The notes under the pieces were generated by a model, which saw only the letters and a list, made by a program, of their open reading frames with translations, was not told the DNA's origin and searched no databases. A stretch of 64,000 nt of DNA from Streptococcus marmotae. Lineage in GTDB: Bacteria > Bacillota > Bacilli > Lactobacillales > Streptococcaceae. The stretch's first letter is position 1. Each line of letters begins with the position of its first letter. Location: positions 1,509,501 through 1,573,500 of the forward strand of contig NZ_CP015196.1 in NCBI RefSeq assembly GCF_001623565.1, read 5' to 3'. Positions 1 to 64,000 of the stretch are shown here, in pieces. The position numbers and the translations under genes are program-made.

Positions 1-161
1 ATCCGATTCACATGGCAACGGCAATTTGGGCGCTTAGTCAGCTGGTCAAACAACCCAATGAGGAGTTGATTTCCTTTATCGAAGACATTACCAGTGACCA
101 TCCAGATGTCCTAGCAGAGCGCGAAGTCTTTCTAACACTCGCTAAAAAGCCACAAGTATGA
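1..161 (+). CDS. queG: C-terminal fragment, probably epoxyqueuosine reductase QueG
   Basis: An open frame enters at the left edge (frame from base 3) and stops with TGA at 159-161, 34 bases before prfB. The visible residues are alpha-helical and HEAT-like, with a stretch reading HMATAIWALSQLV. QueG, the iron-sulfur/cobalamin enzyme that performs the last step of queuosine synthesis in tRNA, ends in such a HEAT-like domain, and I recall an iron-sulfur protein gene just upstream of prfB in other streptococci. That neighbourhood is the main reason for the name. The catalytic part lies outside the window, so this is an inference from a short tail. Confidence 0.4.
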   Translation, partial: PIHMATAIWALSQLVKQPNEELISFIEDITSDHPDVLAEREVFLTLAKKPQV

Positions 162-190
162 TATAATAAAAAGAATATAGAAAATGAGGT
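162..190 (+). promoter_or_regulatory. prfB promoter -10 and ribosome binding site
   Basis: A TATAAT box preceded by TGA (extended -10 form) lies at 162-167, overlapping the stop of the upstream gene. A GAGGT ribosome binding site at 186-190 precedes the ATG at 195. prfB therefore probably starts its own transcript with a leader of about 20 nt. Confidence 0.6.
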
Positions 191-194
191 ATTT

Positions 195-1290
195 ATGGAT
201 ATAGCAGAAATTCGACAAAAAATAGACGAGCTAGAAGCCAAATTAAACTCATTCAGGGGGTCTCTTTGACTTAGAAGGTTTGGAAGAAGAAATTGCCATC
301 TTGGAAAACAAGATGACCGAACCTGACTTTTGGAATGATAATTTGGCAGCTCAGAAAACATCTCAAGAGCTCAATGAATTAAAAGCTACGTATCAGAATT
401 TTCATCAGATGATGGAATTACTTGATGAAGCGGGGATTCTCATGGAATTTTTAGCAGAAGATGATTCTGTTCAAGAAGAACTAGAAGAAAAGCTGTTGGA
501 ATTAGACAAATTGATGACGAGCTATGAGTTAACTCTTCTTTTATCTGATCCTTATGATAGCAATAATGCTATTTTAGAAATCCATCCTGGATCAGGTGGT
601 ACAGAGGCACAGGACTGGGGAGAAATGCTGTTACGAATGTATACACGCTTTGGGAATGCCAAAGGTTTCAAGGTGGAAACCTTAGACTATCAAGCAGGAG
701 ATGAAGCAGGGATTAAATCTGTTACGCTCAGTTTTACAGGGCCTAATGCCTACGGTTTGCTCAAGTCTGAAATGGGGGTCCACCGCTTAGTGCGTATCTC
801 ACCATTTGATTCGGCGAAACGCCGTCACACCTCCTTTACATCAGTGGAAGTCATGCCAGAATTGGATGACACGATTGAAATTGAGATTCGTGACGATGAG
901 ATAAAAATGGATACCTTCCGTAGTGGCGGTGCTGGTGGACAGAACGTCAATAAGGTATCAACAGGGGTTCGTCTGACCCATATCCCGACAGGCATTGTGA
1001 CTCAATCGACTGTTGATCGTACCCAATATGGAAACAGAGATCGTGCCTTGAAATTGCTGCAAGCCAAGCTCTATCAATTGGAGCAAGAAAAGAAAGCAGC
1101 TGAAGTGGATTCCTTAAAAGGGGATAAAAAGGAAATTACCTGGGGCAGTCAGATTCGTTCCTATGTTTTTACTCCCTATACCATGGTCAAAGATCACCGC
1201 ACAGGCTATGAAGTTGCTCAGGTAGATAAGGTCATGGACGGAGATATTGAAGGATTTATCGATGCCTATCTCAAATGGCGTATTAGCTAA
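195..1290 (+). CDS. prfB: Peptide chain release factor 2, programmed +1 frameshift
   Basis: RF2 reads UGA and UAA stop codons and triggers hydrolysis of peptidyl-tRNA on the ribosome. Translation starts at ATG 195 and meets an in-frame TGA at 267-269 after 24 codons. The site is preceded by an internal Shine-Dalgarno-like AGGGGG and the slippery CTT codon, the classic autoregulatory +1 frameshift. Reading resumes at GAC 268, giving about 364 residues, normal for the family. The stop-recognising SPF motif is in [13 protein letters not shown], and the catalytic GGQ is in [12 protein letters not shown]. ftsE and ftsX follow, an arrangement conserved in streptococci. Low free RF2 favours frameshifting, so the protein controls its own level. 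Confidence 0.97.
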
Positions 1291-1326
1291 AATAAAAAGA
1301 AAGGACTGTCTTAGACAGAGTACCTT

Positions 1327-2019
1327 ATGAGAATTATCGAAATGAAAGACGTTTCCAAGAAATATGGAAACGGGACGACTGCACTTCGAGGAGTGTCTGT
1401 CAATGTTGAATCAGGAGAGTTTGCCTATATTGTAGGACCTTCTGGTGCCGGGAAATCAACTTTTATCAAGCTCTTGTATCGTGAAGAAAAGTTGGATAAA
1501 GGTTCGCTTAAGGTTGGAAAATTCAATCTTGCTAAAATCAAGAAAAAAGATGTCCCAATGCTACGCCGTAGTGTTGGAGTTGTCTTCCAGGATTATAAAC
1601 TGCTTCCAAAGAAGACGGTATTTGAAAATATCGCCTATGCCATGGAAGTTATTGGTGAGAAACCACGTAATATTAAAAAGCGGGTTATGGAAGTCCTAGA
1701 TTTAGTTGGTTTGAAGCATAAGATTCGCTCGTTTCCAAATGAATTATCCGGTGGGGAGCAACAGCGGATTGCAATTGCTCGTGCGATTGTGAATAATCCC
1801 AAAGTTTTAATTGCCGATGAGCCAACGGGAAACTTGGACCCTGAGAATTCTTGGGAAATTATGAATCTTTTGGAGCGGATCAACCTCCAAGGAACGACGA
1901 TTTTGATGGCAACGCATAATAGCCAAATCGTAAATACACTTCGCCATCGCGTTATCGCAATCGAAGACGGTCGAGTGGTACGTGATGAAGTAGAAGGAGA
2001 GTATGGATACGATGATTAG
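1327..2019 (+). CDS. ftsE: Cell division ATP-binding protein FtsE
   Basis: FtsE is the ATPase of the FtsEX complex, an ABC-type machine that couples division to activation of a peptidoglycan hydrolase (PcsB in streptococci). The 230-residue protein has Walker A GPSGAGKS near residue 39, signature LSGGEQQR near 139, Walker B VLIADEP near 159 and a late switch histidine (MATHN). Length and motifs are complete. It lies 36 bases after prfB, and its last codons overlap the start of ftsX, which implies coupled translation. Confidence 0.96.
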   Translation: MRIIEMKDVSKKYGNGTTALRGVSVNVESGEFAYIVGPSGAGKSTFIKLLYREEKLDKGSLKVGKFNLAKIKKKDVPMLRRSVGVVFQDYKLLPKKTVFENIAYAMEVIGEKPRNIKKRVMEVLDLVGLKHKIRSFPNELSGGEQQRIAIARAIVNNPKVLIADEPTGNLDPENSWEIMNLLERINLQGTTILMATHNSQIVNTLRHRVIAIEDGRVVRDEVEGEYGYDD

Positions 2020-2941
2020 ACGATTTTTTAGACATTTTATTGAGTCCTTAAAAAGCCTTAAGCGAAATGGTTGGATGACGATTGCTGCCATTTCATCAGT
2101 GACCATCACTCTTACACTAGTTGGTCTCTTTGCTTCCGTCATCTTGAATGCAACGAAATTAACCTCTGACTTAACCAATAATGTCCGTGTCAATGTGTAC
2201 TTACGGGCAAATTCAACAGATAATCAGAAAACGATTGTCAATGACCAAGGACAGACGGTTGAAAATCCTGATTACCAATCAGTTTATAAACAAATCCTGT
2301 CTTTAGACAATGTGAAAAGTATTGATTATTCTAGTAAAGAAGAACAGTTAAATCACTTAACAGAGACTTTGGGCTCTACATGGAACCTTTTTAAAGGAGA
2401 TGCGAATCCGCTTTATGATGCCTATATCATTGAAACAACAGACCCTCAATATGTGAAATCCGTTGGAAAAGAAATTGCTAAAATTGATGGTGTGACAGAG
2501 GTTCGTGATGGAGAAGTTGAGACAGAGCGGATTTTCAAGCTCAACAGCCTTGTTAAAACATGGGGCTTTGCGGCAACCGGTCTCTTGCTCTTTACAGCAG
2601 TATTTTTGATTTCCAATACCATTCGAATTACCATCATCTCTCGCAGTCGTGAGATTCAGATTATGCGTTTGGTAGGAGCAAAGAACAGCTATATTCGTGG
2701 TCCATTCTTGTTTGAAGGGGCATGGGTTGGCTTACTTGGTGCAATTGTACCGTCTGCTTTAGTTTATTTCGCTTATCAGATGCTCTATAATTCTGTCAAT
2801 GCAAGTTTAGCATCACAGAATTTATCATTGATTGATATGCAAATCTTTGTCCCAGCGATGATTGCGATTCTATTTGTACTAGGGATTGTCATCGGTGCAT
2901 TGGGATCAGTTATTTCCATGAGAAGATTCTTGAAAATTTAA
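2003..2941 (+). CDS. ftsX: Cell division permease-like protein FtsX
   Basis: FtsX is the membrane partner of FtsE and relays ATP hydrolysis to the extracellular hydrolase. The protein has one N-terminal membrane segment (about residues 25-45), a large extracellular domain, then three membrane segments, with the conserved cytoplasmic SRSREIQIMRLVGA motif before the third. Two starts are possible: ATG 2003 (312 aa; AAGGAG only 3 nt away) and ATG 2012 (309 aa, reading MIRRFF like the pneumococcal protein from memory). It overlaps ftsE by 17 or 8 bases. The hairpin just after the stop is split by an IS1182-family element. Confidence 0.95.
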   Translation: MDTMIRRFFRHFIESLKSLKRNGWMTIAAISSVTITLTLVGLFASVILNATKLTSDLTNNVRVNVYLRANSTDNQKTIVNDQGQTVENPDYQSVYKQILSLDNVKSIDYSSKEEQLNHLTETLGSTWNLFKGDANPLYDAYIIETTDPQYVKSVGKEIAKIDGVTEVRDGEVETERIFKLNSLVKTWGFAATGLLLFTAVFLISNTIRITIISRSREIQIMRLVGAKNSYIRGPFLFEGAWVGLLGAIVPSALVYFAYQMLYNSVNASLASQNLSLIDMQIFVPAMIAILFVLGIVIGALGSVISMRRFLKI

Positions 2942-2949
2942 GAACACAA

Positions 2950-2976
2950 AAACGAAAGTTCAGCTAACTTTCGTTT
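2950..2976 (+). terminator. Left half of a split ftsX terminator hairpin (target duplication)
   Basis: A hairpin with 11-bp arms (AAACGAAAGTT / AACTTTCGTTT) and a 5-base loop starts 8 bases after ftsX. The identical 27 bases occur at 4630-4656, where they run on into TTGTGTT, matching the ACACAAA that precedes this copy. The original terminator was therefore cut by the insertion and this hairpin duplicated on both sides. Confidence 0.85.
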
Positions 2977-4564
2977 CAGACCGAAGACAAACTAGCCCTT
3001 AAACTAGTTTGTCTTTTTGTTTGCTGTGTTATTTTTGAAAAAAGTAGTCTAAAAGAGTAGATTAGGGCAACATAAAAAGGCCTTCCTGCCCTTATTTTCA
3101 CCAGTTTTTTGAGATTAAGGCACGCCAAAGTCAGCCCAACCTTATCTCGCATTTTGGGCTTACCAATTTCTCTTGTATAGCGGAGATTATGGTATTCTTT
3201 AGCCGTCCCAAAGAGTCGCTCTATCGTCTCCTTGCGGTGCTGATATCGCTCTTTCATCCCTCTTTGGTGGCGAATCTCTTCACAAATCTCCATGTAACCT
3301 TTCCAGATATGTCTGGTGACTAGCTTCTGCTTGGTCTTACTTTCAGTACAACTCTTTAGGAGTGGACAAGTTGCACAAATCTTAGGGTTACTCTTGTATT
3401 CTCGATAGCCAGAACGGTTGGTAGTGCTGTAAGACAAGACTTGGTTTTCAGGGCAGAGGTAGACGTCATAATGCTCGTCATAAATGAAATCATTCGGTCG
3501 TAACATGCCCTTCTTGCCACGAGGTCTGGTGTAGGGAAAGACAGGTGTGATATGCTGGTCCAGTAGACATTTGGCAATACTGGGAGTTTTATAACCAGAG
3601 TCAGCGATGATATAGTTGGGGTGAAACGGTTCTAGCTTTGCGAAAAGAGCAGGGAAAGCTTGACTATCATGGACATTGCCTGCTTCAACAGTATAGGCTA
3701 ATGCCCAACCGTGTTTGTCGCAAGCCACCTGTGCTGCATAAGCGAAAACCTCCTTATGCTCCCCCTTATGAAATTGAATTCGAGCTAAAAGTCTAGCAAA
3801 AAAGATGACTTGTTTTTGTGTTTTCAAACACGAAGCAAGTCCCTATTTTTGTACGACTTTTTTAACGCTCTCATATCTTGACGAAACCAGCCACTATCAG
3901 GGTCAGTCGTGGACATCTTTTTAGTGTTAGCCTCGCCTTTTGCGGCGGGCTTTAAGGGCTTTTTTTCATGTGTTACCCGATCTTGTGCGATTTCTTTTTC
4001 GAGTTGTTCACTCATCCATTTAGCTTGAGCCTCGACCTCTTGTCGTCTGTATTTATGGTTGTTGGCAGCTGCCTTGATGTGCGTTCCGTCGATGAAAATC
4101 TCATCTGTATCCACTAATCCAGCAGTCAAACAGAGATTGAGGACATGTTCGAAGATACGCGTGATCACTTCTGTTTCAGCGAAACGACGGCTGTAGTTTT
4201 TACCGTATGTGGTAAAATGAGGCACCTTATCGTCCAGACTCAAGCCCAGAAACCAACGATAGGCAACATTGACCTCAATGTCCTTGATGGTCTGACGCAT
4301 GGAGCGAATGCCATAGAAGCACTGAATCAGAGGGATTTTGACCAGCATAACAGGGTCAAGGCTAGGACGACCATTATCGGAAGAGTAAGCATCCTCGACC
4401 AAGTCATAAATGAAATCAAAGTCAATCACGGCATCTACTTGACGAAGAAAATGATCTTCTGGAACGAGTTGCTCAAGCGTATAGAAGCCATACTGCTTAC
4501 GGTTATATTCTGGTTGTTCTTTATGGAGCATAGCTCTTATCCTCCTCATGTGAGATACTTTCAT
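2976..4564 (-). pseudogene. IS1182-family transposase, split by a repeat insertion
   Basis: Two minus-strand frames (4564-3824, 246 aa; 3827-2976, 283 aa) together make one IS1182-type DDE transposase. The N-terminal half has the typical YTLEQLVPEDHFLRQ start, and the C-terminal half has VAYAYTVE-like and NVHDSQAF segments. The family sequence normally runs SGWFRKGEHKEVFAYA. Here SGWFR (about 3881-3895) and KGEHKEVF (ending at 3767) are separated by 113 foreign bases, which shifts the frame and adds stops. The sequence is otherwise little decayed, so the disruption looks recent. Confidence 0.88.
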
Positions 4565-4629
4565 TATACTCCTATTTAGAAAGAAAAGCCCTCAGAAACA
4601 GGTGTTCCTAGGACTTTGTCTTCAATCTG
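2977..4629 (-). mobile_element. IS1182-family insertion sequence (1653 bp)
   Basis: The left end starts CAGACCGAAGACAAA and the right end, read inward, starts CAGATTGAAGACAAA, so the terminal inverted repeats are at least 13 of 15 identical. A perfect 27-bp direct duplication of a palindrome flanks the element. Targeting of hairpins or palindromes with variable-length duplications fits the IS1182 family. The single transposase gene on the minus strand is interrupted by a 113-bp repeat at 3768-3880, so the copy is probably defective. Confidence 0.9.
3768..3880 (-). repeat. 113-bp family C hairpin repeat inserted in the IS1182 transposase
   Basis: This block matches the ends of the repeat units at 23882-24267 and 55093-55560: one end reads GAATTGAATTCGAGCT and the other AACGCTCTCATATCTT. 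Removing it restores the conserved WFRKGEHKEV reading of the transposase, so the insertion limits are known to within a few bases. The interior differs from the other copies and contains its own hairpin (GTGTTTTCAAACAC). 113 is not a multiple of three, hence the broken frame. Confidence 0.8.
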
Positions 4630-4656
4630 AAACGAAAGTTCAGCTAACTTTCGTTT
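4630..4656 (+). repeat. Right copy of the 27-bp target duplication
   Basis: Identical to 2950-2976 and followed by TTGTGTT. Together with the left flank this rebuilds a long palindromic terminator that would have served ftsX, and possibly the convergent hydrolase gene. Confidence 0.85.
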
Positions 4657-4736
4657 TTGTGTTATTCTCAACCATTATTCAATAGGTCATCTCAAGTAGT
4701 GTTTGTTGTCTTTCGGTCTTCTTTCCTTGGTGAGGG

Positions 4737-5378
4737 CTATTTGTTTCGCAAAAATGGGTTGAATATCTTTTCATGGGAAATGGTGGTGGACTGTCCATGT
4801 CCAGGATAGACTTGGTAATGCCCTGGTAGGGTGAAGAGGTTGGTTTTAATACCAATTAGCAGATCGTCAAAGTTGCTAGTTGGTAGATCAGTGCGACCGA
4901 CTGATTCTCTAAAAAGGGCATCGCCTGTGATGACGAGTTCTTGATCTGGAAAGATAAAAGATACACCGCCGATAGAATGTCCTGGTGTCTCGACAACTGA
5001 AAAATGAAATCCGTCCAACAGATAATCGTAGTCATATTGGAAGGTTTTCTCAGCAGAGCGACAGACGACATTGTCCATATCATCGTGGCGAGCTAGACCG
5101 GACAAATTCAACTCAGGAGTATAGAGCCAACTGGCCTCACTTGCTGCGACATAGACAGGAGGTGCACCAAAATGGTCACGTACCAAGTCTAGGCTCATAA
5201 TATGGTCATAATGGGTATGGGTCAAGAGAATAGCGGAAATTGGTTTGCCAATTTCTTCAATCGTTCGCTTGATGCTAGCCCAATCGCTTCCAGGATCGAC
5301 CACGACAAGATGGGAGTCATTTTCAAGATAGTAAGTATTTTCATAGGCAACAGGATTAACGGTTTTATGTAGTTTCAT
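4737..5378 (-). CDS. Metallo-beta-lactamase fold hydrolase (glyoxalase II-like)
   Basis: A 213-residue single-domain metallo-hydrolase. The zinc motif HTHYDH is at residues 54-59, followed by TPGHS near 134, a GDAL aspartate and the late YPGHG histidine, so both metal sites look complete. The fold serves thioester or phosphoester hydrolysis. Hydroxyacylglutathione hydrolase-like proteins of this length are common in firmicutes, but their substrates are mostly unproven. Its promoter would lie in the 5379-5487 gap, shared divergently with dinG. Confidence 0.85.
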   Translation of the reverse strand: MKLHKTVNPVAYENTYYLENDSHLVVVDPGSDWASIKRTIEEIGKPISAILLTHTHYDHIMSLDLVRDHFGAPPVYVAASEASWLYTPELNLSGLARHDDMDNVVCRSAEKTFQYDYDYLLDGFHFSVVETPGHSIGGVSFIFPDQELVITGDALFRESVGRTDLPTSNFDDLLIGIKTNLFTLPGHYQVYPGHGQSTTISHEKIFNPFLRNK

Positions 5379-5502
5379 AGCGAATCTCCTTTAGCAATTT
5401 GCTATCTCTAGTCTAGCAAAAAAAGCAGAGCTTGTCTGTTTTGGAAAATCGATCTACCGTAAGAATAGTGAAGTCGAAATCCATTTTTTGGTCAAAATAT
5501 GG

Positions 5503-5508
5503 TATAAT
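5503..5508 (+). promoter_or_regulatory. dinG -10 box, leaderless arrangement
   Basis: TATAAT preceded by TGG (extended -10) ends 9 bases before ATG 5518. Transcription would start 0-3 bases before the start codon, and no ribosome binding site can fit. This also argues for the ATG at 5518 over an earlier in-frame start at 5488, which would lie upstream of the -10 box. Confidence 0.6.
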
Positions 5509-5517
5509 TTTACTGTT

Positions 5518-7983
5518 ATGACAGAGAAAAAACAAGCAAATCGGTATGCGGTTGTAGACTTGGAAGCAACGAGCAGCAGTAGTTATGCTAAAATCATTCA
5601 GATTGGGATTGTTATTGTTGAAGCAGGGCAGATTGTTGATACCTACGCGACAGACATCAATCCATATGAAAAGCTAGATGTTCATATCCGAGAATTAACG
5701 GGCATCACCGACCAGCAATTAGCAGTAGCACCTGATTTTAGTCAGGTGGCAAAAGAGATTTATGATTTACTAGAGGGAACAATTTTTGTAGCCCATAATG
5801 TGTCCTTCGATGCCAATTTACTGGCAGAAGCGCTCTTTTTTGAGGGATATGAATTGCGGACACCTCGGGTTGATACGGTGGAATTAGCCCAATTATTTTT
5901 CCCGACCTTAGACAAGTATAGCTTGGTAAATCTAGCTCAGGACTTGGATTTGGAGTTGGAACAGGCTCATACGGCCATTTCAGATGCGACAGCAACGGCA
6001 AAATTGTTGTTAAAAATACAAGAGAAGATTCAGCAACTACCTAAGCAGACGGTTGGGCAGATTTTAACCTTTGCAGATCAGCTTCTATATGAATCGCGAC
6101 TAGTGATTGATGAGATTTATCCTACTCTTTCAAATTATCTACCAGATGATATTATCAATGTGAATGGCCTCTGTCTCAAAAAAATAGCAGATCAGCAACC
6201 AACCCGCTACTTATCAAAGAATGTTGCAAGGAATCTGGCGCTTTTAGAGCTCGATGAACGTCCACAACAGCTGGCCTTTGCGGAAATCGTAGAAAAACGC
6301 TTATTGGAAGAGCAAGAACGAGTCCATTTCATTCAAGCGCAGGCAGGCATTGGAAAAACGTATGGGTATTTATTGCCGCTTATAGCGCAGGGAGACAAGC
6401 CTTTATTAGTAATTGTCCCAACTAAGGTCTTGCAGCAACAGATTCTGGAAAATGAGGGGCGAAAGCTATCTGAAGTATTTCATATCTCGATTGCATCCAT
6501 CAAATCCTCGCGACATTATATCAAGTTAGATACCTTTTGGCGGACCTTGGAGCGATCAGATGATAATCGCTTGCTCAATCGTTATAAGATGCACCTGTTG
6601 GTCTGGCTTTGTGAGACTGAGACAGGAGATATGGATGAGCTCAAGCAGAAGCAGCGCTACCAAAGCTATTTTGATGAATTGCAGCATGATGGTCATTGCA
6701 CTAGTCAGTCCTTGTTTGGTGAATGGGATTTTTGGAATAGGGCGCAAAAAACTGCTCAAACTAGTCAGCTGGTCTTGACAAATCATGCCTACTTTTTAGA
6801 GCATTTGCGGCATACAAATTGGATGAAAGAGCGGGTTCTTGTTATTGACGAAGCTCAAAAGTTTATGTTGGCAGCAGAAGAATATGCTAGTCAGGAATTG
6901 TCCATTTCGGATTGTCAAGCCTTATTGCAAAGTAAGTTGGACCGTTCAAAGGAAGTGTTGGAAACACGTTTATTGGAAGCCTGTTATTTTGAATTACAGC
7001 ATCTGATAGAGCAGTTTCAAACCCAGGGTAAGCGTGAATTGACAGCAGGGGATCTTGCTTTATTAAAGCAAAATTTAGCAGAATTAGATGATATAGATTT
7101 TTGGGACTGGGTAGCACTTCTTGAACAAGATAGAGAATATTGGCTAGAAGAACGACGTTTGCAGGAGCAGCGCTCACTGTTCTTGCGTGCCGGTCAAGTA
7201 GATATGTTAGATGTGGCACGTTTTTTACCATATACGAAGATTTTTTGCATTAGCGCAACGCTCGAGATAAGCAAGAGGGTCAATGTGGCAGACTTACTTG
7301 GCTTTCACGAAGTCACTCATGATTGCCTTCCATCTACGGAAAAAAGTAATCAGTTGATTATATATCCTCGTCATTTACCTGACTTAGTCTCGATGAATAA
7401 AGTAGAACATGCGCGCTTCATTTGCCAACAGATAAACGGCCTTATCCAACTAAGACGTCCCATTTTGGTCTTACTAACGTCTATTCAGTTGCTGCTTGAA
7501 GTATCCAATCAGCTAGAAGAAATGGGGATTTCCCATTTAGCTCAGCACAAACATGGTCAGGAGATGAGTATCAAACGTCGTTTTGAAAAAGGGGAAGTAG
7601 CAGTCTTATTAGGAACAGGAGCCTTTTGGGAAGGAGCTGATTTTGCCAGTCAACCTGAGCTTATCCAAGTCATTCCTCGCTTACCCTTTGAAAATCCCCA
7701 AGACCGTTTTGTAAAAAAAGTGAATCGTCGTCTGAAAGCAGAAGGCAAGAATCCTTTTTATGACTATCATCTCCCTATAATGATGTTAAAACTTAAACAG
7801 GCCATTGGGCGGAGCAATCGGTCAGCTCAGCAGAAATCTTGTGTCCTCTTACTGGACAATCGTCTGATAGAGAAGCAATATGGACAGCAAATCCAGCATT
7901 TCTTAGAGACAGGATATCAAACAGAGCAGCTTTCTCGGAATACTGCAACAGAACGAATAAAACGCTTTTTTGAGGGAAATTAA
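5518..7983 (+). CDS. dinG: DinG-type helicase with N-terminal DEDDh exonuclease domain
   Basis: The protein (821 aa from ATG 5518) joins a DnaQ-like 3'-5' exonuclease domain to an XPD/DinG-type superfamily 2 helicase. The exonuclease residues are visible in VVDLEAT, HNVSFDANLL and HTAISDATATAK. The helicase shows Walker A QAGIGKT near residue 275, DEAQ in VIDEAQKF near 445, and the motif VI region QAIGRSNRS. Such Gram-positive DinG proteins can act as nucleases rather than true helicases. The four iron-sulfur cysteines of E. coli DinG are not evident. The start matches the pneumococcal protein as I remember it. Confidence 0.93.
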   Translation: MTEKKQANRYAVVDLEATSSSSYAKIIQIGIVIVEAGQIVDTYATDINPYEKLDVHIRELTGITDQQLAVAPDFSQVAKEIYDLLEGTIFVAHNVSFDANLLAEALFFEGYELRTPRVDTVELAQLFFPTLDKYSLVNLAQDLDLELEQAHTAISDATATAKLLLKIQEKIQQLPKQTVGQILTFADQLLYESRLVIDEIYPTLSNYLPDDIINVNGLCLKKIADQQPTRYLSKNVARNLALLELDERPQQLAFAEIVEKRLLEEQERVHFIQAQAGIGKTYGYLLPLIAQGDKPLLVIVPTKVLQQQILENEGRKLSEVFHISIASIKSSRHYIKLDTFWRTLERSDDNRLLNRYKMHLLVWLCETETGDMDELKQKQRYQSYFDELQHDGHCTSQSLFGEWDFWNRAQKTAQTSQLVLTNHAYFLEHLRHTNWMKERVLVIDEAQKFMLAAEEYASQELSISDCQALLQSKLDRSKEVLETRLLEACYFELQHLIEQFQTQGKRELTAGDLALLKQNLAELDDIDFWDWVALLEQDREYWLEERRLQEQRSLFLRAGQVDMLDVARFLPYTKIFCISATLEISKRVNVADLLGFHEVTHDCLPSTEKSNQLIIYPRHLPDLVSMNKVEHARFICQQINGLIQLRRPILVLLTSIQLLLEVSNQLEEMGISHLAQHKHGQEMSIKRRFEKGEVAVLLGTGAFWEGADFASQPELIQVIPRLPFENPQDRFVKKVNRRLKAEGKNPFYDYHLPIMMLKLKQAIGRSNRSAQQKSCVLLLDNRLIEKQYGQQIQHFLETGYQTEQLSRNTATERIKRFFEGN

Positions 7984-8057
7984 GCTAGAGGAACGAACTA
8001 GCGGTTAGCTACATTCACGCCAAGTAGTGAGCTGGCTGTTGGACAAGTGAACGTATA

Positions 8058-8090
8058 AAAGAAAGGAAGAAAATTTCTTTCTTTTTTGTT
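8058..8090 (+). terminator. Terminator after dinG
   Basis: An 8-bp stem AAAGAAAG / CTTTCTTT with a run of T after it, 75 bases downstream of the dinG stop. Confidence 0.6.
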
Positions 8091-8274
8091 AGGGATAACC
8101 TTAGCAATTACTAAAAGCTATATAATCGCTCCATAATGAGGTGTCTACCGAGATTGTCATTTCTTTAGTATACTGTTAGTAAAAAATAGAACTGAAGGCT
8201 ATGTTGATGATACAATCTATCATTCCTTTGAAAATCTCCTGCCTTGTCGTTTTGATAAGAAAAATAAAAAAGAG

Positions 8275-8460
8275 ATGGTGCTGAACATGCGTATTGGAAG
8301 ACTTGAATTAAGCTTGTTCCAATCTCTTCATCAAGAAACGCTAGAAGCTATATTAGCAAAAGTATTTACTTATGACCATCCAACTAAGTGATTTAGGACA
8401 AGTTTACTTGGTCTACGGGAAAACCGATATACGTCAAGCCAGCGAATCACTGACTTACAT
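8275..8460 (+). pseudogene. IS66-family remnant (tnpA end and tnpB start)
   Basis: A frame ending at about 8391 (ETLEAILAKVFTYDHPTK) resembles the end of IS66 TnpA. It overlaps a second frame from ATG 8370 reading MTIQLSDLGQVYLVYGKTDI, a good match to the start of IS66 TnpB (GQVYLVCGKTDMRQ in the family). The overlap of the two frames is itself characteristic of IS66 elements. Similarity stops near 8457, where group II intron sequence begins. No intact gene remains. Confidence 0.7.
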
Positions 8461-8935
8461 GAAATTATGGAAAAGATTGATGAGAGTCTGAGAACACAGA
8501 CTAGAGTTATTATCTGGAAACAATGGAAGAAGAAATATAAGAGACTTTTGGGACTGTTCAAACTAGGAATACCGAGGTGGATAGCGGATAAAGTATCTGA
8601 TTTGGGGTGACCATTATCAATTTGTGGCACAAAAGCCAGTGCTGAGAAGCGCTATATCAAAGAAGCTGGGCAAAAACTCAATTTTTGACCTTTCTCTTAA
8701 AAACTGAACAAAATAAAATGGCTTAGAATCAACGTTTCTTGACAACGTTAATCTAAGCTATTTACTCTTTTTAAGACTTTTGCCCAGCCTCTTCCTGCTT
8801 GGATTATTATATAGAACGACATGCGTTAAAAGTTAGTTAAACTGCCGTGTGCTAGACTAGTATGCACGGTGAGGTGGTGTGAAAGGCTAGAGCTTAGACC
8901 TTCACGATTACTGTCTTGAATTTACAATATAAGTG
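8457..8935 (+). pseudogene. 3' end of a group II intron (maturase C-terminus and domain V/VI)
   Basis: From about 8457 the sequence encodes the end of a group II intron reverse transcriptase/maturase: VIIWKQWKKKYKRLLGL, then after a frameshift near 8605 GDHYQFVAQKPVLRSAIS, and after an insertion SCLDYYIERHALKVS ending at about 8840. The downstream bases, including the paired CCGTGTG / GCACGG block at 8852-8880, look like intron domains V and VI. The 5' part of the intron is missing and IS66 sequence lies directly before it. The copy cannot be functional. Confidence 0.72.
8665..8788. mobile_element. 124-bp MITE-like element inside the intron remnant
   Basis: Both ends read GCTGGGCAAAA facing inward, and the interior holds a long imperfect palindrome (GCTTAGA ... 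TCTAAGC). Removing it rejoins the two parts of the conserved maturase tail around SCLDYYIERHALK, which gives independent evidence that it was inserted. It has no coding capacity. I do not recognise the parent transposon. Confidence 0.65.
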
Positions 8936-9003
8936 CACAATAAAAAAACATAAGATTTTCTAGTAAAATAGAGTTAAACGAACATCTTACAGAAGGAAAT
9001 CTT

Positions 9004-9822
9004 ATGAGCTACCATCATTTTACCATAGAAGAGCGAGAAAGTATCCTAATTTATCGTGCACAGGGATTAAATTTGTCTGAAATAGGAACTTTACTGAATC
9101 GCCATCCATCTAGTATCAGCCGAGAATTGCGTCGTCATTCCAAAAATGAAAGTTATTCCCCTAGTGCGGCACAAGCATCTTACCACATCTCCAAATCACA
9201 CTGTGGACGAAAAAGAAAACTGGAAACAGACTTAGAATTGAGCCACAAGATTAAACATCTCTTTCTTGATCATCAATGGTCACCTGAAGAAATAGCAGGA
9301 CATTTACGGTTAGAATGTGGAAAATCAGTCATTAGTTATCAAACCATCTATAGAGCCATTTATCGAGGGCATTTTGATGATATCGCTCTGTCCCATGGCG
9401 CTCGCGGTGCTATTCGGAAACTTCGTCATCGAGGTAAAAGTCGTCACACCAAAGACTATGTTGAAAAACGCGGAAAGATTGCTATCTCACATACAATCCA
9501 TGAAAGACCACAAGAAGCACAGATACGCTCTAGGGTAGGAGATTGGGAGGCAGATACAGTTGCTGGACAAACAGGAAAAGCCTGCTTAGTGACCCTAACG
9601 GATCGCTATTCTCGTTTTCTTAAAATCAAGAAGGTTGCAGTGAAGAAGAGTAAGCTAGTCATAGAAGCCATGGTAAAGATACTGGAACCCTTACTAAAAG
9701 AGACGGTGACTCCCGATCGAGGAAAGGAATTCTCAAAACATCAAGAACTGACAGATAAACTACAAGTAGAAGTCTATTTCCCTGACCCTCATGCGCCATG
9801 GCAACGTGGAACAAATGAGTGA
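9004..9822 (+). pseudogene. IS30-family transposase, C-terminally truncated
   Basis: 272 residues beginning with the IS30 helix-turn-helix (MSYHHFTIEERESILIYRAQ) and running through the DDE domain (VGDWEADTVAG, LVTLTDRYSR, TPDRGKEF, DPHAPWQRGTNE). The family continues for about 40-50 residues beyond RGTNE, but here the frame ends at the left border of an IS3 element. No IS30 3' end is found beyond that element, so sequence was deleted as well as interrupted. A ribosome binding site (AGAAGGAAA) precedes the ATG. Confidence 0.9.
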
Positions 9823-9892
9823 ATAGGTTACACTAAACTAGACAAAAATTATAAAGTGTTCTACACTGAACTAAAGAAAAGAGGAATCCCTT

Positions 9893-10183
9893 ATGTCTAG
9901 AAAACCACGTCGTCACTTCACCGATGATTTCAAAAAACAAATCGTTGACCTTTACCAAGCAGGGAAAAAGCGTAGTGAGCTCATCAGAGAATATGAGCTA
10001 ACCCCTTCAACCTTCGATAAGTGGGTGAAACAATCCAAAACAACTGGATCGTTTAAGACCGTTGATAACCTTACTGCTGAACAGCGCGAGCTGATTGCCC
10101 TCAGAAAACGAAACAAAGAGCTTGAAATGCAGGTTGACATCTTAAAGCAAGCAGCGGTGATTATGGCGCAAAAAGGGAAGTAA
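9893..10183 (+). CDS. IS3-family transposase OrfA
   Basis: A 96-residue helix-turn-helix protein (FTDDFKKQIVDLYQAGKKRS, then YELTPSTFDKWVK) with a C-terminal leucine-zipper-like helix (ALRKRNKELEMQVDILKQA). This is the standard layout of IS3 OrfA, which binds the element's ends and is joined to OrfB by programmed -1 frameshifting. A ribosome binding site (AGAGGAA) precedes ATG 9893. Confidence 0.9.
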   Translation: MSRKPRRHFTDDFKKQIVDLYQAGKKRSELIREYELTPSTFDKWVKQSKTTGSFKTVDNLTAEQRELIALRKRNKELEMQVDILKQAAVIMAQKGK

Positions 10184-10218
10184 TCACCGCTAATAAAGAT
10201 AAATACAAAATTGTAGAC

Positions 10219-10997
10219 ATGTGCCGTTGCTTAAATATCCCGCGTTCTAGCTATTATTACAAAGCCGTTGAACCTGTATCTGAAGCAGAGATTGAAGGAA
10301 AGGTTAGAAACATTTTCTCTGAAAGCAAGTCCAGATACGGGGCTAGGAAAATCAAGAAATGCCTGGAAGCTGAAGGCATCTGCTTGTCTCTCCGACGGAT
10401 TCGGCGCATCATGAAGCGCCTAAATTTGGTCTCTGTTTACCAGAAAGCTGTCTTCAAGCCTCGTTCTAAAGGAAGAACGAAGCTCCCATTCCTAATCTCT
10501 TAGATCGACAATTCGACCAACACAAGCCTTTAGAAGCCCTTGTCACGGACTTGACCTATGTTCGTATAGACCAGCGTTGGGCTTACGTTTGCCTCATCAT
10601 CGACCTCTTTAATCGAGAAATCATTGGCCTGTCAGTCGGTTGGCAGAAGACCGCAGATCTGGTAAAGCAAGCAATTCAGAGTATCCCTTATGCTTTAACC
10701 AAGGTCAATCTTTTTCATTCTGACCGTGGCAAGGAGTTCGATAATCAGCTGATTGATGAGATGCTAGTGGCCTTTGGTATCACCCGTTCTCTTAGTCAAG
10801 CTGGTTGCCCTTATGACAATGCCGTGGCTGAAAGCACCTACCGTGCTTTCAAGATTGAGTTTGTTTATCAAGAACAATTTTCAACACTGGAAGAACTGGC
10901 CATCAAGACAAGAGACTATGTCCACTGGTGGAACCATCATCGTATTCACGGTAGTCTCAATTACCAAACTCCCATAGCTAAGCGAGGTATCGCTTAA
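10219..10997 (+). pseudogene. IS3-family transposase OrfB, broken by a one-base deletion
   Basis: The N-terminal piece (10219-10503) has the HTH_21 region and stops at TAG 10501. The reading continues in another frame (NEAPIPNLLDRQFDQ, then TDLTYV at about 10545) to 10997. The DDE integrase core is intact in the second piece: TDLTY, FHSDRGKEF and the glutamate in NAVAESTYRAFK. A single lost base near 10475-10480 in an A-rich run explains the break. The element is probably inactive unless supplied in trans. Confidence 0.85.
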
Positions 10998-11043
10998 GAA
11001 AAACACTTTATAAGACTGTACAGAAAACTGTTGCCTTTTCAGA

Positions 11044-11775
11044 CTTTTTGGAGAGAAGCTAACAGATCAATCAAGAACTGATTTACTATTACGTATTGGA
11101 GTTCAAAATGATGGTAATCTATATGAAAATCTATCTGTTGAAGAGAATTTAGCTTTATGGGGTGAAATATATGGTCTAGGTCAAGGAACTATAAAAAAAC
11201 GAATAGACGATTTAAAGAAGATGTTCCATTTAGAAGAGTATATTGACATGACTGTAGGCAATCTCAGTAAAGGGAATAGGCAGAAAGTGATGCTAGCTAG
11301 AGCTATGTTTCATAGTCCAGATGTTTTGATTTTAGATGAACCGACAACTGGACTAGATCCTGCTGCAATTGATGAGTTTTATCAGTTCATTAAGAAATTA
11401 AAGAAAGATGGTGTTACAATTATCATGTCCACCCATTATTTATATGGTATGGATGGTGTTGTCGATAGTATAGGTATTATATTTGAAGGAACTTTACTTA
11501 TCAGTGATGAGGTTGATAAGCTACGTCGTCAAGAAAATAAAGTCCATTTTAAAGGTAAATTTAATCCTAAAGATATTAAAGAGTTGACTTCGTATGGTGA
11601 ACTATTTGGGAATCTTAATGATGAATTTACTATCTCAGTTGATAACAATGATAAGATAGCTTACATTGTCAAAACATTAGTTCTAAAAGGAAATGATATT
11701 TATGATGTTTACAAAGTGACTGAGACAGTGAAAGAAATATACTTTAGAATTATTGGAGGACACAGTCATGGATAG
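11044..11775 (+). pseudogene. ABC transporter ATPase, N-terminus removed by the IS3 element
   Basis: The open frame runs from the IS3 border (LFGEKLTDQSRTDLLLRIG) to 11775. It retains the Q-loop region (GVQNDGNLYENLSVEEN), signature LSKGNRQKV, Walker B VLILDEPTTGLDP and the switch histidine (MSTHY). The first about 60-70 residues, including Walker A, are gone, so it cannot bind ATP normally. A short in-frame ATG exists at 11221. The LSKGNRQK signature and the permease that follows point to an ABC-2 type exporter for drugs, peptides or lipids. Confidence 0.85.
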
Positions 11776-12577
11776 ACATCGATTGAAGGTCATGATAACA
11801 AAGGAGTATAAAGAATTAGTTAGGGATAGGGGATTACTGATTTCCCTGCTTACCCTGCCAATTGTCTTTAGCATTGTATTACCAGTGTTATTATTAGTAT
11901 TGGGTACTAGTCAGGAAGTATCGACTAGCATAGCTGGTTTAAATAGCTTCATTGAACAATTCAAGATTATAGATTATCCAAATTATCTTACAACGGAAAA
12001 CTTACCTCTTTATGCTGTCTTTACTTACTTTTTTTTACCGTTATTCATGCTTCTCCCCATTATGATTTCGACAGTATTAGCTAGTAGTAGCTTTATTGGA
12101 GAGAAAGAGCACAAAACTTTGGAGGGGTTGTTATACACGCCACTGTCTCCTAGAATACTTGTTTTAGGAAAAGCATTAGGTTGTGCGGTACCTGCAGTTA
12201 CGCTATCCACTGTTTCTGTTGTAGTTTATACATTGGTTGTTAATACTGTAGGTTGGGGATATTTTGGGCATATCATATTACCTAATGTAACATGGTTATT
12301 AGTTACAATTTTGATCTCTCCACTTCTTGTTTTATTATCAATATTGTTAGTGATTGGAAGTTCACAATATTTGAAGAACAGTAAGTCAGCTCAGGGAGTA
12401 TCTATGATAATTGTAGCACCGATCTTTGGTATGTTGATTTCTCAATCCACAGGGGTATTAATTTTAGGAATCTTTGAAACAATAGTTTTCATCATAGCTT
12501 TAATATTATTAGTTCTTGTTGTTTTTTTTGTTGTTATGAAACTATTCAATTTTGAGAAATTTATTCTAAACAATTGA
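11768..12577 (+). CDS. ABC-2 type exporter permease
   Basis: A 269-residue membrane protein with about six transmembrane segments (first near residues 25-48, others near 85-110, 130-155, 165-195, 205-225 and 235-260). A short motif after the second segment, GEKEHKTLEGLLYTP, is typical of NatB/ABC-2 permeases. ATG 11768 was chosen because GGAGGA sits 7 bases before it; a TTG at 11753 is less likely. It overlaps the end of the ATPase frame by 8 bases. With the ATPase beheaded, the exporter is probably dead. Confidence 0.85.
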   Translation: MDRHRLKVMITKEYKELVRDRGLLISLLTLPIVFSIVLPVLLLVLGTSQEVSTSIAGLNSFIEQFKIIDYPNYLTTENLPLYAVFTYFFLPLFMLLPIMISTVLASSSFIGEKEHKTLEGLLYTPLSPRILVLGKALGCAVPAVTLSTVSVVVYTLVVNTVGWGYFGHIILPNVTWLLVTILISPLLVLLSILLVIGSSQYLKNSKSAQGVSMIIVAPIFGMLISQSTGVLILGIFETIVFIIALILLVLVVFFVVMKLFNFEKFILNN

Positions 12578-12603
12578 TTGTTTAATAAACAAAGGAGGTA
12601 AAT

Positions 12604-13719
12604 ATGGAAGCATTAGCTATTATTAATACAGAGTTACTACCAGAAGAATGTATAAAAAACAAATAAGATATTGATATTTTAGGGACAAGTGTAACCAGTG
12701 GTGTAGTTGATGTCATCAGACCTAACTTTGATCCTAAAAATCCTCAAAATGATGATTTCGTTTTAATTCATGTAGATGCTTTTTCTTGTAATTATCGTGA
12801 TAAGGCATTAATAGTCAAATCAGCAATAAATATGAAGAATAAAGGAACTTCAGCAAAACCAGTCAGTTTTTTTGGTTCAGATTTTGTTGGAACAATTACT
12901 GAAGTCGGTGCAGGGGTAACAGATCTGAAAATCGGAACGAGAGTAATCCCAAATTGCTATTATCCATATAGAGAATATGAAGGAGTAGCAACAGGTGTTG
13001 TTACAAATGAGGCTTCAAAAGGATGGTTGAAACTCCATAAATCTAAAGTATTAGCGATTCCAGATGATATGAATGATTACGTGGCAGCATCATTTTCAAT
13101 TGGAGCACAGACTTCTTCAAGTATGATTCGGAGATGTAATATCAAGAATAGCGATAAGATACTTGTTACGAGCTCTCGATCTAATACTTCTATGTTTATC
13201 ATTAAATCACTATTGACAGATGGGTATGATGTCACAGCTCTTACGACAACGGATTGGTCCATAGAAGAATTAGACTTTGTGTCTCCAGCGAAGGTTATTA
13301 AAATTGAACGAGGTTTAAAAAGTTGGGAAGAATTAAATTTAGGAAAATTTGATGTTATTTTTGACCCATTCTATGATTTAAATTTACTGAATTGTATTCC
13401 TCATCTTAATTTTAATGGTAGATACATTACTTGTGGATTTAAAAATCAGCACAGCTCTTTTGAAGAAAAAACTGATGATATCCGTTCAAACAAATTCAAT
13501 TTATTGATGCTTCAAGCAATGATTAATAATCTTTATATTATTGGGAATTGTATTGGGACAACTGAAGATTTGCGTCTAGCAATTAGTAACTATAATCCCA
13601 ATAATGCTCCTATTCAGATTGATAAAATTGTGGATATATATCACGGCGCTGAATTTTTAGATTCTACATATAATATGCGAAGTAGATTTGGAAAAGTAGT
13701 AATGACATATAAAAAGTGA
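12604..13719 (+). pseudogene. Zinc-less MDR-type dehydrogenase with one in-frame stop
   Basis: A strong ribosome binding site (AAAGGAGGT) precedes ATG 12604. The frame reads 20 codons, meets TAA at 12664-12666, and continues in the same frame without a break to 13719. The later part has the medium-chain dehydrogenase core (FFGSDFVGTITEVGAGV, then LKIGTRVIPN) and a degenerate nucleotide-binding fold (KILVTSSRSNTSMFIIKSL). One nonsense change therefore separates it from a protein of about 371 aa. Expression from ATG 12832 would lack the N-terminal catalytic part. The gene shares an operon with the ABC exporter and is AT-rich compared with its surroundings. Its substrate is unknown. Confidence 0.7.
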
Positions 13720-13889
13720 GCTTTAACCACTTAATTATAGAGATAATAGCGTTTAAAATACTGAAATTAAACTTTAATAATCTAGCAAAAAATAAAATCA
13801 CAAAGTCGATAATTTGTATAAAATAGCTTATTAACTTATCATAAAAACAGTAAGGCGACGTTAATTGTAGTCTTGCTCTTTTTATGATA

Positions 13890-13925
13890 GTAACCGCCCA
13901 ATACACTTTGTTGTTGGGCGGTTAC
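13890..13925 (+). terminator. Strong hairpin after the accessory operon
   Basis: Perfect 12-bp arms GTAACCGCCCAA / TTGGGCGGTTAC with a 12-base loop. No T-run follows, so it could be a structural repeat or an end-protecting hairpin as well as a terminator. It lies between the dehydrogenase pseudogene and the proB promoter. Confidence 0.4.
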
Positions 13926-13952
13926 AAAGCTATGGTCAAATTGCTTGAAATA

Positions 13953-13961
13953 TGCTATACT
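13953..13961 (+). promoter_or_regulatory. proB extended -10 promoter
   Basis: TGC-TATACT at 13953-13961, with a weak -35 (TGGTCA at 13933). The ribosome binding site GAGGAAATGAGA precedes ATG 13995. No T-box or proline-sensing leader is visible in the short leader. Confidence 0.45.
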
Positions 13962-13994
13962 TTTCCTTATCTAATGAGGAAATGAGAAAGTGCA

Positions 13995-15071
13995 ATGAGT
14001 GGTAAATTAATTGTATTTAAAGTGGGGACGAGTTCCCTCACGCAAGAAAATGGTAGTTTAGACCGTATCAAAATTGCGCGGATTACTAATCAATTGGCCC
14101 AGCTTCATCAAAAAGGATACCAGTTGGTTTTGGTGACTTCAGGATCCATTGCAGCTGGTTTTCGTCGTTTAGGTTTTGACAAGCGACCAACCAAAATTGC
14201 AGAAAAGCAGGCAAGTGCTGCGGTTGGCCAAGGGCTATTGATTGAAGAGTACACGCAAAACCTGATGAAAGACGGGATTGTATCAGCCCAAGTTCTCTTA
14301 ACACAGGAGGATTTTGCAGATGCTAGGCGCTATCAGAATGCTTCACAGGCCTTGCAAGTTCTTCTACATCAGAAGGCCATTCCGATTATCAATGAGAATG
14401 ATACGATTGCTATTGAAGAAATCAAGGTTGGAGATAATGACACCTTATCTGCTCAGGTTGCTTCCCTTTTAAAAGCGGATTTGCTGGTTCTCTTAACGGA
14501 TGTGGATGGTCTTTATACTGCCAATCCCAATACAGATCCGAACGCACGCCATTTGGCTGAAGTTGCAGAAATTAGCGAAGACTTATTTGCTATGGCAGCA
14601 GGGGCAGGGTCAACAAATGGTACAGGTGGCATGACGACAAAATTACAGGCGGCGCAAATTGCCACTAAGTCAGGAGTACCCGTCTTTATTTGCTCATCAA
14701 AAGAGGATACAGCTCTTATTCAAGCTGTCACTCAATCTAATAAAGGAACCCTTTTCTTGGCAGATCATGAAGCACTCAACCAACGCAAACAATGGCTAGC
14801 CTTTTATGCAAGAACAGATGCTTCGGTAGAGATTGATACAGGTGCAGCAGAGGCCATGCTACTGCAAGGACGGAGCTTACTGCTTGCAGGAATTAAGGCG
14901 GTAGAAGGGACCTTTCAGTCAGGTGATATTGTATCTGTCTACCATCAAGATACCCACCGAATCATTGGAAAAGGTCGCGTAAAACTTTCCTCGAAAGAAT
15001 TAGAGCAAAAATTAGCGACGAAAAGGGCGGAGGGAATCTTTATTCACCGCAATGATTGGGTTAGTTTATAG
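13995..15071 (+). CDS. proB: Glutamate 5-kinase
   Basis: Catalyses ATP-dependent phosphorylation of glutamate, the first and usually feedback-inhibited step of proline synthesis. The 358-residue protein has an amino-acid kinase domain (VFKVGTSSL at the start, [31 protein letters not shown]) and a C-terminal PUA domain (from about residue 265). It is followed 17 bases later by proA and then proC, so all three steps from glutamate to proline lie in one operon. Confidence 0.95.
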
Positions 15072-15088
15072 AAAGGATAAAACAGAAT

Positions 15089-16327
15089 ATGACGACAACG
15101 CAAGCTTTGTTAGACAGCCTGTTAGCGCATAAGTCTGCTATCAATTTGGCTAGTACAGATCAAAAAAATGCAGCCCTTCAAGCGATGGCTACCCAATTGG
15201 AAAGCAATAGTGAGCAGATTTTAGTAGCAAATGCCCGTGATATGGAACAAGCACAAGGAACAATCGCACCTGTCATGCAGGATCGCCTACTCTTGACAGC
15301 AGAACGTGTACAGGCCATGGCAGACGGTATTCGAGCCCTCATTGACCTTCCAGATCCTGTTGGTTTGGTTCTGGATCAGTACCAGGCAGTAAATGGACTT
15401 GAAATTCAGAAAAAAGCGGTTCCTTTCGGCCTCATCGGAATGATTTATGAAAGTAGACCCAATGTGACCTCGGATGCAGCTGCGCTTGCCATTAAAAGTG
15501 GAAATGCCGTCATTCTTCGTGGTGGAAAGGAAGCCTTTCATTCGAATCAAGCGATTGTCGGCGCCTTAAAGGCTGGTCTTGAGCAGGCAGGAATTGCCCC
15601 AGAAGTGATTGAATTGGTGCAGGACACAAGTCGTCGATCAGCTCAAGAACTGATGACAGCTAAGGGGAAGATTGACTTGCTAGTACCAAGAGGTGGAGCC
15701 GGCTTGATTCAAGCAGTTGTCGAGCAAGCGACAGTACCTGTGATTGAAACAGGAACGGGGATTTGTCATGTTTATGTGGATCAAAAGGCAGATATTCAAA
15801 AGGCTCTGTCCATTGTCAGCAATGCTAAAATAAGTCGCCCGTCTGTCTGTAATGCGGCAGAAGTGTTGCTGGTCCATGCAGATCTTGCAGCCTCCTTCTT
15901 ACCATTATTAGAAGAAAGACTAGCTGGTCAGGTAGAGTTGCGGGCAGATGAGCGAGCTATTACATATTTAAAACAAGCTCATCCAGCAGGAGACAATGAC
16001 TTTGATACAGAATTTTTAGACTATATCCTAGCAGTAAAAGTAGTAGATGATGTGGTAGCAGCAACAAGACACATTGCAGCTCATTCGACAGGTCATAGTG
16101 AAGCAATTGTAACAGAAGAGGAAGCAACGGCAACCTATTTCACTCAAGTAGTGGATTCAGCAGCTGTCTATGTCAATGCCTCTACTCGTTTTACAGATGG
16201 CGGTGAATTTGGTCTAGGCTGCGAATTAGGAATTTCAACGCAAAAAATGCACGCACGTGGTCCAATGGGCTTGCGTGAGATGACGACCTACAAGTATATT
16301 ATTACTGGTACAGGTCAGGTACGATAG
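15089..16327 (+). CDS. proA: Glutamate-5-semialdehyde dehydrogenase (gamma-glutamyl phosphate reductase)
   Basis: Reduces gamma-glutamyl phosphate with NADPH to glutamate semialdehyde, the second step of proline synthesis. The 412-residue aldehyde-dehydrogenase-fold protein has the conserved [17 protein letters not shown] segment, the VPRGGAGLI loop, and the catalytic cysteine in [14 protein letters not shown]. Length is normal. It is the middle gene of proBAC, with 12 bases to proC. Confidence 0.96.
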
Positions 16328-16339
16328 AAAGGGCTATTT

Positions 16340-17125
16340 ATGAAAGTTGGATTTATTGGCTTGGGCAATATGGGATCAGCTCTTGCGCTTGCAGTTTCAA
16401 AGTTGGCAGATGTAGAACTCCTTCTTAGTGATCATCACCAAGAGCAAGCAGAGGCCTTACAGGAGCAACTAGGTGGACGTATTCTTTCGAATTTTCAAAT
16501 GGCTCAGGAAGCGGATGTTCTCTTTTTAGGGGTAAAACCCTATCTATTGCCTTCCCTACTGGATAGTTTGAAGGAAGCGATTCAGGAAAATACCTCTGCG
16601 GTTTGGATTTCCATGGCAGCAGGCGTTAACTTAGAACAACTAGCGCAGTATTTGCCGATTAGTCAAGTGGTTCGAATCATGCCTAATACTCCTGTTGCAA
16701 TCGGTCAAGGAATGACAACCTATGCGCTATATAATCCAGATTTGGCTACGATGACTGAGTATCTCTTATCCCAATCAGGTCAAGTCAAGCGAGTGGATGA
16801 ACAATTGATAGATGCTGCAACAGCTCTTGCAGGATGTGGACCAGCGTTTGTCTATCAATGGATTGAAGCCATGATGGATGCTGGAGTAGCACATGGATTG
16901 AGTGCAGATGATGCTAAATATCTAGCAGCTCAGACCCTAGTAGGTTCTGCGCAAATGGTCTTAACCAGTAGCAAACATCCAGCCCAATTACGCCAAGAAG
17001 TCACCTCGCCAGGAGGCTCAACCATTGCAGGAGTCATCAGATTAGAAAAAGAAGGCTTCCGCTACACCCTTATGTCAGCCATAAAAGCAGCCATAAAACG
17101 GACGAAAGAATTGGGACTAAAATAA
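16340..17125 (+). CDS. proC: Pyrroline-5-carboxylate reductase
   Basis: Performs the last step of proline synthesis, reduction of pyrroline-5-carboxylate. The 261-residue protein has an N-terminal Rossmann motif (GFIGLGNMGSAL), VRIMPNTP near residue 117, and the C-terminal family signature around EVTSPGGSTIAGV. The stop codon (17123-17125) lies inside the first palindrome of the 49-bp repeat array (17118-17142), so the repeat may have replaced the original last codons. Confidence 0.96.
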   Translation: MKVGFIGLGNMGSALALAVSKLADVELLLSDHHQEQAEALQEQLGGRILSNFQMAQEADVLFLGVKPYLLPSLLDSLKEAIQENTSAVWISMAAGVNLEQLAQYLPISQVVRIMPNTPVAIGQGMTTYALYNPDLATMTEYLLSQSGQVKRVDEQLIDAATALAGCGPAFVYQWIEAMMDAGVAHGLSADDAKYLAAQTLVGSAQMVLTSSKHPAQLRQEVTSPGGSTIAGVIRLEKEGFRYTLMSAIKAAIKRTKELGLK

Positions 17126-17290
17126 TCCAGTGGATTATTTTAGCCCGAGCCTAGAAATTCAAAAGCGAGGTTAATCCAGTGGATTATTTTAGCCCGAGCC
17201 TAGAAATTCAAAAGCGAGGTTAATCCAGTGGATTATTTTAGCCCGAGCCCAGAAATTCAAAAGCGAGGTTAATCCAGTGGATTATTTTAG
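17118..17290 (+). repeat. 49-bp tandem repeat array (family D)
   Basis: Three complete 49-bp units start at 17124, 17173 and 17222, with a partial fourth at 17271. Each unit holds a near-perfect 25-base palindrome (arms TAAAATAATCC / GGATTATTTTA) followed by the constant block GCCCGAGCCTAGAAATTC and AAAAGCGAGG. Related single copies with different palindromes occur at 17566, 30546, 30736 and 57508. Confidence 0.9.
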
Positions 17291-17565
17291 AATGTAGACA
17301 AACCTCACAATTCAGAAAAACATTACAATGATATTTCATTTTCTGTAGTTTTAAGGTTAGAAAACTTGCGAGCGTAGCGAGCACAATACCGCACCTCCTC
17401 CGTGCTAAAAGTGACAGAAAACGGTATTAAATGAAGGTTTTCTGTCACTCGGCATCTTCGAGACCTTAGACTCGAAGATGAATCATGGAATTCCGAAGGA
17501 AGTCGCTGATGTCCGAAAGCACATGAGGATGGTGGCAATAAAAAGACTTTTTCTTCAAGCTGAAA
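17291..17565. other. Structured non-coding block between family D copies
   Basis: No convincing gene is present. Two perfect hairpins lie in series: arms GTGACAGAAAAC (17411-17422) with GTTTTCTGTCAC (17437-17448), and CATCTTCGAG (17453-17462) with CTCGAAGATG (17471-17480). Family D copies border it on both sides, so it may be a transposed cassette or an RNA gene. Its direction is unknown. Confidence 0.5.
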
Positions 17566-17754
17566 TAATCCAGTGGATTATTTTAGCCCGAGCCTAGAAT
17601 CTCGAGAGCTAGATAAGCTAAAACGGGAGTGGGACTCAATCGTGATTTCGAAGAAATCGATTTTGTCAATTTCGCTTTCAAATTTTTAAGCTCAGGTATC
17701 AATCGTCACTCCCTTGGCTATTGATATAAGTCAAACTGTTAAAGCTATAAAAAA
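17566..17754 (+). repeat. Further family D copy and related hairpin module
   Basis: A solo family D copy (palindrome then TAGCCCGAGCCTAGAAT) is followed by a module with the hairpin TATCAATCGTCA (17697-17708) / TGGCTATTGATA (17715-17726), next to a reversed AAGCTCAGG segment. The same module, with slightly different arms, occurs at 57601-57690, again directly before a terminator. Confidence 0.7.
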
Positions 17755-17788
17755 GCGAGGCTGGGCACTTTTGTCCCAGCCTCGTTTT
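17755..17788 (+). terminator. Intrinsic terminator of the proBAC region
   Basis: A perfect 10-bp stem CGAGGCTGGG / CCCAGCCTCG followed by TTTT. This is a form very common in streptococci. Confidence 0.75.
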
Positions 17789-17940
17789 ATAGTGGATTGA
17801 AAAAGGAATAGGACAAGGCAAGAAGCTGCAGATAGAACTGGCATTAATTGAGGATTACTCCATAATCTCTATTAACAGTTCACTGGACTATTGAAGCAAA
17901 GTGACTGAACGATGTCCTAACCTTTATTCAATTCACTATA
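17788..17940. mobile_element. 153-bp MITE (family A), simple copy
   Basis: The ends TATAGTGGATTGAA and TTCAATTCACTATA form a terminal inverted repeat with one mismatch. It has no coding capacity. Longer copies with nested insertions lie at 23869-24519 and 43330-43742 and share the internal GGAATAGG, GCAGATRGAACTGGC and ATGTCCTAA segments. This simple copy shows the uninterrupted arrangement. Confidence 0.8.
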
Positions 17941-17942
17941 GC

Positions 17943-18356
17943 TTATCTGTTATTCAACTGATTGGTTTTATCCTTAATCCATTGACTAATATTGGAAAAG
18001 GTCTTGGTATCTTCCACCTTTCCTTTTTGCTGCTGAAGAAAGTCTGTAAAGCTTTGTTGGATGCCTTCTTCTTGGACCTTTTTTTGCAGTTGTTGCCATT
18101 TGTCCATGAGATTTTGCGATGTTTTGGCATAGGCCAACTCTAAAATTTCCTCTTTGGATTTGTAATTTCGATAAAAAGCATTGCGTGATACACCAGCCTT
18201 TTTGACTAATTCGGAAATAGAAATGTGCTTCAGCTCCTTTTTTTCCAATAAAAATAGCAGAGCTGTCTCAATAGATTCACGGGTTAATTGGTTGATTTCG
18301 GTATTTGATTGCGAAAGATTTTTTAACGACTTAGGGGAAATCATTCGTTTTTTCAT
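17943..18356 (-). CDS. TetR/AcrR-type regulator, short
   Basis: A 137-residue protein with an N-terminal TetR helix-turn-helix (ESIETALLFLLEKKEL, ISISELVKKAGVSRNAFYRNY). TetR proteins are usually 180-200 residues, and the ligand-binding domain here ends early. The stop codon is 2 bases from the end of a MITE, which may have removed the original C-terminus. It is divergent from degV. A role as local repressor is plausible but the ligand is unknown. Confidence 0.8.
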   Translation of the reverse strand: MKKRMISPKSLKNLSQSNTEINQLTRESIETALLFLLEKKELKHISISELVKKAGVSRNAFYRNYKSKEEILELAYAKTSQNLMDKWQQLQKKVQEEGIQQSFTDFLQQQKGKVEDTKTFSNISQWIKDKTNQLNNR

Positions 18357-18471
18357 GGGTTTCCTTTACTCATATCAATCGATTTTTTAACGGTATGCCA
18401 GTTGCAATGGGAAGAAGCATTGGGGCTGTTACAGCCGAAAGAAAATGCTTTCACTTCGTATTGTTTCATGA

Positions 18472-18477
18472 TATAAT
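18472..18477 (+). promoter_or_regulatory. degV -10 box
   Basis: TATAAT preceded by TGA (extended -10), 71 bases before the degV ATG. Confidence 0.5.
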
Positions 18478-18547
18478 TGTAAAGTAAGATAGTTTGCTTG
18501 TCAAATAAAAATCTCAGCCTTACTACTAATAGAATGGAAATACATTT

Positions 18548-19393
18548 ATGGCTAAATGGAAAATTGTTGCGGACTCAGGATGTGATTACAAAGAATTACC
18601 GAATCTTGCACCAGATACGCAATTTGAGATTATTCCCTTTACAGTTCGTGTTGAAAATCAAAGTTTTCTTGATGACAAAGACTTGGACATTGACCAGATG
18701 ATGGAAGTGATGTCTGCCTCATCAGAAGCAGCAGGTTCTGCCTGTCCTAGCCCACAAGCCTATGAAGCAGCTTACCAAGGGGCAGACAATATCATCGTCC
18801 TAACCTTGACAGGTTCCTTGTCTGGTAGTTACAATAGTGCTCGAGTTGCTAAAGAAATGTTTTTAGAAGAACATCCTTCAGCCAATATTCATTTGATTGA
18901 TAGCCTTTCTGCGGGGGGAGAAATGGATTTATTGGTTGGAGAAATCAATCGTCTGATTGCTAAAGGACTAGAGTTTGGAGAGTTGGTTTCCGCTATTGTT
19001 GATTATCAAAAGCGTACGAAATTACTCTTTGTTCTTGCTAAGGTGAATAATTTGGTTAAAAACGGGCGCTTGAGCAAGTTAGTTGGTGCAGTTGTTGGAT
19101 TGCTTAATATCCGTATGGTAGGGGAAGCAAGTAGCGAAGGCAAATTGGAATTGCTTCAAAAAGCGCGTGGACACAAAAAATCAGTTACAACAGCATTTGA
19201 AGAATTGCTAAAAGCAGGCTATAAGGGTGGTCGGATTGTGATTGCCCACCGCAACAATGAAAAATTCTGCCAGCAATTTGCTGAATTGGTGCGCAATATG
19301 TATCCGGAAGCCTTGATTGAAGCCCTTCCAACTTCAGGACTGTGTAGCTTTTATGCAGAAGAAAATGGTTTGTTAATGGGCTATGAAATTTAA
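18548..19393 (+). CDS. DegV family fatty-acid-binding protein (FakB-like)
   Basis: 281 residues with the DegV fold: N-terminal IVADSGCD, and the fatty-acid head-group-binding TLTGSLSGSYNSA near residue 95. DegV proteins of this kind present fatty acids to the kinase FakA for phosphorylation and entry into phospholipid synthesis. Streptococci carry several with different chain preferences, and this one cannot be assigned more exactly. It is a single gene with its own promoter and a weak terminator at 19407. Confidence 0.88.
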   Translation: MAKWKIVADSGCDYKELPNLAPDTQFEIIPFTVRVENQSFLDDKDLDIDQMMEVMSASSEAAGSACPSPQAYEAAYQGADNIIVLTLTGSLSGSYNSARVAKEMFLEEHPSANIHLIDSLSAGGEMDLLVGEINRLIAKGLEFGELVSAIVDYQKRTKLLFVLAKVNNLVKNGRLSKLVGAVVGLLNIRMVGEASSEGKLELLQKARGHKKSVTTAFEELLKAGYKGGRIVIAHRNNEKFCQQFAELVRNMYPEALIEALPTSGLCSFYAEENGLLMGYEI

Positions 19394-19406
19394 TGATGAG
19401 ATGAAT

Positions 19407-19437
19407 AAGGCAGTAACTTCGGTTGAATGCCTTTTTC
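19407..19437 (+). terminator. Weak terminator after degV
   Basis: A 6-bp stem AAGGCA / TGCCTT followed by five T residues. Confidence 0.5.
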
Positions 19438-19554
19438 TACTCTTAGATATGCTAAAGATTTTGCTCCTCTCAGTGTGTTTCAGTTTACTATTGAGTAAAC
19501 TAGCCTATTTTTAGTGTTTAATGAGTAGATAGATGATGGAAAATGGGGAGGTCA

Positions 19555-20046
19555 ATGAAGAAATCAGCTAGTATCTTCTTAGTCCTGGTCCTTTTGCTAG
19601 GCTTTGTTGGATATGTACAGTTTCAGCCAAAAGCTCCTCCCAAGGAGAATCAGCTGATTAAGACGCAGTTGAGGGGAGGGGAAGGAATGGAAGCAAGAAT
19701 CAACTGGTCCAAAGCTAGTCAAGATGCGCAGACCTATCAGATTCGTTTTGAACAGGTGCGTGCTGCTGTTACGAATGGTGCCAAGTGTTACGATGTCCGC
19801 TCTTTTATCGAATACCAGCTCGGTCATGTTGACATCGCAGAACCTCTTCCTTTATCGACTCTAGAAAAGCAGGAATTTCCAAGTCTTATCCATGATGTGC
19901 CTATTTATCTTTATGGTTCGGATGGTGTGTCTTCGGCTCAAGCAGCTAGATCTTTGCGTGACCAAGGATTTCGATATGTTTATGATCTTGGCGGCCTTGA
20001 ACAGATCAAGGTGATTGGCGCTAGATTAAAGGAATGGTGGGAATAA
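19555..20046 (+). CDS. Membrane-anchored rhodanese-like protein without catalytic cysteine
   Basis: ATG 19555 follows a GGGGAGG ribosome binding site, giving 163 residues. A single N-terminal membrane helix (about residues 5-24) precedes an extracytoplasmic rhodanese fold, seen in CYDVRSFIEYQLGHVDIA and the C-terminal VYDLGGLEQI. In active rhodaneses the loop after the central strand begins with cysteine (CxxGxRS); here it reads YGSDGVSS, so sulfur transfer is unlikely. The function is unknown. A GNAT gene follows after 21 bases. Confidence 0.75.
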   Translation: MKKSASIFLVLVLLLGFVGYVQFQPKAPPKENQLIKTQLRGGEGMEARINWSKASQDAQTYQIRFEQVRAAVTNGAKCYDVRSFIEYQLGHVDIAEPLPLSTLEKQEFPSLIHDVPIYLYGSDGVSSAQAARSLRDQGFRYVYDLGGLEQIKVIGARLKEWWE

Positions 20047-20067
20047 ATCAAAGAAAGAGGTGAGAAT

Positions 20068-20475
20068 GTGATAACATTTAAGACTATTGATGAAGAAAAC
20101 TTTCAAGCCTGTATTGACTTGACAGGTGGTGTAGAGAAAGAGCAGAATGATTTTGTCGATTCTGTCCTCTATTCCCTAGCAGAAGCATGGGTCTATCGAG
20201 ATAGTATGGAGGCCTTTGCGATTTATCAAGAGGAGCAAATTATTGGCTTTGTATCTATGTATGTTGGAGAAGAGAATCCGCAAATCATTAATTTTTTAAT
20301 TGATATCGCCTTTCAAGGCAGGGGGTATGGGACTCAGGCGGCAAGCCGTTGCACAGAGTATTTGCAAGAAATGTATCGGGCAAAGCGTATTTCGTTACCT
20401 GTTCGCATTCAGAATGAAGAAGCCCAAAGGTTCTGGGCGAAACAAGGATTTTCATTCTCGGATACGGTTGAATAA
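20068..20475 (+). CDS. GNAT acetyltransferase, C-terminus altered by frameshift
   Basis: A GTG start at 20068 follows AAGAGGTGAG. The 135-residue protein shows a GNAT core with the acetyl-CoA loop in QGRGYGTQAA (motif R/Q-x-x-G-x-G/A) and a late RFWAKQGFSF segment. After SDTVE the frame stops, but another frame then reads DYMFMRRYE and stops at 20505, which looks like the natural GNAT ending. A one-base change near 20470 thus shortened the protein by about ten residues. The substrate is unknown. Confidence 0.75.
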   Translation: MITFKTIDEENFQACIDLTGGVEKEQNDFVDSVLYSLAEAWVYRDSMEAFAIYQEEQIIGFVSMYVGEENPQIINFLIDIAFQGRGYGTQAASRCTEYLQEMYRAKRISLPVRIQNEEAQRFWAKQGFSFSDTVE

Positions 20476-20585
20476 GACTATATGTTTATGCGTCGGTATG
20501 AGTAATGAGCTTACAGGATAACAAAATATAATCAATTGATTACTTTTTGATAAAATCATTATCGTCAACATTGTGTGCTTCAAGC

Positions 20586-20625
20586 AAAAATCAGCTAGGT
20601 ATAGAATCTAGCTGATTTTTTCTAA
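20586..20625. terminator. Bidirectional terminator between the GNAT and MocR genes
   Basis: 13-bp arms AAAAATCAGCTAG / CTAGCTGATTTTT (20586-20598 and 20608-20620), T-rich on both strands. The MocR stop codon lies within the right arm. Confidence 0.75.
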
Positions 20626-21875
20626 CTCTTCTATCATCTGATGCAAGTCTGTTGGAAACGTTTGGCTATAAGATAGTTGGAGATAGTCATAGGACTGACC
20701 TGTGATGAGCTGGGTATTGACTAGGCCATGTTTGAGACGGGCGCTGATTTTTTCTTTCGGAAGCTGAACGGTCAGTATGTCTTGGGTAAGATGATGAGGA
20801 TAAGTGAGATGATAGCGGGATAAGCGTTCACGCATTTCTTGCTCATGTGCCTGCTTTAACTGATAGAGGTGGCGTGTATTGCGAGCAAACATACCATTAT
20901 CAATATAAAGCGAGAGAGCCTTTTGCATGATGAGGTTGGTGTCATAATCAATCAAACTCTTGTGCTGTAAAAAACGAGACCGTAGATAATGAGGAAGTAC
21001 AATCCCCCTAGACGCAAAGCCGGAAAGAGGGTAGGAGTAAAGGATTTGATGTAGATGACACGATCATGCGTATCCAGATAATGGAGTGGCAAGGTCTTTG
21101 CAGCATCGAAGTCCGCCAGATAATCATCCTCAATGACATAGACATCATATTGGTCTGCTAATTGCACAATTGCCTCTTGAATGGTACGAGTATAGGTTGT
21201 CCCCAAGGGATTGTGGAGACGGGGAATAGTATAGAAATACTTAATTTTTCCGCTTTTAAAAATGGTCTCTAGTTGAGTAAGGTCAATTCCATTTAAGGTG
21301 CGCTCAATCGTTTGATAGGGGAGTTTCTGCTCATCTAATAGGGTTTTCATCCGATAGTAAGTCGGCTCTTCAATCAGGATTTCCTGTTTGCCTGAAGACA
21401 GCTGCATTTGTGTTAGGATGTAGAGGGCTTGTTGGCTACCTGCTGTAATGACCAGTTGGTCTTTTTTACAATAAACATGGTAGTCCATAAGGAGCTGGTA
21501 GAGCGAGTCAATCAATTCTTCCAACCCTTCCTGCTGATGATAGTAATTAAAAAGATACTTTTCCCTTCCGACTAGGCTTTCATGGACGCAGGTTCGAAAA
21601 TCATCGTAGGGTAGTTGCAAAAAATCCTCTGGATTCAGCGAGAGGGTCGTGTCTTGAAAATCTTGGTCTTCTAAGATGTAATAGCCACTTTTTTCTACTG
21701 CATAAATCCGATTTTGGTATTTCAACTCCAACATGGCCTTTTGAACAGTGTCTTTACTACACTGGTATTGTTCACTGAGTTTGCGAATGGAAGGTAGTTT
21801 TTGCCCTCTTTTAAAACGGTGTTCTTCAATGCCTGTGATAATATCCTGAATAATTGTTTGGTATTTAGTCGTCAT
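20608..21875 (-). pseudogene. MocR-family (GntR-aminotransferase) regulator, frameshifted
   Basis: The N-terminal part from ATG 21875 has a GntR winged helix (GQKLPSIRKLSEQYQCSKDTV) followed by a class I aminotransferase-like domain with the PLP-lysine region YIKSFTPTLFPALRLG. The frame is then lost at a run of five G (on the coding strand, near 21005). The remaining 115 residues continue in another frame (SLIDYDTNLIMQKALSLYI) to 20608. One more G would restore a protein of about 420 aa, normal for MocR/PdxR regulators. This may be a true mutation or a slippable tract. The target genes are unknown; no pdx genes are nearby. Confidence 0.8.
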
Positions 21876-21936
21876 AACTGTCCCCCTACAGATAGTATAC
21901 GGTCTTTTAGTCTTAGAAACAAGTCTTACAGATAGA

Positions 21937-22587
21937 TTAGACCATATAAAAGACAATCGCAAGGTACTGCAAGAAACTAGCTAAAATGATAAATAAGTGC
22001 CAAATCATATGAAAATAGGGCTTTTTCTTAGCGTAAAAGATAGCTCCGATACTATAAGCCATTCCCCCTGCCAACATCAGAAACCAGAAAATTGGACCTG
22101 TTTGAGCAAGGACTTGGGGGAGGATAAAGACAACCAGCCAGCCCATAATCAGATAAAGAGCTAGACTGAATCGTTCGTTGATTTGTTTGGCAAAAATTTT
22201 GTAGAGAATGCCAAAAATCGTTGTTGCCCATTGGATAACTAAAACGAGATAGCCTTGCCAATTGGGCATGAGAGTCAAGAGGATAGGAGTGTAGCTACCT
22301 GCAATAGCAATGTAAATCATACTGTGGTCGATAATCCGTAGAATATATTTGTGGGTTGAACCATAGGCCATTGAATGGTAAATAGTGGAGGAGAGAAACA
22401 TGAGAAAGAGGCTAATAATAAAAATAGACACCCCAATAGCTTGAATCAAGCCAACGCGTTCATAGCTATAAATCGCTGAAAAAGGCAGCAGAAGGAGCAT
22501 GAAAAAGGCACTAACTGCATGAGTAATGGCATTGCCTACCTCTTCTCCGAATGAGAGTTGGAGGGATAGTTTAAAATGTTGATTCAT
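21937..22587 (-). CDS. Hemolysin III family membrane protein (YqfA/PAQR)
   Basis: A 216-residue protein with seven predicted membrane helices. The PAQR/HlyIII metal-site residues are visible: EEVGNAITH at the start, SSTIYHS in helix 3, and HMIWHLF near the end. The name comes from a Bacillus cereus haemolysin; in most bacteria the role is membrane-lipid related and not proven cytolytic. It overlaps the upstream DUF1836 gene by 17 bases, so the two are co-transcribed. Confidence 0.9.
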   Translation of the reverse strand: MNQHFKLSLQLSFGEEVGNAITHAVSAFFMLLLLPFSAIYSYERVGLIQAIGVSIFIISLFLMFLSSTIYHSMAYGSTHKYILRIIDHSMIYIAIAGSYTPILLTLMPNWQGYLVLVIQWATTIFGILYKIFAKQINERFSLALYLIMGWLVVFILPQVLAQTGPIFWFLMLAGGMAYSIGAIFYAKKKPYFHMIWHLFIILASFLQYLAIVFYMV

Positions 22588-23020
22588 CAGCTTCTCCTTT
22601 CAAGGCTGGAACGAGTGCGAGTGTGGCTTGGTAAGAGTGAATGGTCTGACAGGCTTTTTGTAAAATCAGTGGTTGCTCTTCATTTTCGATACCAGAAAGG
22701 CAATCCACAAAGGCATCGTATAGAAGGGAAGCCTCATCATTTTCTGTTAACAGATCAATCATCTCCTGTATGGTTGCAATCGGAAAAATTGGCTTATAAA
22801 TACTCAAAACAATCAAGCGAGCGACTTGTGTACGACTGTATTTTTTCTTAATCGGTTTAGGAATATAGCCGTGTTTGACATAATTATTGACCATAGAAGC
22901 AGTAAGAGGCTTTTCACGATTGGCTAAAAAGGGGAGAGTCTGTTGATTGACATAGAGTAGAACTTGGTCTAGATAGAGATCCAAATCGGGTAATTGCTGC
23001 CATTTAGGTAAGGAAATCAT
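22571..23020 (-). CDS. DUF1836 protein
   Basis: A 149-residue soluble protein with the DUF1836 pattern: an N-terminal helical region, then a MerR-like helix-turn-helix (LTASMVNNYVKHGYIPKP, then KKYSRTQVARLIVLSI). The family is firmicute-specific and often lies beside hemolysin III or DegV genes. A DNA-binding role is inferred from the fold. Its ribosome binding site is AAAGGAG before ATG 23020. A perfect palindrome covers the probable -10 box (23035-23057), which would suit autoregulation. Confidence 0.88.
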   Translation of the reverse strand: MISLPKWQQLPDLDLYLDQVLLYVNQQTLPFLANREKPLTASMVNNYVKHGYIPKPIKKKYSRTQVARLIVLSIYKPIFPIATIQEMIDLLTENDEASLLYDAFVDCLSGIENEEQPLILQKACQTIHSYQATLALVPALKGEADESTF

Positions 23021-23034
23021 TGTTTACTCCTTTA

Positions 23035-23057
23035 TATCTAGTTATTATAACTAGATA
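23035..23057 (-). promoter_or_regulatory. Perfect 23-bp palindrome over the DUF1836-hlyIII promoter
   Basis: 11-base arms TATCTAGTTAT / ATAACTAGATA around a single central base. On the minus strand the centre contains TATAAT, a likely -10 box, about 23 bases before the DUF1836 ATG. A repressor bound here would block transcription. DUF1836 itself is the nearest candidate. Confidence 0.6.
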
Positions 23058-23110
23058 ATAACATCTTATAAATAAAAAAGCAAGAAAAGAGTAAAAGGAG
23101 GAAGGTATGA

Positions 23111-23116
23111 TATAAT
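23111..23116 (+). promoter_or_regulatory. yaaA -10 box, leaderless arrangement
   Basis: TGA-TATAAT ends 6 bases before ATG 23123, so transcription should begin at the start codon. A GGAGGAAGG stretch lies upstream of the -10 box and would not be in the mRNA. Confidence 0.6.
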
Positions 23117-23122
23117 CAGAAT

Positions 23123-23854
23123 ATGAAAATTATCTTGCCAAATGCGAAAGAATTAAATACCAATTTAGACAATCATCCCTTTGTGCCACTTTCTGAAGAA
23201 TCAAGTGCGGTCTTAGGAGCAATCAGAAATTTGTCCGTAGAAGAACTAGCGGCTTTTTATAAACTAAACAGCGACAAGACAGAACTGGAAGCCGACCGCT
23301 GGTACAGAATTGCCCATGGACAAGCCAAGACTTATCCAGCCTGGACACTCTATGATGGCCTTATGTATCGGTATATGAAACGGAGGGAATTGAGCCAAGT
23401 AGAGCAGGAATACTGGCAGCGCTATGTTCGAATTGCAACGGGTTTTTATGGTCTGATTTCCCCCTTTACCTTGATTTCTCCACACCGTTTGGATTTTCAA
23501 GGTCAGCTAAAAGTTGAGGGACAATCGCTTAAGCAATTTTGGCGGGCTCAATATGATGAGCAGGTGGCAGAAGAGGATTTGATTATCTCCCTTTCTTCAT
23601 CTGAATTTGAACAGGTTTTTTCACCAGCTATTCAAAAGCGGATGATTCAGATTGTCTTTATGGAAAATCGGGCTGGACAATTGAAAATTCATTCGACCAT
23701 TTCTAAAAAAGGGCGCGGTCGTCTCGTCTCACTCATGGCAGAACAGGATGTTCAGACCCTTGATGAGATTAGCCAGCTCACCTTTGATGGCTTTGCCTAC
23801 CGCGCGGATTTGTCAGAGGAGCAAAAATTAGTCTTTGTAAGAAAGCAACCGTAA
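23123..23854 (+). CDS. yaaA: Peroxide stress protein YaaA
   Basis: 243 residues of the YaaA/DUF328 family, complete from MKIILPNAKEL to the C-terminal GFAYRADLSEEQKLVFVRK. In E. coli YaaA is induced by peroxide through OxyR and lowers intracellular free iron; a DNA-binding role has also been reported. The conserved YDGLMYRYM and SLSSSEFEQVF segments are present. A MITE begins 15 bases after the stop. Confidence 0.9.
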   Translation: MKIILPNAKELNTNLDNHPFVPLSEESSAVLGAIRNLSVEELAAFYKLNSDKTELEADRWYRIAHGQAKTYPAWTLYDGLMYRYMKRRELSQVEQEYWQRYVRIATGFYGLISPFTLISPHRLDFQGQLKVEGQSLKQFWRAQYDEQVAEEDLIISLSSSEFEQVFSPAIQKRMIQIVFMENRAGQLKIHSTISKKGRGRLVSLMAEQDVQTLDEISQLTFDGFAYRADLSEEQKLVFVRKQP

Positions 23855-23881
23855 TGTGTTCTGTTCGTTATAGTGGATTGA

Positions 23882-24267
23882 GAACTGAACACAGACCAAG
23901 AGCTGTGTAAAAAAGAGACGCAGATGTTCCAGCTTTAGTTGGTTACAGCAGAGGCTCCCTTTAGTGGGGACGCAGATGTTCCAACTTTAGTTGGTTACAG
24001 CAGAGGCTCCCTTTAGGGATAAGTCTTCCTAGCTCCAAAGGTATAGTATACCTTTGGAGGTGAGTGATAGGAGTTTGCAGAGCAAAATCTCCTTTGGCTC
24101 TTCGTCAGACTTTCTATTTTCACTTTGTGCTTTATACGCCCTCGTATCTTATGAAACTGAACTCGGGCTAAGCACTGTGTGAAAAAGATAAGTCTTCCTA
24201 GAGTCTGCTGGCTCTTTGTCAGACTTCCTATTTTCACTTTGTGCTTTATACGCCCTCGTATCTTATG
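23882..24267 (+). repeat. Two family C hairpin units, one with an enlarged loop
   Basis: The second unit (24152-24267) is of standard size, with outer stem AAGCAC / GTGCTT. The first unit (23882-24151) has the same ends, but its interior is swollen by two 51-bp tandem repeats (GGACGCAGATGTTCCA...), the perfect hairpin CTCCAAAGGTATA / TATACCTTTGGAG, and another weak hairpin. The end sequence ACGCCCTCGTATCTTATGA joins unit to unit. Confidence 0.75.
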
Positions 24268-24383
24268 AAGGAATAGGAGAAGGCAAGGAGCTGCAGATAG
24301 AACTGGCGTTAATTGAGGATTGCTCCATAATCCCTATTTCCAACCTTCAACAGTCTACTGGACTATTGAAGCAAAGCGACTTA

Positions 24384-24485
24384 TACTCGTCAAAAATCAA
24401 AGTCTGACGTCGTTAACTTACCTTGCTGAACTTCAGTTCTAGCTACGATTTCGTTTCCTAGTCAGATTTTGATTTTTATAGAGTA
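24384..24485. mobile_element. Nested family B element (102 bp)
   Basis: The ends TACTCGTCAAAAATCAAAGT and (inverted) TACTCTATAAAAATCAAAAT form the terminal repeat. A larger element with the same ends sits at the equivalent position of the MITE at 43330-43742, and a lone end occurs at 45334-45357. Confidence 0.7.
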
Positions 24486-24526
24486 TAACGATGTCCTAAA
24501 CTTTATTCAATTCACTATATCCTAAC

Positions 24527-24569
24527 AAAAAAGCATGTCCTAGCACCAAAGCGAGTGACATGCTTTTTG
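24527..24569. terminator. Bidirectional terminator downstream of the lipoprotein gene
   Basis: Arms AAAAAGCATGTC (24528-24539) / GACATGCTTTTT (24557-24568) with A/T runs on both sides. Read on the minus strand it ends the lipoprotein transcript. Confidence 0.75.
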
Positions 24570-24588
24570 ATTTTCCGTATAGAAGAAA

Positions 24589-25590
24589 TTATTTCATTGA
24601 AGAGATAATGGCTTCCATGGTTGATTGTAGAAGTGCAGTATCGCTCGTTTTGGCAGAAGCAGTAAAGGTAACGAGCGTTTCATTGATATGAAAAGCGTAG
24701 ATATGAACGATATAATTGGATTGGGTACTTGATGTTTGGCTAAGAGACAGGCGATACCCGTGGTAATTACCGAGAGTAATTTCTTCCTTAGTTGGCTTGC
24801 TGTTTTCAGGGGCAAGTTGGTCAGCAATTTCGTTGAGATCGACTGTATAGCCTGTAGTAGAAACTCCTCGGATAGATAGACGAATCCCATTGCTACTGTC
24901 TTGATAAACTATAGTATCAGCAGGAGCACCTTCTGTATCTTGCTTCCAACTAGTTGGAAGGGCGACACTCAAGGCAGAATTTGGAACGGTAACCGCTTGA
25001 CCGTAGTTAAAGTTCACTTGTTTCGTAGTAGCAAGTGTGGTCCAAGAAGCAACAGATTGGTTTAGAAATTCCTGAGTCTTATTAGCGTTATCAGGATGTG
25101 CTACAAGACTAATCAAACGATATTCCCCATCTTCTTCGTAGAAAAAGAGAAGTAATTGTTTTTCTTTATTGACCTCTTTGGTGTAAAGAAAGCCAGACTT
25201 ACCAGAAATGGTTGTTTGGGTTAGTTGAAGATTTTCTGATTTTGTTTCTTCTGAATTGTTTAAAAGTGAGCGAGCAAAGTCTTCCAAGGATAGTGGCGAA
25301 TCGACTTTAGCGTAGCGATTTGCTGTGAGAAAATAATCATTTCCAGCAGAATAGGCTGAAAAATCATTGCTAGTATCGCTGTCGCTAGCAATCCAATCGC
25401 TTGGTACTTGAATTGAAAATAAGCCTGATTTAGCGGTCATTGGTTTAAAATCTGAATTGCTGAATGTATTTGTCAAAGCAGGTAGATCAGATGAAGGGCT
25501 GGTCTTTTCTGATGGACGAGAGCAGGCAGTCAACAATGCTAGCCCTACAACACTGCACACTCCTATACGAGATAGTAATTTCATGTTCAT
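24589..25590 (-). CDS. Lipoprotein with two PsbP-like domains, function unknown
   Basis: 333 residues starting with a lipoprotein signal peptide (lipobox LTAC, cysteine near residue 23), followed by a serine/threonine-rich linker. Two similar domains follow: SGLFSIQVPSDWIAS near residue 57 and SALSVALPTSWKQD near residue 205, each resembling the PsbP/DUF1795 fold. ATG 25590 was preferred because AGGAGGA lies 5-6 bases before it. The protein should be anchored outside the membrane. I do not recognise a specific role. Confidence 0.8.
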   Translation of the reverse strand: MNMKLLSRIGVCSVVGLALLTACSRPSEKTSPSSDLPALTNTFSNSDFKPMTAKSGLFSIQVPSDWIASDSDTSNDFSAYSAGNDYFLTANRYAKVDSPLSLEDFARSLLNNSEETKSENLQLTQTTISGKSGFLYTKEVNKEKQLLLFFYEEDGEYRLISLVAHPDNANKTQEFLNQSVASWTTLATTKQVNFNYGQAVTVPNSALSVALPTSWKQDTEGAPADTIVYQDSSNGIRLSIRGVSTTGYTVDLNEIADQLAPENSKPTKEEITLGNYHGYRLSLSQTSSTQSNYIVHIYAFHINETLVTFTASAKTSDTALLQSTMEAIISSMK

Positions 25591-25702
25591 GGTTTTCCTC
25601 CTACGTATTATTATAAGCTATCTTATCCTTTTTTCCAATAGATAGGGTCGCAAAAAATTGAGAATGAAAAAACTAGAGACGCTTGCCTCTAGTTTGATAG
25701 GG

Positions 25703-26248
25703 TTAGCCAATAGCTGTTAAGAGATCGCTTGCTTGTTTTTCAAGCTGTACAGCTACTTCTTCTGAAAGGACGAGTTGACCAGTCCCCCAAGCTTCTGGAT
25801 TGATTGCAGAGGCTGTAAATTCACCGACTACTTGTGTGCGGATGAATGGTAGAAGTGCTTTATAGGCTGTAAAGAGTGGCTCGTGTCCACCATTTGCAAC
25901 GGCAGATACTGTCACTAATTTATCTTGTAAGACAGAAGGCCCTTTTGGATTTGATAAGTCAAGAGCACGGCTGAGCCAGTCAAGAATATTTTTCACAGGA
26001 CCTGGAATACCGTAGTTGTAAACTGGAGAGAAAATCCAGATAGCATCTGCTTGCTCAACTGCTTGACGAGCTGCAGCAATCGCAGGAAGCACAGGTGTCT
26101 CAAGATCTTCGTTAAAGACAGGAACTTGAGTGTAATCCAGATAAGATACAGTCGCCTTGCCCTTTAGTAATTCTTCGGCTTGTTTTGCCAGTTGGTGGTT
26201 GAATGAACCTTCACGCAGTGAACCGACTAAAAATAATACATTTGCCAT
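25703..26248 (-). CDS. NADPH-dependent FMN reductase
   Basis: A flavodoxin-fold oxidoreductase of 181 residues. The FMN phosphate loop is GSLREGSFN near residue 8, and the isoalloxazine-contacting [18 protein letters not shown] lies near residue 75. Enzymes of this group reduce FMN, quinones or azo dyes. It has its own promoter with a MarR-type operator-like palindrome over the -35, and a marR gene lies just upstream, which suggests induction by a redox-active or electrophilic compound. Confidence 0.9.
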
Positions 26249-26327
26249 AGGTATGGCCTCCTTAAAAGATAATAAATGGTGCCTCCATCTGCTAGAAAAA
26301 ATCTTCTGCTAGGAATGCTATGAGGAT

Positions 26328-26358
26328 AGAATAACAAAAATATCACTAATTAGCAATA
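26328..26358 (-). promoter_or_regulatory. FMN reductase promoter with MarR-type operator
   Basis: On the minus strand: -35 TTGCTA (26356-26351), 17-base spacer, -10 TATTCT (26333-26328). An 18-bp imperfect palindrome with core CTAATTAG (26341-26358) covers the -35 box. Confidence 0.6.
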
Positions 26359-26366
26359 ATATTGTC

Positions 26367-26810
26367 TTATCTTTTGAATTTTTTTAAAATGGTGTTTAAT
26401 GTATCTTGTTCTTCAAGGCTTAAGACATCAAAAATACAGCCAATATTGTCATAATGTTCAGGGAGAATCTCTTCAATCGTCTTGCGACCAAGATCGGTCA
26501 AGTGAATCCTAGAAGCTCGCTTATCATCACAATCTGGAACCTTAGTGATATAGCCGTCCCGAATCATATTCTTGATGACGACGGTCATATTGCCAGAGGT
26601 GCTAAGCAGTTTATCAATCAATTCTTGAATGCGGAGGTCTCCCTTGTTATACAAGGTCTCTAATACACCAAACTGCCCCATAGTCAAATGGTATTTTTTC
26701 ATGGTTTCAACTTCTTGTTTGTAGATGGTATCAGAGGCTCTATGTAAGATAATCAGACTACGAAGTGCTTCTTGATTGCGAGCAATAGCTTTTTCGACTT
26801 TTTCTATCAT
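26367..26810 (-). CDS. MarR family transcriptional regulator
   Basis: ATG 26810 gives a 147-residue MarR protein; the longer frame to 26867 would start upstream of the promoter. The winged helix is clear (LRIQELIDKLLSTSGNMTVV recognition region, then wing residues DCDDKRASRIHLTDLG). The gene is transcribed with or just ahead of the FMN reductase, whose promoter carries an operator-like palindrome. No obvious sensing cysteine pair was seen (one Cys in PDCDD, one in IGCIF). Confidence 0.88.
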   Translation of the reverse strand: MIEKVEKAIARNQEALRSLIILHRASDTIYKQEVETMKKYHLTMGQFGVLETLYNKGDLRIQELIDKLLSTSGNMTVVIKNMIRDGYITKVPDCDDKRASRIHLTDLGRKTIEEILPEHYDNIGCIFDVLSLEEQDTLNTILKKFKR

Positions 26811-26816
26811 AGGACT

Positions 26817-26845
26817 AGTGTAGCAATATTTGGAGAGAACTGCAA
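26817..26845 (-). promoter_or_regulatory. marR promoter, leaderless arrangement
   Basis: On the minus strand: -35 TTGCAG, 17-base spacer ending TGC, -10 TACACT, then AGTCCT and ATG 26810. The 6-base gap predicts a transcript beginning at the start codon. No ribosome binding site is present. Confidence 0.55.
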
Positions 26846-26940
26846 GGAGAATCACTCTTAGAAGCAATAGAATCTGGCGAAAATGGCTGGAAAATTCGGA
26901 TAAATGACTAGAAAAAATGGCATTTTAGCTTAAGATATAG

Positions 26941-26946
26941 TATAAT
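26941..26946 (+). promoter_or_regulatory. -10 box of the DUF5590-aspC-asnS operon, leaderless arrangement
   Basis: TATAAT ends 9 bases before ATG 26956. No ribosome binding site lies between. Confidence 0.55.
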
Positions 26947-26955
26947 AATCCTATT

Positions 26956-27453
26956 ATGGCAAAAAAGAGAAATGTATCCTATAAAAACGGTATGACACTT
27001 GGAAAACAATATGCGATAGGATTTTTTGTCCTAGTATCTGTGTTGATTTTTTCTTTCCTCTATATTTTAGAGGTTTCTGCTAAGCCTTTTTTGGAAGGCC
27101 GGCAGCATGCAGAGCAGATAGCGATAGACTATGCAGGGGTAAGCTCGATTACAAATGTTGCTCGCTATACTGGAGAAACAAGCTATTATAGTGTTTCGGG
27201 AACGAATCAAGAGAATGAGCCTATCTTCGTCTTGATATCAGAAGAATCCTCTAACATTTTTGTTTACAAGGCTACGGAGGGAATTTCTCAAGAGGATGCA
27301 AAAGCCATTGCCAAAGAAAATGGGGCTGGTGAGATTGAGCGAGTTGTCTTGGGTTACTTCAACAATCAACCGATTTGGGAAGTCAAGTCGGGCCAGACCT
27401 ACTACGTGATTTCTTTTGAAAATGGAACATTTCTGAGCAAGGAGGGAATATGA
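26956..27453 (+). CDS. DUF5590 (YpmB-like) membrane-anchored protein
   Basis: 165 residues: a short basic N-terminus, one membrane helix (about residues 20-42), then an extracytoplasmic PepSY-like domain ending QTYYVISFENGTF. The firmicute order ypmB-aspB-asnS is conserved, and this gene overlaps aspC by 4 bases (ATGA), so the three form an operon. The biochemical role of the family is unknown. Confidence 0.85.
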   Translation: MAKKRNVSYKNGMTLGKQYAIGFFVLVSVLIFSFLYILEVSAKPFLEGRQHAEQIAIDYAGVSSITNVARYTGETSYYSVSGTNQENEPIFVLISEESSNIFVYKATEGISQEDAKAIAKENGAGEIERVVLGYFNNQPIWEVKSGQTYYVISFENGTFLSKEGI

Positions 27454-28628
27454 AGGTATCAAAACGAGTGCTTGAAATGGAAGAAAGTGTGACCTTGGCT
27501 GCGGGTGCGCGTGCTAAGCAGTTAAAGGCAGAAGGAAGGGATATTTTATCCTTGACCTTGGGAGAACCTGACTTCACCACTCCAGAAAATATTCAAGAGG
27601 CAGCCATAGCTGCTATTAGAGATGGTCGTGCGAGTTTTTATACGGTAACAAGTGGGTTGCCAGAATTAAAGGCGGCTATTAGTGACTATTTTGAGAAATT
27701 TTATGGCTATTCTGTAGCACCAAATCAGGTGACGGTAGCAACAGGAGCAAAATTCTCTCTCTATACCTTTTTCATGAGTGTCATCAATCCGCTTGATGAG
27801 GTGATTATTCCAACCCCTTATTGGGTTAGTTATGCGGATCAGATTAAAATGGCGGAAGGTATACCTGTTTTTGTGCAGGCAAGAGAAGCCAATGATTTTA
27901 AGGTGACCGTTGCGCAATTAGAAGCAGCACGAACGGCTAAAACCAAGGTTTTGGTTCTCAATTCACCGTCTAATCCAACTGGTATGATTTATAGCAGGGA
28001 GGAACTTCTTGCGATTGGGAATTGGGCTGTAGAGCATGACATTCTCATCCTAGCAGATGATATTTATGGACGACTTGTCTATAATGGGAATACCTTCACC
28101 CCTATTTCCAGCTTGTCAGAAGCCATTCGGAAGCAGACGGTTGTGATTAACGGTGTCTCTAAGACCTATGCTATGACTGGTTGGCGAATTGGCTATGCGG
28201 TTGGGGAGCCAGAGATTATTGCAGCAATGACCAAGGTTGCGGGACAAACAACGTCTAATCCAACAGCCGTAGCCCAGTATGGAGCGATTGAAGCCCTAAT
28301 TGGCGAGCAGGATACAGTAGAAGAAATGCGTCAAGCCTTTGAAGAGCGGCTCAATACCATTTATCCCTTACTGGCTGAAGTTCCAGGCTTTGAAGTGGTC
28401 AAGCCGCAAGGTGCTTTCTATCTCTTTCCAAATGTAAAAAAAGCCATGGACATGAAAGGTTTCACGGATGTGACAGCCTTTACAACAGCGATTTTAGAAG
28501 AAGTCGGAGTTGCCTTGGTGACGGGAGCAGGATTTGGTGCACCTGAAAATGTCCGTCTCAGCTATGCGACAGACCTTGATACCTTAAAAGAAGCTGTTAA
28601 ACGCCTAAAAACATTTATGGAAGGGTAA
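27450..28628 (+). CDS. aspC: Pyridoxal phosphate-dependent aspartate aminotransferase
   Basis: A 392-residue class I aminotransferase of the Gram-positive AspB type, interconverting aspartate and 2-oxoglutarate with oxaloacetate and glutamate. The substrate segment NSPSNPTG, the PLP-binding lysine in NGVSKTYAMTGWRIGY and the C-terminal VRLSYATDLDTL are all present. It precedes asnS, so the operon supplies aspartate and charges asparagine tRNA. Confidence 0.93.
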   Translation: MKVSKRVLEMEESVTLAAGARAKQLKAEGRDILSLTLGEPDFTTPENIQEAAIAAIRDGRASFYTVTSGLPELKAAISDYFEKFYGYSVAPNQVTVATGAKFSLYTFFMSVINPLDEVIIPTPYWVSYADQIKMAEGIPVFVQAREANDFKVTVAQLEAARTAKTKVLVLNSPSNPTGMIYSREELLAIGNWAVEHDILILADDIYGRLVYNGNTFTPISSLSEAIRKQTVVINGVSKTYAMTGWRIGYAVGEPEIIAAMTKVAGQTTSNPTAVAQYGAIEALIGEQDTVEEMRQAFEERLNTIYPLLAEVPGFEVVKPQGAFYLFPNVKKAMDMKGFTDVTAFTTAILEEVGVALVTGAGFGAPENVRLSYATDLDTLKEAVKRLKTFMEG

Positions 28629-28712
28629 GTGAAAACGGAGCTTCGTCCTTGTTGCGGTGGACTACTGCCTAAGAAAGTTAACAGAGCATTATACAAAAGA
28701 ACAGGAGAAATT

Positions 28713-30059
28713 ATGTCTAAAGAGTTAGTATCGATTATTAATGTCAAAGACCATGTTGGTGAAAAAATAACCATTGGTGCTTGGGTTGCCAACAAATCAG
28801 GGAAAGGGAAATTAGCCTTTTTGCAACTTCGTGACGGAACTGCTTTTTTCCAAGCGGTTGCTTTTAAGCCAAACTTTATTGAAACATTTGGTGAAGAAGA
28901 AGGAACAGCTAAGTTTGATACTGTTAAAAAACTCAGCCAGGAAACATCTGTGTTGGTAACAGGTATCGTCAAAGAAGATGAACGGTCAAAATTCGGCTAT
29001 GAGTTGGATATTACGGATCTTGAGGTAGTTGGTGATTCAAAAGACTATCCAATTACGCCGAAAGAACATGGAACGGATTTCTTGATGGACAATCGCCACT
29101 TGTGGCTCCGTTCTCGTAAGCAAATGGCCATTATGCAAATTCGTAACGCTATTATTTATGCGACTTATGAGTTCTTTGATAAGAATGGCTTTATCAAGTT
29201 TGACAGTCCAATCCTGTCTGGAAATGCGGCAGAAGATTCGACAGAACTGTTTGAAACAGATTACTTTGGAACCCCTGCTTACTTGAGCCAATCAGGGCAA
29301 TTGTACTTGGAAGCAGGAGCGATGGCACTAGGGCGTGTATTTGACTTTGGTCCAGTATTTCGTGCAGAAAAATCAAAAACACGTCGTCACTTGACGGAGT
29401 TTTGGATGATGGATGCGGAGTATTCCTTCCTCTCTCATGAAGAATCATTAGACTTGCAAGAAGCTTATGTAAAAGCACTGATTCAAGGCGTTTTGGACCG
29501 TGCACCACAAGCTCTTGAAACCTTGGACCGTGATACAGACCTCTTGAAGAAATACATCGCTGAGCCTTTCAAGCGTGTATCCTATGATGATGCGATTAGT
29601 CTTCTTCAAGAGCATGAAGCAGATGAAGATACAGACTATGAACATTTGGAGCATGGAGACGATTTTGGTTCGCCTCATGAAACATGGATTTCAAACTACT
29701 TTGGTGTGCCAACCTTTGTGGTCAACTATCCAGCAAGTTTCAAGGCTTTCTATATGAAACCAGTTCCTGGCAATTCAGAGCGCGTGCTTTGTGCAGACTT
29801 ACTAGCACCAGAAGGATACGGGGAAATCATCGGTGGTTCTGTCCGTGAAGATGATTACGATGCCCTTGTTGCCAAAATGGAGAGCCTTGGCATGGATCGT
29901 TCAGAGTATGAATTCTACCTTGATCTTCGTAAATATGGTTCAGTTCCCCATGCAGGATTTGGAATTGGAATCGAGCGGATGGTAACCTTTGTCGCTGGTA
30001 CCAAACATATTCGTGAAGCCATTCCATTCCCACGGATGCTCCATCGCTTAAAACCATAA
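28713..30059 (+). CDS. asnS: Asparaginyl-tRNA synthetase
   Basis: ATG 28713 after ACAGGAGAAA gives 448 residues, the usual length. The N-terminal OB-fold anticodon-binding domain ([23 protein letters not shown]) is followed by the class II catalytic core: motif 2 [21 protein letters not shown] and motif 3 [12 protein letters not shown]. An in-frame extension to 28629 exists but lacks a good start. An ISL3 element is inserted immediately after the stop codon. Confidence 0.96.
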
Positions 30060-30067
30060 TCATTATC
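30060..30067. repeat. 8-bp target duplication of the ISL3 element (left)
   Basis: TCATTATC at 30060-30067 is repeated exactly at 31586-31593 after the element's right end. Confidence 0.85.
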
Positions 30068-30545
30068 GGCTCTTTGTCAACTGTAGTGGGTAGATGAAAA
30101 GCTAACACCTAGAGAGGACCAAATTGGTCTTCTCTTTTTTGATGTTGATGGCAATCAAAATCCGCTTTTTGAAGTTTTCAAAGTTCCGAAATCCAAAGGC
30201 ATTACGCTTGATGACTTTGATAAGATTATTGGTAGCTTCCAATTTAGCGTTGAAATAAGGCAATTCCAAGGCGTTTAAAACCTTGTCCTTATCCTTTAGA
30301 AACGTCTTAAATACCGTCTGGAAAATAGGGTTAACAGTGGCTATTTCTTGCTCAATTAGGTCAAAGAAATGATCTGAGTTTTTCTCTTGGAAATGGAATA
30401 AAAGAAGTTGATAGAGTTCATAATGTTGTCGTAACTCATCTGAGTAGGATAGGAGCTTGTCTAAGATTTCCTTATTGGTCAAATGCATGCGAAAAGTAGG
30501 GCGATAAAACCGCTTGTCACTGAGTTTACGGCTATCCTGTTGGAG

Positions 30546-30599
30546 TAAATCAGTCCAGTGGACTGATTTAGCCCGAGCCCAGAAATAAAAAAGCGAGGT
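30546..30599 (+). repeat. Family D repeat, in-frame insertion in the ISL3 transposase
   Basis: 54 bp: palindrome arms TAAATCAGTCC / GGACTGATTTA, then TAGCCCGAGCCCAGAAAT and AAAAGCGAGG. On the coding strand it adds 18 residues with no stop. Confidence 0.85.
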
Positions 30600-30735
30600 T
30601 TTCCAGTAGCGTTTGAGCGTCTTGTATTCATGCGATTTGCGGTCAAAAGCATTCATGATTTGGGTACGGACACGGTTCATAGCACGGCTGAGATGTTGCA
30701 CAATGTGAAAGCGATCAAGAACAATTTTAGCGTAA

Positions 30736-30797
30736 GGGAGTGAAACAGTCTGGGAATAGACTGTTTCAGTCTGAGCTTAGAAATTGGAGGGCGAAGG
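30736..30797 (+). repeat. Family D repeat, frame-breaking insertion in the ISL3 transposase
   Basis: Hairpin arms GAAACAGTC (30742-30750) / GACTGTTTC (30759-30767), then CTGAGCTTAGAAATTGGAGG. Its arms differ completely from the other copies while the downstream block is conserved. The limits are approximate, since the insertion was inferred from the transposase reading. Confidence 0.75.
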
Positions 30798-31697
30798 GTT
30801 TAGCCAATTTATAATAGGGGCTAAACATATCCATGGTAATGACTTTGACCCGATTTCTAACCTTTCTAGGATAACGCAGAAAGTGATTTCGGATGGTTGC
30901 TTGCGTTCTTCCATCAAGGATAGCGATGATGTTATTTGTGTCAAAATCTTGAGCGATAAAGCTCATTTTCCCTTTCTTGAAGGCATACTCATCCCAAGAC
31001 ATGACTTCTGGAAGCTTATCCCAATCCGTTTCAAATTTAAACTCATTGAGTTTTCGAATAACTGTAGATGTAGAAATGGAGAGTCTGTGTGCGATATGTG
31101 TCATTGCTTGCTTTTCGATGAGTAATTGTGCGATTTTCTGGTTGACAGCGACAGAGATTTGATGGTTCTTCTTAACAATAGGAGTTTCAGCGACCGCTAT
31201 TTTCCCACAGTCTTTGCACTTGAAACGACGCTTTCGAAGGCGGATAAGTAGCGGGTAGCCAGCAGTTTCTAAGTAGGGGATTTTAGAGGCTTTCTGGAAG
31301 TCGTACTTAGCCATTTGTCCCTTGCAGGAAGGGCATTTAGGGGCTGTGTAATCCAAGTGACCGTGGAGTTCTAAGTGTGTTCCCATGTCGCATTCATTAG
31401 TGATAGTGATATTTTTGTCTTTCATTTTGAGAAAATTTGTGATAAGATTTAGTTGTTCCATATGAGTCTTTCTAAATGATAGTTTTGTCGCTTTTCATTA
31501 TAGGTCATATGGAACTTTTTTTCTACACTGAAAAAGGCTCCATAATCTCTGTGGCGGGCGTACCCACTACAGATATTATAGAGCCTCATTATCTCCTTGT
31601 CTGTGCAAACAGACGAGGATTTTTTAAATGATAACAATGTATATTGATATAAAATAATATGGTATAATAATAGAAAAGATTTCAGGAGGTAGGATTG

Positions 31698-32258
31698 ATG
31701 AAAAAAGGAATGATCTACATTGTATTGAGCTTATCTTTATTAACTCTTGTAGCATGCGGGGAAATGAGGGGAACCAATCATTCTGAAAGTCCTGCGGTTC
31801 AGCAGATGGTTGGCAAGGAAGCCCCATCCTTTACAATCAAAGATAGAGATGTCAATGATGTGTCCTTAGCGGATTTTAAAGGGAAAAAAGTTTATCTCAA
31901 TCTTTGGGCTAGCTGGTGTGGGCCTTGTAAGCAGGAGATTCCAGAGCTAGAAGAAGTCTATCAAGGGCTGAAGGAGAAGGACGATCTTGTGTTCTTATCT
32001 GTTGTGTCCTCAGCTGAAAAAGAGTTTGAAAATGCACGACCAGCGGAGCAGTCTAAGGAACAGATTATGGAAGTGGCAGATGATTTAGGTATTACTTATC
32101 CAGTCTTGTTTGATACCAAGGATCAAGTTTTTAAATCCTATCAAGTCAGAGCTTTCCCGACTCATATTTTTATCAATCATGACGGAACCATTGCACAAAA
32201 ATTTGAAGGAGCTATGACGAAAAAGGAATTAGAGAGTCGCTTAAATAGTCTGAAGTAA
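31698..32258 (+). CDS. TlpA/ResA-type thioredoxin lipoprotein
   Basis: ATG 31698 follows AGGAGGT by 7 bases, giving 186 residues. A lipoprotein signal with lipobox LVAC is followed by a thioredoxin fold with active site WASWCGPCKQEIPEL near residue 75 and the cis-proline in VRAFPTHIFIN. It should act outside the membrane as a disulfide reductase, like the pneumococcal Etrx proteins. The CcdA and MsrAB partners often found beside such genes are absent here. Confidence 0.9.
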   Translation: MKKGMIYIVLSLSLLTLVACGEMRGTNHSESPAVQQMVGKEAPSFTIKDRDVNDVSLADFKGKKVYLNLWASWCGPCKQEIPELEEVYQGLKEKDDLVFLSVVSSAEKEFENARPAEQSKEQIMEVADDLGITYPVLFDTKDQVFKSYQVRAFPTHIFINHDGTIAQKFEGAMTKKELESRLNSLK

Positions 32259-32325
32259 AGATAGAAAAATAGCCAACAGTCCGTTGTAGTGGAATTGAAT
32301 CTATTATTGGTAGTAGCATACAATA

Positions 32326-32381
32326 AAAAGAGAGTGGACAATCAATTTCTATGAAATCACGATTAAGTCCTACTCTCTTTT
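32326..32381. terminator. Bidirectional terminator between tlpA-like and ohr-like genes
   Basis: Arms AAAAGAGAGTGGAC (32326-32339) / GTCCTACTCTCTTTT (32367-32381), with one bulge. Confidence 0.7.
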
Positions 32382-32394
32382 AAATTGTGGTCAG

Positions 32395-32805
32395 TTACGT
32401 GTCCCATTCAACCGTTTGGAGTGAAATAGTTTGGCTCTGAGAAATCAGTTTGGAAATGGGGCAACGCTGATGGGCTTGTTGGACGAGGCTTTCAGCTTCT
32501 TCAAGTGAGAATCCTTCAATGCTAGCCTTGGCATTGACTTGAAAGTAGTACCCCTTGCCAAGAGTAGATTCTCGGTGGAGTTCACAAGTCACCTCAACCC
32601 GTGATTGGCGCCCTTGCTTTTGGCTTTCCAAGAGAGCTTGAATGGTCGCATTTAGGCAGGTTGCCCAAGCTGTTGCCATGAGTTCTTCCGGATTAAAACC
32701 TTCTTCTTTAGTGAGAGGATGAGCTGTCTGGACTGACTTTTCGCTAGATAACGATACAGAGCCATGAATACCATCGTGATTGGTCGCCGTAACAGAATAA
32801 AGCAT
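32395..32805 (-). CDS. OsmC/Ohr family peroxidase
   Basis: ATG 32805 has AAGGAGA just upstream, giving 136 residues. Both redox cysteines of the Ohr/OsmC family are present: the peroxidatic one in ATAWATCLNA and the resolving one in QRCPISKLI. GFNPEELMATAWA is the family signature. The enzyme detoxifies organic hydroperoxides using thiols. It is transcribed toward the thioredoxin lipoprotein gene and ends at a shared terminator. Confidence 0.88.
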   Translation of the reverse strand: MLYSVTATNHDGIHGSVSLSSEKSVQTAHPLTKEEGFNPEELMATAWATCLNATIQALLESQKQGRQSRVEVTCELHRESTLGKGYYFQVNAKASIEGFSLEEAESLVQQAHQRCPISKLISQSQTISLQTVEWDT

Positions 32806-32940
32806 AGCATTCTCCTTGAATTTCAAATTGGTATAGGCTCATTATACACCAAATCAGAAAAGAAAGAGAGCAAGACGATTTGCCTCTCATTTGCTAAAAA
32901 TGTGCTATAATAAAGAAAAAACGAATGAGGTATTCATGCG

Positions 32941-33321
32941 ATGAAAACAATTCACACAGATAAAGCTCCAGCAGCTATTGGACCGTATGTGCAAGGAAAG
33001 GTTGTTGGAAATCTTTTATTTGCTTCTGGCCAAGTACCCTTATCTCCAGAAACGGGAGAGATTGTCGGCACAACGATTGAGGAACAAACACAGCAAGTCT
33101 TAAAAAATATTGAGGCTATTTTAACAGAAGCAGGAACAGATTTTGACCATGTGGTAAAAACGACCTGTTTCTTGAGTGATATGAATGATTTTGCAGCTTT
33201 TAATGCTGTTTACCAAACTGCCTTTTCAGCTGCATTTCCAGCTCGTTCAGCTGTTGAAGTTGCTCGCTTACCACGTGATGTTAAAGTGGAAATTGAAGTG
33301 ATTGCGCTCGTCGAAAACTAG
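32941..33321 (+). CDS. ridA: RidA family enamine/imine deaminase
   Basis: 126 residues, complete RidA (YjgF/YER057c) family member with the signature [22 protein letters not shown]. The arginine that contacts the substrate carboxylate lies in this segment. It hydrolyses reactive enamine intermediates produced by PLP enzymes such as threonine dehydratase. A TATAAT box at 32905-32910 and GAGGT lie upstream. It precedes rapZ by 11 bases and probably shares its transcript. Confidence 0.92.
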
Positions 33322-33332
33322 AAAGGAATTCT

Positions 33333-34220
33333 ATGTCAGAAAAATTTCATCTGGTGATTGTCACAGGAATGTCAGGTGCTGGAAAGACTGTCGCTATCCA
33401 ATCGTTTGAGGATTTGGGCTATTTTACAGTTGATAATATGCCTCCTGCCCTCTTACCAAAATTTTTAGAGTTAATGCGCCATAGTCAAGACAATGACAAG
33501 GTAGCGGTTGTGGTTGATATGCGTAGCCGTTCCTTTTTTGCGGAGATTCGTCAAGTTCTTGACGAGATTGAATCGGCTGATGATGTAGACTTCAAAATTC
33601 TTTTTCTAGATGCTACAGACAGTGAATTGGTTGCCCGTTATAAGGAAACTCGTCGTTCTCATCCACTTGCGGCAGACGGCCGTGTTCTTGATGGTATTCA
33701 ATTGGAGCGTGAATTACTAGCTCCCCTCAAAAATATGAGTCAGAATGTAATTGACACGACAGAATTGACACCGCGCAATTTACGCAAAGAAATTTCAGAT
33801 CAATTTGCTAGTCTGACCAATCAACCTTCTTTTCGTGTAGAAGTGATCTCATTTGGTTTCAAATATGGTTTGCCACTTGATGCAGATTTGGTTTTTGATG
33901 TCCGTTTCTTACCAAATCCCTATTATCAGGTAGAATTACGGAATTTGACAGGACTGGATGAGCCGGTATTTAACTATGTCATGGAGCATGAAGAGTCGGA
34001 GTCTTTCTACAAGCATTTACTTGGTTTAATTGAACCTATTTTGCCTGGCTATCAAAAGGAAGGCAAGTCTGTTTTGACCATTGCAGTTGGCTGTACTGGC
34101 GGTCAGCACCGTAGTGTGGCTTTTGCGAAACGTCTAGCAGATGATTTAGAAACAGGCTGGGTGGTCAACCTTAGTCATCGTGATAAAGACAGACGAAAGG
34201 AAACGGTTAATCGTTCATGA
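33333..34220 (+). CDS. rapZ: RNase adapter/nucleotide-binding protein RapZ (YvcJ)
   Basis: 295 residues with Walker A GMSGAGKT at the start, and the C-terminal RapZ domain with [17 protein letters not shown]. In E. coli RapZ controls GlmS synthesis by guiding RNase E to a small RNA. In Gram-positives YvcJ is a GTPase linked to competence, and its target is less clear. It overlaps yvcK by 4 bases, in the conserved rapZ-yvcK-whiA operon. Confidence 0.94.
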
Positions 34221-35191
34221 GAAAGCCTAGAATTACAGTCATTGGAGGTGGGACAGGCATTCCAGTGATTCTAAAAAGTCTGCGGGATAAGGATGTGGAT
34301 ATTACTGCCATTGTAACCGTAGCAGATGATGGTGGATCTTCTGGTGAAATCCGTCAGGCCTTACAGATGACACCGCCCGGTGATTTAAGAAATGTCTTGC
34401 TCGCCATGTCTGATATGCCAAAGCTCTATGAGCGTATTTTCCAATATCGGTTTGCAGAAACGGATGGAGCCCTAGCAGGGCATCCGTTAGGAAATCTAAT
34501 CATCGCTGGTATCTCTGAAATGCAGGGCTCGACCTATCATGCGATGCAGTTGCTATCAAAATTTTTCCACACGACTGGTAAAATTTATCCTTCCAGTGAG
34601 AATGCCTTGACACTTCATGCGGTTTTTACAGATGGTCACGAGGTGGTAGGAGAAAGTAAGATTGCTGGGTATAAGGGGATGATTGATCGTGTTTTTGTGA
34701 CCAACTCATACAACCAAGATGAACCAACCGCTAGTCGGAAGGTGGTTGAGAGTATTTTAGAAAGCGATATGATTGTCTTGGGGCCAGGTTCTTTATTCAC
34801 TTCCATTTTGCCTAATTTAATGATTTCAGAGATTGGGCAGGCCTTAAAAGAAACCAAGGCAGATGTGACCTATGTTTGTAACATTATGACCCAGAGAGGG
34901 GAAACGGAATTTTTTAGTGATGCAGACCATGTGCGCGTGTTGAACAAGCATTTAGGGGACAATGTGATTGATACGGTTCTTGTCAATATAGAGCCGGTTC
35001 CAAAAGAATACATGAATACCTACCAATTTGATGAATACTTGGTGCAGGTAAAACATGATTTTACAGGTCTGCAAGCACAAGCCCAGCGTGTCATTTCTTC
35101 AAATTTCTTGCGCTTGGAAAATGGCGGAGCCTTTCATGACGGGGACTTAGTGGTCGAAGAACTCTTGAAAATTTTACAGGTGAAATCATGA
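34217..35191 (+). CDS. yvcK: Gluconeogenesis/cell-wall factor YvcK (GlmR)
   Basis: 324 residues of the UPF0052/CofD-like fold, with the N-terminal [13 protein letters not shown] loop and [10 protein letters not shown] near residue 38. YvcK/GlmR binds UDP-sugars and stimulates GlmS, routing carbon to UDP-GlcNAc; in pneumococcus it affects PBP positioning. It overlaps both neighbours by 4 bases, so translation is tightly coupled. Confidence 0.94.
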
Positions 35192-36099
35192 GTTTTAGTG
35201 TGCAGGTGAAAGAAGAAATCATCAGTCATGGTCAGACTGAAAAGAGTGAATTAGCAGCTATGATTAAACTATCTGGCAGTCTCGGTTTGGCTTCAACTGG
35301 TTTGACCTTGTCGATTAGCAGCGAAAACGCCAAGATTGCCCGCCACCTCTATGAGATGCTCTATCATTTTTATGAGGTTAAGGCTGAAATTCGTCATCAT
35401 CAAAAGACAAATCTTCGAAAGAACCGTGTTTATACGGTATTTTTAGAGGAGGAGGTCAATGCGATTTTAGATGATCTCTACCTAGCAGATAGTTTCTTTG
35501 GTTTGGAAACGGGGATTGCACCTGCTATTTTGGAAAATGATAGCTGGAGCCAGTCCTATCTACGAGGCGCCTTTTTAGCGAGTGGTTCGGTGAAAGATCC
35601 TGAAACAGGTAAATACCAGCTGGAAATTGCTTCCATCTATGAAGATCATGCTCATGACTTGGCTAATTTGCTGCAAAAATTTCTCTTGGATGGTAAAGTC
35701 ATTGAGCGCTCTAAAGGGAGTATTACCTATTTGCAGCGTGCAGAAGATATTATGGACTTTCTCTTAATCGTTGGGGCAGAAGAAGCAAAGACAGAATTTG
35801 AAAATGTCAAATTGCTTCGGGAAACACGCAATGATCTCAACCGAGCTATTAATGCAGAGGCTGCTAACATTGCTCGAACTGTTACGGCCAGTATGAAAAC
35901 AATCAACAATATTTCTAAGATTATGGAAAGCATTGGCTTAGATCAGTTACCGTCTGATTTGCAAGAAGTCGCTCAATTGCGGATTCAACATCCAGACTAT
36001 TCGATTCAGCAGTTGGCAGATAGTCTTTCAAAACCAATCACAAAGAGCGGCCTCAATCACCGACTGCGTAAAATCAATAAAATTGCGGATGAATTATAA
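35188..36099 (+). CDS. whiA: DNA-binding protein WhiA
   Basis: 303 residues: an N-terminal degenerate LAGLIDADG homing-endonuclease-like domain ([26 protein letters not shown]) and a C-terminal helix-turn-helix ([26 protein letters not shown]). WhiA influences division and chromosome segregation in firmicutes. Last gene of the rapZ-yvcK-whiA operon; an ISL3 relic follows it. Confidence 0.94.
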
Positions 36100-36135
36100 A
36101 AATCAGGTTGGACTTGAAACGAGTCTGCTGAAAAG

Positions 36136-36322
36136 ATATGGACTCTATAATTTTTGTGGTGGGTAAATCCACTGTGGAGATTATAGAGCTTTTTGACTAC
36201 GCGAAAAGTCCCATAAAACTTATCATGAAAAGCGATTAAAAACTCATTAGAAAGGATCTTATGGAACGCTTCAATAATATCACGCAACTCATCGGAATGA
36301 AAGATGAAAAAGGCCGGACAAA
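36136..36322 (+). mobile_element. ISL3-family relic (end plus transposase N-terminus)
   Basis: An imperfect hairpin at about 36136-36190 resembles the end of the ISL3 element at 31537-31585. After it, ATG 36260 starts MERFNNITQLIGMKDEK, clearly akin to MEQLNLITNFLKMKDKN of the ISL3 transposase. The similarity stops at the terminator near 36322. The rest of the element is gone. Confidence 0.65.
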
Positions 36323-36380
36323 AATGAACCGCATCCCAAAAGTTAGACTGAGAATCTAACGTCTGGGGTGCGGTTCATTT
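36322..36380. terminator. Bidirectional terminator between whiA and the DUF1846 gene
   Basis: Arms AAATGAACCGCATCCC (36322-36337) and GGGGTGCGGTTCATTT (36365-36380) with an inner hairpin GTTAGA / TCTAAC. A/T runs lie on both sides. Confidence 0.75.
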
Positions 36381-36399
36381 ACCATCAGAGGTTGTTGTT

Positions 36400-37893
36400 T
36401 CATTTATGATAAAACTTATTGTGTTGGTAGTTGGGGTCAAAGGTGACATTAATACCGAGTTTGCGGAGGACATTGCGGTCTTCTTCTGGAAGCGTTACGG
36501 TAGAGTGGCATTCGCTGCCGCTTAAATTGCCTAATTGTTTCATGGCAAGATCTGCTTCTGGCTTGTTCATAGCAGTAATGGCAAGGGCAATCAGTAGTTC
36601 GCTAGAGTGCAGACGTGGATTACGGTTGCCTAGATGATTGATTTTGAGGTTTTGAATTGGTTTGACATACTCTGGTTCAATCAAGTGTGTTGCCTTGTCA
36701 ATATTAGCTAAATTTTTAATGGCATTGATGATGACAGCCGCAGATGGACCAAAGAGGTCAGAGGTTTTACCTGTGACAATCTCACCATTAGGCAGTTCAA
36801 TGGCAAGAGCTGGCTGACCGGTTGCTTCTGCTTTGGCACGCGCTGCAATAGTTACCTTGCGGTCGCTTGGTGAAACACCCACTTCGTTCATCAAGAGTTC
36901 AATTTTTTTCACAGCAGATGCTGGAACTCGTTCAGCCTTGAAGTCTACCAAGGTTTGATAGTAGCGGCGGATAATTTCTTCTTTTGATGCGGCAATGGCT
37001 GCCTCTTCATCGACAATCGAGTAGCCCACCATATTGACACCCATGTCCGTCGGTGATGCGTATGGAGATTTAGCTAAAATACGCTCAAAGGTTCGATTAA
37101 GAACAGGGAAGACTTCGATGTCACGGTTGTAGTTGATTGCTGTTTTGCCGTAGGTTTGCAAATGGAAGGGGTCAATCATATTGAGGTCATCTAGGTCAGC
37201 AGTTGCTGCTTCGTAGGCCAGATTGACAGGATGATGAAGCGGTAAATTCCAGACAGGGAAGGTTTCAAATTTGGCATAGCCTGCCTTGATACCGTGCAAT
37301 TGGTCATGGTAGAGTTGCGAGATACAAGTTGCGAGCTTTCCAGAACCAGGACCAGGTGCGGTCACGACAATCAGATTGCGACTCGTTTCGATATAGTCAT
37401 TTTTACCCATACCTTCTGGTGAAATAATGTAGTCAATATCAGATGGATATCCCTTGATTGGATAGTGGAGATAGGACTGGATACCATTTTTTTCTAATTG
37501 ATGACGGAAAGCGTCAGCAGCTGGTTGATTGGTGTACTGGGTAATGACGACAGAGCCGACATAGATTCCCAAGTCGTTAAAGGTATCAATCAAGCGCAGC
37601 ACTTCTTGGTCGTAGGAAATGCCTAAATCACCACGGGCCTTAGAATGTTCAATGTTACTTGCATTAATGGCAATGACAATCTCAACCTGCTCTTTTAATT
37701 CTTGAAGGAGCTTAATTTTATTGTCAGGCTCATAACCAGGAAGCACACGGGCGGCATGGAAATCTTCTAGCATTTTTCCGCCAAATTCCATATACAATTT
37801 TCCGTCAAACTGCTGGATACGCTCTAAAATATGGTCACGTTGTAGTTGTAAGTATTTTGTTGAATCAAAAGCAATTTTTTTCACATTTTTCAC
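36400..37893 (-). CDS. DUF1846 family protein
   Basis: 497 residues, full length for DUF1846, a family widespread in lactic acid bacteria and clostridia. Recognisable segments include [19 protein letters not shown] at the start, [22 protein letters not shown] near residue 180 and the C-terminal [10 protein letters not shown]. The GPGSGK loop suggests nucleotide or phosphate binding. Crystal structures exist, but I know of no firmly established function. It has its own minus-strand promoter region and a convergent terminator with whiA. Confidence 0.9.
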
Positions 37894-38315
37894 CTCTTTT
37901 AAGATTATAATAAAAAGTTTTCAAAAAGAAAACGATTTACCGTTATTTCATGGAAAATATATTTATATGCAATAGATGATAGTGTCATTTTATGCTTAAA
38001 AAGTTCAGCAATGCTAAGTTCTTTAATGCAGAAAACAAGACAGTCAAGTTTGATACCGATAAAGGGTTTGTTTTGGAGAAATGATTGCAAAGATAGTTAG
38101 AATCCAAGGCGTCTAGTAGAGCTTTGAAAGGTAGCAACTACGGTGGAGGGTCGATAGGACAGAAGAGTTAGTTCTATGATGCCCAGCTTATCATCACTTT
38201 CTGCTTGGGCAGTTAGTTAGCAAAGAAAGAAGACAGATCTGTATTTTCAACATAATTGTGAAAATGGATTTCACTATTTACTTTGTATATAGGTTGTCGT
38301 GAAGATTACCCACGA
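37894..38315. other. Intergenic stretch with no convincing gene
   Basis: A 30-codon frame at 37992-38084 (MLKKFSNAKFFNAENKTVKF...) looks protein-like but has no clear ribosome binding site and may be a gene fragment. A hairpin TGCCCAGC / GCTTGGGCA lies at about 38180-38212, and another, TTGTCGTG / CACGACAA, at 38295-38318, bordering the ISAs1 remnant. Nothing else is recognisable. Confidence 0.35.
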
Positions 38316-39565
38316 CAAACGCATGAATAAAATATCGCTTTCAGATAAGAGTTTCATAATTTAAGATTGAATCCTCTGCTATACTAGAGATAGTGGAGGA
38401 TTTTGTTATGAATGGGCTACTCGATTTTTTGATACATGTCCGTGATGACAGAGAACCATGGAAAATCAAGCACCTCTTATCAGATATTGTGCTACTTATT
38501 TTCTTTGCACGTCTATCAGGTGCAGAATATTGGGATGAAATTGAGGAGTTTGGGAAATGCCTACGAGTCTTCCTTGCGAACTGTGTTGGAGTTAGAAAAT
38601 GGGATTCCGTCTCATGATACGCTCCAATGTGTCTTTGCGACCCTAAATCCCCAAGTTCTAGTAGAAGTAACACAGATGTAGTCTGCTCTCCTTGAAGAAG
38701 CAGAACTATCAGCTAAGAGTTTTACTCGATTTTCGAAACGCCTGATAGCGATTGACGGAAAGATGATTCGAGGGAATGCCAGCCCAAGGCAGAAAGCCTT
38801 GCATATTGTCTCAGCTTATGCGACAGACTTAGGGATTTCCTATGGTCAAGTAGCGACAGATGAAAAGTCTAATGAAATCACAGCGATACCAGAGTTATTA
38901 GACATGATTTCAGTGAAGGGCTGTATGATAAGCCTTGATGCCATGGGAACCCAGAAGGCTATTGCGGATAAGATTATCAAGAAGAAGGCTAGCCGTAAAA
39001 GATAATCAGAGGAGCCTTCTAGCAGATATTCGGCCCTTTTTCGAGGTAGATACTGAGCGAGATGATAGCTATGAGACGCTTGAGAAAGCACATGGTCAAA
39101 TCGAGTTGAGACAGTATGAGGTCATCAACAATACTCGTTGGCTCCGGAAAGCCCATCCAGAATGGGGTCATATTCAGAGTATAGGACGAGCTCATATTCA
39201 CATCACCAAGAATGGTCAAGAGAGTGAAGAAACCCGCTACTTTATCTTGAGTAGTCAGGTTAGCGCCAAGGAATTATGCGACTATGTACGCGGTCATTGG
39301 CAGATAGAGAGCCTGCATTGGCTGTTAGATGTTGTTTTTCGAGAAGATGCGAATAAGACATTGAACAAGCAATTAGCGTTTAATTTGAATGTAATGGACA
39401 AATTCTGCCTCGCTGTCCTAAAACGGCTGGATTTTGGAAAGAAAATGAGCATGCGACGCAAGAAATATGCCCTTAGTCTATCCTTTGACCAGTATTTGAA
39501 ACGACTATTTTAAATCAAAAAAGTGTTTGAGGGAGAAAAAGGGAGAAGAACGTTTCATGCGTTTG
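38316..39565 (+). mobile_element. ISAs1-family insertion sequence, decayed
   Basis: The ends share AAACGCATGAA (left at 38318; inverted at the right near 39563) and the length of about 1.25 kb fits the ISAs1 family. The transposase inside has several defects. The right end lies about 14 bases before the -35 box of the toxin-antitoxin locus. Confidence 0.7.
38408..39513 (+). pseudogene. ISAs1-family transposase with multiple frameshifts and a stop
   Basis: The start MNGLLDFLIHVRDDREPWK with LLSDIVLLIFFARLSGAEYWDEI is typical of ISAs1/H-repeat transposases. A frameshift near 38560 moves reading to AYESSLRTVLELENGIPSHD. A TAG at 38679-38681 interrupts EVTQM-SALLEEAE. A further frameshift near 38985 joins IIKKKA to AVKDNQRSLLADIRPFF, after which the frame is open to 39513 (GHWQIESLHWLLDVVFREDA). 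Three independent lesions make it clearly non-functional. Confidence 0.9.
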
Positions 39566-39578
39566 GCGTGGTTTTTAC

Positions 39579-39606
39579 TTGATACCAGTAGCATTTTGGG
39601 TATAAT
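39579..39606 (+). promoter_or_regulatory. Promoter of the candidate type III antitoxin RNA
   Basis: -35 TTGATA (39579-39584), 16-base spacer, -10 TATAAT (39601-39606). The start site would be near 39613, just before the first pseudoknot repeat. It lies immediately right of the ISAs1 end. Confidence 0.7.
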
Positions 39607-39612
39607 TTAATT

Positions 39613-39710
39613 AGAAGTAGTCGGAGAGTAGTACCGACTCTAAAAAGAAAATACTCTAAAGTTGATGTAGTCGTAAGGGTCGCGACTCTAAAAAGAAAGG
39701 CCCTTTTTTC
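39613..39710 (+). ncRNA. Candidate type III antitoxin RNA: two tandem pseudoknot repeats
   Basis: Two repeats are spaced exactly 50 nt apart (cores at 39619 and 39669), sharing GTAGTCG and CGACTCTAAAAAGAAA. Repeat 1: stem 1 AGTCGG (39619-39624) / CCGACT (39634-39639); its loop AGAGTA (39625-39630) pairs with TACTCT (39652-39657). Repeat 2: stem 1 AGTCG (39669-39673) / CGACT (39683-39687); its loop AAGGGTC (39675-39681) pairs with GGCCCTT (39699-39705). Both are H-type pseudoknots with an A-rich linker, and stem 2 differs in sequence but keeps its pairing. The second ends in TTTTTT, which could end part of the transcripts. This is the architecture of type III antitoxins, which bind and inhibit the adjacent toxin. 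Confidence 0.7.
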
Positions 39711-39712
39711 GT

Positions 39713-40192
39713 ATGATATTAGATGAGTTTCAAGAAAATCATGCGCGTGGACATGGTGTTATGGTTCTTGATATCAATAATCAGCTGATTGCAATTCTGC
39801 TTCGATCTGGTATTTCTGAGAATCTTAGGAACTCAAGCCATTTATTCCCTTACAAAACCTATAGACGTCACGATGGGAAAATGTGCTTAAAGGCCTTAGA
39901 CTTTAGTAAGTTGACTATTATTGATGAAAAATATATTGACAACTCAAGGATATATCACTTTAAAAATCCCAATGAGAAATCTTTTTACTTGAAAAATTCA
40001 AATCGTATCTTTTCACGAGTTAAGAACTACATAAACAAGTATATTAAGATTTGCTCAAAAATTGAAAATGGAGGTACTGTCACCTTTAGAACTTTGAGCC
40101 CATATCGATTTAGCACTCTACGTAACTTTCATGATGAATTAGGACCAGCTTGGATTTCTCTTTTTAATGTTGTTTGCGTTCACATTATCTAG
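39713..40192 (+). CDS. Candidate type III toxin (TenpN/ToxN-like endoribonuclease)
   Basis: 159 residues, beginning three bases after the poly-T tract of the repeat RNA. The order of features recalls TenpN/CptN/ToxN proteins: ARGHGVMVLDINNQLIAILLRSGI near residues 11-34, then CLKALDFSKLTIIDEKYI near 57-75, then a helical basic segment NRIFSRVKNYINKYIKI. These toxins are sequence-selective ribonucleases with roles in plasmid stability and phage abortive infection. The assignment rests on remembered family patterns plus the upstream pseudoknot repeats, not on a search. No good ribosome binding site is seen (AAGG lies 11 bases upstream). The C-terminus beyond DELGP may be read-through of old sequence. 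Confidence 0.65.
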   Translation: MILDEFQENHARGHGVMVLDINNQLIAILLRSGISENLRNSSHLFPYKTYRRHDGKMCLKALDFSKLTIIDEKYIDNSRIYHFKNPNEKSFYLKNSNRIFSRVKNYINKYIKICSKIENGGTVTFRTLSPYRFSTLRNFHDELGPAWISLFNVVCVHII

Positions 40193-40285
40193 ATAACGTA
40201 TCGAAAAAGGCTAGTGTTGATATGAATAGGGGATGAGCAGTTGGATTTATAAAACATCATCAATAGTTGTTTACTACTCATTCAT

Positions 40286-40317
40286 AAAGGACGTGTCAGA
40301 AAAGGCACGCCTTTTTT
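40286..40317 (+). terminator. Terminator downstream of the toxin gene
   Basis: A stem AAGG-CGTG / CACG-CCTT with one bulge, followed by TTTTTT. Confidence 0.65.
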
Positions 40318-40392
40318 ATCGATATGTGATATAATGGGAGAAGAAATTCGGGGATTTTTTGCACACCCCTACAAGGATAAAGGTTAAATTGT

Positions 40393-41199
40393 ATGATTAA
40401 GTTGATAGCAACGGATATGGATGGAACATTTCTTCGTGAGGATCATCAGTTCAATCGAGATCGTTTTCGTAAGATATTGGATCAATTCCATCAAAAAGGC
40501 TATCTTTTTGCAGCAGCAAGCGGGCGTTCCTTGTTGAGTTTGCAAGCTGTTTTCCAAGGCTTTGAAGATGAAATGGCATTTATTGCGGAAAATGGCTCAA
40601 TCGTATCCTACAAAGGAGACATAATTTTTGAAGATCAACCCATTGAACCGACAGTGTATATGGAGATTGTCCGTCGATTATCAGCCAGTCCATACGGTCA
40701 AAAAAGTTGTGTCGTCCTATCAGGGAAAAATAAAGCCTATCTCTTAAAGAGTGGAGATAGAGAGTTCATAGAGAGGATTTCCCCCTTTTATGTGAAGACG
40801 AGTCTCGTGTCGGATTTTTCGGAAGTGACAGAAGATATTGTCAAGATTGTAGTCACTTTTCCAAGTGAGGAAGTAGAAGTGGCACAAGAATGGCTGAATC
40901 AAGAGTTTGATGGCGTAACAGCTGTTACGACTGGTTTTAATTCAGTTGATATTATTCTATCAGATAGTCATAAGGCGGTTGGAATGTCCAAATTATGTGA
41001 GTATTGTGGTCTAGAAGCGGCTGATGTGGTAGCCTTTGGGGACAATCAAAATGATTTGGAAATGCTTGAATTTGCAGGGATAGCCCTTGCAACTAGTAAT
41101 GCGAGGCCAGAAGTAAAAAAGATAGCGGATAGGGTCATTGGCCATTGCAATGATGAAGCGGTCTTGACGTATATAGAGGAGATGTTAAATGAGTATTAA
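40393..41199 (+). CDS. Cof-type HAD phosphatase (first of two)
   Basis: 268 residues of the HAD superfamily, IIB (Cof) subgroup. Motif I is ATDMDGTFL at residues 6-14, a conserved lysine lies in the cap/core junction (SHKAVGMSKL), and motif IV is FGDNQNDLEML. Such enzymes dephosphorylate sugar phosphates, nucleotides or flavin precursors, and the substrate cannot be read from sequence. It overlaps the second HAD gene by 11 bases. The leader has a TATAAT box at 40330-40335 and a small GGGG/CCCC hairpin. Confidence 0.88.
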   Translation: MIKLIATDMDGTFLREDHQFNRDRFRKILDQFHQKGYLFAAASGRSLLSLQAVFQGFEDEMAFIAENGSIVSYKGDIIFEDQPIEPTVYMEIVRRLSASPYGQKSCVVLSGKNKAYLLKSGDREFIERISPFYVKTSLVSDFSEVTEDIVKIVVTFPSEEVEVAQEWLNQEFDGVTAVTTGFNSVDIILSDSHKAVGMSKLCEYCGLEAADVVAFGDNQNDLEMLEFAGIALATSNARPEVKKIADRVIGHCNDEAVLTYIEEMLNEY

Positions 41200-42016
41200 A
41201 TTGATTGCCTTAGATTTGGACGGAACCTTGTTGACGTCTGATAAGCGGATTTCAGATAAGAACAAAAAAGCCTTGCAAGTAGCTAGAGAAAAGGGTGTTT
41301 ATGTGGTTTTGACAACCGGGCGGCCCTTAAAAGCGATTGAACAATTTCTGGCAGAATTGGATTTGCTTGGAGAAGGACAGTATTCAATTACGTTTAATGG
41401 TGGGTTGGTTCAAGAAAATACAGGTCGTATTTTAGAAGAGACAGGATTTTCTGTTGAAGATGTGCGTGTGATTCGTGAGGTGACCAACCAGCTTGAATTG
41501 CCACTTGATGCGATTCACGGTGGAGATGTCTATTCCTTAGATGCGGCGCGTGCCTCACTCTATTCGACTTGCAATCCACTTTTACAGATTATTCCAACGA
41601 CAGATGCCACTCTTCCTGAAGACGTAACGTATAATAAAGCCGTAACAGCAGTTGATGCAGTATTTTTAGACCAACAGATTGCGAAATTACCAGCATTTTT
41701 GTATGAACGCTTTGAAATTTTTAAGTCACGGAATATTCTCTTGGAATGGAGTCCAAAGGGAGTTCACAAGGCAAACGGTCTTGCCAAGTTGATTGAACAT
41801 TTAGGAATTGATCGATCAGAAGTAATGGCCTGTGGTGATGAAGAAAATGATCTCAGTATGGTCGAATGGGCTGGACTCGGTGTTGCAATGGCAAACGCCA
41901 GCTCAAAACTAAAAGAAGTTGCTAAGGTGGTGTTACCAGTTACTAATGATGAAGACGGCATTGCTTGGGCAATTGAACAATATGTAGTAAGTGAGGAAGA
42001 AGATGGGACTATTTGA
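41189..42016 (+). CDS. Cof-type HAD phosphatase (second of two)
   Basis: 275 residues, HAD IIB subgroup. Motif I ALDLDGTLL at residues 6-14, motif II LTTGRPLKAIE, the lysine in SPKGVHKANGLAKLI, motif IV CGDEENDLSM. It is similar in layout to the preceding gene but divergent enough to suggest a different substrate. It overlaps ftsY, so the three genes form one operon, an arrangement known in streptococci. Confidence 0.9.
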   Translation: MSIKLIALDLDGTLLTSDKRISDKNKKALQVAREKGVYVVLTTGRPLKAIEQFLAELDLLGEGQYSITFNGGLVQENTGRILEETGFSVEDVRVIREVTNQLELPLDAIHGGDVYSLDAARASLYSTCNPLLQIIPTTDATLPEDVTYNKAVTAVDAVFLDQQIAKLPAFLYERFEIFKSRNILLEWSPKGVHKANGLAKLIEHLGIDRSEVMACGDEENDLSMVEWAGLGVAMANASSKLKEVAKVVLPVTNDEDGIAWAIEQYVVSEEEDGTI

Positions 42017-43334
42017 ACGCTTGTTTGGTCACAAGGAAAAAGAAGAACTCGCTCTGTCAGAAGAAAACCAGATACAAGAGGAGACAGCAGATCGTGGTGA
42101 TAGAGCAGAGGCGCTAGATGATATAGAGCAGCCCCATGCAGTGGCTGAGGGAATTGAGGAGCCGGCTGAGACTGCCGAGGAATTGCCTAAGGAAATGCCG
42201 GAAGAAGAGGTTTCCGTTGAAGCCATTCATTCGGAACCTGCTGATGAACCTCTAGATGCGCAAAAGCAGCGTACACTGGACTTTATGGCAGAATATTACG
42301 CCGCCAAGGAAGCGGCTGCTCTTCGGATTCGGGAAGCACAAGAACAAGGAGTGAATCCTGCTGTTCAAACGAAAAATGAGCCAGCAGTAGAAGAAGGATT
42401 AGCGCCTGAGAGTGAAGAGGAAAAATACCAACGGACTCTCAAGAAAACTCGGACAGGCTTTGGAGCTAAGCTCAATCAATTCTTTGCGAACTTCCGTTCA
42501 GTAGATGAGGAATTCTTTGAGGAATTAGAGGAATTGCTCATTACAAGTGATGTCGGTGTACAGGTTGCTTCTAACTTAACAGAAGAGCTACGCTACGAAG
42601 CTCGCTTGGAAAATGCCAAAAGGCCCGAAGCCTTGCGCCGGTTGATTATCGAAAAATTGGTTGATATTTACGAAAAAGATGGTCAGTTTAGCGAGCAAAT
42701 TGCCTTTCAAGATGGTCTGACAGTCATGCTCTTTGTCGGTGTTAATGGGGTTGGAAAAACAACCTCTATCGGGAAATTGGCGTATCGCTACAAGCAGGCT
42801 GGCAAGAAGGTCATGTTGGTTGCAGCAGATACTTTCCGTGCTGGTGCAGTAGCGCAATTGGTTGAGTGGGGTCGCCGTGTAGATGTGCCTGTTGTGACAG
42901 GACCAGAGAAATCAGATCCAGCTAGTGTGGTTTTTGACGGTATGGAAAAGGCCATGACAGAGCAGGTGGATATTCTCATGATTGACACAGCTGGTCGCCT
43001 GCAAAACAAGGAAAATCTCATGGCTGAGTTAGAAAAAATTGGTCGCATTATCAAGCGTAGTCTACCAGATGCTCCTCATGAAACCTTATTGGCTCTGGAT
43101 GCCTCTACTGGTCAAAATGCTCTGGTTCAGGCTAAGGAGTTTTCAAAAATTACTCCCTTAACTGGCCTTGTTTTGACGAAATTGGATGGTACTGCGCGTG
43201 GTGGTGTCGTACTAGCTATTCGTCAAGAACTAGATATTCCAGTCAAACTGATTGGATTTGGTGAAAAGATTGATGATATCGGTGAATTTCATTCTGAATC
43301 TTTCATGAGAGGTCTGTTAGAAGGTTTAGTATAG
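42003..43334 (+). CDS. ftsY: Signal recognition particle receptor FtsY
   Basis: ATG 42003 gives 443 residues (an upstream GTG at 41991 is less likely). A long acidic N-terminal region (about 1-130) precedes the NG domain. GTPase motifs: GVNGVGKTTSIGKLA (G1), DTFRAGAVAQL, DTAGRLQNKENLM (G3), TKLDGTARGG (G4). FtsY receives SRP-ribosome complexes at the membrane for co-translational insertion. The stop codon TAG (43332-43334) is supplied by the first bases of a MITE (TATAGTGAATTGA at 43330). Confidence 0.95.
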   Translation: MGLFERLFGHKEKEELALSEENQIQEETADRGDRAEALDDIEQPHAVAEGIEEPAETAEELPKEMPEEEVSVEAIHSEPADEPLDAQKQRTLDFMAEYYAAKEAAALRIREAQEQGVNPAVQTKNEPAVEEGLAPESEEEKYQRTLKKTRTGFGAKLNQFFANFRSVDEEFFEELEELLITSDVGVQVASNLTEELRYEARLENAKRPEALRRLIIEKLVDIYEKDGQFSEQIAFQDGLTVMLFVGVNGVGKTTSIGKLAYRYKQAGKKVMLVAADTFRAGAVAQLVEWGRRVDVPVVTGPEKSDPASVVFDGMEKAMTEQVDILMIDTAGRLQNKENLMAELEKIGRIIKRSLPDAPHETLLALDASTGQNALVQAKEFSKITPLTGLVLTKLDGTARGGVVLAIRQELDIPVKLIGFGEKIDDIGEFHSESFMRGLLEGLV

Positions 43335-43742
43335 TGAATTGACTAAAGGTTAGGACATCGTTATACTCTATAAAAATCAAAATCTGACTAGCTTCCACAA
43401 TTGAGAATTGTGGAAGGCTGGAAATAAAACGAGCACAGCTCGCCCCTTGCAATTGAGAATTGTGGAAGGCTGGAAATAAAACGAGCACAGCTCGCCCCTT
43501 GCAATTGAGAATTGTGGAAGGCTGGAAATAGAACGAGCACAGCTCGTCTCCACTGAACCATCGTACTAATGCTAGCTGAGGCTTATTACATAATCCTTAT
43601 TTCCAACCTTCAACAGTCCACTTGTTGAAGCAAGGTGAGTTAACGATGTCAGACTTTGATTTTTGACGAGTATTAAGTCGCTTTGATGAACGCCAGTTCC
43701 ATCTGCAGCTCCTTATCCTATTCCTTTCTCAATCCACTATAT
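43330..43742. mobile_element. Composite MITE (family A) with nested family B and 52-bp tandem repeats
   Basis: The outer ends TATAGTGAATTGA and TCAATCCACTATA match the other family A copies, here in reverse orientation. The nested element begins TATACTCTATAAAAATCAAA near 43362 and ends near 43675 (GACTTTGATTTTTGACGAGT). It holds three 52-bp tandem repeats (starts 43403, 43455, 43507), each with a perfect hairpin CTTCCACAATT / AATTGTGGAAG or its half and a GAGCACAGCTC hairpin. No genes are present. Confidence 0.75.
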
Positions 43743-43745
43743 AAG

Positions 43746-43776
43746 AAAAAATTCCAATCGGGTGATTGGAATTTTT
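43746..43776. terminator. Bidirectional terminator between ftsY and zwf
   Basis: 13-bp arms AAAAATTCCAATC / GATTGGAATTTTT with a 5-base loop. Confidence 0.8.
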
Positions 43777-43786
43777 GTATGTCATC

Positions 43787-45271
43787 TTACAGCAATCCGC
43801 GTTCACGATACCAGACATCTGGCGTCCAGACCCATTTGCTACCGTAGCTTTCTAATAAATCAAATGCGGCTTGTGGTCCCATGCTTCCTGCTGGATAGTA
43901 GTGGAGAGGGACTTGGTTGTCTTGCCAGATTCGGATGACCTGATCGATAAATTGCCAGCTGGCCTTGACCTCTTCCCAATGACTGAAGTTGGTGGAATCA
44001 CCATGTAAGACATCAAAGAAGAGCTTTTCGTAGGCTTCTGGTGAATTGCCAAGAGCTGTTGCATTGTGGCGGAAGTCTAATTTTGCAGGTGTAAGGGCAA
44101 AGTGAGATCCGACTTCTTTTCCATTGATAGATAGTGAGAAACCTTCCGTTGGCTGAATGTAAATGGTTAAGATATTTTTTTCTGCTTGCTGTCCAAAAAT
44201 ATCATGTGCCTGTTTGAAGACAATGGTAATCCGTGTCCCTTTTTCGGTCAAGCGTTTGCCTGTACGGAAGAAGAATGGCACATCTCGAAATGTATCTGTA
44301 TCGACAAAGAAAACACCACTTGCAAAGGTTTCTGTCTGAGAATTTGCTGCGATATTTGGCTCTTCTAAATAGCTTATATAGTCTTTGCCGTCAATATGCC
44401 CAGCCGTGTATTGCCCCCTGATGAAATTGCGTTTAATTTCCTCATCTGTCTGTTGTTTCAGATATTGGAAAACCTTGATTTTCTCTGCTCGTACATCGGC
44501 TTCCTGAAAGCTAGCGGGCTTATCCATAGCAAGTAGTGATAGAACTTGCAGAGCATGGTTTTGAATCATGTCTTTCAAGGCGCCTGAATGGTCATAATAC
44601 CCTCCACGGTCCTCAACACCAATCGATTCTGCGAAGTTGATTTGTACGGATTCGATATAATTGCGATTCCAAATGTGTTCAAAAATGATATTAGCAAAGC
44701 GAACAGCAAAGATATTTTGGACCATTTCCTTGCCAAGGTAGTGGTCAATGCGGTAGATTTGTTCTTCTTCAAAGGTTTCTGCCAATTCCTGATTGAGTTT
44801 TTCTGCCGTCTCTAGGCTTGTCCCGAATGGTTTTTCAATGATTAAGCGCTCAAAGCCTTTTCCGTCAACAATTTGTTCGGATTTCAAATGTTTGGCAATA
44901 GTTCCGAAAAATTCAGGGGCCATAGAGAGGAAGAAGACTTTGTTATGCTCAGTTTGGTATTTTGCGCCCAATTCTTCCTGTAATTGTTTCAGGGCGATGT
45001 AGTGTTCAGTATCATTGACATCGTGGCTCTGGTAGTAGAAATGACTGGCGAATTCATGTGCCTGACGCGTATTGTCTGGTAAATCTCCGAGCGATTCAAT
45101 GACAATTTGTTCAAAATAGTCCTTGGTCCAAGGACGGCGTGCTGTACCAATGACCGCAAAATGTTGCCCAATATGTCCAGCCTTATATAATCGAAACAGT
45201 GAGGGATAGAGTTTGCGTTTGGCAAGATCTCCACTCGCTCCAAAAATAGTAAATAATACGTGTGATGACAT
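43787..45271 (-). CDS. zwf: Glucose-6-phosphate 1-dehydrogenase
   Basis: 494 residues. Oxidises glucose 6-phosphate to 6-phosphogluconolactone with NADP, opening the oxidative pentose phosphate pathway. The N-terminal nucleotide loop is FGASGDLAKRKLYPSL, and the active-site signature RIDHYLGKEMVQN lies near residue 176. Length is normal. It is transcribed alone on the minus strand toward ftsY, sharing the terminator at 43746. Confidence 0.96.
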   Translation of the reverse strand: MSSHVLFTIFGASGDLAKRKLYPSLFRLYKAGHIGQHFAVIGTARRPWTKDYFEQIVIESLGDLPDNTRQAHEFASHFYYQSHDVNDTEHYIALKQLQEELGAKYQTEHNKVFFLSMAPEFFGTIAKHLKSEQIVDGKGFERLIIEKPFGTSLETAEKLNQELAETFEEEQIYRIDHYLGKEMVQNIFAVRFANIIFEHIWNRNYIESVQINFAESIGVEDRGGYYDHSGALKDMIQNHALQVLSLLAMDKPASFQEADVRAEKIKVFQYLKQQTDEEIKRNFIRGQYTAGHIDGKDYISYLEEPNIAANSQTETFASGVFFVDTDTFRDVPFFFRTGKRLTEKGTRITIVFKQAHDIFGQQAEKNILTIYIQPTEGFSLSINGKEVGSHFALTPAKLDFRHNATALGNSPEAYEKLFFDVLHGDSTNFSHWEEVKASWQFIDQVIRIWQDNQVPLHYYPAGSMGPQAAFDLLESYGSKWVWTPDVWYRERGLL

Positions 45272-45333
45272 AAGTAAGTTCCAATCTGTAGAATTTATTA
45301 ATTAGTATATCATAAATTGTCTGAAAATTCACC

Positions 45334-45357
45334 TAATACTCGTTAAAAATCAAAGAG
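45334..45357 (+). repeat. Solo end of a family B element
   Basis: TAATACTCGTTAAAAATCAA matches the left end of the nested elements at 24384 and 43675. No second end is found nearby. Confidence 0.55.
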
Positions 45358-45456
45358 AAAAAAGCCGAGCTTGAGCCCGGACTTGTATTTCCCACTTTTC
45401 ATCGTTTTTATTATGAAAGCTCATTAGAAATGGCTATTTTAGAGAGATTTTTTCTG

Positions 45457-46272
45457 CTAAAAGATACGGTAAACATAAGGATTTTTCGGTTGCTTAATCT
45501 TGACACATTCTGTTAGTTCAAGCGTTGGAAGAGCTTGCTGAAGGGAACTATGATAGGAAAGTTGAATGATTCCCTTAGCTGCAACCCAGGTATTGTCTTG
45601 AAATTGGGTGTCTTGGCCAGTTGACAGGAGCCCGTAGACACCGGAGTCAGCAATACAATGGATAATCCCAAATCGGAAGAGAAATTGTTGGTTGGCATTA
45701 TCAGGGTCATTGTAGACAAAGCCTACCATTTCAATTGTTTTGCCAACAAATTCATTCGGATAATCATAGATAGCTTCCATGACTTCCATGTAATTTTCGC
45801 TGGTTACACGAATGGTTTCTTGACTCAGATACCGCTCAGCCACCTTACGCATTTCAGCTTGGTAACTGGACTTGGTGAAATAAGCAGAGGTATCGGGCTT
45901 CAAGTATTGAACAGTTGTTCCTTCTTGTTCTTGTATGGCAGCATTATTTCCTGCTGCGAGAGGAAAATGGTAGCCCTTAGCAGCTACTGTTGTCGAATCT
46001 AAGTGAACTGTTGGAAAGCCCCAAGCAACAAGAAGTGGAATCAGCAGCAGGCCGATACTGGTTAACTTAGCGATTTTTGTAGAAAGATGGCTATGCGTTT
46101 CCATTTGCTTCATCCAAATATAGAGCTGGACAAGGGCTAGGACAAAGGTTAATACCATGGAGAGATAGGCCAAATAAGAATAGTGGAGATTGATATACTG
46201 ATCCAATTTTCCAGAAATGTAGAGATAGAGAGTCATTTCAAAATAACCCGCTAGAATTAAGAAACGAACCAT
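45457..46272 (-). CDS. TIGR03943-type membrane protein (YcgQ-like)
   Basis: 271 residues: two or three N-terminal membrane helices (about 5-22, 33-55, 70-88), then an extracytoplasmic domain of about 170 residues with VGFVYNDP near residue 185 and CIADSGVYGLL. The pair of this family with a DUF318-type permease corresponds to B. subtilis YcgQ-YcgR, members of the zinc-uptake-repressor regulon as I recall. It follows the permease gene with one base between, so the two proteins probably work as a complex. Role in metal homeostasis is inferred. Confidence 0.8.
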   Translation of the reverse strand: MVRFLILAGYFEMTLYLYISGKLDQYINLHYSYLAYLSMVLTFVLALVQLYIWMKQMETHSHLSTKIAKLTSIGLLLIPLLVAWGFPTVHLDSTTVAAKGYHFPLAAGNNAAIQEQEGTTVQYLKPDTSAYFTKSSYQAEMRKVAERYLSQETIRVTSENYMEVMEAIYDYPNEFVGKTIEMVGFVYNDPDNANQQFLFRFGIIHCIADSGVYGLLSTGQDTQFQDNTWVAAKGIIQLSYHSSLQQALPTLELTECVKIKQPKNPYVYRIF

Positions 46273-46273
46273 A

Positions 46274-47176
46274 CTAAATACCTCCTAGCACAAGACAATA
46301 CAAGACGATAACAACCGAGATAATGCTGATAAATTGCAGAATAAAGGATGTCTTAAAGGAATGCTTCATCATGATGAGATTTTTAATGTCAATCATGGGG
46401 CCGATAACGAGAAAGGCCATGACAGGAGCAAAACCAAAGGTCGCAAGCAATGAAGAACCGATAAAGGCATCGGCTTCTGAGCAGAGCGATAGTAAAAAGG
46501 CAAGCAACATCATCAAGAGAATAGCCGTTATTGGATTGTGGCCGATTTTGGTCAAGATACTGGTTGGAATGTAAACTTGCACAAGACTGGCGAATAGGCA
46601 ACCAAAAATCAGATAGCGACCGGTATCGAAAAATTCATCAATACTCTGTACCAAGGCTTGACCAACTTTTTTCCAACCTGTTAGATGGGAAAAGTGATGT
46701 TCATGCAGGGGTATCGCAGTCTCTTTTACAATCGAATCTGTCCGTATAAAACCGAGAAATAGCCCCAAAACCAGTGCTACAAGGATGGAACCAAGGGCAC
46801 GATAGAGGGCAAATTTGATCGAATTTCCAAAGGCAGTAAAAGTGGCAAATAAGACAATGGGGTTGATAACGGGCGCTGTTGCCAAAAAGGGAATAGCTGT
46901 ATAAGTAGGAACTTTTTTTTCCAGTAATCGATTGACAATGGGGACAATGCCACATTCACAAGAAGGAAAAATAAAGCCGATAAAGGTTCCGAATAAAATT
47001 CTCAAAAAACGATTTTGAGGTAAGGCCTGATGAACACGGTCTGGTGTTACATAGACCTCGATAAAACCTGAAATCAAGGAACCAATGAGAACAAAAGGCA
47101 GAGCCTCGATGACAATAGAAAGAAAAATCGCTCCTGCTTGTAAGACAGAAGCTGGTAAGTTTTGTAATCCCAACAT
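46274..47176 (-). CDS. DUF318-type permease (YcgR-like)
   Basis: 300 residues with eight or so membrane helices. A conserved cysteine pair lies in FPSCECGIVPIVNRLLEKKVP near residue 71, characteristic of this permease family and a plausible metal or thiol site. A second conserved acidic segment is SLCSEADAFIGSSL near residue 230. It is co-transcribed with the TIGR03943 gene and probably with the small gene upstream. Confidence 0.82.
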   Translation of the reverse strand: MLGLQNLPASVLQAGAIFLSIVIEALPFVLIGSLISGFIEVYVTPDRVHQALPQNRFLRILFGTFIGFIFPSCECGIVPIVNRLLEKKVPTYTAIPFLATAPVINPIVLFATFTAFGNSIKFALYRALGSILVALVLGLFLGFIRTDSIVKETAIPLHEHHFSHLTGWKKVGQALVQSIDEFFDTGRYLIFGCLFASLVQVYIPTSILTKIGHNPITAILLMMLLAFLLSLCSEADAFIGSSLLATFGFAPVMAFLVIGPMIDIKNLIMMKHSFKTSFILQFISIISVVIVLYCLVLGGI

Positions 47177-47185
47177 CAGGCGAAC

Positions 47186-47326
47186 CTACTTTTCTGCAGA
47201 TTTCTGGTCTTTTGTTTCTTTTGGGGGTTTGGGGTCTGGAAATTCCACTTTTTCGAGTGCGTCAAAAGAAGCAAATTCTTCTAACATTTTTTCTAAATCA
47301 TCTTGTCGCTTGTATGTAACAGCCAT
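47186..47326 (-). CDS. Small SPJ_0845-like protein
   Basis: A 46-residue frame (MAVTYKRQDDLEKMLEEFAS... ending KSAEK), preceded by TTGGAGGTA. It matches my memory of a short streptococcal family named after pneumococcal SPJ_0845. It is charged, proline-rich toward the end and has no membrane helix. It lies 9 bases before the permease and is likely the first gene of that operon. Function unknown. Confidence 0.7.
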   Translation of the reverse strand: MAVTYKRQDDLEKMLEEFASFDALEKVEFPDPKPPKETKDQKSAEK

Positions 47327-47403
47327 GAAATACCTCCAAATAATGCTTGTTTGATAATGATAAGTCTATTATACTCTTTCTTCTGGAAAAATGCAGAATT
47401 TAG

Positions 47404-49431
<2,028 letters not shown>

Positions 49432-49439
49432 GTGCATAT

Positions 49440-50471
49440 ATGGAACAAAGAAAACGAGCGCGATTGATTTATAATCCTGTTTCCGGTCAGGAAATTATGA
49501 AGAAAAATGTAGCAGAAGTACTGCACATTTTAGAAGGTTTTGGCTATGAAACCTCTGCTTTTCAAACAAGTCCTGAACAAGATTCAGCGAAAAATGAAGC
49601 GACCAGAGCAGCTGAAGCAGGTTTTGACTTGGTGATTGCTGCTGGCGGAGATGGAACGATTAACGAAGTGGTGAATGGGCTTGCCTTTCTCCCCAAACGT
49701 CCGCAGATGGCCATTATTCCAACTGGCACAACCAATGATTACGCAAGGGCCCTAAAAATTCCTAGGGGAAATCCAGTTGAGGCAGCAAAGGTTATTGGGA
49801 AGCAACAGACGATTTTAATGGACATTGGTCTTGCGAAAAATCAACAGTCTGGAGACAATTATTTTATCAATATTGCCGCTGCAGGGACCTTGACAGAATT
49901 AACCTATAGCGTTCCGAGCCAACTCAAGACAATTTTTGGTTACCTCGCCTATGTGGTAAAGGGAGCAGAATTACTCCCACAAGTTCAGTTTACTCCTGTT
50001 CGTGTAGCCTATGACGAAGGCGTTTTTGAAGGAAAAATCTCTATGATTTTTGTCGCCTTAACCAATTCGATTGGCGGTTTTGAGCAGATTGTGCCGGATG
50101 CTAAGTTGGATGATGGTATGTTTACCTTGATTATGGTAAAGACAGGCAATCTCTTTGAGATTCTGCACTTGATTCGTCTCGTTATTGACGGAGGAAAGCA
50201 TGTTGACAGCGATAAGATTGAATACATCAAGACCCGTCAGCTAACGATTGAATCCTTGGATAGCGACAATCGCATGATGTTAAATCTCGATGGTGAATAT
50301 GGAGGGGATGCTCCAGTTGAGCTGATTAATCTGGCAAATCATATTGAATTTTTCGCTGATACAGACAAGGTGGCAGATGAGGCTATTACCCTTGATACAG
50401 ATGAACTAAATCGAGAAGATATGACCAAACGCTTTATTGCGGAAACAGATCAATTAGATGAAAGCATATAA
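49440..50471 (+). CDS. Diacylglycerol kinase family lipid kinase (DgkB-like)
   Basis: 343 residues with the DAGK catalytic domain: NPVSGQEIM near the start, the nucleotide loop AAGGDGTINEVVNGL near residue 70, and TGTTNDYARAL. It phosphorylates diacylglycerol to phosphatidic acid, recycling lipid released by lipoteichoic acid synthesis. The C-terminal extension (about residues 300-343) is acidic. It follows ligA by 8 bases and probably shares its transcript. Confidence 0.9.
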   Translation: MEQRKRARLIYNPVSGQEIMKKNVAEVLHILEGFGYETSAFQTSPEQDSAKNEATRAAEAGFDLVIAAGGDGTINEVVNGLAFLPKRPQMAIIPTGTTNDYARALKIPRGNPVEAAKVIGKQQTILMDIGLAKNQQSGDNYFINIAAAGTLTELTYSVPSQLKTIFGYLAYVVKGAELLPQVQFTPVRVAYDEGVFEGKISMIFVALTNSIGGFEQIVPDAKLDDGMFTLIMVKTGNLFEILHLIRLVIDGGKHVDSDKIEYIKTRQLTIESLDSDNRMMLNLDGEYGGDAPVELINLANHIEFFADTDKVADEAITLDTDELNREDMTKRFIAETDQLDESI

Positions 50472-50477
50472 ATAGGA

Positions 50478-50506
50478 AGAAAAGATAAATTGTCTTTTCT
50501 TTTTTT
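50478..50506 (+). terminator. Terminator after the lipid kinase gene
   Basis: An 8-bp stem AGAAAAGA / TCTTTTCT followed by a T-run to 50506. Confidence 0.65.
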
Positions 50507-50519
50507 ACAAGCGAACAAT

Positions 50520-50533
50520 AGAAAACGCTTTCA
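50520..50533. promoter_or_regulatory. cre-like site upstream of the ATP synthase promoter
   Basis: AGAAAACGCTTTCA matches the CcpA consensus TGWAARCGYTWWCA at 13 of 14 positions. It lies 14 bases upstream of the -35 box, a position more typical of activation than of roadblock. Confidence 0.5.
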
Positions 50534-50547
50534 AATACTGTCTTTTC

Positions 50548-50576
50548 TTGACAAAAGCATTTTTTAGGAGTATCCT
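50548..50576 (+). promoter_or_regulatory. ATP synthase operon promoter
   Basis: -35 TTGACA (50548-50553), 17-base spacer, -10 TATCCT (50571-50576). A second TATAAA lies at 50584. The leader is about 30 nt, with AAAAGGAG before atpE. Confidence 0.6.
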
Positions 50577-50610
50577 ATCATGGTATAAAAATTTAAAAGG
50601 AGAATTAAAA

Positions 50611-50814
50611 ATGGATGTATCTGCATTAGCTTTAGGTGTTGCCTGTTTAGGTGTTAGTGTTGGTGAGGGATTACTGGTTGCAAGCTATCTTAGTTCAACA
50701 GCACGTCAACCTGAATTACAAAGCAAACTAATGACAGGAGTATTCATGGGCGTAGCCTTCATTGAGGGTACTTTCTTCGTAACCCTTGCGATGACATTGT
50801 TCTTGCGTGGATAA
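50611..50814 (+). CDS. atpE: ATP synthase subunit c
   Basis: 67 residues forming two membrane helices joined by a polar loop (SSTARQPEL). The proton-carrying glutamate is in AFIEGTFFV in helix 2. Multiple copies build the rotating ring of the F0 sector. It is the first gene of the operon, in the streptococcal order c-a-b-delta-alpha-gamma-beta-epsilon. In fermenting streptococci the enzyme mainly pumps protons out at the cost of ATP. An in-frame upstream extension lies within the promoter and is not real. Confidence 0.95.
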   Translation: MDVSALALGVACLGVSVGEGLLVASYLSSTARQPELQSKLMTGVFMGVAFIEGTFFVTLAMTLFLRG

Positions 50815-50850
50815 GGAATACCTCAGAATCATTAGAAAGGGGGAGTAATC

Positions 50851-51567
50851 GTGGAAGGAACTGCAGCTCCAACAATTACTCTAGGTCCTGTAACCTTTGA
50901 TGTAACCATGGTCATTGTTACAATGGTTACGATTACCATTATATTTTTACTTGTATTTTGGGCCAGTCGCAGCATGACGTTGAAGCCAAAGGGCAAGCAA
51001 AATGTATTGGAATACGTCTATGAGTTGACAATCAATTTTACAAAAGGAAATTTGGGTGATATCGAGTCAAAGAGATATGCTCTTTACTTCTTTACACTCT
51101 TTCTATTTCTCTTGCTAGCAAATAATTTAGGACTGATGACAAAATTAGAATCATCAGAGGGTGTGAATTTCTGGACTTCTCCAACCTCTAATATGGCTTA
51201 TGACTTTGGTTTGGCCATTATGGCAGTTGTTTTCTGTCACGTAGAAGGGATTCGTCGCCAAGGGTTTAAAAATTATTTAAAAGCTTTTGTAACCCCTTGG
51301 GCAATGGCTCCGATGAATATTTTGGAAGAAGTGACGAACGTAGCTTCTCTTGCACTTCGTTTGTACGGAAATATCTTTGCCGGTGAAATTTTGGTAACCC
51401 TATTGGTACAGATGTCACAAAAAAGTGCGTTTGCTTATCCCATTGCCTTCCTATTGAATGTCATCTGGACTGGTTTTTCGGTCTTTATTTCCTGCTTACA
51501 AGCCTATGTGTTTGTGATGCTGGTTTCGATGTATTTAAATAAGAAAATTCAAGGTGAAGGTGAATAG
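50851..51567 (+). CDS. atpB: ATP synthase subunit a
   Basis: 238 residues from a GTG start (50851) preceded by AAAGGGGGAG. Five to six membrane helices, with the essential arginine in [15 protein letters not shown] and a conserved polar last helix ([19 protein letters not shown]). It forms the proton channels beside the c-ring. Confidence 0.95.
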
Positions 51568-51585
51568 GAAAGGATGTAGGTATTC

Positions 51586-52089
51586 ATGATTACAGGACTA
51601 AGTATAAATAGTACCATGCTTGGTAATTTTATTCTGGTTACGGCTTCTTTTGCCGTATTGATTGTGGCAATTCGCCTCTTCGCATGGGATAAAATTACAG
51701 GTATTTTTGAAGAACGTGCTGCGAAAATTTCAGGAGATATTGATGCAGCAGAAGAAAAATTAGCAGAAGCCTCAGATCTTGTTCAACAACGAGAACAGGA
51801 GTTGGCACAAGGCCGTGTAGAAGGACAAAAGATTGTTCAAGATGCTGTTGACCGTGCAAAGCTAGAGAAAAAACGCATTTTGGAACAAGCTGAAGTGGAG
51901 ATCGAAGCCTTGAAAAAGAAAGCCGATTTGGAAATTGAAGCTGAGAAGCGAGAAGCTCAGGAGAAATTGCACATTCAAGTTGCCGATTTGGCAGTTGATT
52001 TGGCGAGCAAAATTATCTTAGAGGATTTGGATCAGCAAGCGCATAGCGAATTGATTAGTCGCTATATTGATAGGCTAGGAGAAGAATAA
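51586..52089 (+). CDS. atpF: ATP synthase subunit b
   Basis: 167 residues: one N-terminal membrane helix (about 10-28) followed by a long charged coiled coil (about 40-150, rich in E, K, A and Q). It forms the peripheral stalk that holds the catalytic head still. Its stop overlaps the ATG of atpH by one base. Confidence 0.94.
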
Positions 52090-52622
52090 TGAATGCTAGA
52101 GAAACTGCCTTGGTGCAAAAATATGCTCAATCATTCGTTGATAAGGTATATGATCGCGAGGATGTCTGGACGATTTATGACCAAATCTCGGCTATTCTCA
52201 CGGTTATTCAAGATAGTAAATTAAATCGAATTCTCTTATCTGCAACGGTTTCTCATGCTGAAAAGGCTGAATTTGTTCATGCGATTCGCCAATCAACCTA
52301 CCGAGAAGTCAATGACATGATTGAAGCTGTAGCGCGTGACGGTCATGCTGATTTGCTCGTTGAAACGCTAGAAGCAGCCCTGCGGTTGATCAGCAAGAGC
52401 AAGCAAGAGTTTGATGCCCATATTGTATCTGTCTATCCATTGACAGAGGAACAAAAAGAAAAGGTGCGTCATCTGGTAGAAAATCGTTTTTCGTTGAAAG
52501 TTCGTCATATTATAGAAGAAATTGACAGAGAAGTTTTGGGTGGCTTTATCGTAACAGTCAACCACAAGGTTATCGATGCCAGTGTGCGGACGCAATTGAA
52601 AGAAATTCGAAATAGACTTTAG
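52089..52622 (+). CDS. atpH: ATP synthase subunit delta
   Basis: 177 residues. An N-terminal helical bundle ([19 protein letters not shown]) binds the alpha subunit, and the C-terminal signature [28 protein letters not shown] ends the protein. It connects the peripheral stalk to F1. Confidence 0.94.
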
Positions 52623-52643
52623 AAAATAGAAAGTGGTGTTCTT

Positions 52644-54149
52644 TTGGTGATTAATGCACAAGAAATTAGCGCTTTACTAAAACAACAAATTGAAGGGTTT
52701 CAGCCCGATTTTGACTATACAGAGACGGGAGTTGTAACTTATATTGGTGACGGGATTGCCCGTGCTCACGGATTGGATAATGCCATGAGTGGAGAGCTTC
52801 TGATTTTTGAAAATGGTACAATCGGAATGGCTCAAAATCTGGAAACGGTCGATGTAGGGATTATCATCTTGGGACCTTTCACCGATATTCGGGAAGGTTC
52901 GGTTGTTCGCCGTACTGGAAAAATCATGGAAGTACCAGTTGGTCAAGCCTTGATTGGACGTGTGGTGAATCCACTTGGACAGCCTGTTGATGGACTCGGT
53001 GAAATTCGGACTACTAAGACAAGACCGATTGAGTATCCAGCACCAGGTGTGATGCAGCGGAAATCCGTTAACCAGCCCCTTCAAACAGGCTTAAAGGCAA
53101 TTGATGCCCTCGTGCCAATTGGTCGTGGTCAGCGTGAGTTGATTATCGGAGACCGACAAACAGGGAAAACCTCGATTGCCATTGATGCAATTTTGAATCA
53201 AAAAGATCAAGATATGATTTGTATCTATGTGGCAATTGGGCAAAAAGAATCGACAGTCCGTACTCAGGTTGAAACACTTCGTCAATATGGAGCGCTTGAT
53301 TACACGATTGTGGTAACGGCTTCAGCTTCTCAACCGTCTCCATTGCTTTTCTTGGCGCCGTATGCTGGCGTTGCAATGGCAGAAGAATTCATGTATGAAG
53401 GCAAACATGTCTTGGTTGTTTACGATGATTTATCAAAACAAGCGGTTGCCTACCGTGAATTATCCCTACTTCTTCGCCGTCCACCAGGTCGGGAAGCCTA
53501 TCCAGGGGATGTCTTTTATCTACACAGTCGCTTGTTAGAGCGCTCTGCTAAGGTGTCAGATGAACTAGGCGGTGGATCGATTACTGCCTTACCATTTATT
53601 GAAACGCAGGCGGGAGATATCTCAGCCTATATCGCAACCAACGTTATTTCAATCACGGACGGCCAAATTTTCTTGAAAGATGATTTGTTCAATTCAGGAA
53701 TTCGTCCTGCGATTGATGCGGGTTCATCGGTATCCCGTGTTGGTGGTTCTGCCCAAATTAAGGCGATGAAAAAAGTAGCAGGTACACTTCGGATTGACCT
53801 TGCTTCTTACCGTGAATTAGAAGCCTTTACTCAATTTGGTTCAGATTTGGATGCTGCGACCCAAGCGAAATTAAATCGTGGACGTCGAACAGTGGAAGTG
53901 CTGAAGCAACCACTTCATAAACCATTACCAGTTGAGAAACAAGTTCTTATTCTTTATGCCTTGACAAATGGCTTCTTAGACTCAGTACCGATCGATGATA
54001 TTTTGGCTTTCGAAGAAGAACTCTATGCCTACTTTGACTTGCACCATGACGGTCTTTTGGATACCATTCGGGTTACAAAAGATTTGCCAGATACAGATGT
54101 ATTAAATGCTGCTATTCAGGAATTTAAAGACCAGTCTGTCTTTCAGTAA
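52644..54149 (+). CDS. atpA: ATP synthase subunit alpha
   Basis: 501 residues. The non-catalytic nucleotide site has the P-loop GDRQTGKT near residue 169, and the family signature [14 protein letters not shown] is near 355. TTG 52644 is the likely start, because it aligns the N-terminus with the pneumococcal MAINAQEIS (here with V at position 2). A GTG at 52647 is the alternative. The ribosome binding site AAAGTGGTG is weak, so an unusual start may lower expression relative to neighbours or be offset by coupling. Confidence 0.95.
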
Positions 54150-54161
54150 AGGAGAAGTGTT

Positions 54162-55037
54162 ATGGCAGGTTCTCTCAATGAAATAAAAACAAAAATTGCC
54201 TCTACAAAGAAAACCAGTCAAATCACAGGTGCAATGCAGATGGTATCGGCTGCCAAGCTAGCTAAATCAGAGCAATTGGCAAAGTCCTTTCAGATTTATG
54301 CTAGCAAGGTTCGGAAAATTACGACAGACTTGCTCCGTGGTGAATTGATGGAAGGTTCGACCAACCCTATGTTGATTCGTCGGCCAATCCAAAAATCAGG
54401 CTATATTGTAATTACCTCTGATAGTGGTTTGAAAGGGAGCTACAATGCGATGATTCTCAAGGCTGTTATGGAAATGATTGAACAGGACCATACTAGCAAG
54501 GATGAGTATGAAATCATTGCCATCGGTGGTATGGGAGCGGATTTCTTTCGAGCAAGAGGCATTCAACCAATCTTCGAATTGCGTGGCTTAGCGGACAATC
54601 CAAGTTTTGATGATGTTCAGAAAATCATTTCAAAATCTGTTGAGATGTATAAAAACGAGATTTTTGATGAATTGTATGTCTGCTACAACCACCATATAAA
54701 TAGTTTGAGTCGTCAAGTGCGCGTGCAACAGATGTTACCAGTCGAAGATTTAGACCACAATGAAGCAGACGGCTATACGGCTACCTTTGAACTGGAACCA
54801 AGTAGGGATGCGCTTTTGGGACAACTCTTGACACAATATGCAGAATCAACGATATATGGTGCGATTTTAGACGCTAAAACGGCTGAGAATGCTGCAGGTA
54901 TGGTAGCTATGCAGACAGCAACAGATAATGCTAAGAGTGTGATTGATGAATTGACCATTCGTTACAATCGGGCGCGTCAGGCAGCAATTACACAGGAAAT
55001 TACAGAAATCGTAGCAGGAGCAAGCGCTCTTGACTAG
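54162..55037 (+). CDS. atpG: ATP synthase subunit gamma
   Basis: 291 residues with the conserved coiled-coil ends: [21 protein letters not shown] at the start and the C-terminal signature [15 protein letters not shown]. This is the rotor shaft that turns within the alpha-beta ring. Ribosome binding site AAAGGAGAAG. Unlike in related genomes, the next gene atpD does not follow at once: about 540 bases of repeats intervene. Confidence 0.95.
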
Positions 55038-56987
<1,950 letters not shown>

Positions 56988-56996
56988 AGGTGTTTT

Positions 56997-57413
56997 ATGG
57001 CACAAATGACCGTACAAATTGTAACGCCAGACGGTATTCGGTATGATCACCATGCGGCTTTCGTACTCGTTCGAACAACGGAAGGCGAGCTAGGGATTTA
57101 TCCTGGGCACGTTGAATTGATTGCTGTGCTAGCGATTGATGAGATCAAGGTGCGCCGGATCGATGATGAAAATCATGTGGATTGGATTGCGGTCAACGGC
57201 GGTATTATTGAAGTTTCAAAAGATTTGATTACCATTGTATCTGATTCGGCTGAACGGGCACGTGATATTGACGTCAGCCGTGCCGAGCGTGCGAAACTAC
57301 GTGCGGAAAAAGAACTTGAAGAAGCACAAAGCGCTCACAATATTGACATGGAAAAACGGGCAGCAATTGCCCTTCAACGTGCGATTAACCGGATTCGTGT
57401 TGGTCAAAAGTAA
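56997..57413 (+). CDS. atpC: ATP synthase subunit epsilon
   Basis: 138 residues: an N-terminal beta-sandwich ([31 protein letters not shown]) and a C-terminal helical hairpin ([17 protein letters not shown]) that regulates hydrolysis. It is the last gene of the operon. A repeat cluster and a terminator follow. Confidence 0.94.
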
Positions 57414-57429
57414 TCGTAGAAGAAATGAA

Positions 57430-57690
57430 TACTGTAGAGGGAGTGAGATAAAAATCGGTATTTCGCAGAAATCGATTATCCTCACTCCTTTATTTCTAAG
57501 TTCGGGCTAAACGAATCTACTGGATTCGTTTACTCTCACCCCGCAAGGTTGACGCGGTTTGTAGAATGTTGATTTATCAACGTTTTACAAACCCGACAGT
57601 CCTCGCTTTTGAATTTCTAGGCTCAGGTATCAATAGTCACTCCCCTGACTATTGATATGCGTCAAACTGTTAAATCTATAAAGGAATCGG
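57430..57690. repeat. Family D hairpin cluster after atpC
   Basis: In order: GAGTGAG / CTCACTC outer stem (about 57441-57486), a reversed family D copy with palindrome TAAACGAATCT / GGATTCGTTTA (57508-57532), a GTTTGTAGAATGTTGAT / ATCAACGTTTTACAAAC hairpin (57558-57591), and a further family D-like module with TATCAATAGTCA / TGACTATTGATA (57628-57639, 57646-57657). No coding capacity is recognised. The last module is shared with 17680-17754. Confidence 0.75.
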
Positions 57691-57719
57691 GGCTGGACAC
57701 TTTTGTTTCAGCCTCTTTT
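57689..57719 (+). terminator. Terminator of the ATP synthase operon
   Basis: A stem GGGGCTG / CAGCCTC with T-rich loop and tail. Confidence 0.65.
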
Positions 57720-57773
57720 CCATGCTCGAGTGCACAGGATGTTTTCAAAATACGAATTTTTAGAAATTTTTGG

Positions 57774-57779
57774 TATAAT
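57774..57779 (+). promoter_or_regulatory. DUF1146 gene -10 box, leaderless arrangement
   Basis: TGG-TATAAT ends 6 bases before ATG 57786. Confidence 0.6.
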
Positions 57780-57785
57780 GAAAGC

Positions 57786-58016
57786 ATGGTTAAATCATTG
57801 GTAACGGTTTGTAGTCATCTTTTATTTATCTATCTTGCCCATTACTTATTGTTGTCAGTAGTCGATTGGTCGAAGGTGGTAAAAGGGACGGCAGAAAATC
57901 AAAAGAAAATTCAGCTATTTATTGTATTTGTGGCGATTGCATTAGGCTACTTGGTCTCTGCTTTCTTTTTGGATATCTTATCCATCAGCCGCAATCTAAC
58001 AGAAGCTCTCCGCTAG
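57786..58016 (+). CDS. DUF1146 small membrane protein (YwzB-like)
   Basis: 76 residues with two membrane helices (about 6-24 and 43-65). The family is firmicute-specific and regularly lies between the ATP synthase operon and murA. Function unknown. The start at 57786 was chosen over upstream in-frame codons because the -10 box lies between them. Confidence 0.82.
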   Translation: MVKSLVTVCSHLLFIYLAHYLLLSVVDWSKVVKGTAENQKKIQLFIVFVAIALGYLVSAFFLDILSISRNLTEALR

Positions 58017-58087
58017 AAGGATATAAAAATAGAAACGGAATTAGCTGTGTTTGTGGATGAGCAGATAATAGAAAAAGGAAAGAGTAA

Positions 58088-59362
58088 ATGGATAAAATTA
58101 TTGTCAGAGGTGGGAATACTCGCCTAAAAGGTGAAGTGACCATTGAAGGAGCTAAGAATGCAGTCTTGCCCCTATTAGCTGCAACAATCTTAGCAAGTGA
58201 AGGCCAGTCACGTTTGCTACATGTGCCGATTTTATCGGATGTGTTCACTATGAATCGTGTGGTTGATGGGCTAGGAGTAAGCGTTGCATTTGATCAAGAT
58301 AAGAAAGAGATTTTGATTGACGCACAAGGCGAATTGGGAAGCGAAGCGCCCTATAAATATGTCAATCAAATGCGGGCTTCTATCGTTGTATTGGGTCCTA
58401 TCTTAGCTCGCAATGGCTATGCCAAGGTGTCCATGCCTGGGGGTTGCACGATTGGTAGTCGTCCGATTGATTTGCATTTAAAAGGTTTGGAAGCAATGGG
58501 AGCAGAGATTCATCAGCGCGCGGGTTATCTTGAAGCAAGAGCTGAGCGCTTGAAAGGAGCCCATCTCTACATGGATTTTCCAAGTGTGGGCGCAACCCAA
58601 AACCTCATGATGGCAGCTACCCTAGCTGAGGGGACTACGGTCATTGAAAATGCAGCGCGGGAGCCTGAAATTGTTGATTTGGCAATTTTCCTTAATAAAA
58701 TGGGAGCCAAAGTCAAGGGAGCAGGAACGGAAACGATTAGTATCAAGGGAGTTTCTAGTCTACATGGAGCAGAACACCAGGTTGTTCAAGACCGAATTGA
58801 GGCAGGAACCTTTATGGTTGCGGCGGCCATGACTGGTGGAGATGTCTTAGTTAAAGATGCGATTTGGGAGCACAATCGTCCCTTGATTTCTAAAATGCAG
58901 GAAATGGGTATTGATGTCAGGGAGGAAGATGAGGGGATTCGAGTTCGGTCATCTGTGGAACAATTGAAACCTGTGACGGTCAAGACCTTACCACATCCAG
59001 GTTTTCCGACTGATATGCAGGCTCAGTTTACAGCATTAATGGCTGTGGCTAAGGGTGAATCAACCATGATTGAGACAGTTTTCGAAAATCGTTTTCAGCA
59101 TTTGGAAGAGTTGCGTCGGATGGATTTGCACTCAGATATTTTACGTGATACGGCTATTATTACCGGTGGTAATACGCTTCAGGGAGCAGAAGTCATGTCA
59201 ACAGATTTGAGAGCCAGTGCTGCTCTTATTCTGACGGGGCTCGTAGCAGAAGGTGTGACAACTGTTGGAAAATTAACACATTTGGATCGTGGGTATTACC
59301 GTTTCCATGAGAAATTGGCTGCCTTAGGGGCAGATATTGAACGCATTAATGGAGAAGAATAG
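58088..59362 (+). CDS. murA: UDP-N-acetylglucosamine 1-carboxyvinyltransferase
   Basis: 424 residues. Transfers enolpyruvate from PEP to UDP-GlcNAc, the first committed step of peptidoglycan synthesis. The catalytic, fosfomycin-sensitive cysteine lies in [16 protein letters not shown] near residue 120. The N-terminal [19 protein letters not shown] is typical. Firmicutes usually carry two paralogues; this one, beside the atp operon and epuA, corresponds by position to MurA1. Its stop is directly followed by the ATG of the epuA gene. Confidence 0.95.
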
Positions 59363-59557
59363 ATGGATCAAAAAGAAAATCTACATTTTGTTGGCAATCA
59401 AATACTATTGATTCTCTTTGTGATTCTCTTGGCACTGATTATTTTTGCAATTGGACTCATGGTTGGTTATGGTGTCATTGGAGATGGTAGCAATATTTGG
59501 GCTATTTTATCCCCTGAAAAATGGCAGGAATTGATTGGTAAATTTACGGGAAAATAG
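59363..59557 (+). CDS. epuA: EpuA-type small membrane protein
   Basis: 64 residues with one long membrane helix (about 12-38). Streptococcal genomes place this gene, epuA, between murA and endA. It is often annotated as DNA-directed RNA polymerase subunit beta because some homologues carry such a name, but there is no polymerase sequence here. It starts immediately after the murA stop, so it is translated from the same mRNA. Exact role unproven. Confidence 0.82.
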   Translation: MDQKENLHFVGNQILLILFVILLALIIFAIGLMVGYGVIGDGSNIWAILSPEKWQELIGKFTGK

Positions 59558-59693
59558 TTATCGGTGACTGTCATGTTCTAGGATAGGCTGGTTTGGTCCA
59601 GTCATCAGAATAGAAAACAGTTCAAGTTAAGAAGATGAGTAGGCTGAGTATGATGGTTCAGCCTCTTTCACTGTAGATTTCGTTAGGAGTAAT

Positions 59694-60524
59694 ATGGCAA
59701 GGAAAAAAACAAAAAAACAGAGTATGAGTCTAGCTAGCCTAGTGATCACTTTCTTACTGGTGGCTGGTGGTTATTTTTGGGCAGAAGGAACTTCGACCGT
59801 ATCTCATCGACCAGTTACTAGAGTAGAAAATGCTGCATCTAGGCCTTCAGAAGAGCTAGCACATTCCGTTTTGACGGACACGGTGCGGGCTCAGTTGGGA
59901 TCTGACCTTGTCTACAATGGTGCAGGAGCCTTTGTGATGAATGGCAATCGAACAGATCTCGATGCTGCTGTTGCAAGTGTACCATATGCAGATAATAAGA
60001 CCAAGATAGCTCAAGGGAAAGTTGTTCCAACGGTCGCAAATGCTCTTTTAAGTAAGGCAACCCGTCAGTATCAAAAGCGGGAGGAGACAGGAAATGGCTC
60101 GACCAGCTGGAAACCGGCTGGCTGGCATCAAGTAAGGCATTTAGAAGGGGAATACAACCATGCCATTGATAGAGGGCACTTATTAGCTTATTCCTTAGTT
60201 GGTGGGTTAAAAGGGTACGATGCTTCAACCAGTAACCCTAAAAATATAGCCGTCCAGACTGCGTGGTCCAACCAATCCAATCGCCCAGATGCGACAGGTC
60301 AAAATTATTTTGAAACACAGGTACGTAGAGCCTTAGATCGAAATAAGCGGGTACGGTATCGAGTGACATTGATCTATCAATCGCAGGAAGATTTAGTGCC
60401 AGTAGGAAGTCATTTGGAAGCGAAAGCAGCAGACGGCAGTCTGGAGTTTAATGTTTTTGTCCCAAATGTCCAGCAGGGCTTAGTTATTGATTATTACAGT
60501 GGGAAGATTCATCTTAACCAGTAG
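59694..60524 (+). CDS. endA: DNA-entry nuclease EndA
   Basis: 276 residues: a basic N-terminus and membrane helix (about 11-30), then a DNA/RNA non-specific endonuclease (beta-beta-alpha metal) domain. The catalytic DRGH is in [15 protein letters not shown] near residue 160, and the metal-binding asparagine is in [16 protein letters not shown]. In pneumococcus EndA degrades one strand of DNA during transformation and also breaks neutrophil traps. The motifs are intact. Confidence 0.93.
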
Positions 60525-60532
60525 GAGATGTG

Positions 60533-60994
60533 ATGATTGAGATTGAAGAAAAACTGCGCCTAAGGCGTGGTAAACCAAATGATAGCGAAGCTCTTGCTTG
60601 GTATCAGGATCAAGAAGTGGTTTATCTTGTAGATGGAGTGAGGGAAAGCTACAGTCTTGAAAAATTACAGCGAATGTATGCTTATTTGGATCAAGCAGGT
60701 GAGCTTTACACGATTGAAGCCCAAGAGGAAACGGGCTGGAAGGCAATTGGAGATGTCACCTTTTCACAGAATGATGTGCCAATTGTGATTGGAAATCCAG
60801 CCTACCGGGGACAAGGGCTTGGGAAAAAGATTATTCAAGCTCTAGTCGCAGAGGCTAAAAAACGAGGCTATTCCGAGCTACACGTCAGGGAAATCTATCA
60901 GGATAATGTTGCTTCCCAGAAATGTTTTACTGCTTGCGGATTTGAGATTCAAAGGGAGACAGAAAAAGGTTATTCGTATAGACGAGATTTATAA
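60533..60994 (+). CDS. GNAT acetyltransferase
   Basis: 153 residues from ATG 60533 (AGGAG upstream; a GTG lies one codon earlier). RimJ/RimL-like GNAT fold with the acetyl-CoA loop in YRGQGLGKKIIQALV near residue 90 and an NVASQKCFTACGFE ending segment. The substrate is unknown. It lies 8 bases after endA and may share its transcript. A good terminator follows. Confidence 0.82.
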   Translation: MIEIEEKLRLRRGKPNDSEALAWYQDQEVVYLVDGVRESYSLEKLQRMYAYLDQAGELYTIEAQEETGWKAIGDVTFSQNDVPIVIGNPAYRGQGLGKKIIQALVAEAKKRGYSELHVREIYQDNVASQKCFTACGFEIQRETEKGYSYRRDL

Positions 60995-61008
60995 TATGAG
61001 AAGGAAGT

Positions 61009-61043
61009 GGTCAGAAGACTTGAAAGTCCTCTGACCTATTTTT
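61009..61043 (+). terminator. Terminator after the endA-GNAT unit
   Basis: Arms GGTCAGA-GACTT / AAGTC-TCTGACC with a small bulge, followed by a T-rich stretch. Confidence 0.75.
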
Positions 61044-61114
61044 GTTAATTATCAGATGTATTTTGGCTTGTTTTTCCCTAAAATGCCTTTTTTAGAAAAA
61101 ATACGCAAAAATAG

Positions 61115-61143
61115 TTGACAATACATCAGATGAATTGTACAAT
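61115..61143 (+). promoter_or_regulatory. Promoter of the glucuronide operon
   Basis: -35 TTGACA (61115-61120), 17-base spacer, -10 TACAAT (61138-61143), giving a start near 61150. A ribosome binding site AATAGGAG precedes ATG 61209. Confidence 0.75.
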
Positions 61144-61153
61144 AAAGGTACAA
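61135..61153. promoter_or_regulatory. Operator-like inverted repeat over the -10 and start site
   Basis: TTGTAC, 7 bases, GTACAA: a perfect 6-bp inverted repeat spanning the -10 box. GntR-type regulators of hexuronate genes bind sites of this kind. The regulator gene is not within the window. Confidence 0.5.
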
Positions 61154-61167
61154 CAAAAGCGCTTTCA
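61154..61167. promoter_or_regulatory. cre-like site just downstream of the transcription start
   Basis: CAAAAGCGCTTTCA matches TGWAARCGYTWWCA at 12 of 14 positions. Its place inside the leader suits roadblock-type repression by CcpA when preferred sugars are available. Confidence 0.6.
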
Positions 61168-61208
61168 AATAATGTTGTGGAAAAATATAGAAAATAGGAG
61201 ATTTTCAA

Positions 61209-62753
61209 ATGGACAAAACAGTTGAACAAAGAACAGCTGATGTGACCTATAATCGTGCAAAATTGTGGCAAATTATTTTATTTGCGACCAACAATACATC
61301 TACAAATATTTATCTAGTAGCTTTTAGTTTTGTAACGTATTTTTCAACGGGTGTCCTAGGACTAGCTGTTTTATTTGTTAGTCAATTGATGGGGTATATT
61401 CGTATTTTTGATGGATTTATTGATCCTGCGATTGGGGTTTTGATTGATAAGACAGATACTAAATTTGGGAAATACCGTCCTATCTTAGTATTGGGGAATA
61501 TTATTACTGCCCTATCGTTTGTATTCTTGTTCAATATTCATCATTTTGGAAGTGCGATGACAATGCCTTTGTTTATTGTCGCTTTGCTCATTCACAAAAT
61601 TGGCTATTCTTTGCAACAGACGATTACTAAAGCAGGTCAAACAGCTCTTACCAATGATCCAAAGCAACGTCCAATCTTTAATATTGTGGATGGAATCATG
61701 ACTGCCATTCTTTTTTCAGGTAGTCAAATTGTGATTTCAAGCTATCTTGTTCCAAAACATGGAGGATTTACAGAAGGCTTCTTTGCAGAGTTAATGGTGA
61801 GTGTTATTTGCATTTCTGCAGTGCTAGCAGTCTTATCAGTTATTGGTATTTGGCAAAAAGATAATAAAAAATACTTTGGTTTAGGTGAAGAAAAAACACA
61901 GGAAACAACCCTCAAAGATTATTGGAAAATCATCAAAGGCAATCGTCCGTTGCAAGTTCTATCGCTTTCAGCAGCCCTTGTAAAATTTGTTGCCCAATTA
62001 TTGAGTGATTCTGTCGTTGTTGTTATGTTGTTCGGTATTTTATTTGGAAATTATGCACTTTCAGGAGTGATTTCAGGATTGATGGTGATTCCAAATATTC
62101 TGGTTATTGTTGCAGCTGCAACTCTTGCACGGAAAAAAGGTTTGCGTAAAGCCTACGTTACTTCCTTGCAGATTGGGATTATCGTGATGATTCTACTTGG
62201 AACCTTGCTTCATTTTGGAGGCCCTGGTTCACTCGATTTCGTGAAATGGAATCTATACAGTGTAGCCTTTATTGTCCTATATGCGTTACGGTACTTTGCA
62301 ACAGCTCCTTCTGGACTAGTCTTGACAATGGGGGCAGATATTTCTGACTATGAGACATCTGTTTCAGGCCGTTATGTATCAGGAATGATTGGGACAATCT
62401 TCTCATTGACAGATTCGATTGCTTCTTCATTTGCTCCAATGGTAGTTGGTTTTGTTCTGGCAGGAATTGGTTTTGCTAAGGCCTATCCGACAGCAGAAAC
62501 GCCATTGTCACCTGCATTGAAAGGTGCGATTATTACCTTGCTTGTATTTATACCAGCAGCGATGCTGTTGATTTCCTTATTCCTTATGAAGTTCTATACA
62601 TTGGATCAAGTGACGATGGCACAAGTCCAAGAGAAAATTCATGTCATGAAAGCAGCGAAAGACGAAGAACGAGTCCAAGCGATTGCGAAAAATGTACCGC
62701 TATCAGATATGGATTATGTTGATGTCACTAAATATAAAGTTGAGGAAGAATAA
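61209..62753 (+). CDS. Glycoside-pentoside-hexuronide (GPH) family transporter
   Basis: 514 residues, about twelve membrane helices, of the GPH:cation symporter group (like UidB, MelB, XynB). The conserved DGFIDPAIGVLIDKTDTKFGKYRP loop between helices 2 and 3 is diagnostic. The N-terminus (DVTYNRAKLWQIILF) and the cytoplasmic C-terminal tail of about 50 residues fit the family. With kdgK and uidA downstream it most likely imports beta-glucuronides, possibly fragments derived from host glycans. Confidence 0.88.
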   Translation: MDKTVEQRTADVTYNRAKLWQIILFATNNTSTNIYLVAFSFVTYFSTGVLGLAVLFVSQLMGYIRIFDGFIDPAIGVLIDKTDTKFGKYRPILVLGNIITALSFVFLFNIHHFGSAMTMPLFIVALLIHKIGYSLQQTITKAGQTALTNDPKQRPIFNIVDGIMTAILFSGSQIVISSYLVPKHGGFTEGFFAELMVSVICISAVLAVLSVIGIWQKDNKKYFGLGEEKTQETTLKDYWKIIKGNRPLQVLSLSAALVKFVAQLLSDSVVVVMLFGILFGNYALSGVISGLMVIPNILVIVAAATLARKKGLRKAYVTSLQIGIIVMILLGTLLHFGGPGSLDFVKWNLYSVAFIVLYALRYFATAPSGLVLTMGADISDYETSVSGRYVSGMIGTIFSLTDSIASSFAPMVVGFVLAGIGFAKAYPTAETPLSPALKGAIITLLVFIPAAMLLISLFLMKFYTLDQVTMAQVQEKIHVMKAAKDEERVQAIAKNVPLSDMDYVDVTKYKVEEE

Positions 62754-62819
62754 GAGACTATTAGAATAATGATAGCCTGGCAATGATAAGCTGGGCTAAT
62801 TTTTTCAGGAGGCTAAGAA

Positions 62820-63848
62820 ATGAAGAAAGTAGTCGGTTTGGGCGAAATATTATTGCGCTTATCTCCACCAAATTATCAGACAATGCTTCAGGCTAGTTGT
62901 TTGGAATGTCAATTCGGAGGATCGGAATTAAATGTACTTGCAACCCTGGCTCAGTTAGGACATAAAACGTCATTGATTTCAGCGATTCCTGATAATGAGC
63001 TTGGAAAAATGGCAGAGCATTTCTTATTTGCTCGTCAAATTGAACAACACTATCTGATCAAGCACCAAGGGCGCTTGGGACTCTATTATTATCAAAAAGG
63101 TTTTTCTGTTCGTGCTAGTCAGGTGATTTATGATCGGGAGTTTTCTTCTTTTTCACAGGCAAGCTATCCTGATTATCCATTAGAAGGAGTCTTTGAGCAA
63201 GTAGATTGGTTTCACGTGAGTGGTATCACAGCAGCCTTGAATGATGACACCTATGAATTGACCTACCGATTGATGAAAATGGCCCAAGAAAAAGGGGTAA
63301 AAATTTCATTTGATTTGAACTATAGGGCAAGTCTATGGAATTCCTTTGCCGAAGCAAGAGAGAAATTAGCTCCTCTCATTGAACTGGCTAATGTTTGTAT
63401 CGGTTTGGAGCCTATTTTACTCTTGGATGAAACTGGTCGCGATTTGAAAGATGAACTACAGCTAAAACCACCATATGAAAATAAAGAGGATTTGCTGACA
63501 GTTCTAGCATCAATTGAGGAACGCTATCAATTGGATGCGATTGCTTTTACCCAGCGCGAAATGGGCTATTCGAATGAGTATAGCTTAAAAGGATTCTTAT
63601 ATGAGGGTCAAACCCTGTATGAAACGGAAAAAGAAACGATTCAAGTCTTGGATCGTGTTGGAACCGGAGATGCTTTTACAGCAGGAATTATTTATGGTTG
63701 TTTAATGGGTCAAGAAGGACAGCAAGTATTGGATACAGCCATGGCAAGTTTTGTCTTTAAGCATACGATAGAAGGAGATGTCAACATGATTACTCCTTTA
63801 GATATTCAGCACTTGTTGGCTCATGACTCCTATGAAATAAAAAGATAA
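62820..63848 (+). CDS. kdgK: 2-dehydro-3-deoxygluconokinase
   Basis: 342 residues of the PfkB/ribokinase family. The N-terminal GEILLRLSPPNYQTMLQA and GGSELNVLATLAQLG bind sugar, and the catalytic base and anion hole are in DRVGTGDAFTAGIIYG near residue 278. It phosphorylates KDG, the product of hexuronate breakdown, to KDPG, which is then cleaved by KDPG aldolase. The ribosome binding site CAGGAGG precedes ATG 62820. The operon context with a glucuronide transporter and beta-glucuronidase supports KdgK over other sugar kinases. Confidence 0.88.
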   Translation: MKKVVGLGEILLRLSPPNYQTMLQASCLECQFGGSELNVLATLAQLGHKTSLISAIPDNELGKMAEHFLFARQIEQHYLIKHQGRLGLYYYQKGFSVRASQVIYDREFSSFSQASYPDYPLEGVFEQVDWFHVSGITAALNDDTYELTYRLMKMAQEKGVKISFDLNYRASLWNSFAEAREKLAPLIELANVCIGLEPILLLDETGRDLKDELQLKPPYENKEDLLTVLASIEERYQLDAIAFTQREMGYSNEYSLKGFLYEGQTLYETEKETIQVLDRVGTGDAFTAGIIYGCLMGQEGQQVLDTAMASFVFKHTIEGDVNMITPLDIQHLLAHDSYEIKR

Positions 63849-63865
63849 AAAGAAAGAAGGTAACT

Positions 63866-64000
63866 ATGTTATATCCTATTAGTACAAAATCAAGAGCGGT
63901 TCATAGTTTAAATGGTGTTTGGCGCTTCATGCAGGGTGCTCATTCTCCGCAAGAAGTGCTTTCAACGAATGAGGTCATGGTGGTTCCGACATCTTTTAAT
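63866..64000 (+). CDS. uidA: Beta-glucuronidase, N-terminal fragment
   Basis: ATG 63866 follows AAGAAGG, and 45 codons are visible before the window ends. MLYPISTKSRAVHSLNGVW resembles the start of UidA-type glycoside hydrolase family 2 enzymes (MLRPVETPTREIKKLDGLW in E. coli), and VMVVPTSFN matches the conserved VPGSFND segment. It hydrolyses imported glucuronides to free glucuronate. Other family 2 members are possible from so short a piece, but the neighbours favour glucuronidase. Confidence 0.75.
   Translation, partial: MLYPISTKSRAVHSLNGVWRFMQGAHSPQEVLSTNEVMVVPTSFN

Follow-up and report, generated by a model that had tools for sequence, protein, structure and literature searches.

A probably decayed TenpIN-type module retaining its promoter and two antitoxin pseudoknots in Streptococcus marmotae

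Introduction

In type III toxin-antitoxin systems, the toxin cleaves a repeat RNA whose units in turn inhibit it (PMC5086642, PMC4627078). According to the same reports, 2.5 repeats were required for ToxI and at least 1.8 for antiQ (PMC5086642), and a single CptI repeat was fully antitoxic, which non-cognate CptI was not (PMC4627078). The ToxI and antiQ results count against the sufficiency of one TenpI unit, while the CptI result counts for it. A published model of the S. aureus TenpIN includes three repeats (PMC4885055). A phage can mimic or capture ToxI, as in a phage-borne pseudo-ToxI (PMC3475682), and modules on chromosomes can have an anti-addiction role (PMC12548467).

The window analyzed in this study is a stretch of 64,000 nucleotides (G000:C1:1509501-1573500) in the 2.3 Mb genome of Streptococcus marmotae, for which a first-pass annotation had proposed a type III toxin-antitoxin locus with a 159-aa toxin. 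The locus resembles TenpIN in the apparent kinship of its toxin, the tandem RNA repeats upstream, and the U-tract between RNA and toxin, and the repeats lie directly upstream under one promoter, which was identified by consensus only. It differs from TenpIN in that its toxin is truncated at both ends and lacks a complete gene and a translation start, its two units differ in stem 2, with the last unit apparently merged with the terminator, and even the intact relatives of its toxin fall under the NCBIfam cut-off. With ToxIN/AbiQ it shares the core fold of the toxin, as judged from models, and a pseudoknot antitoxin RNA, as described in papers; the promoter and first pseudoknot are also common to chimeric loci described below. 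In contrast, the Pfam family ToxN_toxin (PF13958) matched neither the window ORF nor its intact relative P0010, and the repeat sequence is unrelated. CptIN was compared by fold, and no CptN chain was among the PDB sequence matches of the window protein (two matches, best E-value 0.73).

Results

Organization of the locus

The following features were identified, all on the plus strand:

38393-39513, plus strand: IS transposase relic in several frames, three separate pieces of which match Pfam DDE_Tnp_1 or its associated domain
39579-39606, plus strand: sigma-70-type promoter TTGATA-16-TATAAT, by consensus, with a comparable promoter at this position in four relatives
39619-39657, plus strand: TenpI pseudoknot 1, stem 1 AGTCGG/CCGACT and stem 2 AGAGTA/TACTCT, by comparative pairing
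39669-39705, plus strand: TenpI pseudoknot 2, stem 1 AGTCG/CGACT and stem 2 AAGGGTC/GGCCCTT, by comparative pairing
39704-39709, plus strand: T-tract immediately adjoining the end of stem 2, a putative terminator merged with pseudoknot 2, in an arrangement seen in 14 of 14 arrays
39710-39722, plus strand: deletion-join region, 84 nt fewer than in five of six relatives measured and 85 fewer than in the sixth
39719-40140, plus strand: TenpN-like toxin fragment, by NCBIfam NF047358, alignment, and fold
40141-40192, plus strand: ORF tail matching chromosomal intergenic DNA of genome G607, weakly at 40141-40172 (29/33) and from 40169 within a 93% identical block

The promoter matches 11 of 12 consensus bases, where shuffled sequences yielded 0.6 such matches on average. 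The match is weak taken alone, while the like promoter at the same place in relatives adds support, and the promoter proposed in the first-pass annotation was thus upheld. The IS relic, labelled ISAs1 in that annotation, had been placed about 14 bases before the promoter; by eye, its inverted-repeat-like end instead lies near 39571, some 7 bases upstream of the -35 box, and no target-site duplication was seen beside the IS ends. The locus is located at a rearrangement junction: blocks that adjoin in positions 35188-41200 of the window, presumably carrying whiA-like, DUF1846-like, and HAD-like genes, are far apart in G607, the nearest genome found, where an empty site was consequently not recovered. 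On the locus, PADLOC reported zero families, and the only Rfam match was a sub-threshold RsaE located elsewhere.

Family and fold of the toxin

The NCBIfam TenpIN profile (NF047358) matched the window protein over profile positions 15-141 with an E-value of 7e-18 but 65.2 bits, under the cut-off of 90 bits. Two full-length relatives matched over positions 1-141 with 68.8 and 76.2 bits, both also under the cut-off, which places this clade at the edge of the model. One relative is annotated as toxin TenpN in Streptococcus phage PhiSdyV1524.

AlphaFold2 models of the window protein and the intact P0010 had mean pLDDT values of 75.7 and 72.9, respectively. Foldseek ranked ToxN 2xd0 first for P0010 (probability 0.97, E-value 0.013). 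For the window model, plain Foldseek returned no ToxN match and mostly antibody chains at a TM-score of about 0.1, but VIA-align, which re-examines the candidates returned by Foldseek itself, placed type III toxins first for both models, well above MazF. In the three best VIA-align rows of the window model, the alignment to ToxN begins at residues 21-27, as an N-terminal deletion predicts. These structural comparisons form the computational part of the refutation test set out in the first-pass annotation. By the models, the core of the window protein has the ToxN/CptN fold, and the assignment to a type III family, on the TenpIN side, is supported by profile, fold, and covariation.

Comparative support for two pseudoknots

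The antitoxin region contains two tandem units with identical 16-nt cores. The two repeats of the first-pass annotation were therefore recovered, but at a spacing of 48 nt rather than 50, and the stem 2 pairings it had named for each repeat were confirmed. Its proposal of an H-type pseudoknot in each unit was borne out by comparative pairing only, through covariation across loci: folding of single sequences was not better than that of shuffles (z-scores of -1.19, -0.27, and +0.19), and the support is hence comparative. When the loop and tail letters of the two window units were shuffled, equally good stems arose at frequencies of 0.0066 and 0.0106.

Arrays of this type were collected upstream of TenpN-like genes in 14 loci, some of them near-duplicates. 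Besides the window, these included Streptococcus suis HCJ31 (L018), Enterococcus cecorum (L019), Staphylococcus intermedius (L020), Vagococcus lutrae (L021), plasmids of E. faecalis (L015), Listeria (L016), and Macrococcus (L017), two phages (L013 and L014), two viral contigs (L023 and L024), and two further genomes (L085 and L088). A Staphylococcus cornubiensis locus (L022) remained outside this set, with neither repeats nor toxin start region. Under the search pattern used, every array had exactly two units.

A covariation alignment was built from 18 of 37 units, 17 from TenpIN arrays and one from the nine chimeric loci, omitting near-identical units and the other chimeric units, some with just five stem-2 pairs. 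The named structure was paired in 96.0% of its 198 cells, and 30 cells were changed on both sides, compared with a shuffled mean of 12.9. The covariation score was 0.443 versus 0.202 for shuffled alignments, and none of 500 shuffles scored as high. Two cruder measures did not stand out: five pairs with changes on both sides, reached in 306 of 500 shuffles, and 12 further pair types, reached in 144 of 500. Four of the six stem-1 pairs were invariant, hence stem 2 and a single stem-1 pair provide most of the support; a register shift of one position affects some repeat-2 rows in this alignment.

In a test that needs no alignment, run on 15 units, the mean duplex energy was -7.7 for cognate stem partners versus -3.9 for swapped ones, and among 11 distinct units none of 20,000 permutations was as good. 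By the same approach, permutations as good occurred at 0.4% by score and 0.1% by energy for repeat 2 alone (six units), and at about 5% for repeat 1 alone (five units). Stem 2 is down to three contiguous pairs in unit 2 of the E. faecalis plasmid. The pseudoknot portions of the window units are within zero to two bases of their counterparts in streptococcal TenpIN loci with full-length toxins (L013, L014, L018, L085, and L088). The antitoxin RNA of the window is intact and well supported by comparison.

In all 14 arrays, stem 2 of the second unit, but not that of the first, leads straight into at least five T. The poly-T tract noted previously is thus present, directly after stem 2 of repeat 2, and termination at pseudoknot 2 and the U-tract appears probable. 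A terminator scanner did not flag this arrangement in the window, since its loop limit is 8. The apparent merging of the last unit into the terminator is a layout that could tie the dose of antitoxin to read-through into the toxin.

Loss of both ends of the toxin gene

The frame at 39713-40192 is open over 159 aa, as the first-pass annotation had stated, but it is not a complete gene, because the start region and the original end are gone. The T-tract anchor and a codon block common to all are separated by 7 nt in the window, by 91 nt in five relatives, and by 92 nt in a sixth. The window gene is consequently left without the ribosome-binding site, the start codon, and roughly 24 codons at its 5' end, a region present in 17 of 17 relatives aligned, while its last ~16 codons match chromosomal intergenic DNA of G607. 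In one alignment (A1), the window ORF had a missing N-terminus and an unrelated tail. In a second (A2), composed of 14 proteins chosen as full-length, the N-terminal part was present in all 14, with seven invariant columns in the first 24 residues of the part missing from the window; the window ORF also carries a substitution at a position invariant among these proteins. Upstream of the start at 39713, an AAGG match lies within 20 nt, as poor as those of L016 and L017, and the ORF has no convincing ribosome-binding site. An intact toxin was therefore rejected, and a toxin-antitoxin locus whose toxin would be this 159-aa protein is not supported.

Among the 49 homologues listed, the nearest nine besides the window's own are 180-184 aa long and share 80-87% identity with the window ORF across 89-91% of its length. 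Counting the window's own, 20 of the 49 are shorter than 165 aa, many of which may be contig-edge pieces; 12 of the other 19 were aligned, where 10 keep the N-terminus and two (P0019 and P0028) lack it. Five of the 12, TenpN homologues of 127 aa (P0036, P0039, P0041, P0042, and P0043), share one internal in-frame deletion of the core, which is predicted to represent a recurrent or widespread inactivated form.

The dN/dS between the window fragment and its relatives was 0.07-0.11 where computable, compared with 0.05-0.13 among other relatives, with synonymous sites near saturation in several pairs. As the fragment resembles its relatives in this respect, the loss of the toxin gene is inferred to be recent.

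Broken toxins and other TenpN-like loci

Eleven loci belong to the close clade: the window, L013, L014, L018, L019, L020, L022, L023, L024, L085, and L088. The toxin gene is broken in five of them, by an in-frame stop in L020, L023, and L024 and by loss of the start region in L022, in addition to the window. Both repeats are kept in four of the five, as viability alone predicts.

The S. marmotae genome also encodes a second TenpN-like gene of 171 aa (L002, G000:C1:2129551-2129985). Before the gene, this locus and L003-L006 and L008-L011 carry a conserved RNA of 150-180 nt with no evident tandem repeat, which includes a long CCUCC-containing stem and a terminator-like hairpin. Among six sequences, four of 37 predicted pairs were changed on both sides, with a slightly unfavorable covariation term (+1.64); this RNA could be a single-unit antitoxin. 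An Rfam skipping-rope RNA (RF02924, 73.6 bits) was found at L008:1390-1467 on the minus strand, just downstream of the TenpN-like gene. Only one of 147 genomes, G072 (L001), had a TenpIN match over the NCBIfam cut-off, and by eye its two tandem units differ from those of the window. L013, from phage PhiSdyV1524-fexAoptrA, contains a full-length TenpIN on a prophage, where resistance genes are suggested by name only.

Chimeric TenpI-ToxI arrays

A unit pattern search allowing up to three mismatches matched 39 of 284 Streptococcus genomes, of which eight carry TenpI pseudoknot 1 by letters and 31 were judged unrelated. Among the latter, a two-mismatch match in G570 was read further and rejected as TenpI, as it sits at the apparent end of a coding gene. 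A TenpN match was found in four of the eight genomes (the window genome, G091, G596, and G605) and none in the other four (G064, G112, G137, and G546). Additionally, 30 viral contigs contain the 16-mer, of which seven bear TenpI and five of these are chimeric.

The nine chimeric loci, L083 (G064), L084 (G112), L086 (G137), L087 (G546), and the viral L057, L058, L060, L061, and L062, share one order: the TenpI promoter comes first, then pseudoknot 1 and between one and three repeats that start with GGAGATTCCG, next a hairpin resembling a terminator (L084 was the one folded), and finally a ToxN gene or its remains. The TenpI part is cut at the end of stem 2 and followed by the ToxI-type repeats. 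ToxN is 166 aa and full-length in six loci and broken in three (L062, L086, and L087), and the two proteins tested match Pfam ToxN_toxin (E-values of 1.4e-33 and 9.5e-34). By eye, stem 2 of pseudoknot 1 has five or six pairs in all nine, and stem 1 of L062 has lost one pair. The ToxI-type unit of L084 alone folds no better than shuffles (z-score of -0.40).

Across the nine loci, the mean pairwise identity was 0.974 for the 38-column unit, 0.842 for the 70-column leader, and 0.926 for the next 30 columns; across 10 TenpIN loci, where the window's leader is partly IS DNA, the values were 0.970, 0.746, and 0.962, respectively. The leader contains the end of an upstream gene. Identity is no clean test of selection here, because the chimeric loci share common ancestry. 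The neighbors of the L061 chimera are like those of TenpIN in the prophage loci L013 and L014, which indicates that one cargo slot can hold either system.

A ToxI-type unit without a TenpI unit was found in G111 (L127). In this locus, L086, and L087, the ToxI-type unit is followed by no full-length ToxN but by an ORF reading VWYHGTTS, which we take to be a DUF3990-like motif. The titles and abstract beginnings of the open-licence literature searched described no chimeric or orphan type III antitoxins in streptococci.

Discussion

The window locus is very probably a copy, decayed not long ago, of a TenpIN-type (type III) module that travels on streptococcal prophages and other mobile DNA; the copy has kept its promoter and both pseudoknots. 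In intact relatives, one promoter would produce a short RNA carrying two different pseudoknots; stem 2 of pseudoknot 2 and the U-tract probably end most transcripts, and read-through would reach the toxin gene. By analogy to ToxIN and CptIN, the toxin may cut the RNA between units and be held inactive by them. In the window, the RNA may still be made and could neutralize close TenpN proteins, while no working toxin is expected given the loss of the start region and end of its gene, and a working type III system is unlikely. Some observations run counter to this reading: the 159 open codons and relative-like dN/dS would also fit a shortened functional protein, P0019 and P0028 likewise lack the N-terminus, the AAGG match upstream of 39713 is as poor as those of L016 and L017, the TenpIN score is under the cut-off, like those of the intact relatives, and plain Foldseek gave no ToxN match for the window model.

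An orphan antitoxin retained to neutralize the TenpN of incoming prophages or plasmids, in an anti-addiction or anti-abortive-infection role, is conceivable yet rather improbable. The near identity of the window units to those of full-length loci and the higher identity of pseudoknot 1 than of the leader in both sets of loci would fit retention, as would the reports that a phage expanded or captured ToxI and escaped ToxIN (PMC3475682) and that one CptI repeat sufficed (PMC4627078). However, viability alone would lead one to expect the toxin to be lost before the antitoxin, and a recent loss requires no benefit for the RNA to be present; the decay of the toxin was for this reason rejected as proof of a long-kept antitoxin, given the codon comparison. 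Among the proteins listed, the window form occurs once (P0001, one member sequence on two contigs), and the repeat requirements of ToxI and antiQ and the failure of non-cognate CptI to neutralize also speak against this role (PMC5086642, PMC4627078).

The working system with a naturally shortened toxin that was originally proposed is very improbable. Its open frame, the purifying-selection signature in dN/dS, the intact promoter and antitoxin, and the existence of a few short homologues agree with it, but the missing N-terminal part occurs in all 14 full-length proteins of A2 with its seven invariant columns, the new start lacks a convincing ribosome-binding site, the tail matches intergenic DNA, an invariant position is substituted, and 10 of 12 shorter homologues aligned keep the N-terminus, with many short ones possibly contig-edge pieces. 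That the repeats are due to chance, or form only a leader and terminator, is extremely improbable: single-sequence folding is unremarkable and two of five covariation measures did not exceed shuffles, but covariation across loci and the fixed position before a TenpN gene in 13 other arrays contradict it.

Beyond the decayed copy favored here, the comparison supports the fold of the antitoxin in a TenpIN clade with two unlike units, and the chimeric relatives make the window locus more than an ordinary relic. By their sequences, the chimeric loci may encode modular, perhaps bivalent, antitoxin RNAs. It is a speculative and on balance doubtful extension that type III antitoxin RNAs of streptococcal prophages are modular in general, with units traded between families, that the chimeras are bivalent, and that the window is their chromosomal counterpart as an orphan TenpI. 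If bivalent, the ToxI units would restrain the co-encoded ToxN, and the TenpI unit would protect the carrier from the TenpN of rival elements. If functional, the fused arrays would make RNA antitoxins combinable in the manner of cassettes, with a single RNA unit of 40 nt able to carry immunity to a rival toxin family.
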